Source of the DNA: Chondrosia reniformis
Lineage: Eukaryota > Porifera > Demospongiae > Chondrillida > Chondrillidae
Length of the DNA stretch: 64,000 nucleotides
NCBI GenBank assembly: GCA_947172415.1
Contig: OX359194.1
Span: 248,001 to 312,000, forward strand
Direction: 5' to 3'
A program made the position numbers and the translations under genes. This document shows, piece after piece, positions 1 through 64,000 of this stretch (its first letter is position 1; the number at the start of each line of letters is the position of its first letter). The notes below the pieces were generated by a model. That model was not told the origin of the DNA. It was given only the letters and a program-made list of their open reading frames with translations, and made no database searches.

Positions 1-573
1 TATATGCAACCACATGATCGTATATATGCAACCACATGTTCGTATATACAACCACATGTTCGTATATATGCAACCACATGTTCGTATATATGCAACCACA
101 TGATCATATATATGCAACCACATGATCATATATGCAACCACATGATCATATATATGCAACCACATGATCGTATATACAACCACATGATCATATATATGCA
201 ACCACATGATCATATATATACAACCACATGATCATATATGCAACCACATGTTCGTATATATACAACCACATGATCGTATATATGCAACCACATGATCATA
301 TATACAACCACATGATCATATATGCAACCACATGATCATATATACAACCACATGATCATATATACAACCACATGATCATATATACAACCACATGATCATA
401 TATACAACCACATGATCATATATACAACCACATGATCGTATATACAACCACATGATCATATATACAACCACATGTTCGTATATACAACCACATGATCGTA
501 TATATGCAACCACATGATCCTATATATACAACCACATGATCATATATACAACCACATGATCGTATATACAACC
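1..573. repeat. 20-bp AT-rich satellite, left-edge array
   Basis: Tandem copies of a roughly 20-bp unit of the form CATATATACAACCACATGAT, with variants CG, TTCG and CC at the first positions and occasional 22-bp units. It runs from the window edge to about 573 and stops at the same flank (TGTTCTTGAGAAGTGG) that ends the large array at 17169. Long open frames on both strands are a by-product of the periodicity and are not genes. Confidence 0.95.
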
Positions 574-664
574 ACATGATTGTTCTTGAGAAGTGGAATG
601 ACAAGCTGAACATTGAGATGGTTGTGGTTGGGTCACATGACTGATAAGCACAACTCCTGCAGTA

Positions 665-673
665 CTATATAAG
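665..673 (+). promoter_or_regulatory. TATA box of the secreted Cys-rich gene, copy 1
   Basis: CTATATAAG lies about 380 bp upstream of the start codon at 1050, with a candidate 3' splice site (TATTATTTCAG, about 925-935) between. This suggests a short 5' non-coding exon. The same TATA context is kept at 17255 and 35006 in the two other copies of this leader. Assignment as core promoter is inferred. Confidence 0.5.
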
Positions 674-1049
674 TCACTACTTTGTATTCCTAATTCTACA
701 TTACCTCAAACACTATTCAAGTATCAATAGATTCCTACTGATTATGTGCAGTGGGAAAATATACAATACTAAATTACACTGTCAGATGCAATGTGTTATA
801 CGTACACGTATTCTTCAATACTGAACTGACACATCTCATATGTAGGACATTCATTGTAAAGCATACACAATATAAGGATGTATAGAATAAGGTCTATATA
901 GTGTATAAATGGGTTAATTTATATTATTTCAGTACAGGAACCTACACACAGCTTAGTGTACTGGTTCTGCATACAAGTGGCCCACAATATGAGTCTATAT
1001 ACAGTGAAGGCAGATCTCCTCAGAAGTGAATATCCACTACTACTAGACT

Positions 1050-1976
1050 ATGGATGTGAGAAGGCTGGCAGTAGAGTTCTACTTTCTATTCCTTCTGACC
1101 TTCCTGTCCCCTCCAGCCACACTTGCGGGAGATGGGTACTCTGTGGAGTTTGAAATGGAGGACACTGGCAGAGGTATCTACGGGAGGTACTCTGTGGTGA
1201 AGGAGGCAGGCAGGAGAGTTGGACTGCTGTTTGGAGCCAACAGGCATAGTGCTGCTCTAAAGACACTGAATGGAGAAGTGCTCATTGCCCCGCTGAGGAA
1301 CCTGAGGGGAGGAGCTTGTCGTGTTGTGCAGGTAGCCTCTGAGAGGTTTGTGGATTACTGGAGGAAGAGGGGGGCGGGGCGGTTCCGTGCAGTCAAGGGG
1401 CAGGACGATGGATATATCAGAAAGGTCAAAACATTGACCACCTGCTGGAAGATGAAGAAGAGAGTAGAGATGCATTTAATGAGGCGATGGGGAAGGTACT
1501 GGAGAGTGAGGAGGTCCAGCTCCTTCCCGGTCTGGTGAGGAGGATGGTCCGGTCTGGATACAGAGGACCTCACCATCAGCCCTCACTTCAAACACTTCTA
1601 CTTGCTCACAGACTAACTAATCTGTTGAAAGAGAAGGCAATGGAATCAGAATCACAAATAACTGATGAAAATCAGTTATTTGAAGACAATGATGATGAAA
1701 TACTAGTGCAATCAGATAACCCATACAGTAGCTTTGAGACTGTTGTTGCGCAATACTCTGAAGCTGAGATGGCAAAATGCAAGTCGGACAAGTCCTGTCC
1801 GCCATGTAAGCACTTGGAGTGTACTGGTCTGTGCGGTCCAGGATGCACTTGCTGGCAGTTCCTGTGTGGAGACTGCTGCGTACATATTGGGTGCCTGGGT
1901 CACGACATCTGTTGTGCCAAATATGGACCCAGCTCTTGGCAGTGCATTATATTATGATAGTGAACTTTCAGTGTAA
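1050..1976 (+). pseudogene. secreted Cys-rich (PLA2-like) protein, frameshifted copy
   Basis: Near-identical copy of the intact gene at 35387-36328. It keeps the start codon, a hydrophobic signal peptide and the C-terminal Cys-rich domain with GCLGHDICC. One A is missing from an AAAAA run near 1428-1433, which shifts the frame about 125 codons in. The downstream part continues in another frame (about 1434-1957). A 5-bp insertion near 1948 also changes the last residues, ending in CIIL rather than the longer tail of the intact copy. The homopolymer change could be a sequencing error, but the second lesion makes decay more likely. The copy ends abruptly near 1997, where similarity to the other locus stops and the four-jointed-like locus begins. 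Confidence 0.75.
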
Positions 1977-2262
1977 CAAGAACTTTCCTTGTTTGAAAAC
2001 ACATGTATCTATCTGAACACTGCTATATATTGTAGCTGTAATTACATACACTATTCTTATGTGAGGTTTACTCAGTGACACTTTATTGCACTTTCCTCTA
2101 ATGTCTGTATATATAAGATTACAAAGTCAAGATCCTGAACATGTAACATTGTACTTTAAGGGACTTCATCAAAGAAATCAACATTTTACTCTTTAATTGT
2201 TATATCCTTGTATGGATAGTTCTTCTATACCGTATTCCCATGTATGTATCAATGTATGATAG

Positions 2263-3730
2263 GTGCTGTATCATGAGGATCGATTCCAAGATGTCCTTAG
2301 TGAGCTAGTGAGAGCTAAATGGGCCCATGGACAGACAATTGTGTGCAGTCACTACATTAAAAACTTACAAGTACGTAAATAAGAGAGATTGCATACACAT
2401 TTGTGTTGGACACTCAGACTTGTGGAGCTCTAGGATTAGAAGATGAGAATTTTGAATGTACTGAACTGTCTAGAATGTAATTTATTGTTTTATGTTTAAA
2501 AAGTCTTCAATCAGACTGAGAATCCTATATTTATTGCTATATACAATACACATTCATATATAGTATAGTATAGGGTGTAAATGTATGGGTTGACTAGTGC
2601 AATGTAAAGTTGACTTTCAATACCTGTTCTATTGTCTCATTTCTTTCACTTGAAGGATGTCGTTCTACCTCAACACCTTCAACACTTGATAGAGTGGAGG
2701 ATTAATGAAGAGAATGAAGAGAATGGAACAGTAGACACTTACTGGATTGAACAAGACTACACAAAACGGTAAGTGTACGTACATATATCTTGACCATATA
2801 ACTACCACATACTACAGCCGTACATGGGTTTGGTCAGATGTGGGACATGAGTGGTGTCTCTCATAGCTTGATGGATTGATACTTCACTATCTTGTCCTAT
2901 ACAGGCTCAACCAACTACATATACTATAACTATTATTAGTGATATATAGTACATACACATATATAGCAGTTTCAGTATATTCTAGGATACTTGCTCAGTA
3001 TACCCATTTCTCCCTTCAGTGACCAGTGGTCAGAGTTGATAGCCTTTGACTATTTAACAGGAAATACAGATCGACTGGTCAACTTGCTGACAAATTACCA
3101 ATATAATAGAGACATTGTTTCCAGTCCAGTTCACAATCTGGCTCAAAATGGGAATGGGGATCTGATATTCCTAGACCACGAGACCTCATTTCTAGTCGGA
3201 TACAAGTTTTCAAAAGATCACAAAGAAAGCAAAGCATTTCAGGTATATCCTTATATGGTAATGTGAATCTTACCTCCACTAACTACAAATGGAATCCATT
3301 TAATTGTTACAGTGACTGTTATATATTTAAATTGGCAGCCTTTACAATCTATAGTATATAGTATAGAGTATATAATTTCTTCACTTACTACAGAACAAAT
3401 GTACATATAATCACTTTTCATTCTCAATACCCTCTACATACATGTTAGCCAATCAATTTGTGTTTCATCATTTCTCTATTTTCTAAACTTTAGGAGTTCT
3501 TTATGAGAAACATTTGTCCCTACTCTCCAGCACTCATCAGGAAGGTGTCACCATTTTGTTCCCATCCATCTACAGTTGGATTGGCTGTCTCACAGCTGTT
3601 CAAATCTGTAGATCCTAAAGGCTGGAGGACAGTGACTGACCTGCCTCCAACACTACTGGAGGAGCTCTCCCTCAGAACAGAGACATTCTGTGGTCATCTG
3701 GTGACAGAGTGTAGAACTAGTTTAACTTGA
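2263..3730 (+). CDS. Four-jointed/FAM20-family kinase-like protein, 3' exons only
   Basis: Four exons can be read: 2263-2370, 2656-2768, 3020-3242 and 3494-3730. They have GT-AG borders and agreeing phases, about 226 residues in all. The product matches the C-lobe of the four-jointed box (FJX1) secretory-pathway kinase family: an LSELVRAKW segment, then DVVLP, then WSELIAFDYLTGNTDRLV, then the acidic metal-site strand IFLDHE followed by GYKF, and a C-terminal Cys/Leu helix ending ETFCGHLVTECRTSLT. Family members act in the Golgi lumen on secreted or cadherin-like substrates. The signal anchor and N-lobe that should lie upstream are absent. In their place is the decayed Cys-rich gene copy, whose homology ends near 1997. 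The locus is therefore probably truncated by a duplication breakpoint. An undetected upstream exon or a fusion transcript is the alternative. Confidence 0.72.
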
Positions 3731-4120
3731 CACACACTAGTAAACTCCTCTTCATGTTCTATTTTATATATAACACTTCATCAATAATGTCAATTGTATT
3801 TTCAATCTGTATTTTTAAAATCATATATATAAAGTTACAGTAGCCATGAAAGTATTAAATACGTAGTTTTACGTTTGGGCACGTGATAATTCCCATATTT
3901 GGAATGGAGAAGAAATCGACCATGTGTTGGGCGTCTCCGTATTTTTGCGATCTATCATAAGAAAGAGTTAAAGAACCTTGAGATAGACAACTTGTAAAAT
4001 AGCCTCGGTAGCTAAAGTAGATCTTACGAAAGAGTAACTCTTTAGCCCTTCTAAAAATAGAAGCCGTACAACTAGTTGCAGAAGCGCTCTGCCCTCGCTA
4101 GTGGCTTAAAAAGGTGATCG
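3731..4120 (+). promoter_or_regulatory. Intergenic/promoter region of NLR1 with E-box and CArG box
   Basis: This gap separates the four-jointed-like stop from the caspase-NLR start. It contains a CACGTG E-box at 3880-3885 and a perfect CArG/SRF-type decamer CCATATTTGG at 3893-3902, about 220 bp before the start codon. No open frame or CARD-like exon was found here, so NLR1 appears to begin directly with the caspase domain. The functional role of the two motifs is inferred from consensus only. Confidence 0.4.
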
Positions 4121-7100
4121 ATGGCAGTGGCAAATACAAGCAGCTTCTTTCTTGTAGTAAACAGCTACTATAATACCCAATTTGATCCGGTACCGTATAC
4201 TGATGAAGGATTGAAATTGTATACGGAAACTTTCTATAAGTATCTTTCATTTTCACAGTATGGAATCTATTTCGATTGTAGCAAGGAATACTTTATGCAA
4301 GTTTTTATCGATTTTCTGCAAGGAAAAGGTCGATACACTACCAAGTATTTCGCCTTTATATTCTTGGGTCATGGGAGTGGAGGACGCCTCTTAATGAACG
4401 ATGGACAATCGGTCAGTATCCAGGTTATCATAGACGAGATTAACAAATTTGTTCCAGAGCAAGTCTCCAAACTGTTTATAATCAACGCCTGCCGTGAAAA
4501 TGAGCAATTGGTGCTTCCGAAGACCCCGAACTCAATCTATATTTACGCGACCCTTCCCGGGAGAAAGGCAATCCCCGCGTGGTCTAAGTACTTTAATGAT
4601 GAATTGCGAACAAACGCAGGCGATTTGCATGCTGTATGTTTCTCAGCATGTGCAAAAGTGAAGGAATACCTTAATAGTAATGTTGAGCCAAGCCAATATA
4701 TTAGCAATGGTCTTCCTGCTCCAAAGCTGCTACAGAGCGAAACTTTTAGATTAGAAATTCCTGGTGCTATTTTAGGGCGTCTTACTACATATTCCCAATT
4801 AATGGAACAATACCGAGGTATGTATGGTTTTAATTTGTATGTATGGGTATTCCATATCATGTACATTTTACATTTGATCTCATCAATGGCAACCTATATA
4901 GTGTTATTGTATTTTATTTTATATCAGCAAGGGATCCTTCATTCGGAAATGTTGGGCAACAACCTCTTTTGACTCCAGAGGCTTCAGCATATCTTTCAGG
5001 CGGTTCAAAGGGTATGTATGACATGCATTTGCTAAAACAGAATTCACTGTAAAACACCGTTTGCACCACAGTATATTATATTTGTGGAATTCAAAATGCA
5101 TAATGTAATAATTAATTAGTAACTGCACTCATACATTGTGTCATTAAACTAGAAAGACATGAAAATTGAGAAATTCAGCTATGGGTTCTGTAAAAATGTT
5201 AGGTCTGACCGAATACTAATAGTTTCCCATGGTAGTTTGATGTGTACATAAGTATGGTACATATATAGTGTGTTAGATGTTTAGCACGTACACACGTATA
5301 CGTATACAACCACACCACTTCAAATACTCTGTTTTTCTTAGATTCTCAGCACTCTAATGGAGGAAGAATACCTCCTCAGAACATACTTCCTCAGAATGTA
5401 CCTTATCAGAACATGCCTCCTCAGAATGTACCTCCTCAGAATGTACCTCTTCAGAATGTACCTCCTCAGAACGTACCTCCTCAGAACGTACCTCCTCAGA
5501 ACGTACCTCCTCAGAATGTACCTCCTCAGAATGTACCTCCTCAGAATGTACCTCCTCAGAATGTACCTCCTCAGAACGTACCTCTTCAGAATGTACCTCC
5601 TCAGAACGTACCTCCTCAGAACGTACCTTATCAGAATGTACCTTATCAGAATGTACCTCATCAGAACGTACCTCATCAGAACGTACCTCCTCAGAACATA
5701 CCTCCTCAGAATGTACCTCTTCAGAATGTACCTCCTCAGAATGTACCTCCTCAGAATGTACCTCCTCAGAATGTACCTCTTCAGAATGTACCTCCTCAGA
5801 ACATACCTCCTCAGAATGTACCTCCTCAGAACGTACCTCCTCAGAATGTACCTCCTCAGAACGTACCTCCTCAGAATGTACCTCCTCAGAACGTACCTCC
5901 TCAGAATGTACCTCCTCAGAACGTACCTCCTCAGAACGTACCTCCTCAGAATGTACCTCCTCAGAATGTACCTCCTCAGAACGTACCTTATCAGAATGTA
6001 CCTCTTCAGAATGTACTTTATCAGAACATACCTCCTCAGAACATACCTCCTCAGAACGTACCTCCTCAGAACGTACCTCCTCAGAATGTACCTCCTCAGA
6101 ACGTACCTTATCAGAATGTACCTCCTCAGAACGTACCTCCTCAGAATGTACCTCCTCAGAACGTACCTTATCAGAATGTACCTTATCAGAATGTACCTCT
6201 TCAGAACGTACTTTATCAGAATATACCTCCTCAGAATGTACCTTATCAGAACGTACCTCCTCAGAATGTACCTTATCAGAACGTACCTCCTCAGAATGTA
6301 CCTTATCAGAATGTACATGAGGTTGATCTTAATCAGTCTGCTCTACCAGTAAGTGTATATATTTATTCTGTAGTTACGTATATATAGAGTGTACTATACA
6401 GGTTTATGAAATTTGTCATATACGTGTCTAGTTATGTATGCTAACAAAATTCAGTTAAAGGAACTACGATCTCTACATTTGTATACTGTTTAATATTTAT
6501 TATATATAAAATAATCTCCTATCTAGTAAGTGTATGTACATTCTGTAACTATATATCTCTCTACAAGTAAGTGTACTTTCTGTAACTATGTATATATAGA
6601 GTGTACTATACAGGTTTATGAAGTGTGTCATATGCCATGTACCTAGTTATGTATGCTAACAAAATTCAGTTAAAGGAACAAAGATCTCTACATTTGTATA
6701 CTAAATAATATTTATTATATAATATGTAGTAATTCTCATGTAAATATGCTATATATGTCTCATTCTGTAGGACCCTCTATTAAAGCTACAAAAAAAAGCA
6801 TTTGGTGTATACGAGTCGTATAAACTGGCTGAAGGAGACAGTGAAGTAACATTTGTCAGACTAGCCATTGTGAAGAACAAGCCATCAGTCTTAGAGACAA
6901 AGGGAGATCAATTAGAAACATTAAAACGATTAAGGGAGTGCGGTCCTAAAAGTGAAAACATAGATGTTAAAGATTTAGCAAAGCAATGTAAAGATAGGAG
7001 ACGAATCGTATATGGTCAAGCGGGAGCAGGAAAGACAACTGCCATGAAGCACATCTGTCAACAAGTAGCTCTCTCTCAAATCAAGAGTGATTATGCGCTC

Positions 7101-10100
7101 ATTCTCTTCTTTCCCTTGAGAGATGAGAGTGTTTCTAAGTGTACCGACCTCCCCAGTCTACTCGAATACTATGGGGAGGGGTCCTCTGAAGACACAACCA
7201 AAATGCTAGAGGAAGGAAAGGGCCGAGACACATTGCTGATATTTGATGGTGCTGATGAAGCTAGAGAGCTTTTACAGAAGGGATCCAATTCTGTCCTTTT
7301 GAAGCTGTTAGAAGGGAAGTTGCTACCGGAAGCCTCAATCATACTTTCCAGTCGACCTGGTGTATGTCCTGAACTACAGAAATATGTCAATCAGTTCTAT
7401 GAAGTGCAGGGATTTGATGAGGTTGCTATTAAGGCCTACGTGACGGAGTTCTTCAAAGATGATCCAGGTTCTGCTGAGAGAATGTTGCAGACCATCAGTG
7501 ATCGTCCTGATTTGGAGGGCGGAGCCTACATTCCAATGAATCTGTTTATTTTCTGTTCCACTTTCAAAGCCAATGAATATTCACATCCTGCCACCATCAC
7601 AGAATGTTACCAAGGTCACGTTAGTGAGCTGTGTTCTAGGGAATGTGAAAAAGAGGGAAGAGATGTCTACATTGACCCAACTCTTTCTGAGCTCCCTGAA
7701 GACCTACAGGACCTCCTTCGGCGTCTAGGAGAACTTGCATTTAATGGTTTGACAGCTAAACCATCCAACTACATTTTCAATGAGAAAGCCATTCGGAAAG
7801 TCTTCCCTGAAATTAAGGAAAAGCCCGAAGACTCCCTTTTCAAAGGACTCCTTCAATTACACAGTGGAAAACCTGGATTTAGGCCAACATTCTCTGGCAA
7901 CTTCTCCCATGCAACTCTCCAAGAGTTCTTTTCTGCCCTTCACCTGAGTCCGCTCTCTGAAAAGGATCAGGTGATATTTTGGAAGGAGCACATTTTCAAT
8001 CCATCCTTTGCTGTGGTCTTGCGATTTTATGCTGGGCTGACGAAATTATCTTGCAAAGATTTCATCCCATTATGTCTTATCACGCCTCCTGCCACTTCCA
8101 CAACAGCTGCTCCTCCCAATGTAGCTGGTGCTACTCTGCAGCTGCCAGCTAAATCTGATCAGCAGAATCCTCAGCTCCTCATTCTTTTGCATGCGCTTCA
8201 TGAGTCTCAAAAGAAGACTATTATCTGTGAAACATTGAAGCACTTGAATAGTTCACTTAGGTTTTTTAATCTAGGTTCATTTGATGCAATGGTTGCACTA
8301 AATTGTTTAGCACACTGTACTCATTTGGTTGAGTTGTTTATGCATGGAAACAGAAATCCATTTCCTGTTGAGAGTGTTAAGCGTTTACTACACAACAATC
8401 AAAAGTTGCAAAAGCTGGGATATATTGTCCTTGATCACTTGACTGAAGATGGTAAGACATTACTTTACATGTTATTATTGTTTCATACTTTAAAACTGTA
8501 ACAAATTAAATAAGTAGATATTTCTGTCTATATGACCACAAAGAGTGAGTCTTTAGTCTATTTCTTAATTTATTGTTAAGCATACATTTGTTATTGATAA
8601 GCTTAATGAGTGTTGACTATGTTAATAATGATAAAGTGTGTGTTTGTGTTTGTATTAGATGCAGTGACTATGTTCACAAGAATTACATGTTCAGTGAAGG
8701 AGCTGGATCTGAACATTACTAAGTCCACTTCAGTATCTGCCATAATGAGAGTGTTTTCATTGAAGGGATTGGAGACACTGAGATTGAGCCTTAGTGGCTG
8801 TACAATAACAGTGAGTCACTATGCATCATTTTTTCTAATGTCTATGTCACTATTTTGAAGCAGGTAACTGTATATTAGCTGTAACCTCATGTATATTACC
8901 AAATAGTTAATAGGTGCACTATAAGTTCTTAATGATTCTCCTAACCTGTGAACTTACAGGCTAATATATATGCAAACAAATTATAAGTTGACTTAGTTTT
9001 TAACTTTAGCCATGCAACGTTGGATAACTTGTTTGTCATTTAATGTAAGTCATTCTGTGTTGTATTTTTAAAATTTATTTATGCATGCAGGAATCTGAAG
9101 GTAGCTCATTAGAGGAACTTGTTCGTAGTAATCTCTCTCTGAAGGAGTTCCGTTTGTATTGTTCACATGCCAAGAGACTGTCACGCAGACAATTCTTTGA
9201 TTGTCTCTCCATTGTTACTAATCTTTCAAGTCTTGAGAAATGTAATGTTCAGCTATCAGAATTATCAGAAAGAGGTATGCTATTATGTGGTTTTGAATGA
9301 GATTATACTGTATGTAGTTGATAGTGTTTGTTATTGATTAGCTTAATGAGTGTTGACTATGTTAATAATGATAAAGTGTGTGTTTGTGTTTGTATTAGAT
9401 GCAGTGACTATGTTCACAAGAACATGTTCAGTGAAGGAGCTGGATCTGAACATTGATGAGTCCACTTCAGTATCTGCCCTAATAGAAGTGTTTTCATTGA
9501 AGGAATTGGAGACACTGAGTTTGTACCTTCGTGGCTGTACAAAAACAGTGAGTCACTATGCATCATTTTTCTAATGTCTATGTCACTATTTTGAAGCAGG
9601 TAACTGTATATTAGCTGTAACCTCATGTATATTTCCAAATAGTTAATAGTTACACAATAAGTTCTTAATGATTCTCCTAATTTGTGTACTTACGGGCAAA
9701 TATATATGCAAACAAATTACAAGTTGATTTAGTTTTTAAATGTAGCCATGCAACGTTGGATAAATTGTTTGTCATTTAATGTAAGTCATTCTGTGTTGTA
9801 TTTTTAAAATTTATGCATGCATGCAGGAATATGAAGGTAGCTCATTAGAGGAACTTGTTCGTAGTAATCTCTTTCTATTGACTTGTTTGTAACTGGTAAT
9901 TATATTAATTCTTTCTTCTCTCTCTTGTTATATTCTTTATACTTATATATAAGGGTTCAATATACAATATTTCTTTAAATGTACAGTATTTGTTCCACCA
10001 GTTTCAACTCAAGTTCTATTGAACATAATAATGTGAATACATGTATATTTATAAATGTTATAATATATTTATAAATTTAAATGTATGTAGGGATGTGAGG

Positions 10101-11313
10101 AAGAATTTGAATCATTAAAATCAGCTATCAACAATAACAGTCACTTGAACAAGTTAGCATTTCGAATTCATTGTAATCAGATGAAGAGACCGTCCCATTC
10201 CAAGTGTATTGAATGTATATCTCAGAGCAGATCAATTAATTACTTGGAGGTTGAATCAAGTAAGTTCCTTTTATCAAGTCTGTGTTTAGCATTGAAATTT
10301 GTACATTTCATTGTATCAATCATACGTACTGTATACATTTGTTTGACACACTTATTGTTAGTCTTTTTACACATTTGTTCTCTTTATGTATGTGATGCCA
10401 GCTACATGACTGTACAGTGAATGTATTCTAAAAAAAACGAACAGTGCTGATATATTTCATTGTTCTTTCCACAGCCAGTGGACATGACCTGGTTCCTGTG
10501 CTGGAAATGGTACAGTTGAGGAGACTCATAGTGAGGAACACAGATCCAGTACCTCTACTACATTCATTAAAGAACAGAAGAGATGTATTAGAAGAATTAA
10601 TATTTGTTATCGATTGGTATTTTGAATCATGGGTCAGTTTTAAGTGTGTTTGCTATCTTTAGCTGTTTGACTGACATTGTTTAGAATGATCTTTTTAATT
10701 GTTAAATATTCTGTAAGTATATTTTGATGTATTATGTATATACTGTAACTGTGATTAAAGCTAGGACATTGTAAAGGAATATCACGTTCTGTAATACCTA
10801 CCATTCCACTGACATTCTGTGTTAGAGGAGTCATGTTTGTATTTACATTTGTATTCATCTGACAGTCACTTTGTTTAATATACATACATATATACACTAT
10901 AGATTGTAGCTAAGCTAAATTGTCTTTATACATACATTTCTATTAGTATACATTCTTATAAGAGATATTCTAAGATGAATATGTAAGGTATATGGTAGTT
11001 ACATCAAATGAGTCCTTTAGCCTATTTTGTATGATGTAATGTGCTATGTATATTACATTTGCTGATGTAGGTTGAGACTGTTGACCTGAATGAGATGGAA
11101 GTAGCATGCTCAGCAGCTCAAGTCAAAACACTTGGTGTTGTTGGGATATCACACGTTACTGACTTAAAGAAAATGGCAAAAGCAATCAGTGCTGGTATCT
11201 CAAGGAATGAACATGTTCAAACTGTAAAGTCACTTGAGAAATGTCCAGTACAGAGCTCAAATGAGAAACATAAAAACATTACAGCTACATGGGGAGAGCT
11301 TCGTTCTCTTTAA
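4121..11313 (+). CDS. NLR1: caspase-like - PPQNV repeat - NACHT - LRR receptor
   Basis: Ten exons: 4121-4817, 4928-5011, 5342-6348, 6771-8451, 8659-8810, 9091-9274, 9399-9547, 10091-10259, 10475-10632 and 11071-11313. All borders are GT-AG, the phases agree, and the total is 4524 nt (1507 aa). Residues 1-232 are a caspase/peptidase C14-like fold, with His84 in FIFLGHGSGG and Cys124 in KLFIINACREN as the presumed catalytic dyad. A p10-like segment (YATLPGRKA, SKYFNDEL) follows. Residues about 261-596 are mostly PPQNV pentapeptides. NACHT starts near residue 600: Walker A GQAGAGKTT (about 678), Walker B LLIFDGADEA (about 755), sensor SIILSSRPG, winged-helix segment YIPMNLFIF. The C-terminal LRR exons are 149-184 nt modules. 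Family knowledge predicts a cytosolic sensor that oligomerises through NACHT; self-activation of the fused protease is my inference. The start was chosen because the preceding 390 bp hold no upstream exon. Confidence 0.85.
5370..6318 (+). repeat. 15-bp coding minisatellite encoding PPQNV repeats
   Basis: About 60 head-to-tail copies of a 15-bp unit (CCTCCTCAGAATGTA) inside exon 3 of NLR1. They encode PPQNV with variants LPQNV, PYQNV, PHQNV and PPQNI. All three forward frames stay open through most of the array. The paralogous exon of NLR2 (28804-28868) has the same flanks (SNG before, DPNQSTLP after) but no expansion. The array therefore arose after, or was lost since, the duplication. It is predicted to be a disordered linker between the protease and NACHT. 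Confidence 0.95.
9827..9892 (+). pseudogene. Decayed LRR exon in NLR1
   Basis: An AG acceptor is followed by EYEGSSLEELVRSNL, matching the good LRR exon at 9091. The reading frame then runs into a TAA after 22 codons and no donor follows. The exon before and the exon after are both phase 0, so skipping this one preserves the frame. The same lesion sits at 32133-32198 in NLR2, so it predates the NLR duplication. Confidence 0.8.
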
Positions 11314-12223
11314 ATATCAGCAAATATAAGATAAACAACTAATGTACTGTACATTGTAATGGTTTTGTAAATATTTGTACATAACACTAGATATAATAAC
11401 AATATAATACACTAGTTCTGTGTGACAGTATCACTACAAGTAGCACTGGTACATCTTGTCAGAGATGACATTGTTTATTTCACAGAGTGTGTCGTGTCTG
11501 CACACATCTCCACACTTCTTATATTTGTCCTTTGACCTCCCATAACGATTGTAATGATACATATCAACCAGAGAAGCGTTGGACCTCATTCTGCAGGAGG
11601 AGGAGGAGGAAATTGTATAATATACAGTGGACTCTCCATCCAAGGGACGGGCTGGGATGATAGCATTTGTCCTTTGTATGGAAATGTCCTTAACTCAGAA
11701 AGTATTAGAAAACCATATTATAAGCAAATTAACACACCGCTATCCATTAATGAAAGTGCTACAATCACAAAAGCACCAATCGACACCTTTTGAGGGGCAG
11801 GTAAGAAGGGGAAATTGTATATACATGCACCTTGTAGTATGCTGTAAAGATTTAAAATGATCACGAGTGATACATACGTATTTGGAATTACAAGGCAGGA
11901 CTAGGATACTGTTTTAGAAGATTTCTTGTACATAATGTTAACAAAGTACATGTGTGTTGTTCAAAAGTATACAGTTTTAGACAACCTTATTACCTGGCTA
12001 TGTACATACATGCATGCGTATGTAGGTCATTTCAGTACAACACACAACACAATATAATAATATATATTGAATGTGTACACATGTCATTACATGCAGTGTC
12101 ATGTGACCTCTGACCTTTCAGCAAGGTTGTTCCATGATTTGGGAGACATGTCAGTCAGTGAGTACATCTCTTTGGCACTATAGGACAGACCCCAAACTGG
12201 TCTCTCTCCCTTCTCATGTAACT

Positions 12224-12499
12224 CTACACAGACAAGTGAGGAATACATATATTGGATGTGCATTAGCTAAATATGTCACTGAGGTGATGCAACTATTACA
12301 AGTGGAAGAGTTACTAGAGCAAAACTACTGTACAATATATAAATACATAGAAATGAATACACTTACAATCAGTTAAACATATATATTTAGTTACAAAATA
12401 TTAATGCTATAAACACGTCCACAGATAATGTTTATAGTTGTAGAGTGCACACTTCTATACCAATATTACATATAAAAGTGACTGATATATATATCTACT
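12224..12499. other. Remainder of ASM copy-1 intron before the satellite
   Basis: AT-rich intron sequence nearly identical to 34506-34905 at the second locus, with small indels. At the second locus two extra tandem segments (about 34510-34620, GAATACATATATAGCAC type) are inserted. It merges into the satellite at about 12500 through the shared sequence TCATGATCGTACGTATATAC. No gene seen. Confidence 0.7.
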
Positions 12500-15400
12500 T
12501 CATGATCGTACGTATATACAATCACATGATCATATATGCAACCACATGATCATATATATGCAACCACATGTTCGTATATGCAACCACATGATCGTATATG
12601 CAACCACATGATCATATATACAACCACATGATCATATATACAACCACATGATCGTATATACAACCACATGATCATATATACAACCACATGATCGTATATA
12701 CAACCACATGATCGTATATACAACCACATGATCCTATATACAACCACATGATCATATATACAACCACATGATCATATATATGCAACCACATGATCGTATA
12801 TATACAACCACATGATCCTATATACAACCACATGATCATATATACAACCACATGATCGTATATACAACCACATGATCATATATACAACCACATGATCATA
12901 TATATGCAACCACATGATCGTATATATACAACCACATGATCCTATATACAACCACATGATCGTATATACAACCACATGATCATATATACAACCACATGAT
13001 CGTATATATACAACCACATGATCCTATATACAACCACATGATCGTATATATACAACCACATGATCGTATATACAACCACATGATCGTATATACAACCACA
13101 TGATCATATATACAACCACATGATCGTATATATACAACCACATGATCCTATATACAACCACATGATCGTATATATACAACCACATGATCATATATACAAC
13201 CACATGATCGTATATACAACCACATGATCATATATACAACCACATGATCATATATGCAACCACATGATCGTATATACAACCACATGATCATATATACAAC
13301 CACATGATCATATATACAACCACATGATCTTATATACAACCACATGATCATATATACAACCACATGATCATATATATACAACCACATGATCATATATACA
13401 ACCACATGATCGTATATACAACCACATGATCATATATACAACCACATGATCATATATACAACCACATGATCATATATACAACCACATGATCGTATATACA
13501 ACCACATGATCATATATACAACCACATGATCATATATACAACCACATGATCGTATATACAACCACATGATCATATATACAACCACATGATCGTATATACA
13601 ACCACATGATCATATATACAACCACATGATCATATATACAACCACATGTTCGTATATACAACCACATGATCATATATACAACCACATGATCATATATACA
13701 ACCACATGATCATATATACAACCACATGATCGTATATATACAACCACATGTTCGTATATACAACCACATGATCGTATATATACAACCACATGATCCTATA
13801 TACAACCACATGATCATATATACAACCACATGATCATATATACAACCACATGATCATATATACAACCACATGATCATATATATACAACCACATGATCGTA
13901 TATATACAACCACATGATCATATATACAACCACATGATCGTATATACAACCACATGATCGTATATACAACCACATGATCATATATACAACCACATGATCA
14001 TATATACAACCACATGATCGTATATACAACCACATGTTCGTATATATACAACCACATGATCCTATATACAACCACATGATCGTATATATACAACCACATG
14101 ATCGTATATACAACCACATGATCGTATATATACAACCACATGTTCGTATATATACAACCACATGTGGTTGTATATAGGATCATGATCATATATACAACCA
14201 CATGTTCGTATATATACAACCACATGTTCGTATATACAACCACATGATCATATATACAACCACATGTTCGTATATATACAACCACATGTTCGTATATATA
14301 CAACCACATGTTCGTATATACAACCACATGTTCGTATATGCAACCACATGATCATATATACAACCACATGTTCGTATATATACAACCACATGATCATATA
14401 TATGCAACCACATGATCGTATATACAACCACATGATCGTATATATGCAACCACATGATCGTATATACAACCACATGATCGTATATACAACCACATGATCA
14501 TATATACAACCACATGATCATATATACAACCACATGATCATATATACAACCACATGATCATATATATACAACCACATGATCATATATACAACCACATGAT
14601 CATATATATACAACCACATGTTCGTATATACAACCACATGATCATATATATACAACCACATGTTCGTATATACAACCACATGATCATATATACAACCACA
14701 TGATCATATATACAACCACATGATCATATATACAACCACATGATCATATATACAACCACATGATCATATATACAACCACATGATCATATATACAACCACA
14801 TGATCATATATATACAACCACATGATCATATATACAACCACATGATCATATATATACAACCACATGATCATATATACAACCACATGATCATATATATACA
14901 ACCACATGTTCGTATATACAACCACATGATCCTATATACAACCACATGATCATATATATACAACCACATGATCATATATACAACCACATGATCATATATG
15001 CAACCACATGATCATATATACAACCACATGATCCTATATACAACCACATGTTCGTATATATACAACCACATGATCCTATATACAACCACATGTTCGTATA
15101 TACAACCACATGATCGTATATACAACCACATGATCATATATACAACCACATGTTCGTATATACAACCACATGATCATATATACAACCACATGATCGTATA
15201 TACAACCACATGATCCTATATACAACCACATGTTCGTATATACAACCACATGATCGTATATACAACCACATGATCATATATACAACCACATGATCATATA
15301 TACAACCACATGATCATATATACAACCACATGATCATATATGCAACCACATGATCATATATACAACCACATGATCATATATACAACCACATGATCATATA

Positions 15401-17169
15401 TACAACCACATGATCATATATACAACCACATGATCATATATACAACCACATGATCATATATGCAACCACATGATCCTATATACAACCACATGTTCGTATA
15501 TATACAACCACATGATCATATATACAACCACATGATCGTATATACAACCACATGATCATATATACAACCACATGATCATATATATGCAACCACATGATCG
15601 TATATATACAACCACATGATCCTATATACAACCACATGATCATATATACAACCACATGATCGTATATACAACCACATGATCATATATACAACCACATGAT
15701 CATATATATGCAACCACATGATCGTATATATACAACCACATGATCCTATATACAACCACATGATCGTATATACAACCACATGATCATATATACAACCACA
15801 TGATCATATATACAACCACATGATCGTATATATACAACCACATGATCCTATATACAACCACATGATCGTATATATACAACCACATGATCGTATATACAAC
15901 CACATGATCGTATATACAACCACATGATCATATATACAACCACATGATCGTATATATACAACCACATGATCCTATATACAACCACATGATCGTATATATA
16001 CAACCACATGATCGTATATACAACCACATGATCATATATACAACCACATGATCATATATACAACCACATGATCATATATATGCAACCACATGATCGTATA
16101 TATACAACCACATGATCCTATATACAACCACATGATCATATATACAACCACATGTTCGTATATACAACCACATGATCATATATACAACCACATGATCATA
16201 TATACAACCACATGATCATATATACAACCACATGATCATATATACAACCACATGATCGTATATACAACCACATGATCATATATACAACCACATGATCATA
16301 TATACAACCACATGATCATATATACAACCACATGTTCGTATATACAACCACATGATCCTATATACAACCACATGATCGTATATACAACCACATGTTCGTA
16401 TATACAACCACATGATCATATATACAACCACATGATCATATATACAACCACATGATCATATATACAACCACATGATCATATATACAACCACATGATCGTA
16501 TATACAACCACATGATCATATATACAACCACATGATCGTATATACAACCACATGTTCGTATATACAACCACATGATCATATATACAACCACATGTTCGTA
16601 TATACAACCACATGATCATATATACAACCACATGTTCGTATATATACAACCACATGATCGTATATACAACCACATGATCATATATACAACCACATGATCA
16701 TATATACAACCACATGATCATATATACAACCACATGATCATATATACAACCACATGATCGTATATATACAACCACATGATCGTATATACAACCACATGAT
16801 CATATATACAACCACATGATCATATATACAACCACATGATCATATATACAACCACATGATCATATATACAACCACATGATCATATATACAACCACATGAT
16901 CGTATATACAACCACATGTTCGTATATATACAACCACATGATCATATATACAACCACATGATCATATATACAACCACATGATCCTATATACAACCACATG
17001 ATCGTATATATACAACCACATGTTCGTATATACAACCACATGATCGTATATATGCAACCACATGTTCGTATATATACAACCACATGTTCGTATATACAAC
17101 CACATGTTCGTATATACAACCACATGATCGTATATATGCAACCACATGATCGTATATACAACCACATGA
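12500..17169. repeat. 4.7-kb satellite array, 20-bp unit
   Basis: About 230 tandem copies of CATATATACAACCACATGAT and its CG, TTCG, CC and 22-bp variants. Groups of variants recur in order. For example, a run of about 124 bp that begins with the TATATATGCAACC variant and includes the CCTATATAC variant recurs near 12773, 12897, 15572 and 15702, indicating higher-order repeats. The array lies in the intron between ASM copy-1 exons 10 and 11. At the intact ASM locus the same site (about 34880-34925) holds only one or two degenerate units. Confidence 0.95.
14146..14190. repeat. Single inverted unit inside the satellite
   Basis: One unit is flipped, giving a perfect palindrome (TATATACAACCA/CATG/TGGTTGTATATA) followed by GGATCATGATC. 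It is the only orientation switch I saw in the 4.7-kb array. Confidence 0.85.
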
Positions 17170-17370
17170 TTGTTCTTGAGAAGTGGAATGACAAGCTGAA
17201 CATTGAGATGGTTGTGGTTGGGTCACATGACTGATAAGCACAACTCCTGCAGTACTATATAAGTCACTACTTTGTATTCCTAATTCTACATTACCTCAAA
17301 CACTATTCAAGTATCAATAGATTCCTACTGATTACGTGCAGTGGGAAAACATACAATACTAAATTACACT
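17170..17370 (+). pseudogene. Orphan promoter/leader of the Cys-rich gene
   Basis: This 200-bp segment is almost identical to 574-774 and 34926-35124, the promoter and leader of the Cys-rich gene, including the TATA box at 17255-17263. It breaks off at TACACTGTC and is joined directly to the ASM exon-10 remnant (TTCTTCAGTGACTGAC), so the coding part is gone. A GTC is shared at the junction. Confidence 0.85.
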
Positions 17371-17713
17371 GTCTTCTTCAGTGACTGACTCTCGGGGTCG
17401 AAATATCTGACAACCAAGAAGTTTGACGTATGCAGTTAAAAGAAATCCTCATTCTATTAGACGTACCATTGGCATGTGTAATATTGAGGTTGAACTGGTG
17501 GTAGTCAACCAGTTCGTATGTATCCGGATCCAACTCCAGCAGCCTGAACGAAGGATTCACGTCAACAAAAGTGGTGACTGAGGGAGATATCAAGACAACT
17601 TCATAAACTCCATCATCATCACCAACACTGCCGAGTGTATCTGCCAGTATGTGAAGAAATACACCTACAGGTAGGTAGATAAATAAAAGGTGTAAATTTA
17701 TAGTGACATCCAT

Positions 17714-19377
17714 GGTGGCATACCAGAGTACAACACAAGTCTGTATCAGACATGTTTAGTATATGTATACCAATATGCATATTCATGAAAACACATGAAA
17801 ACAACGAAAACACTTATTATCTAAATCCCAACTTACTATAAACTAGAGATATATCTAGCTGTTTAATGTTTACAAGACAGCCATTTTATATGACTTCCGA
17901 GCAGGGTTTGGACTGTTCACATGAAAAGGGCGCAGTGGAGCAGTATAAATTGTCTCCTTTTAAGAGGATTACTTGTTCAAACCCTGAAAATCTGTCAATG
18001 GTCTCATTCTCCCTTGCCCGAAAACTGCTGACGAGTTCGCAATGCAATGGTATAGGAATGATTGCATAATGCTGCTGTGATGTATTTTTTGTCATAAACG
18101 AGAGTAATCTATTACGTCATCGCTTCCCGTAGCCTCGACACTGAATGGAATTGGAACTGATGGCCCGTCCATTTGGGTGCACGTGTTGTTGTTGGAATTG
18201 GTAGAGAGAAGCTTTCTGCAATTCATGTTGCTTAAGGTGGGTTTAGCATTTAGAGTAAGCAATCAGAAGTCGTCCCTATGATATCTGGAAAGCTATAAAT
18301 TTCAAATCGAACGTCATTACAAAGACCTTTCTTAGAGAACTTGCTGTACGCAATCAGGGAGTTCTCGGTTCTATCTCACTAGGGCGTGGCTTCTATATTC
18401 GGACACCATGTAATTTCGGACGCCTGTTCTCAGTGGCAAAGCATTCAATCTTCTTCCTTTTTTGCTCACATAATAAGTAGACTGACTCTAGATGGTGTAC
18501 CAAGTTTGGCCCAGAAATAGCGTCCCGACTGGAAGTTATCGATCAAAGTTCAAAGTGACCGAAAATATATATTTTCGGACGAAAGTCATGTATTTCCGGA
18601 CAGTAGCTCGTAAACTTTTAAGCAAGTACAGTCGCCGACTTTTAGTTTCTCTAATGATAGATATACTCAAGGGCTACTACCAGGAGAAGATTCAGATTCA
18701 ACCGTTTTGAGATGATAGAGGAAGGTTTGTTTTGATTAGGCGCTCTGGGGTCATCTAAAATCGGACACCTTTTCTTCAAAAATGAAAATAACTGAAGTTA
18801 GTGGTGTTAAAATGAACTTCTAGGACTAATGTAGCATTCAGTTGTATTCTAGGCATTATTTGGATGTTAACTAAAGCTTATTTGACACTGTTAAATGTAA
18901 AAATGGGTATTGAGCTAGTGAAATACCTAATCCCACTTGTGCACAGATTAAAAGTGTGAAAATTAAGATAAAATGACTCTGTGGTTGTTATTACTGAGAT
19001 TTAGTTTGTGACATAAATATTATTGATTGTTTCAGTGTAATTTTTAAATTTCATGTACGTACTCCAAAATGTATAAAGCCTCAGTCAAAGCATTACTTAT
19101 AAAATCACAATTAAACCATAAAAATATATAGCCTGATCCTTCCTTCCAAAACTTAGTACTTGCTATTTGTTCTGTGTATAGTCATGCAGCCATAGGAAAA
19201 TTGCTTTTGTTGCCTTTTCTTATGTTCTATCAGCAGTACCTATTCTCCTTATGTATCTATATATTAAGTTCCTTAAGAATTATATTTAGATGTGTAGGAA
19301 GAATAGGTACAGAAACCACCTGCAGCTGTTTTACTGAGTTGTGCAATGGTTGTATGACACAAAAAAGCTAAAATATG
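17714..19377. other. Non-coding stretch, no gene recognised
   Basis: No convincing exon. A TTTCGGAC/ATCGGACACC motif recurs five or six times on the plus strand between about 18395 and 18775, suggesting an old dispersed repeat. The rest is unique AT-rich DNA. Confidence 0.5.
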
Positions 19378-19592
19378 TCATATGATTTGATCAATATCAT
19401 ATGATTTGATTAATGTCATATGATTTGATTAATGTCATATGATTTGATTAATGTCATATGATTTGATTAATGTCATATGTTTTGATTAATGCCATATGAT
19501 TTGATTAATGTCATATGATTTGATTAATGTCATATGTTTTGATTAATGCCATATGATTTGATTAATGCCATATGATTTGATTAATGTCAAGT
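19378..19592. repeat. 18-bp tandem repeat (TCATATGATTTGATTAATG type)
   Basis: About 11 copies of an 18-bp unit (CATATGATTTGATTAATG) with few substitutions. It ends at GTCAAGTAAATTG. Confidence 0.95.
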
Positions 19593-20395
19593 AAATTGTG
19601 TAGTAGGCAGATCACAAGACACTTATACAAAGAGCTAATGGACTTACAGTTGCAAATTTCCATGGAAAGTAGTTCTTGAAATTCGTCAGGTATCATATTA
19701 ATGTGTTTATGCTAAAGTTTTTGGTGGGAAAGTGTCTTTGAAATAGCAGTAATGTAACTTAAAACCCTTAAAATACTTTTAAGCTAATGCCTATCTGAAT
19801 CTACAGAATTGAATATTATTTTATATATATTAATGATCACAGTTTGACAAACCCTATGTGAAAACCTTCCATCCAGCAATAGAAGAAAAAAATACTATTA
19901 GCTCTTTGCTATCCAAGGTTGGCCATAACAGCAGACCCCAAACATCTATTGAGACTTCCATTTTCAGCTCATCCTCTAACATTACAGTTAGCAGTTCCCA
20001 AAATCTGCAAACATTTGACTTCTCAAAATTACCAGTAATTGCACTTTGCTAACATATATATGTATGACATAGTTGTTATTTCTATGGACAAATACCTAAA
20101 ATTCGGGATGAATATATGAAATTCAAGCAGTAGATGTTTGCATTGTACTAATATATGTATGTTTTGGCTGGGAACAAACAGTATTGGATAACCCAGGTCC
20201 CACTGTATATATAAGATTACAGGTGGACTGATGCCTTTTCATATTTGTTTTTCCTTAATTCATTCATTTTATTCACTTCCTATTCAATAGCAGTAATTTA
20301 TGTATATACAGTGGAACCTACACAACTGACTATTTAATAAATTGGAATCCTTAGGAAATCAACACAAAATGGAGTGATGGATAATGCAATCATTA
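19593..20395. other. Non-coding stretch before MITE
   Basis: Unique AT-rich sequence with no supported gene. A short open frame at 19858-20052 is Ser/Thr-rich and has no recognisable domain or splice context. Confidence 0.5.
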
Positions 20396-20890
20396 GGTCA
20401 CTCCAAATTACACTTTAGTTCCTGTCCACCGCCCGAGTGCATTACAGGAAGCCGCCTGCTTTTTTCATTATTGTCTGTTATTTTTATTATATATCAGTTA
20501 TACCAGTAATACTCATTGTACAAACCCTAATAAAGCGTTTTGCGGTTAGTAAAGCACATGTAGTGCATGCGCTCATTGTCACATTTGCCTCGTAGTCTCC
20601 TACATCTAGTCCTACAGCGATGTGAAGGCTATGACACTGGTAAACACAAGCATTTTTGATGTTAGTTGCACTCAGATGCTTCTTCCGTGGACAATTTTTA
20701 ATTAATAATAGAATACATTGAAGACTATCTATTTATACACTTCCTATCCATTTACCTTCTTGCATACACTATTATTGTAAAATAATGAAATAATGAATAA
20801 TAAAGAATACTCTCCCTCCCGCATGCTTTTTGGCACCTGGGGGGGGGGGGGGGGGGGGGACAGGAAACTAAAGTGTAATTTGGAGTGGCC
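20396..20890. mobile_element. PIF/Harbinger-type MITE, 495 bp
   Basis: Terminal inverted repeats of about 31 bp: left GGTCACTCCAAATTACACTT at 20396, right the reverse complement ending GGAGTGGCC at 20890. Both are flanked by TTA (20393-20395 and 20891-20893). A three-base TTA/TWA target duplication and GG-starting inverted repeats are typical of PIF/Harbinger elements. The interior has no transposase frame. A run of 21 G lies just inside the right terminus (20839-20859). This is a non-autonomous element. Confidence 0.8.
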
Positions 20891-21402
20891 TTAATAAAAC
20901 TTTACATAACCTACTTGCATGCAAGCGTTGATCAAATCATCAAGTATCTAAACTAATAATTTAAAAGAATATACAGTATTTTCACACTCTAAGTTTAAAT
21001 TGACTCCATAACAGTTTTCTTTTTCAAATTTGTATAGATTATATTCACTGTATAGGCTACAAACTGGGGACTTGTTGAAGTTTTTTGCTAATGTATATTT
21101 TTTTGCCAAGGACTTTTTATAATAATATAAAAGGAAACAATGGTATAATTATGACACAAGAGGGATTAAACATGAAGCCTAACTGTCCATATACAATATC
21201 AGATGGGATAAATACGAAAAGTAAACATTATAAACATTATACAATAATTATTTAATTAATTTATTAATTATATTAATTATGTTGTTGGTTCTCTAAAAAC
21301 TCACAACCCCTCCATAATCCTACATGTTGGGGAGCTCCATCGATCAGTGCATGTCAGAGTATGCTGGTTCCACTGTGAATCTTTTTAAGTGTAAAGCTAT
21401 CA
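20891..21402. other. Non-coding stretch
   Basis: AT-rich sequence without a supported gene or clear repeat, up to the start of the 156-bp tandem array. Confidence 0.5.
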
Positions 21403-22430
21403 AATAATACTACAATTTCATTCAATATACAATAATGGCTATATGGATTGCATCACGACATGACTGTAGACATCTTTAAATGCTGGATAACCTGACCTGT
21501 CGTTCTGGCACAGCGACAGGTAAAGAGAATACAAACTATTGCATCACAACAGCTAAGAAATAATACTACAATTTCATTCAATATACAATAATGGCTATAT
21601 GGATTGCATCACGACATGACTGTAGACATCTTTAAATGCTGGATAACCTGACCTGTCGTTCTGGCACAGCGACAGGTAAAGAGAATACAAACTATTGCAT
21701 CACAACAGCTAAGAAATAATACTACAATTTTATTCAATATACAATAATGGCTATAGGGATTGCATCACAACATGACTGTAGACATCTTTAAATGCTGGAT
21801 AACCTGACCTGTCGTTCTGGCACAGCGACAGGTAAAGAGAATACAAACTATTGCATCACAACAGCTAAGAATTAATACTACAATTTTATTCAATATACAA
21901 TAATGGCTATAGGGATTGCATCACAACATGACTGTAGACATCTTTAAATGCTGGATAACCTGACCTGTCGTTCTGGCGCAGCGACAGGTAAAGAGAATAC
22001 AAACTATTGCATCACAACAGCTATCAAATAATACTATTCCATACATATAGTGAGTATAGGGATTGCATCACAACATGACTGTAGACATCTTTAAATGCTG
22101 GATAACCTGACCTGTCGTTCTGGCGCAGCGACAGGTAAAGAGAATACAAACTATTGCATCACAACAGCTAAGAAATAATATTACAATTTTATTCAATATA
22201 CAATAATGGCTATATGGATTGCATCACAACATGAGTGTAGACATCTTTAAATGCTGGATAACCTGACCTGTCATTCTGGCGCAGCGACAGGTAAAGAGAA
22301 TACAAACTATTGCATCACAACAGCTATCAAATAATACTATTCCATACATATATTGAGTATAGGGATTGCATCACAACATGTCTGTAGACATCTTTAAATG
22401 CTGGATAACCTGACTAAATGTTTACAAAGA
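21403..22430. repeat. 156-bp tandem repeat with an internal hairpin
   Basis: Six and a half copies start at 21403, 21559, 21715, 21871, 22027, 22174 and 22329, with a 147-156 bp period. Each full unit carries ACCTGTCG-TTCTGGCACAG-CGACAGGT, an 8-bp perfect stem with an 11-nt loop, and two TTGCATCACA boxes. Units 5 and 7 share a variant start (ACTATTCCATACATATA). This points to a two-unit higher-order amplification. Confidence 0.9.
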
Positions 22431-22855
22431 GTTCCCTATATTTCCTAGCTAAATAGATTCCTAATTTAGGAGTTCCAATTTACTCTTACAACTGTTTAGC
22501 TATACACAGCTTCATTTATGTATACAGATGATTACATTTTAATCCAACTACATGGGGGGCTAAACCCACCATACCCCCCAGCAAATTATACGGTTCAACA
22601 TTATCATAGAGTACGGTATCATAGAGTACGGTAGTACTCTATAAGTATAGGGATGGCCGAAAAAAAACATGGCCGCCCTATTCAATGTATTATCAATTAA
22701 CACCTCATAAATCAACAACGTTCAGATTTTCGGTTGCATTCGTGTGTTTGCAGTCGTTTTTGCATGCTTTTCTAAACGCCAAAACATGTTACGATGCTCT
22801 ACAACCTTCGCAAAGTGGTTAAACCGAAATAGGCCAAATTCTGCAATTCCTCATT
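22431..22855. other. Non-coding stretch
   Basis: No gene seen. It contains a short direct repeat (ATCATAGAGTACGGT, twice) followed by its inverse at about 22610-22645. Confidence 0.5.
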
Positions 22856-22919
22856 TCTTCTTCTTCTTCTTCTTCTTCTTCTTCTTCTTCTTCTTCTTCT
22901 TCTTCTTCTTCTTCTTCTT
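22856..22919. repeat. (TTC)n microsatellite
   Basis: About 20 uninterrupted TTC triplets ending in a T run. The opposite strand reads GAA. Confidence 0.98.
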
Positions 22920-23413
22920 TTTTCAAATGAGCTAGCGCTAACATGCGAACTTACGCAGGTACATACAAATACTAAATCGTCATGAATGTTTCCAAACTAG
23001 GGAATAGGCTACCCTAGATTTCAACGCGCTCCAACCGAAGCGTGTTACTTTTGAAAGTGCCAAATTTAGGGCCTCTTTGAACGCCATTTTTTAATTAAGT
23101 TTCAAATTCTCTGTATATAAAATAAGTAACCCGAATGAGTAATATTTGTGGTACTGCCGTTACCCGCGATCGAATTTCTTAGTCGCTTTGCAGGGCCTAT
23201 ATACAGTCGTATTCTTAACGATTATGGACCCTTTAATATCCTAAACTGAATGTTAAAGAACGGTAGAAAACATCTTATCAAATTTGGGATCTTTTCGGAC
23301 GCCATTTTTTAATTTAGAGCTCTCTATTATATCGTCTATTCTGCTACTTTATTTCGAGTTTTCGCCAATAAAACTTTCAAAACAAATATTAACAAGAAAA
23401 AAGGAGCAATACA
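22920..23413. other. Non-coding stretch
   Basis: Unique sequence between the TTC microsatellite and the foldback. The phrase GGACGCCATTTTTTAAT and a variant recur about 215 bp apart (about 23075 and 23297), hinting at an old internal duplication. No gene seen. Confidence 0.5.
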
Positions 23414-23786
23414 AGTTAAATAAAAACATTCAAAAATGAAGTTAAAAGTAGGGATGGCACTATAACAGTGATTGGCACATCTAGAAAAAGTAACGAAACA
23501 AGAAAGTGATCATATGGTAAGGCTAACATTGCAGAAGTGGCATACTGAAACTTAACTATACACATCACTTCTATGTTTGGGCGCATCGATCCCTACTTCT
23601 AGTATATCCATGATGCGCCCAAACATAGAAGTGATGTGTATAGTTAAGTTTCAGTATGCCACTTCTGCAATGTTAGCCTTACCATATGATCACTTTCTTG
23701 TTTCGTTACTTTTTCTAGATGTGCCAATCACTGTTATAGTGCCATCCCTACTTTTAACTTCATTTTTGAATGTTTTTATTTAACTT
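23414..23786. mobile_element. Perfect foldback element, about 174-bp arms
   Basis: Left arm 23414-23587 and right arm 23612-23786 are exact reverse complements as far as I can read, with a 24-bp loop. A diverged single-arm relative lies at about 63045-63185, so this is a dispersed family rather than a private palindrome. It is either a recent foldback MITE or, less likely, an assembly palindrome. Confidence 0.75.
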
Positions 23787-25513
23787 TATATATTTAACTT
23801 TGATATTCTTTTCAGATAGACATACACTTTGGCATCATGATGCTTTAATCACAGTTCAGGAAGAAATTATAAATAACATCCTACTTTAGGAAATTAATTA
23901 AACTAAATGTCATATAGCATCATGATGATGCCTTAAGTGATTGTGCAACTCATTTTGGTGCAGGGGAGAATGAGACCACTGCCGAAAATCTAGTCTCCTG
24001 TAAAAAGCAGCCATTTATAATAATTAGATTACCAGATTAGGCAGGTTACACTGTATATCTTGTTTATACTGGAAAGACCAACTGCATTGTATTCTACACC
24101 AAATCCTAATGTTAGAGAGCTATCACCAACTGCTTCAGGAACAAAAGGTTTGTAAAATTTTTAGTCTGTTAGAGTATCTTCTGCTAAGTGTGCTTCTCCT
24201 TTGCTGTAGGCTCGCCTTCAAGTGGAGGATGAATGCAGAGATTTGAAGAAGACACTCTTAGACAAATAAACATCAAGCTAAACTGAACTAGTTAAATGTT
24301 TTTAACTAATTACTTTGAATGAACTTAGAATCAACCTATCTATATGTTTCACTCAAAATGTTTTTCAGCTGTGAGCTGAAGGGACATTCCTGATTAAAAT
24401 ATTTTTTTTAAAACAAATTACTGTATATGTACACTTAGTATGTAAGTAGGATCTATTATTTTTGAATTTGAATTTGAAGGTACAGCCCCATCAGCCAAAT
24501 GCTGTATATAGGGGGCCTTAATATACATATATAAATATATAAGAAGATTGTAGTTCATATGATGAAATGAATTATCACGTAGTATGGATTTCCAATTGGT
24601 ATATATACAGCCCCATCAGCCATGGCTGGAATAAACAGGGAGTTACCTTAAAATATTCAATATTCAATTTAATAATCATCATAATAGTGTTTCTTTGGTC
24701 TATATACTCTTGAAACATTGGTCATTCACAGTTTATAATTAAGTTAATAAAACTTTATTCTTCTATTGGAGACTTGATCACCAGCGGTCTTTAAGGGTAG
24801 AGAATTCCAATCTTGTCCAGCTCTGTTACAGCAGTTGTGGTGGCGTTTCCTTAATGTAGAGCTGGTTGGGTGCCATCATTATGAGGCGCTCTAATAGAGG
24901 ATATGCATCGGTTGCGCAATAAAAAGGTCGAAGGTGAATCAATGTATTAGCAGGTATACGGAAAAGCAACAAAAAGCTGTTTTACAAGCTGCTGGAATCA
25001 TTCTAAATCCTACCAACCTTACAAACTAAATAAAGCTATCTTTAAGAACATTACAAGATCGAAATTTTGGCTAAAATGGGATTCTTCCTGAACGTGTTCC
25101 TCCTGCCTTTTGCGTGCAAAAACAATCGCCCTTTCCCTTTTCAAGAGTTATAATGGCTTTATCTTCTACTAAATATGTTGAAAATTAAGAAGAAAAGTAG
25201 CTTTTGTTGGATAATAATCGATCTTGTTAAGTACATATCTTTTATATCCAAATAATTGTCCCATCATTCTAATTCGTTGTCGATAAGTTTTTTGGTCACT
25301 CTTCAAATCCAAATCGCTTTACTTTCTAGTTACCGAAAGTTTCTTTCTTCTATAACGATGATCCTTTTACAGCCCTTTTTCCTATGTTAACATACAGAAC
25401 CAGATTAACTTCACCGTTGACCCCTTAACCACAGAGTGGGCGTAACTTTGCATATCGTAACATAACATACATGCATATTCATATAGTAGACCGGTTATAT
25501 CACAACCATCTAG
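23787..25513. other. Region upstream of NLR2, no gene recognised
   Basis: No exon is supported. ACAGCCCCATCAGCCA occurs twice (about 24482 and 24607) in otherwise different surroundings. The last 100 bp before the NLR2 start are presumed promoter, but no TATA or other clear core element was identified. Confidence 0.5.
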
Positions 25514-28500
25514 TTGACGATGACGATGGATGAAAGAAAGCGTAAAGCTCTAAACGCCCTTCTTCCTGAAATGGAAAAAGACATTCTTGTAGATGCATTC
25601 TTATCGTCATTACACAGTGATACAGAGTACGGCTTTTTGAGTGACTACGAAATGGAAGAAGTACGGAAAACAGACAATAGAATTGAGCAATTCCGTTCTT
25701 TGATAGGCTTTTTGCGATCTAAAGGAAACGAAGACTTTTATAATTTCTGCCGCCTCTTAGAAGCATTCAATTATAAAGAATGGGCTAATAGGCTGAAGAA
25801 AATGGGTAAGTTGGATACTCCAAGTTTTGTAACCGTTGATCTGGGCTACGCGAGGCTATACATAGCTAGTTCTGTAATCCGTAAACTGTGCATGGTGTTC
25901 AACCACCCAGAAGCCAGGCGTGTGTACAGGAGTGCTAGCTAGTTATCTCAGGAGTCTGAGTATTTTGTAACTGGCACTGTTATACCCTCAATTTTACTGG
26001 TTGTTTCGTTTTTGCGAAATCCCGAAATAGGCTGAAAATCGCCGAAACAAGACCGTGTAATGTTAAATGTAGAACAGCAACGCTATAAACTGGCCTTGAA
26101 GGCAAGTGACTGTGTTCCGCTTTGTAATGATGCTTCAATATTTTTCCATTTTAAAGCACCAAAACCATTTGGTAGAGTGCCCCTTTCATTTCACTAATGA
26201 GAATGAAAAACTGGTATACGTATAAGTTGCCTGCCACAACTATGTATCTTAATTCTGCTAGCAATATAAAATCTCTTGAGTATTACAATCTCAAAATCTC
26301 TTGAGTATTACAATCTCAAAATCTATCACAATTGAATATGAATATATATAATACCTGGTTTCAATATAAATTTCCTATAGGTTTTCTATAGTCCTATGGC
26401 ATTTTATATGCAGACTTTGTTCGCTGGTTTCTAACAAACGGAGGCCTAAATGTAATTTAAAATGAGGGAAACTTTATGATGATATGCCCATTTTGTTTCT
26501 AGGTCCTTTCTTGGAGCCATATGAATTATTTAATTATATTATATTATATTATATTCGTATATATATTGTAACTTGTACTGTATATACAGTGCAAGTTACA
26601 ATATACAAAGGTAATCTAATATAAATAATTAAATAAATAATTCATATGGCTCCAAGAAAGGACCTAGAAACAAAATGGGCATATCATCATAAAGTTTAGG
26701 GTATAAAACTCATTTTAAATTAAGGGATTTTTGATTTAGGCCTCCGTTTCTTAGAAAACGGAGGACAAAGTTTGCATATAAAAGGCCATAGGACTATAGA
26801 AAACCTATGGGAAATTTATATGCAAACCATGTGTTATATTGATAAAAATTTTCAGTTTGTCCGATAACTGTGAAATCAACATATATCATGGTACATGTGT
26901 ATAAGAAACGTCTGGCGAAGTTTTGCTTAATTAAATGAGCAAAATAATCAAGATATAATGAAGAATTCAAAGTTACGATTGCGCAAGCTGGTGATGTATT
27001 GTGATGTTCTTCTATTGCGTCACCAACACCTTCGTATGTCGCTCGGTACACACATTTTGTGAATCTTGTGACGTTGCGAAAACGTCACCGCCTCGTTGCT
27101 AAAGAAGATCATCCTTTCGAGAACGGCTATGACAAGTCGACGCTCTCCTACGAGAAGGAGCTACCGAATAAGCGAGTTGTAGCGAAGGTTAGATAAAGCG
27201 TATTTGTATACGTTCATGTTAAGTTTAAGCCAGAATTGTTGCTATATATTGATGTAAAAGAAATTCGTACTTTGGTAATTTAAGCTCTGTCTTAGTCGAC
27301 GCTCTCCTACGAGAAGGAGCTACCGAATAAGCGAGTTGTAGCGAAGGTGAGATAAAGCGTATTTGTATACGTTCCCGTTAATTTTGAGGCAGAATTGTCC
27401 CTATACTGATGCAAAAGAAATTCGTTTAGTCGACCGTATTAAAACTTTGGTAATTAAAGCTCTGTCTTCTCTTCTTATGTTTTTATTCATTTTTTACTTG
27501 CAATTGTCTATGTGTAGGAATAAGGAGTGTTATATATTATGCTTGTTTAAATACAATCAAGTACTACACAGTGCAAGTTACAAATTTATGCACGGATGCA
27601 AGTGACTCCCAAGATAATCACACTGAGGTATATAATATAATACGGATGCAAATGACTCCCAAAATAATCACAATCAGGTATATTAAACGCTACAAGACTT
27701 TAGCCACACTGAAATTCTCAACTGCTGCATACAGAGTAGTAGTCTCTACAGATCATATAAGGTTAAATACATGGCCTTCCAATTACCTTTTCACACCTAA
27801 GTATAGACTGGAGATGATGCATCTGGATGCCATTATCAGCAAAAATTCCACACAGGGACATAAAGGCTGGGGCCTTTAATTTATTTCATGAACAATGTCC
27901 CTTGTGTGCAAGTTACCAAATCGTCTCTAACCCTGTTGTTTATGTGAATGCATGCAAGCAACCAATGGTACTCCTAGCTGACACTCAAGGCAAGTCAAAT
28001 CTGCGGTGATTATTGGCTGAGATCCCCTGCATGAGACTGGAATTTTTGCTTATAATGGCATCCAGATGCATCATCTTCAGTCTATACTTAGGTGTGAAAA
28101 GGTAATTGGAAGGCCATGTAATAATGGCTACTGCACCACTTTTCTGGTGTATTTAACCTTATATGATCTGTAGAGACTACTACTCTGTATGCAGCAGTTG
28201 AGAATTTCAGTGTGGCTAAAGTCTTGTAGCGTTTAATATACCTGATTGTGATTATTTTGGGAGTCATTTGCATCCGTATTATATTATATACCTCAGTGTG
28301 ATTATCTTGGGAGTCACTTGCATCCGTGTATAAATTTGTAACTTGCACTATATATATATATATGAATGTCTAAGTATATAGTGCTGGCTAATTACACTCA
28401 AGTACACTACACAGTGAAAGTTACTGGCAAATATATAAAGTATTGAAATTACAATCAAGTAGTACACAGTACAAGTTACAAATTTATGAGGTCCAAGTGA

Positions 28501-31500
28501 CTATATAATATTAAAATTACAATCAAGTACTAGCTACACATGTACATGCAGTGCAAGTTACAAATTTAAAGAGATCCAAGGACATAAAAGGCCAAGACCT
28601 TTATATATGTATGTCATATGATGTCCCTTGTGTACAAGTTACAAAATAAGAAGAATACTGTAGTAACGTCCATTTTATAGTAATTGTATAACTTTATACT
28701 TAAATGCTGATGGACAAAAGAATGATCATTTGAATGTTACTCATCAGATTACATAGAGTATATGTATGCAACCACACCACTTATATAAACATATTTTTCT
28801 TAGTTTCTCCTGACTCTAATGGAAAAAACGTATCTCCTCCGGTAGATCCTAACCAGTCCACTCTACCAGTAAGTGTACTTTCTGTAGCTACGTATATATA
28901 GAGTGTACTATACAGGTTTATGAAGTGTGTCATATGTCATGTGCCTAGTTATGTATGCTAACAAAATTCAGTTAAAGGAACAACGATCTCTACATTTGTA
29001 TACTGAATAATATTTATTATATAATATGTAGTAATTCTCATGTAAATATGCTATATATGTCTCATTCTGTAGGGTCCTCTATTAAAGCTACAAAAAAATG
29101 CATTTGGTGAATACAAGTCATATAAGCTGGGTGAAGGAGACAGTGAAGTAGGGTTTGTCAGACTGGCCATTATGAAGAACAAGCCATCAGTCTTAGAGAC
29201 AAAGGGAGATCAATTAGAAACATTAAAACGATTAAGGGAGTGCGGTCCTAAAAGTGAAATTGAGGGACACTTAGATGTTAAAGATTTAGCTAAGCAATGT
29301 AAAGATAGGATACGAATCGTATATGGTCAACCGGGAGCAGGAAAGACAACTGCCATGAAGCACATCTGTCAACAAGTAGCTCTCTCTCAGATCAAGAGTG
29401 ATTTTGCGCTCATTCTCTTCTTTCCCTTGAGAGATGAGAGTGTTTCTAGGTTTACCAACCTCCCCAGTCTACTCAAATACTATGGAGAGGGGTCCTCTGA
29501 AGACATCCCCATGGCAACCAAAATGCTAGAGGAAGGAAAGGGTCGAGACACATTGCTGATATTTGATGGTGCTGATGAAGCTAGAGAGCTTCTGCAGCAG
29601 AAGGGATCCGATTCTGTCCTTTTGAAGCTGTTAAAAGGGAAGTTGCTACCGGAAGCCTCAATCATACTTTCCAGTCGACCTGGTGTTTGTCCTGAACTAC
29701 AGGAAAATGCCAATCAATTCTATGAAGTGCAGGGATTCGATAAGCAGGCTGTTAAGGCTTACGTGAAGGAGTTTTTCAAAGATGATCCAGGTTCTGCTGA
29801 GAGAATGTTGCAGACCATCAGTGATCGTCCTGATTTGGAGGGCGGAGCCTACATTCCAATGAATCTGTTTATTTTCTGTTCCACTTTCAAAGCCAATCAA
29901 TATTCACTTCCTGACACCATCACAGAATGTTACCAAGGTCATGTTAGTGAGCTGTGTTTTAGGGAATGTAAAAAAGATGAAAGAGATGTCTACATTGACC
30001 CAACTCTTTCTGAGCTCCCAGAAGACCTACAGGACCTCCTTCGGCGTCTAGGAGAACTTGCCTTTAAAGGTTTGACAGCTAAACCATCCAACTACATTTT
30101 CGATGAGCAAGCCATTCGGAAAGTCTTCCCTGAAATTAAGGAAAAGCCCGAAGACTCCCTTTTCAAAGGACTCCTTCAATTACACATCGGAAAACCTGGG
30201 GGATTAAGGCCAACATTCTCTGGCAACTTCTCCCATGCAACTCTCCAAGAGTTCTTTTCTGCCCTTCACCTGAGTCAGCTCTCCGAAAAGGATCAGGTGA
30301 TATTTTGGAAGGAGCACATTTTCAATCCATCCTTTGCTGTGATCTTTCGATTTTATGCTGGGCTGACGAAATTATCTTGCAAAGATTTCATCCCATCATG
30401 TCTTGTCACGCCTTCTGCCACTCCCACAACAGCTGCTCCTCCCAATGTAGCTGGTGCTACTCTGCAGCTGCCAGCTAAATCTGATCGGGGGAATCCTCAG
30501 CTCCTCTTTCTGTTGCATGCGCTTCATGAGTCTCAAAATGAGACTATTATCTGTGAAACATTGAAGCACTTGAATAGTTCCCTTAAGTTTTATAATCTAG
30601 GTTCATTTGATGCGATGGTTGTACTAAATTGTTTAGCACGCTGTACTCATTTGGTTGAGTTGTTTATGCATGGAAACAGAAATCCATTTCCTGTTGAGAG
30701 TGTTAAGCGTTTACTACACAGCAACCAAAAGTTGCAAAAGCTGCAAGGATGTGTCCTTGATCACTTGACTGAAGATGGTAAGATATTACTTTACATGTTA
30801 TTATTGTTTCATACTTTAAAACTGTAACAAATATTTCTGTCTATATGACCACAAAGATTAGTTATTAGTCTATTTCTTAATTTATTGTTAAGCATACATT
30901 TGTTATTGATAAGCTTTATGAGTGTTGACTATGTTAATAATGATAAAGTGTGTGTTTGTGTTTGTATTAGATGCAGTGACTATGTTCACAAGAACATATT
31001 CAGTGAAGGAGCTGGATCTGAACATTGACGAGTCCACTTCAGTATCTGCCCTAATGAGAGTGTTTTCATTGAAGGGATTGGAGACACTGAGTTTGAGCCT
31101 TAGTGGCTGTACAATAACAGTGAGTCACTATGCATCATTTTTCTAATGTCTATGTCACTATTTTGAAGCAGGTAACTGTATATTAGCTGTAACCTCATGT
31201 ATATAACCAAATAGTTAATAGGTGCACTATAAGTTCTTAATGATTCTCCTAACTTGTGAACTTACCGGCTAATATATATGCAAACAAATTATAAGTCGAC
31301 TTAGTTTTTAACTTTAGCCATGCAACGTTGGATAACTTGTGTGTCATTTAATGTAAGTCATTCTGTGTTGTATTTTTAAAATTTATTTATGCATGCAGGA
31401 ATCTGAAGGTAGCTCATTAAAGGAACTTGTTTCTAGTAATCTCTCTCTGAAGGAGTTCCGTTTGTATTGTTCATATGCCAAGATACTGTCACAAAGACAA

Positions 31501-33582
31501 TTCTTTGATTGTCTCTCCATTGTTACTAGTCTTTCAAGTCTTGAGAAATGTTATGTTGTACTGCCAGAATTATCAGAAGGAGGTATGCTATTATGTGGTT
31601 TTGAATGAGATTATAAAGTATGTAGTTGATAGTGTTTGTTATTGATAAGCTTAATGAGTGTTGACTATGTTAATAATGGTAAAGTGTGTTTGTGTTTGTA
31701 TTAGATGCAATGACTATGTTCACAAGAACATGTTCAATGAAGGAGCTGGATCTGAACATTACCAAGTCCACTTCAGTATCTGCCCTAATGAGAGTGTTTT
31801 CATTGAAGGGATTGGAGACACTGACTTTGAACCTTGATGACTGTACACTAACAGTGAGTCACTATGCATCATTTTTCTAATGTCTATGTCATTATTATGA
31901 AGCAGGTAACTGTATATTAGCTGTAACCTCATATATATTTCCAAATAGTTAATAGTTGCACAATAAGTTCTTAATGATTCTCCTAACTTGTGTACTTACA
32001 GGCAAATATATATGCAAACAAATTACAAGTTGATTTAGTTTTTAAATGTAGCCATGCAACGTTGGATAAATTGTTTGTGATTTAATGTAAGTCATTCTGT
32101 GTTGTATTTTTAAAATTTATGCATGCATGCAGGAATATGAAGGTAGCTCATTAGAGGAACTTGTTCGTAGTAATCTCTCTCTTTTGACTTGTTTGTAACT
32201 GGTAATTATATTAATTCTTTCTTCTCTCTCTTGTTATATTCTTTATACTTATACTTATATATAAGGGTTCAATATACAATATTTCTTTAAATGTACAGTA
32301 TTTGTTCCACCAGTTTCAACTCAAGTTCTATTGAACATAATAATGTGAATACATGTATATTTATAAATGTTATAATATATTTATAATTTTAAATGTAGGG
32401 ATGTGAGGAAAAATTTGAATCATTAAAATCAGCTATCAACAATAACAGTCACTTGAACAAGTTAGCATTTCGAATTCATTGTAATCAGATGAAGAGACCG
32501 TCCCATTCCAAGTGTATTGAATGTATATCTCAGAGCAGATCAATTAATTACTTGGAGGTTGAATCAAGTAAGTTCCTTTTATCAAGTCTGTGTTTTGCAT
32601 TGAAATTTGTACATTTTATTGTATCAATCATACGTACTGTATACATTTGTTTGACACACTTATTGTTAGTCTTTTTACACTTTTGTTCTCTTTATGTATG
32701 TGATGCCAGCTACATGACTGTACAGTGAATGTATTCTATAAAACAAACAGTGCTGATATATTTCATTGTTCTTTCCACAGCCGATGGACATGACCTGGTT
32801 CCTGTGCTGAAAATGGTACAGTTGAGGAAACTCATAGTGAGGAACACAGATCCAGTACCTCTACTACACTCATTAAAGAACAGAAGAGATGTATTAGAAG
32901 AATTAATATTTGTTATCGATTGGTATTTTGAATCATGGGTCAGTTTTAAGTGTGTTTGCTATCTTTAGCTGTTTGACATTGTTTAGAATGATCTTTTTAA
33001 TTGTTAAATATTCTGTAAGTATATTAAAGCTAGGACATTGTAAAGGAATATCACGTTCTGTAATACCTACCATTCCACTGACATTCTGTGTTAGAGGAGT
33101 CATGTTTGTATTTACATTTGTATTCATCTGACAGTCACTTTGTTTAATATACATACATATATACACTATAGATTGTAGGTAAGCTAAATTGTCTTTATAC
33201 ATACATTTCTATTAGTATACGTTCTCATAAGAGATATTCTAAGATGAATATGTAAGGTATATGGTAGTTACATCAAATGAGTCCTTTAGCCTATTTTGTA
33301 TGATGTAATGTGCTATGTATATTACATTTGCTGATGTAGGTTGAGACTGTTGACCTGAATGAGATGGAAGTAGCATACTCAGCAGCTAAAGTCAAAACAC
33401 TTGGTGTTGTTGGGATATCACACGTTACTGACTTAAAGAAAATGGCAAAAGCAATCAGTGCTGGTATCTCAAGGAATGAACATGTACAAACTGTAAAGTC
33501 ACTTGAGGAGTGTCCAGTACAGAGCTCAAATGAGAAACATAAAAACATTACAGCTACATGGGGAGAGCTTCGTTCTCTTTAA
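25514..33582 (+). CDS. NLR2: CARD - NACHT - LRR receptor
   Basis: Nine exons: 25514-25805, 28804-28868, 29073-30777, 30971-31119, 31399-31582, 31705-31853, 32399-32567, 32781-32938 and 33340-33582. GT-AG borders, agreeing phases, 3114 nt (1037 aa). Residues 1-97 look like a CARD: six-helix pattern with ILVDAFLSSL, FLSDYEMEEV, FRSLIGFLRSKGNEDFYNF and EWANRLKKMG. A short linker exon follows, then NACHT with Walker A GQPGAGKTT (about 204), Walker B LLIFDGADEA and SIILSSRPG, then LRR modules. From the linker on it is closely similar to NLR1, exon for exon, including the same skipped decayed exon. CARD-NACHT-LRR is the classic NOD-like arrangement; a CARD would recruit a CARD adaptor or caspase. 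The first intron is 3 kb and filled with foldback repeats. The CARD and linker were joined on phase (1 to 1) and splice consensus, not on transcript evidence. Confidence 0.85.
26365..26825. mobile_element. Imperfect foldback in NLR2 intron 1
   Basis: Left arm about 26367-26540 and right arm about 26632-26822 are inverted copies with indels. Shared blocks include ATATGGCTCCAAGAAAGGAC and GGCCTCCGTTT with their complements. The centre holds a second hairpin (TATTGTAACTTGTACTG and its complement, 26563-26604). Short open frames here are not supported as genes. Confidence 0.8.
27133..27460. repeat. Direct tandem duplication, about 161 bp
   Basis: GTCGACGCTCTCCTACGAGA starts at 27133 and again at 27295. 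Both copies run on through GCGAGTTGTAGCGAAGG to AAGCTCTGTCTT with scattered substitutions and a 12-bp insertion in the second copy. Confidence 0.9.
27562..28353. mobile_element. Large foldback in NLR2 intron 1, about 290-bp arms
   Basis: Left arm about 27562-27853 and right arm about 28037-28353 are near-identical inverted copies. The right arm has one extra stretch of about 30 bp near 28120-28150. Each arm contains a doubled CGGATGCAA(G/A)TGACTCCCAA unit and ends in GTGCAAGTTACAAATTTAT. That end motif recurs nearby at 26585, 28485 and 28555. It could form a long dsRNA stem in the NLR2 pre-mRNA. Confidence 0.85.
32133..32198 (+). pseudogene. Decayed LRR exon in NLR2
   Basis: Same truncated exon as at 9827-9892: EYEGSSLEELVRSNL is followed by a TAA and no donor. 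Its removal keeps the frame between the exons ending at 31853 and starting at 32399. Confidence 0.8.
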
Positions 33583-33702
33583 ATATCAGCAAATATAAGA
33601 AAAACTACTAATGTACTGTACATTGTAATGGTTTTGTAAATATTTGTACACAACACTAGATATAATAACAATATAATACACTAGTACTGCGTGACAGTAT
33701 CA

Positions 33703-36700
33703 CTACAAGTAGCACTGGTACATCTTGTCAGAGATGACATTGTTTATTTCACAGAGTGTGTCGTGTCTGCACACATCTCCACACTTCTTATATTTGTCCT
33801 TTGACCTCCCATAACGATTATAATGATACATATCAACCAGAGTAGTGTTGGACCTCATTCTGTAGGAGGAGGAGGAGGAGGGAATTGTATAATATACAGT
33901 GGACTCTCCATCCAAGGGACGGGCTGGGACGATAGCATTTGTCCTTTGTATGGAAATGTCCTTAACTCAGAAAGTATTAGAAAACCATATTATAAGCAAA
34001 TTAACACACCGCTATCCATTAATGAAAGTGCTACAATCACAAAAGCACCAATCGACACCTTTTGAGGGGCAGGTAAGGGCAGGAGGGGGAAATTGTATAT
34101 ACATGCACCTTGTAGTATGCTATAAAGATTTAAAATGATCATGAGTGATACATACGTATTTGGAATTACAAGGCAGGACTAGGATACTGTTTTAGAAGAT
34201 TTCTTGTACATAATGTTAACAAAGTACATGTGTGTTGTTCAAAAGTATACAGTTTTAGACAACCTTATTACCTGGCTATGTACATATATACATGCATGCG
34301 TATGTAGGTCATTTCAGTACAACACACAACACAATATAATAATATATATTGAATGTGTACACATGTCATTACATGCAGTGTCATGTGACCTCTGACCTTT
34401 CAGCAAGGTTGTTCCATGATTTGGGAGACATGTCAGTCAGTGAGTACATCTCTTTGGCACTGTAGGACAGACCCCAAACTGGTCTCTCTCCCTTCTCATG
34501 CAACTCTACACAGACAAGTGAGGAATACATATATAGCACTGTATATACGTATATATAGTGAGGAATACATATATAGCACTGTATACGTATAGTGAGAAGT
34601 ACAGCACTGTGTGTGTATATACATACATAATTGGATGTGCATTAGCTAAATATGTCACTGAGGTGATGCAACTATTACGAGTGGTAGAGTTACTAGAACA
34701 AAACTATTGTACAATATATAAATACATAGAAATGAATACACTTACAATCAGTCAAACATATATATTTAGTTACAAAATATTAATGCTATAAACATGTCCA
34801 CAGATAATGTTTATAGTTGTAGAGTGCACACTTCTATACCAATATTACATATAAAAGTGACTGATATATCTACTTCATGATCGTACGTATATACAATCAC
34901 ATGATATTGCATACACTAGCTTACTCTAGAGAAGTGGAATGACAAGCTGAACATTGAGATGGTTGTGGTTGGGTCACATGACTGATAAGCACAACTCCTG
35001 CAGTACTATATAAGTCACTACTTTGCATTCCTAATTCTACATTACCTCAAACACTATTCAAGTATCAATAGATTCCTACTGATTACGTGCAGTGGGAAAA
35101 CATACAATACTAAATTACACTGTCAGATGCAATGTGTTAATACGTACATGTATTCTTCAATACTGAACTGACACATCTCATATGTAGGACATTCATTGTA
35201 AAGCATACACAATATATGGATGTATAGAATAAGGTCTATATAGTGTATAAATGGGTTAATTTATATTATTTCAGTACAGGAACCTACACACAGCTTAGTG
35301 TACTGGTTCTACATACAAGTGGCCCACAATATGAGTCTACACAGTGAAGGCAGATCTCCTCAGAAGTGAATATCCACTACTAGACTATGGATGTGAGAAG
35401 GTTGGCAGTAGAGTTCTACTTTCTATTCCTTCTGACCTCCCTGTCCCCTCCAGCCACACTTGCGGGAGATGGGTACTCTGTGGAGTTTGAAATGGAGGAC
35501 ACTGGCAGAGGTATCTATGGGAGGTACTCTGTGGTGAAGGAGGGAGGTAGGAGAGTTGGACTGCTGTTTGGAGCCAACAGGCACAGTGCTGCTCTAAAGA
35601 CATTGAACGGAGAGGTGCTCATTGCCCCGCTGAGGAACCTGAGGGGAGGAGCTTGTCGTGTTGTGCAGGTAGCCTCTGAGAGGTTTGTGGACTGCTGGAG
35701 GAAGAAGGGGGCGGGACGGTTCCGTGCAGTCAAAGGACAGGACTATGGACATATCAGAAAGGTCAAAAACATTGACCACCTGCTGGAAGATGAAGAAGAG
35801 AGTAGAGATGCATTTAATGAGGCAATGGGGAAGGTTCTTGAGAGTGAGGAGGTCCAGCTCCTTCCTGGTCTGGTCAGGAGGATGGTCCGGTCTGGATACA
35901 GAGGACCTCACCATCAGCCCTCACTTCAAATACTTCTACTTGCTCACAGACTAACTAATCTGCTGAAAGAGAAGGCAATGGAATCAGAATCACAGATAAC
36001 TGATGAAAATCAGCCATTTGAAGACAATGATGATGAAATACTAGTGCAATCAGATAACCCATACAGTAACTTTGAGACTGTTGTTGCGCAATATTCTGAA
36101 GCTGAGATGGCAAAATGCAAGTCGGACAAGTCCTGTCCGCCATGTAAGCACTTGGAGTGTACGGGTCTGTGTGGTCCAGGATGCACTTGCTGGCAGTTCC
36201 TGTGTGGAGACTGCTGCGTACATATTGGGTGCCTGGGTCACGACATCTGCTGTGCCAAATATGGACCCAGCTCTTGGCAGTGCATTATGATAGTGAACTT
36301 TCAGTGTAACAAGAACTTTCCTTGTTAATTTTAAAATCTTAAAAAGTACTTTAGTAAGAAAAACTCATTGCACAGAACACTGTCTATTTAAACTAGCCAT
36401 CGTAGTCATAGAAACAGTACAGCAGTGTACATATCACGTATATTATCTTTGAAATTGAGAAAATGGAATACTTTATTACTAACTAAACTATTTTTAGCAC
36501 ACGTACATATGTACGTGCATGTAGGTTGTCCAACAGTTCAGTAGTGCAGTTGCTAACAATGGACAGATGTACCATTATCTTTAGAAAGGATCATCTTTTG
36601 ACTTTTAGAGCGTCTAAAGACGCAGTCTTGTTGTCTCTTCTTGGTTGTCAGACATTTTGACCCCGAGGGTCTTCTTCAGTGACTGACTCTCGGGGTCGAA

Positions 36701-39700
36701 ATATCTGACAACCAAGAAGTTTGACGTATGCAGTTAAAAGAAATCCTCATTCTATTAGACGTACCATTGGCATGTGTAATATTGAGGTTGAACTGGTGGT
36801 AGTCAACCAGTTCGTATGTATCCGGATCCAACTCCAGCAGCCTGAACGAAGGATTCACGTCAACAAAAGTGGTGACTGAGGGAGATATCAAGACAACTTC
36901 ATAAACTCCATCATCATCCTTTACCTGAAAATGAGAAGAAAATGTACTATTACTAGAACACACTATATAGCAAAATGTACTATTTCTAGAACACACTATA
37001 TAGCAAAATGTACTATTCCTAGAACACACTATATAGCAAAATGTACTATTCCTAGGGACACACTATATAGCAAAATGTACTATTCCTAGGGACACACTAT
37101 ATAGCAAAATGTACTATTCCTAGGGACACACTATATAGCAAAATGTACTATTCCTAGGGACACACTATATAGCAAAATGTACTATTACTAGAACACACTA
37201 TATAGCAAAATGTACTATTCCTAGGGACACACTATATAGCAAAATGTACTATTCCTAGGGACACACTATATAGCAAAATGTACTATTTCTAGAACACACT
37301 ATATAGCAAAATGTACTATTCCTAGGGACACACTATATAGCAAAATGTACTATTCCTAGAACACACTATATAGCAAAATGTACTATTACTAGGAACACAC
37401 TATATAGCAAAATGTACTATTCCTAGGGACACACTATATAGCAAAATGTACTATTCCTAGGGACACACTATATAGCAAAATGTACTATTCCTAGGGACAC
37501 ACTATATAGCAAAATGTACTATTCCTAGGGACACACTATATAGCAAAATGTACTATTTCTAGAACACACTATATAGCAAAATGTACTATTTCTAGAACAC
37601 ACTTTATAGCAAAATGTACTATTACTAGAACACACTATATAGCAAAATGTACTATTCCTAGGGACACACTATATAGCAAAATGTACTATTTCTAGAACAC
37701 ACTATATAGCAAAATGTACTATTCCTAGGGACACACTATATAGCAAAATGTACTATTTCTAGAACACACTATATAGCAAAATGTACTATTACTAGGAACA
37801 CACTATATAGCAAAATGTACTATTCCTAGGGACACACTATATAGCAAAATGTACTATTCCTAGGGACACACTATATAGCAAAATGTACTATTCCTAGGGA
37901 CACACTATATAGCAAAATGTACTATTCCTAGGGACACACTATATAGCAAAATGTACTATTTCTAGAACACACTATATAGCAAAATGTACTATTTCTAGAA
38001 CACACTATATAGCAAACCTACATGTGGCACTGGAACTATACATATATTCATAGATGCATGTTTATAATGAAAACATACAGCTCAAACAGCTATATCGGTA
38101 AGAGTCTTGCATAGCTAGACCCTTCCTACAATGGCTACACTGATGTACGCAAGTACTGCCAAGTGTCAAACAGTGCATTTGTAAAGTGTTAATCAAGCAC
38201 AAAATGGAGGATGCAAGAATATCTAGCTACTGGAGACTGGCATGGCAACCAACTACATTTAGTACTCTGATAGTGTAAGTACATACAAGATTGAACTGGT
38301 CTTTATGTGTGTGAGCCATGAGGATAGCCACGATGATGTCGTTGTAATTCTTTGATATGTTCAAAATAAACTCTCCAAAGGTACCTCTTGAACTAGTGTC
38401 ACATGGTGGAATGTGACCAATCAGAATGACCTACACCAGCACACACATATTGTAATAAAGATGCTACATGTACATATGTACATATCAGCTATTGTACTTC
38501 ATTCAAATGGTACACACCTTTTCTTCTGCCTTCTTAGCTGCTTCTAGTGTCGCAAGGACCCATTCATTGTGCCACAAGTAATATGGATCCATCTCATTAA
38601 GGAAAGTGTAGAAGTTGGCAGCATAACTACATTCATAAGCGCACATAACTACATTCATAAGCGCACATAAATACATTCATAAGCATACATAACTACATTC
38701 ATAAGCACACATAACTACATTCATAAGCACACATAACTACATTTATACATTCACATGTGTGCCATGTCCTCATTCCTCACCCATAGTCAGTGTTCAGTGC
38801 CAGAATCCTCAGTTTGGGGTACCCCTTCACAAGTGTTGTGTAATAGCCTCCTCTCTTGACAGTGGTTTGCTGATCTCCGTCCAACGACAACCACTTTTGC
38901 CAAATCACTGACAACGATTGAGTCAGTTCCTAACAAATCAATTAGAAGGTACTAGTGGAGTAGTAATCCTCATACCTGATCAGGTGATGATCACATGATG
39001 ATCATGTGATGGTCACATGTGTGTACTGCAAGGTTACCTGATATTTCCACTTTAGAGCATAATATTGACTTTGTGGATAAGACTCTGCAATGGGACACAA
39101 TAATCCAATAAAAATGGCCGCTACTGTCAGTGTTATGGCACACATATACACATATTATATACACTGATGAAGACCTCAGGGTCTAAACGTTCAATTTTGT
39201 TTTAAATACAATTGTTGCTGAGTCTCAATAAATTAGGATCTACTTATACACATACATATACGTATACATAATACATACACATGTACGTATACATAATACA
39301 TACACATGTACGTATACATAATACATACACATGTACGTATACATAATACATACACATGTACGTATACATAATACATACACATGTACGTATACATAATACA
39401 TACACACACATATGTATACATAATACATACACACACACATACGTATACATAATACACATACATATACGTATACATAATACATACACATGTACGTATACAT
39501 AATACATACACACACATATGTATACATAATACACACACACACACATACGTATACATAATACACACACATATACGTATACATAATACACATACATACACAT
39601 ACACTAACCATGATTTCCAATGGCTGGATATATGGTCTTGTTCTTCCAGGCCTCACTGATGTAGTGCACCAGGTACTGGGTAGCATTCACCTGTCCATCG

Positions 39701-42100
39701 TAGCTCTCCATCCAGATGTCGTGTGGGGGGTTGTCTCCAGTGTAGATTGTGATGTCAGGAGAGGGACTGAGGGAGTTGATTTCACTGAGAAACAGGTCCA
39801 ATGTGGAATGGGGGATGTCGCAACTGTAGTCGCCATAGTAACCAGCAGAGCCCTAATTATCATAGACAGATATAGGGAAATATATGTATGTATATGTAGA
39901 ATCATTACATACATAAATGGAAGTAAGCATACAGTATTTGGAATGGATTGAAAATACAGTAGCTGCATGTGACTATTTGTATTATGTATGATATTATGTA
40001 TTATAGTCATTATATTATAGTGTGCACTTTGAGTGAGCGATACTGAGCTTGTACACATGACAGTATACTTTACCTTTCCAGAGAAACTGCTTCTACAGCA
40101 AATGTATAGTCCACAGTCAGTGGGAGAACCCTATAATTAAGTGGAAGAACCCTATAATTAAGTGGGAGAACCCTATAATTACGATGGAACTAATCACCAA
40201 TGTGTACTGGTAAAAACTCTACATATGTACATTGTGCAACCACCTCTGAATCCAATACATACAATATAACAGCATAAGTAACCACAAAGGGAAATACCCC
40301 ATAGCTGCTGGGTTGCATGTTATATATCTACAATAAGGGAAACAAGATGGCTGACCTGCTCATAGTAGTGGTCTAGATGAACATCACCGAAATGTAGCAA
40401 CTTAATAGTGTCAGATTGAAATGGTTTGGAATTCAAGTCCTTCTTGGCAGTTCTCTCCATCACCCAATCAGGAACATCATATCCGTTCTTCATCACCTTT
40501 CCACTTGTTACTGTTTGTTCGACCTTAACCGGAATATTGTGAACTAAACTATCTAGAATGTTTTTAAATTTTCTAAAAAATATTTTATCTTGTTCTTCGG
40601 GGGAGAGAGGGTTCAGGTCATATTTTGGACACACATGAAGATCAGCACAGACGATATTTGGATCAATAAACCGCTCTGACAAGACGTACTGCAGCTGATA
40701 GGAGGAGAAATCACACACAAGTATGAGACGGAGTGATAGGGGTTATTTATATACGACAAATATGAGAGTGGAACTTATTAAAATAAGAAAAAAGGTCATT
40801 TAAATTGGAGATCGAAGAGGTAAATACATAAATCACAGGTATTCCTAAAAAGGAATCTCTCCTCCTACGTGGCCAGTATACACTTGCCAAATGGTATAAT
40901 GAAAGTTGCTATTGTAAGGTATAATATACAGTTCATGTCAGTATACAGTTTATGTCAAAAGATACACAGAAAGTGCTTTAAAGTCTTAAAGTATTCGCCT
41001 ATTACAATGTTCATGTGTATATGGTATGCATCCAACACAAGTGTATTATCAACAATAACTATTTACCAACACAGCAAAACAAACAGGATTCTCCACAAAT
41101 TGGGAATGGGAATTACTCAGACAAAGCAGAATGGGACTAGAAAATCAGTTTCAGGACTCACTACAGGTCCGTATGAGGAGACCAGACCAGGACACATGAT
41201 GTAGCCTTTGTCTCCAGTGAGCTCAATAGTAGTTATGCAACCCAGGATGAAAACATCCTTGAAGTCCTCAAATGTTCTGTTGGCAGCAATAATCTTCTGT
41301 AACTCAGTTACCGTCTCCTATTAGTACAGTTGAGACAAAGAAAGAGGCAAGTAGGATAATGCAAATAAACTATTGAATGAAAGAGATGCTTAAGATGAAA
41401 TATGTATAAATTTACTGCATTAAATATATAGATTTATGATTTGTAACTTTTAGAGCTTCATAGTGTACAAACTTAATGAAGTTAGGGAAATTGAGAATGT
41501 TTATCAACTAAATAAAATACGGAGGCTAATTAAAAACAGCTTCTCATGATATCTACACTTTTGAAATACATCCTAATAATCATAGTTCGCAACAGTTGGT
41601 CAATCGGTCGGCATCGCAACGAACTGTACATTTGAAAGGACGCGTTAAGGTCTACTTCTAAATTACCCATACTGACAACAGTACAAGATTACACAGACTC
41701 GTTTTATACTTGCAAACTTGACGCATACTTGCGACATAACGTCAATCGAAGGGAAAATTCCAAAGACAATTCCTAGGAAGACAACCGATAAATAGAGGGA
41801 TTCAAATTACAAGGCGTTTGTAATTTTAACGATATTTCGACCTGAAACAGCACGACAACGAGGCCTAACAGGAACCAAACTTCGATGTACACATGAGAAT
41901 TTGTGTGGGTTCGTCGAGCTAGTGACGAGAGAGGACCAGACCCTACTTACCACACAGTACTGGCAAAGCGATTTTCTCAGGCTAGAGTACGATTGTGGTT
42001 CGCCTCCTTGAAATGAGACCACGTTATGTACCAACAGGAGAAGGGATATACTAGATACAAGAGTTGAGAACTGACGCCGAACCAGCCGTCCCGCAGCCAT
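33703..42100 (-). CDS. Acid sphingomyelinase (SMPD1-like), 12 exons
   Basis: Exons in transcript order: 42100-41951, 41317-41165, 40688-40356, 40130-40074, 39852-39609, 39084-39038, 38929-38781, 38626-38518, 38430-38287, 36924-36765, 34505-34397 and 33859-33703. They total 1812 nt (603 aa), close to the usual ASM length. An N-terminal signal peptide (SSISLLLLVHNVVS) precedes a saposin-B-like domain with its cysteines, then the calcineurin-like phosphoesterase core. Metal ligands are all present: FGDVHLD, YTGDNPPHD, the GNH|E codon split by an intron, IGHIPP and AHTHKDQF. The C-terminal domain has NPSFRLLELD, YSAKEMYSL and CGDVCRHDTLC. Such enzymes cleave sphingomyelin to ceramide in lysosomes or outside the cell. 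The substrate here is inferred; SMPDL3-type nucleotidase activity is the alternative, but the saposin domain favours true ASM. An ATG two codons upstream (42106) is an equal start choice. Intron 10 contains a gene on the opposite strand. Confidence 0.9.
35006..35014 (+). promoter_or_regulatory. TATA box of the intact Cys-rich gene
   Basis: CTATATAAG about 380 bp upstream of the start at 35387, in the same context as the copies at 665 and 17255. The segment 34926-35386 is leader and probable 5' UTR of the nested gene. Confidence 0.5.
35387..36328 (+). CDS. Secreted Cys-rich protein with PLA2-like C-terminal motif, nested in ASM intron 10
   Basis: Single-exon frame of 313 aa. Residues 1 to about 26 form a signal peptide (FYFLFLLTSLSPPATLAG). 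Residues 27-190 are an unrecognised domain rich in Arg and Gly (RGIYGRYSVVKE, LIAPLRNLRGGACRVVQVAS). An acidic linker follows (FEDNDDE). The last 70 residues hold about 14 cysteines, with CGPGCTCWQFLCGDCC and GCLGHDICC. The GHDICC stretch resembles the His-Asp catalytic helix of secreted phospholipase A2, and CGPGC could be its calcium loop. That likeness is motif-level only, so an enzyme function is not established. The gene lies antisense inside ASM intron 10, and two other copies of the unit (at 1050 and 17170) are broken. The start fits a Met directly before the signal peptide. Confidence 0.75.
   Translation: MDVRRLAVEFYFLFLLTSLSPPATLAGDGYSVEFEMEDTGRGIYGRYSVVKEGGRRVGLLFGANRHSAALKTLNGEVLIAPLRNLRGGACRVVQVASERFVDCWRKKGAGRFRAVKGQDYGHIRKVKNIDHLLEDEEESRDAFNEAMGKVLESEEVQLLPGLVRRMVRSGYRGPHHQPSLQILLLAHRLTNLLKEKAMESESQITDENQPFEDNDDEILVQSDNPYSNFETVVAQYSEAEMAKCKSDKSCPPCKHLECTGLCGPGCTCWQFLCGDCCVHIGCLGHDICCAKYGPSSWQCIMIVNFQCNKNFPC
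36637..36719. repeat. 31-bp inverted repeat in ASM intron 10
   Basis: Arms 36637-36667 and 36689-36719 pair with two mismatches around a 21-nt loop. On the minus strand the loop region reads TCACTGAAGAAGACCC-TC-GGGGTCAAAATGTC, which resembles a hammerhead ribozyme core (CUGANGA, stem II, AAA). It lies just past the exon-10 donor at 36764. Confidence 0.8.
36956..38013. repeat. 32-34-bp minisatellite in ASM intron 9
   Basis: About 31 copies of CACTATATAGCAAAATGTAC followed by TATT(C/A/T)CTAG and either GGACA or AACA. Variants GGGACA (34 bp) and GAACA (shorter) alternate irregularly. It ends at AGCAAACCTACATG. Confidence 0.97.
38627..38757. repeat. Tandem repeat carrying copies of the ASM exon-8 acceptor
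   Basis: Five to six units of CATAACTACATTCATAAGC plus GCA or ACA, immediately upstream (in transcript sense) of exon 8. On the minus strand each unit reads GAATGTAG|TTATG, which is the sequence of the true acceptor at 38626/38627. The splice site has thus been copied in tandem. Confidence 0.85.
39155..39240 (+). other. Hammerhead-like retroelement 3'-end relic
   Basis: CACTGATGA-AGACC-TCAG-GGTCT-AAACGTT is followed by an AT-rich tail (GTTGCTGAGTCTCAATAAAT). CUGAUGA plus a 5-bp stem plus AAAC resembles a hammerhead core, lacking the conserved G before AAA. Many animal retroelement 3' ends carry this arrangement. It lies inside ASM intron 5. Confidence 0.5.
39241..39600. repeat. Purine-pyrimidine microsatellite (ACACATGTACGTATACATAATACAT)
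   Basis: Tandem units of CATACACATGTACGTATACATAATA with expanded CACACA tracts. It lies in ASM intron 5 next to exon 5. Alternating purine-pyrimidine tracts of this kind can adopt Z-DNA. Long open frames on the minus strand are periodicity artefacts. Confidence 0.95.
40118..40175 (-). repeat. Triplicated 3' splice site of ASM exon 4
   Basis: On the minus strand a 21-bp unit, TAATTATAG|GGTTCTCCCAC, occurs three times in tandem. Only the exon-proximal copy (exon starts at 40130) reads into GSPTDCGLYICC. Use of either upstream copy would add an in-frame TAA (GGT TCT CCC ACT TAA). Confidence 0.9.
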
Positions 42101-42507
42101 CTTCATCAGGTGATAAGCCAAGGGAATCCCCGTGGCCCATGTGGTCAAATTGCAGCCATTAACCTAATAACTACCGTAAATTATTGCTTCCTATAATAAT
42201 GTAAGCTCGTCCATTATGTTGTTGGTTTAACGTTAAAACCTTCAATTAGCGACTTCTTTATTGTTATCAGTAGGAATTTTTTAAAGTCCAAAGTTACACT
42301 AAGGCGCTATACGTTTGCATTGATCACTGGGGAATTTTGTAAGTGCTAACTGAAGCCAGTTGAATCGAAGGCATACATACAAGTTAAGATTCCATTTCAA
42401 TAATCCGTTGACTCAAGGAAAGAGGAATTTACTTATGAATACCTCAGGAGAGGCTTCTAAACTCGAATCACATGAAAAGCCGTTCTAGTCCAGCTACGTT
42501 GTAAAGG
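42101..42507. promoter_or_regulatory. Divergent ASM/TRIM intergenic region
   Basis: 407 bp separate the start codons of the minus-strand ASM gene and the plus-strand TRIM gene, suggesting a shared bidirectional promoter. No TATA box was seen. The sequence is less AT-rich than flanking introns. Shared control is inferred from geometry only. Confidence 0.45.
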
Positions 42508-44226
42508 ATGTCGAGTCATTCGAAAACCAGTAAGATCACAGGAGACAGCCGAGACAGCCGCTACTCTAGCTCTGATAATCTCTTGGATGACGAAAGTCTT
42601 CCTCCGGTAGAGGTTCAACGAGTAACTTGTTACAAGTGTAATAAGATTTACGACAATCCCATACTCCTACCTTGTCTTCACGCCGTCTGCGGAAGGTGTC
42701 ATTCGACCTTGATGAAAGAAAACAAGCCCGTATGCCCAGAATGTAAAGAAGACATTAAGAACATGATGAAGTCGAATACCTTTGCCAGTCGGGACCACGT
42801 TATGCAAAAAGCGGTCAGTGATATTCAATTCCATCGCAAAGTTACAGGGAGACAGGATGCTCCTTGTGAGAGATGTACATTGGGAAAATCTGCATCAGCA
42901 TTTTGTACAGTGTGTACAAAATTTCTATGCGAACACTGTTCCAAGGATCACACGATATCGCTGGAGACGAGAGACCATTCGATAGAGAAGATGAACGAAC
43001 TAAAGAACAAGGCAACCAAAGCAGGAAAATCAGGATCTCAAGTGTCAGCCAAGATGCCAGTCAACCCAAAACCTAAGCAGTCAGTACCTGCCACATCTCA
43101 AGTGGACAGTTCAATGTGTTCCCTGCACCCAGGCAAAGAGTTGGAGTTTTACTGTAGCAACTGCCAATTCCTAGGATGCTATAAATGTATAATGACTGAT
43201 CATATAAAAAAGGGTCACGAATACATTCAGGTGGATGATGAATTTGTCAAAAAGGAGAGGAAAATGATTGAAACAGAATTGGCCCCAGTTAATGATTTAA
43301 TCAAGCGATACCAAGAAGCAGGCTCTACTTTTGACCAGAGAATAGTTCAGTTGGGTACCCATGCAACAAATGTTAGACAAGCAATCCAGAATTCAGCTGA
43401 TATCTTACACAAAGCAGTGGACGCAAGGAAAGACACTCTAATGACTCAGTTGGATGGGATTGAAAAGGCAAAAAAGCAAAAAATGACAGAGCAGTCAGAG
43501 AGGGTGAAATCTCATGGTCAGAAACTAGTAGCTGCCCGTGATATTGTAATGTATGCCCTGCAGAATGGTACCATATATGACATTCTACAAATGAAGAAGC
43601 AAGCTTTGGAGAGGCTTCAGCAGTTGAAGGCTACACATGATAATTCGGATTCACTAACCCCTGAAGAGAGCATTTGGTTAAAATTCTCTGAACCTGATGC
43701 AAGAGAGGTTGACACACTTCAAGATGTGCTAGCTGACTTTGGACACATATCAGATGGAGCGCATGCACCAAACTGCATTATTCAGTTTCCAACAAAACTT
43801 AAGGAAGGAGAAAAGTTGAAGATACAGTTAACGGCACTTGATAAATTTGACAGACCCTGTAACAATGAACAAGCAGCTATTGTAGCAACTCTTAGACCAA
43901 AAGAGGGAAAGTTATACAGAGGAAAGGTTACTGAGACCAGCAATGGAGTGTACCTCATTGCATTTGATGGCAAACTAGTTTCTGAAGCTCATTTGAGTGT
44001 TACTGTCGCAAAGGAACATGCTAAAGGTAGCCCCTCTCAATTGGCTCTTGGGCCAGATGGTACCCTAGCTGTCAAAGAGGGAGTCCCTACAATTAAGATG
44101 AATGGAGAGAATGGTGGGAAAAAGTCAGTTCGCTTCACAGAAGATACAAAGCCCCCCTCTCCAGCCAGACCACCCGCCTCGCCTCAACCTGCTGGTAGCA
44201 CAAAGAAGCAAAAACTAGAACAGTAA
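42508..44226 (+). CDS. TRIM-family RING E3 ligase (TRIM45-like: RING, two B-boxes, coiled coil, filamin)
   Basis: Intronless 572-aa frame. A Ser-rich N-terminus precedes a C3HC4 RING at about 41-82 (CYKCNKIYD, CLHAVCGRC, CPECKE). B-box 1 is at about 118-160 (CERCTLGK, CTVCTKFLCEHC) and B-box 2 at about 206-250 (CSLHPGKELEFYC, CYKCIMTDH, GHEYI). A long coiled coil runs from about 250 to 390, and a filamin/ABP280-like Ig domain from about 415 to 510 (CIIQFPTKLKEGEKLKIQLT, GVYLIAF). The tail is Pro/Lys-rich (PPSPARPPASPQP). There is no NHL or SPRY domain, so TRIM45 is the nearest architecture. Expected role: ubiquitin ligase in the cytosol; substrate unknown. Head-to-head with ASM. Confidence 0.9.
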   Translation: MSSHSKTSKITGDSRDSRYSSSDNLLDDESLPPVEVQRVTCYKCNKIYDNPILLPCLHAVCGRCHSTLMKENKPVCPECKEDIKNMMKSNTFASRDHVMQKAVSDIQFHRKVTGRQDAPCERCTLGKSASAFCTVCTKFLCEHCSKDHTISLETRDHSIEKMNELKNKATKAGKSGSQVSAKMPVNPKPKQSVPATSQVDSSMCSLHPGKELEFYCSNCQFLGCYKCIMTDHIKKGHEYIQVDDEFVKKERKMIETELAPVNDLIKRYQEAGSTFDQRIVQLGTHATNVRQAIQNSADILHKAVDARKDTLMTQLDGIEKAKKQKMTEQSERVKSHGQKLVAARDIVMYALQNGTIYDILQMKKQALERLQQLKATHDNSDSLTPEESIWLKFSEPDAREVDTLQDVLADFGHISDGAHAPNCIIQFPTKLKEGEKLKIQLTALDKFDRPCNNEQAAIVATLRPKEGKLYRGKVTETSNGVYLIAFDGKLVSEAHLSVTVAKEHAKGSPSQLALGPDGTLAVKEGVPTIKMNGENGGKKSVRFTEDTKPPSPARPPASPQPAGSTKKQKLEQ

Positions 44227-44390
44227 CTATAAAGATGGACATTATAGTTTTTTTTTCTGAACTAGGACTTTTAATTTTGTGTGTATATATCATTACAGTA
44301 GTTCAAACAAAGTTAATTGTATCTGTATAAAGTATGTAGTAATATTATAAAAATTGCTTTATATGCGAAAGTTTATTTTAGGACATTCAA

Positions 44391-44455
44391 TGGGCGTTAC
44401 CCTTTATATACAAATGGGCGTTACCCTTTATATACAGATGGGCGTTGCCTCATTT
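44391..44455 (+). promoter_or_regulatory. Duplicated TATA-containing core promoter repeats
   Basis: A 24-bp unit TGGGCGTTACCCTTTATATA plus CAAA starts at 44391 and 44415, with a partial third at 44439. Each full unit contains a TTTATATA box and a GGGCGTT box. The block lies 45-110 bp before the start codon at 44500, so it probably is the promoter of that gene. Confidence 0.55.
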
Positions 44456-44499
44456 TTGGACTCGTGTATGAACTGCACTTGCAAGGGTCACATTAGGCT

Positions 44500-45720
44500 A
44501 TGGAAAGAGAGGTCCACGAAAGTGAAGACAGAACAGAACATCACGAAGAGGAACACGTATCGGAAGAGGATGCGGAGGAAGTAGAAGAATCGACATTACA
44601 AGCTAATAAAACCAAAGATACTAGAGAAAAGAGACATTCAAAGGTCGTAATTGTTGAAGAATCCACCGACAAGTCTAAAGAGAAGACAACTGAAGAATGG
44701 GTTACGGGAAAACCTAATGAAAAGGTGTTGGAATTATTTCATAAAGCGAAAGAGAAAACTGCAGAGATGGAGGAGGGAGAGATTGTGATGCAAGACGGGT
44801 CTGAAAACGAATCCATAGCTCCAGAGGTACCTCCGAGAGGCTATGACGAGTCTGAATTATTTGCATCGCCGACAAAGCCGGAGACAGCTTTCCCAAAGAG
44901 AATTTTAACGGTAAATTTATCTTAACGAATCTCAGCATAGTTTCAGACACCTGCTATGACCTGCTATATTAGATTCAGCAAGGATATGTAGCTCAAAGGA
45001 ACCAAGAAAAACCTTGAGACGGATTTCCAGGGTCACTGATGAATGATGGTATTCCACACTGGCTCAGTGGAACAGTGAAGACTCCTGTATCCTCATCCAT
45101 AACTTACTAGCTTTATTATTAATGCATGATGAAGGGTTATTCATATACATTTCTATCTGTAGAAAATTCAGTCAGACAATGACACCATACTGTACGGTCC
45201 CAACCACATTTCTAGCCAGAAAGTTATGCGAGAAACGTATGCATGTCTGTCATACAAGCATGGAGTGACTCTAAATCCTCAGGTCCTCACCAAGACACTG
45301 AAGGAGGAAGGTCTCCGAGGACTTGTCTTTGTAGCAAGGGCAGACGACATTCAAGAAGCATATCAGAAGCTGACTGAGGCAGTTCCATCAGAGAGTAGTG
45401 GACCTGATGAGCCACCTAACCATCTTGGCATTGGATACACGTATGCTGTGGTACAGAGGATGGTTGGACCGTTCCATATAACTAAAAAGGAGTTGTTTAA
45501 CAACCACATTCTCAAGGCATTGACTGCTGGATCTGTTAACAACCCAAAGGACCTGATGCAATCCTACAATGCGGTAAATAATTATGGATTTTTGTTTGTG
45601 GCCAAAAGCAGCAACATCAGAGAGGATGAGGACGAGATTACAGACTCTTGTACCGAGGATTGCCGCATCTATAGACTTGCTGATAGCGACAAAGGATTTC
45701 TATACACTGTTGAGAAGTAG
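44500..45720 (+). CDS. Unrecognised two-exon protein with acidic N-terminus
   Basis: Exons 44500-44910 and 45163-45720, joined in phase 0, give 322 aa. I do not recognise the family. Residues 1-137 are very charged and low-complexity (EEEHVSEEDAEEVEES, KRHSKVVIVEESTDK) and probably disordered. Exon 2 looks like a folded globular domain: SYKHGVTLNPQVLTKTLKEE, GLRGLVFVARADDIQEAYQK, HLGIGYTYAVVQRMVGPFHI, VNNYGFLFVAKSSNI. The two FVA(R/K) strands could mark an internal repeat. No signal peptide or membrane segment, so intracellular is likely. The intron (44911-45162) carries a repeat-element fragment. The start is the first Met after the TATA repeats. Confidence 0.65.
45015..45115 (+). mobile_element. 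Repeat-element copy with eroded hammerhead-like core
   Basis: TTCCAGGGTCACTGATGAAT...CAGTGGAACAGTGAAGACTC followed by CTGTATCCTCATCC is a diverged copy of the element at 50375-50480 (minus strand). CTGATGA is kept but the GAAAC half of the core is lost. It lies in the intron of the unrecognised gene. Confidence 0.6.
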
Positions 45721-46031
45721 CATTAATGACATGTACATATGCATACCGTTTACCATTGCTATGGAAATGTATTCTGAAAGTGATTACATAATTTTCTTGT
45801 CAAGGACACGCCCTCGAAAGGTCAAAGTGCAAGATTGCGTAATAACCCGCGTGTTCTGGATGTGATTTTCGGAATCCTGTGCCAAGTCATTCAGTTACCA
45901 AATATATTTCAAGAAATTAGAGACAGTATATATATCGCATTCCAAGATAAGCTCTAAAGTCAGAATCGTTGAGAACTGGTCTGTAAAATCTAGTGTGAAC
46001 GTACGCCGTAGGATTATATCGACTCTTTTTC

Positions 46032-46322
46032 GTGAATTGGCTCACCACGCCTCAAGTGTTTTACCTTCGCCCAATGGATATCACGTCCCAGTCGCTGTCT
46101 GTGGATAATTGTAATTACAACAACTTCAGGCATCGATTTGTTAATCAAGTGGTAGTGGAATTATTTCTTTTGTTTTTCCTTCACTGTATCCGTGCTCCCA
46201 AAGTACAAGTTTACCCATTTCCCGAACAGGGATTTCTGCCATGGCCGTTGCCACTGGCGAAATGGTCCAAAGAGGTTGGCCACACGAAGTTCCATCCAGT
46301 CCATCAGAGCTATCTCTGTTGA
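46032..46322 (+). other. Overlapping upstream open frame before PPP1R15-like CDS
   Basis: A 96-codon frame in a different register begins 209 bp before the PPP1R15-like start and overlaps it by 82 bp. It contains a hydrophobic run (VVVELFLLFFLHCI). PPP1R15 mRNAs in other animals have regulatory upstream frames, and the proteins have a hydrophobic ER-targeting N-terminus. This frame could be either an inhibitory upstream frame or the true N-terminus reached by an unseen splice or a sequence error. Confidence 0.4.
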
Positions 46323-47050
46323 CAGAGAAAGGTTGTCTGTTGGCTAATGTGGTACCAGAAGAAGATGTAGACCCTGAAGAGGATTGGATGTCAGATTGCT
46401 CCGATGACTATCACACAGCTCTTAGTGACTTTACCGATCTGGAGGAGTCTTTTGAGCTGGGCAGTACAGAGACTGTCACATGTGTGTCACATGACATTCA
46501 GTCCCAGTTGAGTGCCAGCTCTACCCTTAGCAAGGATGAGGGCAGCCACTATGAGAGTGGCTTCTTTGAAAGCTCATGTGACAGTGACTGCGATCATGAG
46601 TTGTGGAGCGATGAAGAAGTCACTGAAGATAAGAACGAATGTACGGAAGCACTGTGGCTGGAATTTCAGGCAAAGGCTTGTTGCAATTTCCCATTTTGTA
46701 GCGACAAAAGTGACACAGATATCTCTCCAGTAGTCAGCAATACTCCCAAACTTTTGACTTTTAGAAAGAAACCAAAGATTTTAAAACCCATTAGCAAGAA
46801 GGCGGACAAAGATGTTACAGTCAACGTCCCTCAAACTGGTAAAGGTTGTGGAAAGCTCCATGTACAGTTTAAGCCCGATGAGGAACTAGTGACTGTCCAT
46901 CACATGGTAGTGTGGAATTTTGCCTACCGATCTTGTCGAAAAGGTCCGTGGGAGGAGTTTGCTAGAGATAGAGAAAGATTCCAAAGGAGAATTTGTGAAA
47001 CTGGTAAAATCATTGAACCTTGTCTTCAAAAGAGACTAAAAAAACTATAG
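46241..47050 (+). CDS. PPP1R15-like (GADD34/CReP) eIF2-alpha phosphatase regulatory subunit
   Basis: 269-aa frame. The N-terminal half is acidic (EEDVDPEEDWMSDCSDD, DFTDLEESFELG). The C-terminal core is diagnostic: a PP1-docking RVxF-type site LHVQF (about 206-210) is followed by TVHHMVVWNFAYRSCRKG and PWEEFARDRERFQRRI, the segment that binds actin and eIF2-alpha in PPP1R15. His replaces the usual basic residue before V in the docking site. Role: brings protein phosphatase 1 to phosphorylated eIF2-alpha to restart translation after stress. It is shorter than vertebrate forms but comparable to invertebrate ones. An AATAAA lies at 47181-47186. Confidence 0.88.
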   Translation: MAVATGEMVQRGWPHEVPSSPSELSLLTEKGCLLANVVPEEDVDPEEDWMSDCSDDYHTALSDFTDLEESFELGSTETVTCVSHDIQSQLSASSTLSKDEGSHYESGFFESSCDSDCDHELWSDEEVTEDKNECTEALWLEFQAKACCNFPFCSDKSDTDISPVVSNTPKLLTFRKKPKILKPISKKADKDVTVNVPQTGKGCGKLHVQFKPDEELVTVHHMVVWNFAYRSCRKGPWEEFARDRERFQRRICETGKIIEPCLQKRLKKL

Positions 47051-49094
47051 CATTGAAATTAGCTCTAGTCCTGTTTGATGTCCTTTTTTGTATTATTTGT
47101 TTTGCACTGTACACTGACTGTAGTACATGTTTTAGTAGTTTTTACTGATTTCACTTAAACTTGTGTACATATCTGATTATGAATAAAATGATTTCAGCAA
47201 AAGATTGTAAGAGAATTATGTCAAGTGCTGAATAAGTAGACGTGGTACAATGGGAGAGAAGCGTATTGAGACTGTAATGACATCATGGAGGTTGAGTTGA
47301 GATACAGAAATGCAATTGGCAGTACATCACCGGCCTGACATCATCCGTATGCATATGCGTTTGCGTTTCACATTTTGCGTTTAAGCAGATATCGGTTCAG
47401 TCGCTGAATAGACAGGATAGCGAAAGAGCAGTCGAGAAGGTCTCCTTTACAAGTCTTTCAGACTAAGTTTACTCTGAAAGGATTAACGTAAAAGTAAGTG
47501 TAACGCCCTGAGTAATCCCTAACAATGTAGTTTTAGGAGAAGCGGTAGTCAAAATGTAGTGTTTACCTTTCAATCTTCGTGTTCTCCAGCCTAGGGGGTA
47601 ATCTATGGCTTAGCGTAGGACTAGATATACTACATCTTGCGCGAGTGCATTTAGTATCAGATCGCTTGGGGAAATCCGTAAGATTGTTGATTGTCCGTTA
47701 GCCTCACAATTATAAAGTATTCTAGTATTCTGTGTCTAGATCCAATTGTAGTTTTGAGTGAAGCTACAGACAAATGGACATAAATTACTCTGTGAAAGAG
47801 ATTGAAAAGTGTATTATTTGAACGTCCAACACGTTTTATATGGACCAAAACGGTTGATCTCCGGCCGTGTGCGTTCTGCCTCTATTTCATCCCCCCTCAA
47901 CACCTTCTTGTTGGGTATTTAACCGTGTGGGAGTCCAATGACAAATGTTTCAGTTCCTTTATAGATTAATTTCATTGAATTCTCAAAGACACCTCTTTCG
48001 ATTAGCGAGCGCGTTAGTTTTACGCATTTCGACGGTCCTTTTGTGTGATCGAATACCTTTAACTGTATGAATCCGAAGCTGGTCCAAGTTGCGGTATCTG
48101 TTGAATCTATAAAGACGCAAATTGGATGCTACACTAGTCAAGTGCAAGAATAAACTCTGTGTATTTCCTACGTACGTATGTGATAATATTACTGGCACCC
48201 TGATAGTATTGTACCAGTATTCTGTGTCGTTTTGCGATGTTTTGTCAACTTGAACTGTTGTTGGCAATGAACTCTACTGTTTATTCTAAAGTCGTGTTTG
48301 CTTGGCTAAGACAGCAGTAATTTCATTTTCAAGATGGTGTTATTATTGAGCACTTTACATAGCTGTGTATAGAATAATATACGTAAATGCCTTTCCATTC
48401 CCCTCTTCGCCCAATCACTCTCCTTTGACTCTGTACATCAAGAAGCTGTAAACATGGGTGTATCCACCATATAGGGCAAGTTAGTCACTTACTGACGCTA
48501 ATTTGGTAAATTTGCATGCTAAAAGCTACGTTGGGCCATTATTTAGAACCTCAACAGTATGTTCTGTAATGTCCATTGTTCTTTAAGGTTTGTGTCTCAA
48601 GTCGTACAAGGCTTGTATTCAGATTCACTTTGCCTTGTCGTACACTCAATCACTGTACGTAGGTCTTTAGTTTGTGAATTTCTCTATTGAAAGTTTCTGG
48701 AATATCTTTGTTAGCCTTATCTCAAGTGTGAATGGGATAGTATTATTTGAGCGTTTATTACTCTCTCCGACTGCCTAACATCTTTGCAACACACTACATC
48801 TGTTGTAGGAACACAATAAAGGAAACGCTCAATGTCCTCCAAGAGTCACAATGTGTACTCTGAAGAACCTTTTGTGTATGTTTATAGTTTACAGCTGAAG
48901 ATGTTCTTCATTGGCAAAGAGATCTTGAATTAAGTGTACTGTATTGTCACAGCACCATTGGTACTAGGGTAAGGTGTACACTCCTAATATGGAGATGGAA
49001 TGCCCAGCATGAATAGTGTGGAATTGGATGAAGGAGGTGATGTGGTTTGTAGAATTAGCAGATTCTGTTGCAGTGCTGATCATGTGTACATTGT
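47051..49094. other. Non-coding stretch between PPP1R15 and minisatellites
   Basis: Contains the PPP1R15 3' UTR and poly(A) signal (AATAAA at about 47182), then unique sequence without a supported coding exon. 47390-47495 ends in a possible donor (AACGTAAAAGTAAG) and could be a 5' non-coding exon of the downstream FRS2-like gene; this is speculative. Confidence 0.45.
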
Positions 49095-49556
49095 GTGCTA
49101 TGTATGTCTCTCCTGAAGGAAGGTTTGTGTGCTATGTATGCCTTCTCCTGAAGGAAGGTTTGTGTGCTAAGTATGCCTTCTCCTGAAGGAAGGTTTGTGT
49201 GCTAAGTATGCCTTCTCCTGAAGGAAGGTTTGTGTGCTATGTATGTCTTCTCCTGAAGGAAGGTTTGTGTGCTAAGTATGCCTTCTCCTGAAGGAAGGTT
49301 TGTGTGCTAAGTATGCCTTCTCCTGAAGGAAGGTTTGTGTGCTATGTATGTCTTCTCCTGAAGGAAGGTTTGTGTGCTAAGTATGCCTTCTCCTGAAGGA
49401 AGGTTTGTGTGCTATGTATGTCTTCTCCTGAAGGAAGGTTTGTGTGCTAAGTATGTCTTCTCCTGAAGGAAGGTTTGTGTGCTATGTATGTCTTCTCCTG
49501 AAGGAAGGTTTGTGTGCTATGTATGTCTCTCCTGAAGGAAGGTTTGTGTGCTTACA
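49095..49556. repeat. 35-bp minisatellite (TGTGTGCTAWGTATGYCTTCTCC...)
   Basis: About 13 copies of TGTGTGCTA(T/A)GTATG(C/T) plus CTTCTCCTGAAGGAAGGTT. Each unit contains the inverted repeat CCTTC-TCCT-GAAGG. The (T/A)(C/T) variants alternate in blocks. Confidence 0.97.
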
Positions 49557-49807
49557 GATTGGGTGACAGCCAGGGTGATCAAGTTGTGTTTCAGGTTTGC
49601 CACATTCTTCTATGGCTGTGTGTGTTTAGGAGGAATGGCCTTGTCCTTATATGGACATGGTTTAAGCTACTTAGCTACTCCCTCCAACTTTCCCTTTTAG
49701 AAACTGTCAACTTCTGTGTCTCAGTTTCCATGGCATGCAAATATAATTTTATGCATGTTTGATCAATTTTGATGATAAGATCACAATCACAGATTTCTTA
49801 CAATTAA

Positions 49808-49955
49808 ACTGATATGTGCCTCCCTCCTAACTACCTAACTACCTACCATACCTACCTACCTAACTACCTACCATACCTACCTACGTAACTACCATACCTA
49901 CCATACCTAACTACCTAACTACCTGCCTACCTAACTACCTGCCTACCTGCACTCA
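49808..49955. repeat. (CCTA/CTAC)n-rich tract
   Basis: Degenerate CTACCTAACTACCTACCATAC repeats with TGCC variants near the end. No gene seen. The stretch from 49956 to 50374 is AT-rich and has no supported exon. Confidence 0.9.
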
Positions 49956-50374
49956 AATGGCTGCTATTCGTTACTTTGGCCTCAAAGCTAAGTGAGACAC
50001 TTTTGAGGCAAGCTTTAGTAATTTTGTGTATCGTGATGGCTTCTCTCAAGGGACCTTGTTACTGTGTCAGTGAACGTGAGCACTACATATCTCTCTGTCT
50101 GAAGAGGGCCAGTGTCGTGTGTGACTATTCTAATGCGGCTTGTTTGCTGTTTTGTTTCAGTCGTAAAGTTGTCAATACACTTACATGGAAATACATAAAA
50201 GTGTGTTTCGTGACATATTTCTGTGTTAGCATTGTGTTTTTGATGTTCATATCACCTGTAATTATAGTCTCTAGTAGTTTCAATGAAATGTTCTGTAGCC
50301 AAGTATGTAATAAATATATTTTAGTCTTATGAGAGTAATTACAATATTTCTTTTGATACTCTGCACCTAGTGAG

Positions 50375-50480
50375 TGCTTTGGATGATGATACAAGAGTCT
50401 TCTCCTTATTGTTCTGGTCCACTGGGCCAGACAACTGTTTCTGGAAATACCACGCTTCATCAGTGACCCTGGAAGTCTTC
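50375..50480 (-). mobile_element. Repeat element with near-complete type I hammerhead ribozyme motif
   Basis: On the minus strand: GGGTCA (50469-50464), CTGATGA (50463-50457), a weak stem II region (50456-50442), GAA (50441-50439), ACAGTTGT (50438-50431), C (50430), TGGCCC (50429-50424). GGGTCA pairs with TGGCCC over six pairs as helix I. ACA/TGT forms a very short helix III. Cleavage would follow the C of GTC. Stem II is eroded to about three pairs. A conserved tail (AAGGAGAAGACTCTTGTATC) is shared with the copies near 45040 and 58470. Confidence 0.6.
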
Positions 50481-50564
50481 CTTTGATCCTCAGCTTCCTA
50501 TTAATTGGGGTATTTATATATAATAAATAGATGCCAGAATGTAACATGCAATAAGTTAATAAGA

Positions 50565-51007
50565 AAGTGTACAGGTATATATCAGAAGTAGTGTACAGGT
50601 ATATATCAGAAGTAGTGTACAGGTATATATCAGAAGTAGTGTACAGGTATATATCAGAAGTAGTGTACAGGTATATATCAGAAGTAGTCTACAGGTATAT
50701 ATCAGAAGTAGTGTACAGGTATATATCAGAAGTAGTGTACAGGTATATATCAGAAGTAGTGTACAGGTATATATCAGAAGTAGTGTACAGGTATATATCA
50801 GAAGTAGTGTACAGGTATATATCAGAAGTAGTGTACAGGTATATATCAGAAGTAGTGTACAGGTATATATCAGAAGTAGTGTACAGGTATATATCAGAAG
50901 TAGTCTACAGGTATATATCAGAAGTAGTGTACAGGTATATATCAGAAGTAGTGTACAGGTATATATCAGAAGTAGTCTACAGGTATATATCAGAAGTAGT
51001 GTACAGA
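50565..51007. repeat. 24-bp minisatellite (GTGTACAGGTATATATCAGAAGTA)
   Basis: About 18 nearly identical 24-bp units; three carry a GTCTACAG variant. The period is a multiple of three, so open frames appear on both strands, but nothing suggests translation. Confidence 0.98.
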
Positions 51008-52342
51008 CTGTCGGGAAGTGTTTAGTGAGAGGTGTGAGCAAAGGGGTCTGGTGAGGTATTTCACTGAACTGCTCATCCTAGGGTGTGTACGTATATAGAG
51101 ACACTGTGATTGGGTCAGTGGGCAGCCAACTATATGCTAATGGTGTTATTGGCTGTCCTTCTCAATGTACCTCTTGCTGGACTGATTGTCTGTTTACCTA
51201 CTGTAGGAGTCCTACAGGTGACGCCCACGCATTTCCACTCCACATAGTAGGATAGAGAGTACTTTATATTTTGTAGGAAGTTCATATTCGCAAGTTTCCT
51301 TAAGCAAAGGTATAGGAATGGCATTTGAATATGTCTGGGCAATGACTTGTGTGTGTATGTTTGTATGTGTGCAATTATAATACATTTGAAGTTATAGGAG
51401 TGGCATTGGGAAACATGTGGGTGGTTATATACCTACGTATATAGGGTAACTTTGAATTAACAAATTTGAATTAATGGGTTTTCAATGTGAATGGATGCAT
51501 TCACATTCACAGTCTGTATAATAATATTGTGTGGGTGCTACGGACATTCACATTCACAGTCTGTATAATAATATTATAAGAAATTGTAGACTGTATTGTC
51601 TGAGTACGTATGTATTTCTTGGGAAACTGATATCGCTGGTCACTGGTGTAGGAAAGGTACGTATATATATGAGTGGTACATACGTAGGTGTTGTACTAGA
51701 ACCCTGAGGGAGTGCTATAAGTTTCAGATTTCCTTATAAGGTAAACTGGTAGCCTAACTCCAGTCCTTGTCCATAATACGTAATACGTACATATATACAT
51801 ATGTATATGTACATATATACTGTACATACGTGTGTGTATCTATGGTTCAACTTGCTAGACAAGGTACTAAGCGCATTCAAACTGTACATTCATTAAATTA
51901 GCTAAACTGCTGTCTCACATGTTGTGTTGTAAATCACTGTACCAAAAGTCCTTAGAGTAAACATGAAAGGGGTCCTTTTCATTGATTGCGACATGTTTGT
52001 CTGTTGTTGCATAATGTTTTGATAGTTAGAGGTATGCAAAGTTGGCTTCTCACGCTGCCCTCCCGTGGGGGGGTGGATGGGGGAAGATACATTCCAGAGC
52101 TTTTTGCATAAGCTGGTGCTAGGCAGTGTACTTTGATCACTGCATGTGGACCCTACACAAGGTTGAAGTGACAGTTTGTGGCGTCTCAGTTCACCAGTGT
52201 GGCTGCAATGATGTCATTTGTATGTGTGAACTGTATTGAGAAGACTTGCAAATTGTATACATTTCCACTGATGACATTTATGAATTCAGTACATAGGTAT
52301 GGTGAGCACTCCTTATGGTTTTAATCTCACTTCCAATTTCAG
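51008..52342. other. Upstream region/5' intron of FRS2-like gene 1
   Basis: AT-rich sequence with a short direct repeat (ACATTCACATTCACAGTC, near 51490 and 51545) and a G-run (GTGGGGGGGTGGATGGGGG, near 52067). No coding exon is supported. It ends at the acceptor CCAATTTCAG before the first coding exon. Confidence 0.5.
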
Positions 52343-52356
52343 AAATAGAATTTGGA

Positions 52357-55136
52357 ATGGGATGTGTGGTGTCCTCTCAGAATGCACATCTCGGGAACAC
52401 ATTTAAAGTGTACAATGTTGATGAAAAGGGTCGACGGAATGGAAAAGGATATTTATCAGTGACAGAAGCTGAACTGGTATATCGTCAGGGTGTGGAGGAC
52501 CGACTTGAGGAACACATTTGGCCTCTCAAGTGGCTAAGAAAATATGGTTACGATCGTAACATCTTCTCCTTTGAGGCTGGACACAAGTACGTATATTGAC
52601 ACACTTCCCTTTCCACTATACACCATTCCATTTACAATACCCCATTCCATCCAGCATACCCAATTGTATTTACAATACCCCATTCCATCCAGCATACCCC
52701 ATTCCATCCAGCATACCCCATTCCATCCAGCATACCCCATTCCATCCAGCATACCCCATTCCATCCAGCATACCCCATTCTATACACCTAGTACCCTCTT
52801 CCTCTCTGTCCATGTTTGCAGGTGTCAAGGCGGAGGGGGAATATATGCATTTTCCACAAAACATGCTTTTGAAATCTTCATCCAAGTGGAGCACAACATA
52901 AAGTCGAGGCCTACAGCTCACTCAGAACCAGGTACACTGAACCAGAGCAATGGTACAGCTGGTAGTTTGGAGGACTCCACTAATGGAGGGAGATATGCCA
53001 TTACACCTCCTACTGGTAATCCTACAAAACCTGTGCGTGAAAGATCAAAGTCCACTCCAAGACCCACCTCAACAAGGTAATGTATTACATGCAGGACTCT
53101 TCCTCTCTCCACTCCCTCCCACTCCATCTTTCCTCTCTTCCTCCCCCTCCCTCTTCCCTCTCTCTCCTCTCCCTCTTCCCTCTCTCTCCTCTCCCCCTCC
53201 CTCTTTACCCACCCCTTCTCTCCCTCTCCTTCCCCCTCCCTCTTTACCCACCCCTTCTCTCCCTCTCCTTCCCCCTCCCTCTTTCCTCTCTCCCCCTCCC
53301 TCTCCTTCCCAATCCCTCTTCCCTCTTTCCTCTATTATTGTCTTTGTTGACATCTTGTTTATTGTCTGTTTTGCAGTAAGTCTCCGAGCAAGGATCCCTC
53401 CCCCTCAGCAGCACAAACTCCTTCTACTCCGTTATCCCAATATGAGAACACTCCTTCACTAGTAAGTGATTGTGCAATCATGCTAGTTGTAGGGTACTCC
53501 TTCACTAGTAAAGTGACCTGTGATTATGCAATCATGCTAGTTGTAGGGTACTCCTTCACTAGTAAAGTGACCTGTGATTATGCAATCATGCTAGTTGTAG
53601 GGTACTCCTTCACTAGTAAAGTGACCTGTGATTATGTAATCATACTGTACATACATACCTACATAGTGTTATAGGGAATTCAACTTTTAATACAATTGTA
53701 TGTATCCTCATTTGTATACATACGTACGTATACACTTACTGTAGACACTATCTCAGGTGGACTCAAAGGTTTCCCTTAAAAGTCAGTCACTTGAGCCCCA
53801 GCCTGTTCAGGCCTACCACAGTCCGGAACACACTCCGCCTCCAATAGGTACGTATACTTGTATCACTTCTACCAGCCACATATACATATTTGTATAAAAT
53901 AACCAGACATCTGTTATTTTATACAATTATGTACATGTATAAATATTTGTAAAGTCATATAATGATATATACACATGTACATATGTATGTATGTACATTT
54001 GAAGCATTGCTATGAATAAACATAATTGTTTAGTTACAGATGTCCCACCAAAGCAGTTCAGCTATGCCCAGTTGGACTTGCCTGCTCCCTCAAAAGACAA
54101 ACCATCTCCCAAAACTTCCAAAGTGCCGTACACAGAGGTCATTGTAGAGAAGGAAAGTGACCCGCAACTAGCAAACGGTGGAATTGGAGGGGAGTACGTC
54201 AACTATGACCCCAGCCAGGGACTGAAATCACCTAGCAAGGACCCACCTCAGGCTATCTACAAGAACATGATGTTCCATGGATCAGCTGAAATGTTGGGTG
54301 CAGTGGCACCCTCGTCTTACGCAATGCTAGACTTTGCAGAGCAGCAGCAAGCCAATGGTCACTCCCAGCCCTCATCCCTCTCCCCTCGGTGAGATGTGAA
54401 CTTGCAGCGTATGGGACTTGCTGTAGCCAATCAGAATAGTTATGTAGCTAAGGGGAAAGAATTTGATTTTGTGGGTCTGAGGGTCTGTGGGTCTGAGGGT
54501 CTGAGGGTCTGTGGGTCTGAGGGTCTGTGGGTCTGAGGGTCTGAGGGTCTGTGGGTCTGAGGGTCTGTGGGTCTGTGGGTCTGAGGGTCTGTGGGTCTGA
54601 GGGTCTGTGGGTCTGAGGGTCTGAGGGTCTGTTGGTCTGAGGGTCTGTGGGTCTGAGGGTCTGTGGGTCTGTGGGTCTGTGAATAGTACTTATAAATGCC
54701 ATATTCATAACTCTGTGTGCCAATTATAGAGCCCCTGCTAATGGCTTCCCTACCTACCTACCTGATAATTACTAAGATTTCAACATTTCAGTATGTTAAC
54801 ACACATATAAACAGTATATTTGTATTACAATAGCATACCATATACGTATATATATACTCTGAGGTTTGCAAGAGGTTTAAAGAATTATATGTAAATACGT
54901 ATGTACATGCATGCAAATGTTGATTGAGTATAAAGTATTAAGCTCTTTATTATATACCTCTCCCTTTGTCTACTGCCTCTTACTGTCTATGGCTGTACAG
55001 GTCTAAGAGTGTTAGTACCAGTGTTCTCCCTCAAGGGAAGGAGTCAACTAATTATGCTCAACTGGACATCAAGGCGATGGAAGCTACAGCCCATCTCAGA
55101 GACACTAAGGAACGCGTCACTAGACAGAGACACTGA
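52357..55136 (+). CDS. FRS2-like myristoylated PTB adaptor 1
   Basis: Six coding exons: 52357-52586 (acceptor at 52342), 52822-53076, 53377-53461, 53745-53847, 54040-54388 and 55001-55136. They total 1158 nt, 385 aa. MGCVVSS is a myristoylation/palmitoylation start. An IRS/FRS-type PTB domain spans about 12-115: NTFKVYNVDEKG, WPLKWLRKYGYDRNIFSFEA, CQGGGGIYAFSTKHA. The tail holds SH2-docking candidates: three YAxLD sites (FSYAQLD, SSYAMLD, TNYAQLD), GEYVNYD (Grb2-type YxN), AIYKNM (YxxM/YxN) and VPYTEVIV. It ends in a basic helix (AHLRDTKERVTRQRH). Expected role: membrane-bound scaffold downstream of receptor tyrosine kinases. YAxLD resembles inhibitory-receptor motifs, so SHP-type phosphatases may also bind. 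Tandem with a paralog at 56002. Confidence 0.88.
52640..52790. repeat. 19-bp minisatellite in PTB intron of FRS2-like gene 1
   Basis: Eight or so copies of CATTCCATCCAGCATACCC in the intron that splits the PTB domain (52587-52821). The paralog's intron at the same place has a related CCATTCCATCCTCTCACAC repeat. Confidence 0.95.
53100..53335. repeat. Polypyrimidine CT-rich tract in FRS2-like gene 1 intron 2
   Basis: CTCC/CCTCTCTC tracts with an internal repeat CTTTACCCACCCCTTCTCTC. The coding strand is almost free of purines for over 200 bp. The paralog's intron 2 is likewise pyrimidine-rich. Confidence 0.9.
53440..53640. repeat. 62-bp tandem repeat containing copies of an exon-4 donor
   Basis: The exon end ACTCCTTCACTA|GTAAGTG is followed by three repeats that each reproduce TACTCCTTCACTAGTAAAGTGACC. 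Each unit carries the last exonic bases and a decoy donor (GTAAAG). Confidence 0.9.
54457..54695. repeat. 8-bp G-rich minisatellite (GGGTCTGW)n in FRS2-like gene 1
   Basis: About 27 units of GGGTCTGA or GGGTCTGT on the coding strand. Regular G3 runs spaced by five bases make the intron RNA and the DNA strand prone to G-quadruplex formation. Confidence 0.95.
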
Positions 55137-55878
55137 ATGAATTCTGTAAATATATATAATTATAATTATTGTTGTAACATCCATGTACACCGTGTTCATT
55201 AAACATACACTGGCATGACCTTTGAACCTTTTCAATTCACATGTAATCACGTAACATATCATTCCATTAATTTACATTCAATTGTAAAATTTATATTTAA
55301 TGTAATTACTATACTATATATATGATACATGGACTTCTTCGAATTCTGTACTGTGGGAGTCAAGTGCAGTTTGTGTGTATAGTGTATAGTGACAGGCCCC
55401 TAGGGACGCCATTTTATATTGATGTCTCAAATATACGAAGTTCGTAAATTCTCTTGTCCCGTTCTCGTATTTCCAATTTACTGCAAAACTCAACAAAAAG
55501 GTTTGTACTGCTCAACCTAACCTGAAGAAATACTGCCCCAAATTAGCTAGATAACAGCTTAAAGTGACTATATGTCATTAGCTGCCGCTCGCAATGGATG
55601 CGCGCGATGCTTCACTAGGTAGCTGAATTGCAAGAGTTGTAGTGGCAACCCGCGGACCGATCAGTGGATCTGAGATGGATCGGATCTTAGCTTTACACCT
55701 TAGCTATAAGAGTGCATCCATATTCGTGTTCAATGCGATGAGCTGGATCTACTTCTTCCCTTCTTGAGGTTGCCTAGTCCTAGTCCATCTAGATCAGTAC
55801 TAATGTATGTGTGTGCATATGTGTATGTGTGTGTTTGAATTTGTGTCTTATGATTTGATTGGGTTGTTCAGGTCCTGC

Positions 55879-55913
<35 letters not shown>

Positions 55914-55997
55914 CAAGACTGCAATATGAAATGACTGCTACTTAATGTTAACTACCCAATCAAGACCTGAATATTTGATTTGTATTTTCACTTGTAG
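55137..55997. other. Intergenic region between FRS2-like genes
   Basis: Contains the 3' UTR of gene 1 and the presumed promoter and 5' UTR of gene 2. It includes a (TC)n run at 55881-55909. A minus-strand frame at 55314-55496 has no recognisable content. The acceptor for gene 2 exon 1 is CACTTGTAG at 55997. Confidence 0.5.
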
Positions 55998-56001
55998 AAG
56001 A

Positions 56002-59000
56002 ATGGGATGCATTACTTCATCAAAGAACACTAATTATAACCTTGGCAATGTGTTCAAGGTCTATTCTGTAAATGAGAAAGGTCAACGAGTGAGCGGTTCG
56101 GCTGCCTATTTGGAAGTCACAAAGACTGACTTACTGTATCGTCTGAGATCCAAGCAAACTGATGAAGAGTTAAAATGGCCGCTTAAGTGGCTGAGGAAAT
56201 ATGGTTACCAAGACAACATCTTCTCCTTTGAGGCCGGACACAAGTATGCTTACGTACATTATATGATTAATCATAGGAAGTATTGTGCAATACTATCACA
56301 CCCCATTCCTTCCTCTCACACCCCATTTCATCCTCTCACACCCATTTCATCCTCTCACACCCCATTCCATCCTCTCACACCCCATTCCATCCTCTCACAC
56401 CCCACTCCATCCTCTCACACCCCATTTCATCCTCTCACACCCCACTCCATCCTCTCACACCCCATTTAAACCTCTCACATTCCTGTACACCAGATGTCAA
56501 GGAGGAGAAGGAATATTTGCATTTTTTACAATGCATGCTGCCACTCTTTCTGAGCTAGTGGAAAACAACATCAAGAGGGGATCCCCCCCATCGTCACAAA
56601 ACAATAGAAGCTCAAATACTTTGGAAGATGGTTCTGCTGACAGCAAAGAAACTCAAGGAAGATACACTGCCACACCCACTTCCACACCCACTTCCACTTC
56701 AACCAGACAACACAAGAGGAAACTCCAAAGATCACAGTCAATGCCAGCGAGGCATGCTGTTCTAACAATGTATGTAAACACTTCATTCAGTATTCTTTAC
56801 CTCTGCCTCCTTCATCATTCCTCAATCTCCCTCTATATCTGCCTCCTTCATCATTCCTCAATCTCCCTCTACCTCTGCCTCCTTCATCATTCCTTAATCT
56901 CCCTCTACCTCTGCCTCCTTCATCATTCCTTAATCTCCCTCTACCTCTGCCTCCTTCATCATTCCTCAATCTCCCTCTACCTCTGCCTCCTTCATCATTC
57001 CTCAATCTCTCTCTACCTCTGCCTCCTTCATCATTCCTCAATCTCCCTCTACCTCTGCCTCCTTCATCATTCCTCAATCTCCCTCTACCTCTGCCTCCTT
57101 CATCATTCCTCAATCTCCCTCTACCTCTGCCTCCTTCATCATTCCTCAATCTCCCTCTATATCTGCCTCCTTCATCATTCCTCAATCTCCCTCTACCTCT
57201 GCCTCCTTCATCATTCCTCAATCTCCCTCTACCTCTGCCTCCTTCATCATTCCTCAATCTCCCTCTACCTCTGCCTCCTTCATCATTCCTCAATCTCCCT
57301 CTACCTCTGCCTCCTTCATCATTCCTCAATCTCCCTCTACCTCTGCCTCCTTCATCATTCCTCAGTCCCCCTCTACCTCTGCCTCCTTCATCATTCCTTA
57401 ATCTCCCTCTACCTCTGCCTCCTTCATCATTCCTTAATCTCCCTCTACCTCTGCCTCCTTCATCATTCCTCAATCTCCCTCTACCTCTGCCTCCTTCATC
57501 ATTCCTCAATCTCTCTCTACCTCTGCCTCCTTCATCATTCCTCAATCTCCCTCTACCTCTGCCTCCTTCATCATTCCTCAATCTCCCTCTACCTCTGCCT
57601 CCTTCATCATTCCTCAATCTCCCTCTACCTCTGCCTCCTTCATCATTCCTCAATCTCCCTCTACCTCTGCCTCCTTCATCATTCCTCAATCTCCCTCTAC
57701 CTCTGCCTCCTTCATCATTCCTCAATCCCCCTCTACCTCTGCCTCCTTCATCATTCCTCAATCTCCCTCTACCTCTGCCTCCTTCATCATTCCTCAATCT
57801 CCCTCTACCTCTGCCTCCTATAGACAGACAAAACAAACGCAGCAAACTTCACACCTGTAATTTGCTAAAATGTTTCAAATTGTGCAAATCACTTTTCGCA
57901 AACTCCCTTTCCCCTCCCTCTCTCACTCCCTCCCCTAGCTTTCCATTTCATTCACTTTCACCTCTCATTTATCATAAACCTCTCCTAATTATACTCATAG
58001 TTCTCCTACTGAGGAACCCTCCCACTTAATAGGACACACCCCTTCAACTCCATTATCAAAAGACCCTCCCACTCTAGTAAGTGACTACACAGTAATCACT
58101 CTATGTATAACAATTGCTTTATTTCTTTAATGTACACAATAATTCTGATTAGACCTCTCTCCCTCCCCCTCCCCCTCACACTGTGTAGACATTACCTCAA
58201 GTAGATCCTAAAGGTTTATTTAAACGCCATTCAAGTGAACCCCAGCCTACTCAAGATCACCACACTTCAGAACACACTTCACCGACCTCAAGTAAGTGGA
58301 GCCTGGCAGTGTATTGGCACTTTGTTAGCCAGTTGAGGTGTGTCCGGTTTGCAATGTTATTAGACATCCACTGACTCAGTCTAGTCACTCTGTATACTCA
58401 ATCCACTCCTTACATTCGCCATCCTATCCTTGACAAGTTGTGATGCACTTACCCTTGGACCAGTGGAGAGGAGAACAAGGAGAAGACTCTTGTATCCTCA
58501 TCCAAAACTCTCACTAAGTTTAGCTCCCTATAGACCCTTTACTGTAGAATAGACTTAGCATGTATGTAGAAAAATGATGATTTACATAATCCATACACGT
58601 ACGTATACAGATGATACAGAGGTGGAGGTGGATGGTGAGGTGGACATGGAGGATAGTGTATTTAGAGGTGAGTATGTCAACTACCAAGGAGTCAAGTCTA
58701 CCAGTTCATTAGAACCTCATCAGGCAACCTACAAAAACATGAGGTTTGATGCTCCGGCTTTCTCTTACGCAACACTAGACTTTGCCAGACAACTGGATAC
58801 AAATGCTGATCCAATCTCCCCACTGCCACGGTGAGGGGGGGTGTGGTTATAGTGAGCAGGTGTACCTTGAGAATGTTTATAGATCTAAAGAGTACACTCT
58901 CTGGAACTACATATAAGTATTTTTATTTTAGGGATCGTATATGCATGTTCATGTTTAAGATGTCCTCTGCACTTTGCTCTCTGCATAGCTCCAGTACCAG

Positions 59001-59130
59001 TAGTGCAAGCTCCAGTGTTCTCCCTCTAGGGAAGGACTTAACTAATTATGCTAAACTGGACATCAAGGCAATGGAGGCTACAGCCCATCTCAGAGACACT
59101 AAAGAACGCGTCACTAGACAGAGACACTGA
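56002..59130 (+). CDS. FRS2-like myristoylated PTB adaptor 2
   Basis: Six coding exons: 56002-56243, 56494-56769, 58001-58076, 58189-58291, 58611-58830 and 58989-59130. They total 1059 nt, 352 aa. It has the same intron positions and phases as gene 1. Start MGCITSS for lipid anchoring; PTB domain with GNVFKVYSVNEKG, WPLKWLRKYGYQDNIFSFEA and CQGGEGIFAFFTMHA. Basic Ser/Thr linker (TRQHKRKLQRSQSMP). Docking sites: GEYVNYQ, ATYKNM, FSYATLD and TNYAKLD. C-terminus AHLRDTKERVTRQRH is identical to gene 1. It lacks the VPYTEV site. Intron 2 is expanded by a 1-kb minisatellite. Role as for gene 1; the pair arose by tandem duplication. Confidence 0.87.
56295..56478. repeat. 20-bp minisatellite in PTB intron of FRS2-like gene 2
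   Basis: About nine copies of CACACCCCATTCCATCCTCT with TTCAT and CTCCAT variants, in the intron dividing the PTB domain. Confidence 0.95.
56797..57823. repeat. 36-bp pyrimidine-rich minisatellite in FRS2-like gene 2 intron 2
   Basis: About 28 units of CTCTACCTCTGCCTCCTTCA plus TCATTCCTCAATCTCC, with rare TTAATC, CTCTCT and TATATC variants. The period is a multiple of three, so a 350-codon frame appears on each strand. The array sits between a good donor (56770) and a good acceptor (58000), so I treat it as intronic. Confidence 0.97.
58435..58520 (+). mobile_element. Third copy of the hammerhead-associated repeat, 5'-truncated
   Basis: CTTGGACCAGTGGAGAGGAG and then AAGGAGAAGACTCTTGTATC match the tail of the element at 50375-50480 (minus). 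The ribozyme-like core is absent. It lies in intron 4 of FRS2-like gene 2. Confidence 0.55.
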
Positions 59131-59449
59131 ACTTGTAATACACAACATATTTACATGACATTTGAACTCTAAATGATTCAATGCATGTACACATGCAATT
59201 GTGCATTGTATTATAAATTGTTAATTATACATACGTATGTACGTATAATTAATGTCTGTATATATTGTTAATATTAAGGGGGAAACAGCTCAAGAAGACT
59301 ATAATAGTTACAAGATCTAGAGGTAAATGTATTGTATTTCACACACTATATTATATTTAGCTAATACAAGAAAGTTTGCAAACAACTAATTTATTCGTAG
59401 AGTCAAATTCAAGGTACATATGGTGATGAATTGTCTCTTCTGATTATGC

Positions 59450-60385
59450 TCAGTAGCACAAAAGCTTCATATCTGCATACTGTAGGGATGCCTTAATCCC
59501 AGTAAATGACTCCCAATGAATTCCTTTCCAATTTTCAAATATTTCACCTGGATGTCTGTACACTCCATTGAGGTTGGCTTGGTAACAGCTATTATGCCAC
59601 CAAGCGTTACCCCAGTGTACTGCACAGTTGTCGGAACTCCATCTGTCATTATCATTGTCAAATGTGGTGAACTGCATTCCATTACTTACTCCGAGCAAAC
59701 TGTCTCCAGCATCACCAGAGTAATTAGCAATTCTTAAAGTGTAATTAGAAGTTGCATTTTCAACTGTAATATAATTGTAAATAGCATATCTTGATATGTT
59801 GTTGAAATCAGTCATGTCAATACGAAGTTGACACCTTCTGGATGGTTTAGTCAAGCAACTAATACTCTTCAGACCTAACCAGAACTCTCCACTAGGATCA
59901 CCAAATCCTTCTTCAAATTCTACCCAACTTTGGTTAAAATCTACACTTCCATCTTGTCTTCTCTGGAACATGGTCCAGGGTCCTCCTGGAGTGTCCATAT
60001 CGCAATATACTTCCATTGTCTCTCCGCAACCAGGATCAATAGAGAAGACTCCTGATTGAGTAAACCCTTTTTCTGAAACCTCTTTGCAGTCTACTGGTGA
60101 TTTACCTTCTAGCTTAGTTAAGCGTTGCTCCAATTTTCCTAATTTTGTTTCCAGGTAATCAACTCTTTCTTGTAGTTCATAGAACTTCTCATTTTGTGTG
60201 ATGTTTTGGATTTCCCCAGGCTGACCTGGCTCTCCCCTATCACCACGGCAACCATCTGGTCCTGGTGGACCTGGTGGACCCAGTGGACCTGGTGGGCCTG
60301 GAATGATTGGAACATATTTGTTGCAAGTATCTAGTGTTGCAGCGTATGCTACAAATGAATAGAGGATTACAGAAAGCTTGATCAT
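59450..60385 (-). CDS. Ficolin-like lectin: signal peptide, collagen-like stalk, coiled coil, fibrinogen-like domain
   Basis: Intronless 311-aa frame; I start at the Met opening a signal peptide (MIKLSVILYSFVAYA), although the frame is open 36 codons further upstream. Residues about 28-57 are Gly-X-Y collagen-like (GPPGPLGPPGPPGPDG). A heptad coiled coil follows at about 65-95 (LQERVDYLETKLGKLEQRL), then a full fibrinogen-related domain to the end: VDCKEV, MEVYCDMDTPGGPWTMFQRR, EFWLGLKSI, a calcium site DNDNDRWSSDNCA, and terminal Cys. Expected role: secreted, oligomeric pattern-recognition lectin binding acetylated sugars, as in ficolins. It lies antisense and 3' to FRS2-like gene 2. Confidence 0.92.
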   Translation of the reverse strand: MIKLSVILYSFVAYAATLDTCNKYVPIIPGPPGPLGPPGPPGPDGCRGDRGEPGQPGEIQNITQNEKFYELQERVDYLETKLGKLEQRLTKLEGKSPVDCKEVSEKGFTQSGVFSIDPGCGETMEVYCDMDTPGGPWTMFQRRQDGSVDFNQSWVEFEEGFGDPSGEFWLGLKSISCLTKPSRRCQLRIDMTDFNNISRYAIYNYITVENATSNYTLRIANYSGDAGDSLLGVSNGMQFTTFDNDNDRWSSDNCAVHWGNAWWHNSCYQANLNGVYRHPGEIFENWKGIHWESFTGIKASLQYADMKLLCY

Positions 60386-60821
60386 CTTGAACAAGAATTT
60401 ATTCCACTGGCCAATGAAATACTTTGTATCAAACTTGAGGGACACAGTTTCTTTTATATCCTTCACTCTATTTGATCTGTACTCTATCCGCACCTATTTA
60501 TATATATAACATTTACACAGGTTCAATATAGGTTCAATTATTAACATATTTTACAAAGTTTCATAAGCTAATCAGTGTAGGAATGCTTATCTAATATGCT
60601 GCTTGGGACTTCAATCAGGAAGTACGTACAACATACACACAACCATCATGGAATGTGATTTTTTGAAATGTAAGGAAAGATATTTGAATCAGCTAAATAC
60701 AAAGGGATTATGCAATTGAGGAAAGGATAACTAACAGTGAAGTTTGCATCTTTTATAAACATAGGTTTGTAAAGCGCAATGTCAGTTTATATGTACACAT
60801 ATATACGGTCTGTTTTACTTG

Positions 60822-61262
60822 TTATACATTAGCTGTGTACACGTAAATAAATTCTCCAGCATCACCAGAGTAATTAGCAGTCCATAAAATGTAGTTAGAA
60901 GTTGCATTTTCAACTGAAAAGTAATTGTAAATAGCATATCTTGATATGTTGTTGAAATCAGTCATGTCAATACGAAGTTGACACCTCCTGGATGGTTTAG
61001 TCAAGCAACTAATACTCTTCAGACCTAACCAGAACTCTCCACTAGGATCACCAAATCCTTCTTCAGATTCTACCCAACTTAGTACATTTCCATCTTGTCT
61101 TCTCTGGAACATGGTCCTGGGTCCTCCTGGAGTGTCCATATCGCAATATACTTCCATTGTCTCTCCGCAACCAGGATCAACATACTTTTTGGCTTGATAG
61201 TATACACTCCAGCGACCACATATCCCCTCTCATAGACATCCTTACAATCCTGTAGCTGCTGG
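60822..61262 (-). pseudogene. Fibrinogen-domain gene fragment
   Basis: Homologous to the middle of the ficolin-like gene: GCGETMEVYCDMDTPGGP, EFWLGLKSISCLTKPS and YAIYNYFSVENATSNY. The last 80 or so residues with the calcium site are replaced by EFIYVYTANV. Upstream, a different lead-in (QDCKDVYERGYVVAGVYTI) is separated by a frameshift in an A-run (about 61187-61193). There is no signal peptide or collagen stalk. A small deletion removes residues around NVLSWVESEEG. Most likely a dead partial duplicate. Confidence 0.8.
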
Positions 61263-61296
61263 TAACTAACACCTATATATCATAGGATCAAATTAC

Positions 61297-61497
61297 AGGT
61301 TTCATATGGTGTGAAATCTATTTGAAACTTCTTGAACAGCCAGGTTTCAAAGGGTGGACAAGAATGTGCTAACAGATTAATTTCACTGGTTTCAAGTTTT
61401 AACAGCCCCCTTTCCGAGTTTTATACATACTTTCATACCTTTTGAAACCTGGCAGTTCAAAAGAGTTTCAAATAGGTTTCATGCCTTCTGAAACCTG
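61297..61497. repeat. Inverted repeat, about 57-bp arms
   Basis: AGGTTTCATATGGTG...GCCAGGTTTCAAA at about 61297-61353 is the imperfect reverse complement of TTTGAAACCTGGCAG...GAAACCT at about 61439-61497. A small foldback with no gene inside. Confidence 0.75.
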
Positions 61498-61723
61498 ACA
61501 TCAGATCCCAAGATACCAGCATTGTTTTTGTTGAATACGGGGCAAGAAATGACTGCAAAATTGTGATAAATGTACATACATACATATATAATGTTCAATT
61601 GTTTTACATACAAGTCCAACCAGGTATATACGTATATCTATATATCTATATATGCATGCATATATGTATAATGAAAGAATAAAGATTCGTTGCTACATTA
61701 TTAATATGATAAACTATGTGATG

Positions 61724-61800
61724 AGCTTTCTGTAGCAGTGTGAAACAATTAATGAATTATTTTAGTAATCATTAATTGTTTCACGCTGCTACAGAAAGCT
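61724..61800. other. Short near-perfect hairpin (pre-miRNA-like or MITE)
   Basis: Arms 61724-61755 and 61769-61800, 32 nt each, are complementary apart from one position that becomes a G-U pair in RNA; the loop is 13 nt. The size resembles a miRNA precursor but the pairing is more perfect than usual. A tiny foldback MITE is equally possible. Confidence 0.6.
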
Positions 61801-61978
61801 GCCACATGTATATAGCATGAATTGCTGATTAATAAGATATTATACATTGCAACAAATTTACACAGGAAGTGAAGTAAATCTGGAGTTTTTGTTTCTTTGT
61901 TACTGGTGATTTCTTTAGTCTGTTTAATGTTAGGCCTATATGCATGCTCATGTTTAAGATGTCCTCTGTACTCTCTAG

Positions 61979-62120
61979 TTCCAGTACCAGTAGTGCAAGC
62001 ACCAGTGTTCTCCCTCAAGGGAAGGACTCAACTAATTATGCTCAACTGGACATCAAGGCAATGGAAGCTACAGCTCACCTCAGAGATACTAAAGAGCGGG
62101 TCACTAGACAGAGACATTGA
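61979..62120 (+). pseudogene. Orphan last exon of an FRS2-like gene
   Basis: Third copy of the FRS2-like final exon, with its acceptor (CTCTCTAG) and part of the preceding intron. It encodes SSTSSASTSVLPQGKDSTNYA and the conserved basic C-terminus. Frame and stop are intact. No PTB or other exon lies nearby; the flanks match gene 2, including the 3' UTR. It could serve as an alternative last exon of gene 2, but a duplicated fragment is more likely. Confidence 0.7.
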
Positions 62121-63896
62121 ACTTGTAATACACAACATATTTACATGACATTTGAACTCTAAATGATTCAATGCATGTACACATGCACAATTGTACATAA
62201 TGTATTTATCTGATTTCCTATTTAGAGCAGTGTTTTGAGGCACAAACTTCTTATTGGTTGTATGTATATTATTAATAAATATTAAAAGTTAATGTTATAG
62301 TTCACAATTATAGGCAAATTGAAAGATTTGTTGTAAAATTTGGCATTGAGCTCTGAAGAGTATGTTGCCATGGCAATTCTGAAAAGTTGTTCCATGGTGG
62401 TTAAAATTCAGTTGTTATTCTGAAAATTGTTATTGATCTGCAACAAACTTCCATTCACATGCATGACAGTTAATGAGTTCTTTAACATGACCCTACTATT
62501 GTTCTTTAATTGTTATTGCTCCATAACTGTAACAATCTAAATAAACATTTTAATGAGTTCTCTGATTAGAATTAGAATTATATATCTGAAATAATTATCA
62601 CACAAAGAATACAAATTGACATGCTTTATACTTTAAACTAACAATTATAACTTCTCAAAGACAATCATATGATGAAGACATTAAACAATACAATTAACAA
62701 TCCCTTTAGTTCACAGTAGAGTGGCTCATGACTTAAATGTAGCAGGAATGAATATGAATGTACTGAGACATTAACTACATATACTAACTAAATATATATA
62801 AGTAATTTAATAAATCAAAATTACTATCCTCCTTGAATAGGCTCACTAAAATCACCATAGCAACACCTTGGTAATATATTGTCATGGAAACATTAAATAT
62901 CAAACACAATTAAAGCTCCAGTAATAACAAATATAATGCAAACGTTAACGTATATAGCAAACATGCATATTCACATGGCACTAGAAATTTATACTTACCA
63001 GTTCATGATCAGCACATGCACATTTTCTATATATACATAGCACATAGTGACTGGCACATCTGAAAAAGGTAATGAAACAATACAGTGATCATGTGATAAG
63101 GCTAATTCCATACAGAAGTGACATACTGATAACTAGCCTAACCATACACATACTTCTACATACATCTGGGGCTCAGCATCCCTATATAATTCAGCTATCA
63201 AGATATATAAAAGTGTGTCATGCTAATTAATTGTTAAAATGGCTACTTAGTTGTCATGGAAACTGCACAAAATGAAACATATTTCTGTATAATCTATAGG
63301 AATAAACACATTTGCCCTGTATGGACTGGTATAGACACTCCAAGAGGAATGAAATGATTCTATAGTAAGAACACTGTATTTAGTCAATAATTTCATACTG
63401 CCTTACAAGCATAAATTACCATGGCAACATGTAAAACATTGCCATGGTAACAAATACAATCAGCTAAAGGAACAGAGTATAACTTTGCAGGTAATCTAAG
63501 CTTGGGAATTCAATCAGCTGGGCTTGTTAGCTACATTATTATACACTGAGAAATTCAAATGTTAGCTACTAGATCCAAATTCATTACTCAATATTTGTAA
63601 TTTATATATAAAAAGTGACATGGGTTGCTAATGGATACTGCCAAAACTCACACTCAAAGAAGAGCTATACACATCTTCTCGATCAAACAAATATTTCCAT
63701 CCAAACAATTACCAACTATAAGTGCAAGAAGGAAACACTTTTAATGCAATAATTTGAACATAAACGTTATCATCGTATAGATAATATTAAAAGGCAAATT
63801 CAAGTTGCGAATGCGAGACAAGTAGAAGACAATGAAATAATTTCAATCTCAAAAAGAAACGCTATAAAGTTCGTATTTAAATTACAAGCAACTTAC
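62121..63896. other. AT-rich tail with X-box-like motifs, no coding exon recognised
   Basis: No supported exon. It contains several GTTGCCATGGCAAC-type sequences: 62364-62377, 62852-62864, 62881-62891, 63250-63263, 63416-63428 and 63439-63451. It also holds a diverged foldback arm at 63045-63185. If the candidate start at 63910 is real, this whole stretch is an intron of a minus-strand gene. Confidence 0.5.
63045..63185. mobile_element. Diverged single arm of the 23.4-kb foldback family
   Basis: GTGACTGGCACATCTGAAAA, AGTGATCATGTGATAAGGCT and CAGAAGTGACATACTGA match the arm at 23414-23587 with scattered changes, and continue into the loop (CATCCCTA). No inverted partner is present. Confidence 0.75.
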
Positions 63897-63910
63897 CTGA
63901 CAGCTGCCAT
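63897..63910 (-). CDS. Possible first coding exon of a minus-strand gene
   Basis: On the minus strand ATGGCAGCTGTCAG is followed by a consensus donor GTAAGT (63896-63891). It would encode MAAVR. Its continuation could not be found downstream in the window. Weak support: start codon plus strong donor only. Confidence 0.25.
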
Positions 63911-64000
63911 TTTAAACTTACACAATGAAGGCCATTGATTACAATTCATAGTGAATCCACAATTTACATTAAGTCAAAATTCTATCAGATAGACAATTTA

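What the first reader, a model, noticed from the sequence alone, without database searches (positions are those of the whole stretch)
4121..11313. An NLR with a caspase-like protease domain fused to NACHT-LRR
The first exon encodes a C14-like fold with His84 (GHGSGG) and Cys124 (NACRE). It splices in phase through a small linker exon to the PPQNV exon and then to a canonical NACHT (GQAGAGKTT, DGADEA) and LRR exons. Ten exons sum to exactly 1508 codons, which would be unlikely if the caspase exon belonged to another gene. Most animal NLRs recruit caspases through CARD/PYD/death adaptors. Here the receptor would carry its own protease, resembling fused NLR-protease systems in fungi and bacteria. 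I recall caspase-NACHT combinations mentioned for coral genomes but cannot verify a sponge example.
Basis: partly seen in the sequence, partly recalled or inferred. Interest (0 to 1): 0.92.

Follow-up and report, generated by a model that had tools for sequence, protein, structure and literature searches.

The report
Sponge NLR carrying its own caspase
In a sponge genome, an immune-receptor gene of the NLR type seems to carry a caspase-like protease as its own front end, put there by a DNA-level swap with the recruiting domain that a sister gene uses.

The parts
4121..4817 (+). NLR1 exon 1: caspase-fold (Peptidase_C14) domain, His84 at 4370-4372, Cys124 at 4490-4492; exits in phase 1
4928..5011 (+). 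NLR1 exon 2: 28-residue linker, phase 1 in and out
   Evidence: GT-AG, in frame; peptide kept next to the C14 exon in C6:221657 (82% over 17 residues) and C6:1436402 (68% over 28)
5342..6348 (+). NLR1 exon 3: tether of 63 xxQNx pentapeptide units (PPQNV type); its 3' end DLNQSALP resembles the linker next to NACHT in sister NLRs
6771..8451 (+). NLR1 exon 4: NACHT with GQAGAGKTT (Walker A) and LLIFDGADEA (Walker B); motif names recalled
   Evidence: PF05729 E 5.1e-25
8659..11313 (+). NLR1 exons 5-10 (8659-8810, 9091-9274, 9399-9547, 10091-10259, 10475-10632, 11071-11313): LRR-like tail and stop
   Evidence: GT-AG and in frame; Pfam LRR models below cut-off, FTH 24.2 bits above cut-off 22
2900..4105 (+). 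5' flank shared with two caspase-free sister NLRs (C6:210527 gene 92.5% up to 4083; C6:239751 gene 89.7% up to 4105)
   Evidence: blastn; alignment
4107..5284 (+). Caspase cassette (exon 1, intron 1, exon 2, most of intron 2), 88.3% identical to the C14-Death-Death locus at C6:1437120-1435932, which has other flanks
   Evidence: blastn; Death domains by Pfam
25520..25805 (+). NLR2 exon 1: CARD-like domain in the position that C14 holds in NLR1; exits in phase 1
   Evidence: Pfam CARD E 0.0014, 19.0 bits, below cut-off 23.9; in frame to NACHT; AF2 low confidence, pLDDT 56
28804..28868 (+). NLR2 linker exon (VSPDSNGKNVSPPVDPNQSTLP), phase 1 in, 0 out, homologous to NLR1 exon 3
29073..30776 (+). 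NLR2 NACHT exon, 88.5% identical to that of NLR1 and its sister in a quick NACHT tree of 16 rows (SH-aLRT 98)

Best explanation
NLR1 encodes a single polypeptide: caspase-fold domain, long PPQNV tether, NACHT, LRR-like tail. Shown from sequence: the fold (by prediction), the intact His/Cys dyad, an open in-frame exon chain, and a chimeric gene in which a C14 cassette like that of a C14-Death locus occupies the N-terminal slot of an NLR under that NLR's own 5' flank. Inferred: ligand sensing by the tail triggers NACHT oligomerisation. This clusters the tethered C14 domains and activates them by induced proximity, without a CARD/PYD/Death adaptor, so the receptor itself cleaves targets, most likely for cell death or inflammatory-type signalling. 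Since the p20-p10 connection is short and the Arg that reads P1-Asp in caspases appears replaced by Val/Leu, the enzyme probably works as an uncleaved single chain (as the paracaspase MALT1 does, recalled) with non-Asp specificity.
For: Caspase fold: (profile of 11 genomic relatives to caspase-7 E 1.6e-8 across p20 and p10). Dyad: Cys in 11 of 11 aligned rows, His in 9 of 11 (11 of the 14 places were aligned; the three weakest were left out); all five C14 exons with a NACHT downstream keep both. Gene model. Chimera junctions at 4105/4107 and 5284/5296. Same slot and exit phase as the CARD-like exon of NLR2. Second gene C7:400271-405082, C14-linker-CARD-like-PPQN-NACHT, in frame through 986 codons with splice sites chosen by eye; its front part matches C7:381132-393671 and its back part the contig 6 NLRs. 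Module type does not follow the NACHT tree. Some constraint on the C14 exon: omega 0.53 (p 0.007) and 0.55 (p 0.02) for NLR1 against two of three close copies.
Against: No RNA evidence. The tandem sister C6:221657, which shares the chimera junction, loses frame in its second linker exon under the straightforward splice. Omega between NLR1 and that sister is 0.90 (p 0.41), and over six pairs of close C14 copies only three are below 1 at p < 0.05; two NACHT pairs tested are not below 1 either (0.70, p 0.09; 0.83, p 0.22), so relaxation or fast change is possible. The C14 Pfam score is modest, and legumain (C13) was the best single-sequence PDB hit (E 0.0043). CARD names rest on sub-threshold scores. 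LRRs are weakly supported. No protease activity is shown, and activation by proximity is borrowed from known caspases.
Confidence: 0.62

Rival explanations
1. Two genes: a short caspase-like gene ends after exon 1 or 2, and the NLR starts from exon 3 or another 5' exon; the in-frame chain is accidental.
For: Unspliced exon 1 stays open to 4972 (284 codons). C14 loci without a NACHT in the fetched flank exist (C6:1436402, C7:8367579, C6:2760228). The sister C6:221657 loses frame downstream.
Against: The 5' flank up to 16-38 bases before the C14 start codon is the 5' flank of two sister NLR genes, so the C14 exon stands where the NLR's first coding exon should be. No match to the N-terminal exons of the three other sisters appears between it and NACHT (blastn). 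Exon 3 needs a phase-1 exon before it, which exons 1-2 give. The C7 gene repeats the arrangement with a different C14 type.
Confidence: 0.12
2. Fused but catalytically dead or decaying: the C14 domain is a structural or decoy module, or the gene is on its way to a pseudogene.
For: Omega 0.90 between the two tandem copies; the frame is lost in the sister copy; S1 pocket departs from caspases; two distant C3 relatives have Tyr for the His.
Against: NLR1 itself is fully open with dyad intact; all five C14 exons with a NACHT downstream keep His and Cys; AF2 gives a confident complete fold.
Confidence: 0.18
3. Fused, but the C14 domain acts as a recruited or recruiting partner (heterodimer with a free caspase, in the manner of c-FLIP and caspase-8) rather than as the executing enzyme.
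For: The genome has other strong C14 loci (best E 5.3e-64) that could be partners; the caspase-8:c-FLIP complex is among the structural matches (3h11).
Against: His and Cys are kept, unlike in c-FLIP (recalled); no partner is identified.
Confidence: 0.08

Closest known systems
Sponge NLRX with CASc (Dysidea avara, PMC12909245)
   Same: Sponge NLR repertoire; CASc is listed among the domains in the NLR architecture figure (section 3.3 with its legend read; passages)
   Different: Gene, domain order, catalytic state and origin are not given in the text I read; the figure and supplement were not available; no cassette swap in the passages seen
CASc-RLR of the brachiopod Lingula (PMC8998645)
   Same: A caspase domain grafted on the N-terminus of a cytosolic immune receptor, with sibling paralogs carrying other N-terminal domains (passages)
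   Different: RIG-I-like receptor, not NACHT; lophotrochozoan
Fungal NLRs with an N-terminal protease (S8 or CHAT caspase-like) controlling gasdermin (PMC12881547)
   Same: The receptor carries its own protease as N-terminal module (passages)
   Different: Different protease families; there the target gasdermin gene is clustered with it, whereas the Pfam gasdermin model finds nothing in this genome
Inflammasome NLRs and caspase-1 (recalled)
   Same: NACHT receptor plus caspase-fold enzyme
   Different: Separate proteins joined through CARD/PYD contacts; here one polypeptide
Zebrafish NLR-B30.2 family (PMC4852459)
   Same: N-terminal exons shuffled between NACHT groups (passages)
   Different: Modules named there are death-fold domains and peptide repeats, not a protease

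Membership tests
Caspase (Pfam Peptidase_C14) | Pfam score above curated cut-off | tested here: met
   24.0 bits against 21.4; 11 of 11 rows of A1 match at E <= 1
Caspase (Pfam Peptidase_C14) | Complete p20+p10 caspase fold | tested here: met
Caspase (Pfam Peptidase_C14) | Catalytic His and Cys | tested here: met
   His84 and Cys124 fall in the caspase His and Cys columns of the profile alignment
Classical Asp-specific caspase | QACxG pentapeptide | tested here: not met
   Reads NACRE; other rows read for instance DACRS, EGCRK, DGCRD
Classical Asp-specific caspase | S1-pocket arginine of p20 (caspase-7 R87, numbering recalled) | tested here: not met
   Three residues before the column of caspase-7 TDKD, A1 has Val in 4 of 11 rows and Leu in 7 of 11 (by eye); the place lies just outside the HMM match, so moderately sure
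Classical Asp-specific caspase | Cleaves after Asp | not testable with these tools
   Needs enzyme assay
NLR (bona fide NACHT-LRR) | NACHT with Walker motifs | tested here: met
   PF05729 88.7 bits against 26.7; GQAGAGKTT, DGADEA
NLR (bona fide NACHT-LRR) | C-terminal LRR | tested here: inconclusive
   LRR_14 E 0.0082 and LRR_R13L1 E 0.007, both below cut-off
NLRC or NLRD (CARD or Death N-terminus) | N-terminal CARD or Death domain | tested here: not met
   The N-terminal exon is C14, with no CARD or Death hit at E <= 10
Fungal-type NLR-protease plus gasdermin pair | Gasdermin substrate in the genome | tested here: inconclusive
   No Pfam gasdermin match at E <= 10, but genes split by introns can be missed and the control genomes are prokaryotes, so there was no animal positive control

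The most novel reading that the evidence does not exclude
In this sponge, NLR N-terminal effector domains are swapped as DNA cassettes at a recurrent junction at or just before a repetitive PPQN linker exon, so that CARD-like modules and a catalytic caspase are interchangeable on nearly identical receptors. The caspase forms are adaptor-free, single-chain receptor-proteases with non-Asp specificity: an animal inflammasome in one polypeptide.
Probability: 0.4. Interest if true: 0.87.

Novelty: new variant of a known kind. Interest (0 to 1): 0.68.

Why it matters
NLRs and caspases are two ends of one pathway that animals usually join through adaptor domains. A gene that fuses them, next to a sister that carries a CARD-like exon in the same slot, lets one ask directly what the adaptor step adds. 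Because the NACHT exons are 88.5% identical, the pair is close to a natural domain-swap experiment. It also shows how effector modules can be exchanged between receptors at the DNA level in an early-branching animal.

Tried and rejected
Legumain (C13) membership: the single-sequence PDB search ranked legumain first (E 0.0043) and Pfam C13 came up at E 0.051, below cut-off. The profile of relatives and the structure comparison gave caspases at the top, so C13 was dropped.

Membrane-anchored short form: the open frame after the exon 1 donor reads as hydrophobic residues, but this stretch is T-rich intron before the exon 2 acceptor, and in the C6:1436402 copy the frame ends sooner. Not pursued.

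Horizontal transfer from a symbiont: the alignment search of 5.8 billion proteins returned 7 proteins at E <= 0.001; one is the window's own and the other six read, by eye, as copies in this genome. No relative from elsewhere was returned, so there is no support; the search only reaches relatives that share short words.

Gasdermin as target: no Pfam match in the genome. CARD fold by AF2: confidence too low to search with (pLDDT 56), so the CARD name rests on sub-threshold Pfam scores. The third sister, C6:239751, has an N-terminal exon without any Pfam match at E <= 1. The 5' flank of NLR2 showed no blastn match to that of NLR1 in the stretch given, so 2 of 3 non-caspase sisters share the flank. 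Exon chains of the C14 genes at C14:4434727 and C7:382406 were looked at but not completed. Genome lists of Death and CARD matches were not used further. Papers opened by passages and not used: PMC6321704, PMC4986451.

Full report
What the window is. It is bases 248001-312000 of contig 6 in a genome of 117,379,552 bases and 15 contigs. This matches the published Chondrosia reniformis assembly (117.37 Mb, 14 chromosomes plus mitochondrion; PMC12181767, search listing and start of abstract). The name is an inference from these numbers.

The gene model. Ten exons with GT-AG introns add to 4524 nt with one terminal stop. Exon 3 holds 63 units of a pentapeptide. NACHT is unambiguous. The tail is LRR-like at most: two LRR models fall below their cut-offs and FTH reaches 24.2 bits. 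A total divisible by three is weak evidence, so I looked for independent proof of linkage.

Proof from genome neighbours. The genome search scored 101 of 139 NACHT candidates, all 101 matching, and found 14 relatives of exon 1. Four of the 14 lie 1.7-2.7 kb upstream of a NACHT exon on the same strand, and a fifth lies 11.2 kb upstream. Of the 20 places that match Pfam C14, four were already in the list of 14; of the other 16 (three of which overlap weak members of the list of 14), none has a NACHT downstream nearer than 0.8 Mb on its strand.

Proof from the junctions. Contig 6 has five tandem NLRs; the other four NACHT exons are 87.3-88.5% identical to that of NLR1. Two of the five, NLR1 and the gene at C6:221657, have C14. 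Two have a CARD-like exon (C6:210527 and NLR2 in this window; Pfam CARD E 0.0065 and 0.0014, both below cut-off). One (C6:239751) has an unassigned exon. Upstream DNA of NLR1 matches the first CARD-like gene at 92.5% up to 4083 and the unassigned gene at 89.7% up to 4105. NLR2's upstream DNA does not match in the stretch compared. From 4107 to 5284 NLR1 instead matches, at 88.3%, a locus at C6:1437120-1435932 that is followed by two Death-domain ORFs. The copy at C7:8367579 matches from 4109, and its 5' flank resembles, by eye, that of the C6:1436402 copy rather than that of the NLRs, which suggests that the NLRs are the derived chimera. That C14-Death locus has a disturbed 5' end of its frame. 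Homology to the sister NLRs resumes at 5296 (C6:239751, NLR2; 78%) or 5332 (C6:210527; 76%), around the linker exon, and continues at 83-96% into NACHT. So both ends of the caspase cassette abut sequence of NLR genes, and its first exon takes the place of their first coding exon. The CARD-like exon of NLR2 leaves in phase 1, as the C14 exon does, and NLR2 reads in frame into NACHT.

A second case. C7:400271-405082 reads in frame through 986 codons: C14, short linker, CARD-like, PPQN linker, NACHT, with splice sites chosen by eye. In the whole chain C14 scores 21.6 bits (cut-off 21.4) and CARD stays below cut-off. Its front part (399045-402545) matches C7:381132-393671 in four pieces at 83-97%; its back part (from 403196) matches the contig 6 NLRs at 89%. 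The changeover lies between, before or within the linker exon at 403155. Its NACHT is separated from that of NLR1 by dS 0.085, while the C14 exons are saturated (dN 0.67). In a quick NACHT tree of 16 rows NLR1 groups with the CARD-bearing NLR2 (SH-aLRT 98), and the NACHT of the C6:221657 gene with the C7 gene (84, weaker). Gene conversion of the NACHT exon could also produce this pattern. Either way the N-terminal module does not follow the receptor.

Results against. The tandem sister C6:221657 shares the cassette but loses frame in a second linker exon under the straightforward splice. Omega for C14 between NLR1 and that sister is 0.90 (p 0.41); against two other copies it is 0.55 (p 0.02) and 0.53 (p 0.007). 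Of six pairs among the four close copies three are below 1 at p < 0.05, one is 1.02; the two NACHT pairs tested are 0.70 and 0.83, not below 1 by test. These are approximate NG86 counts with rounding, and the pairs are not independent. There is no transcript.

How it may work. Shown: predicted fold, dyad, open fused frame, cassette junctions. Inferred: NACHT oligomerisation clusters tethered C14 domains, which become active by proximity; the long PPQNV tether would allow contact within a ring. The stretch between the catalytic Cys strand (116-124) and the next strand (138-145) is short and lacks the insert of caspase-7, which suggests a single-chain enzyme. The position of caspase-7 Arg87 (recalled) carries Val or Leu, so P1-Asp preference is doubtful. 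Targets are unknown; a Pfam gasdermin was not found, in keeping with a published survey that reports only NLR and caspase-1 in Porifera (PMC11508797, passages).

What is in print. Six searches of an open-licence library, which lacks most subscription papers, gave no described animal caspase-NACHT-LRR gene in the listings and passages I saw, except that the legend of Figure 2 in the Dysidea avara NLR paper lists CASc (PMC12909245, one section and passages). The two papers I tried by DOI, meant to be the Amphimedon and Acropora NLR papers (DOIs recalled), are not held. Parallels: CASc grafted on Lingula RLRs (PMC8998645, passages), fungal NLR-proteases (PMC12881547, passages), shuffled N-terminal exons in zebrafish NLRs (PMC4852459, passages), bacterial caspase fusions in operons with AP-ATPase genes (PMC8195603, passages). 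Hence new variant of a known kind, with the cassette swap as the most interesting part.

Noticed in passing
window 12550-16051 at least: Long tandem satellite that reads on both strands as repeated short peptides (SCGCIYDHVVVY type), lying between NLR1 and NLR2.
   Followed up: no
window about 2967-3730: End of a gene (ORF QWSELIAFDYLTGNTDRLVNLL...) whose near copies also precede the NLR genes at C6:210527, C6:221657 and C6:239751, so gene and receptor seem to have been copied as one tandem unit; not identified by any search.
   Followed up: partly
C6:1435176-1437120 (L038): C14 exon followed by two Death-domain ORFs (Pfam E 1.8e-10 and 6.2e-7): a possible Death-domain caspase, with a disturbed start of frame.
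   Followed up: partly
C6:2757158-2760980 (L041): C14 exon (49% identical) followed by a different repeat-coding ORF (PPQAQAQ type) and a further ORF without Pfam match at E <= 1; another low-complexity tether after a C14 exon.
   Followed up: no
C3:1055102 and C3:1070170 (L042, L043): C14-like exons with Tyr in place of the catalytic His; possible pseudo-enzymes.
   Followed up: no
C6:119000-126378 (L044): C14-like exon upstream, on the minus strand, of a tandem series of near-identical ORFs resembling fibronectin type III (name by eye, no Pfam call).
   Followed up: no
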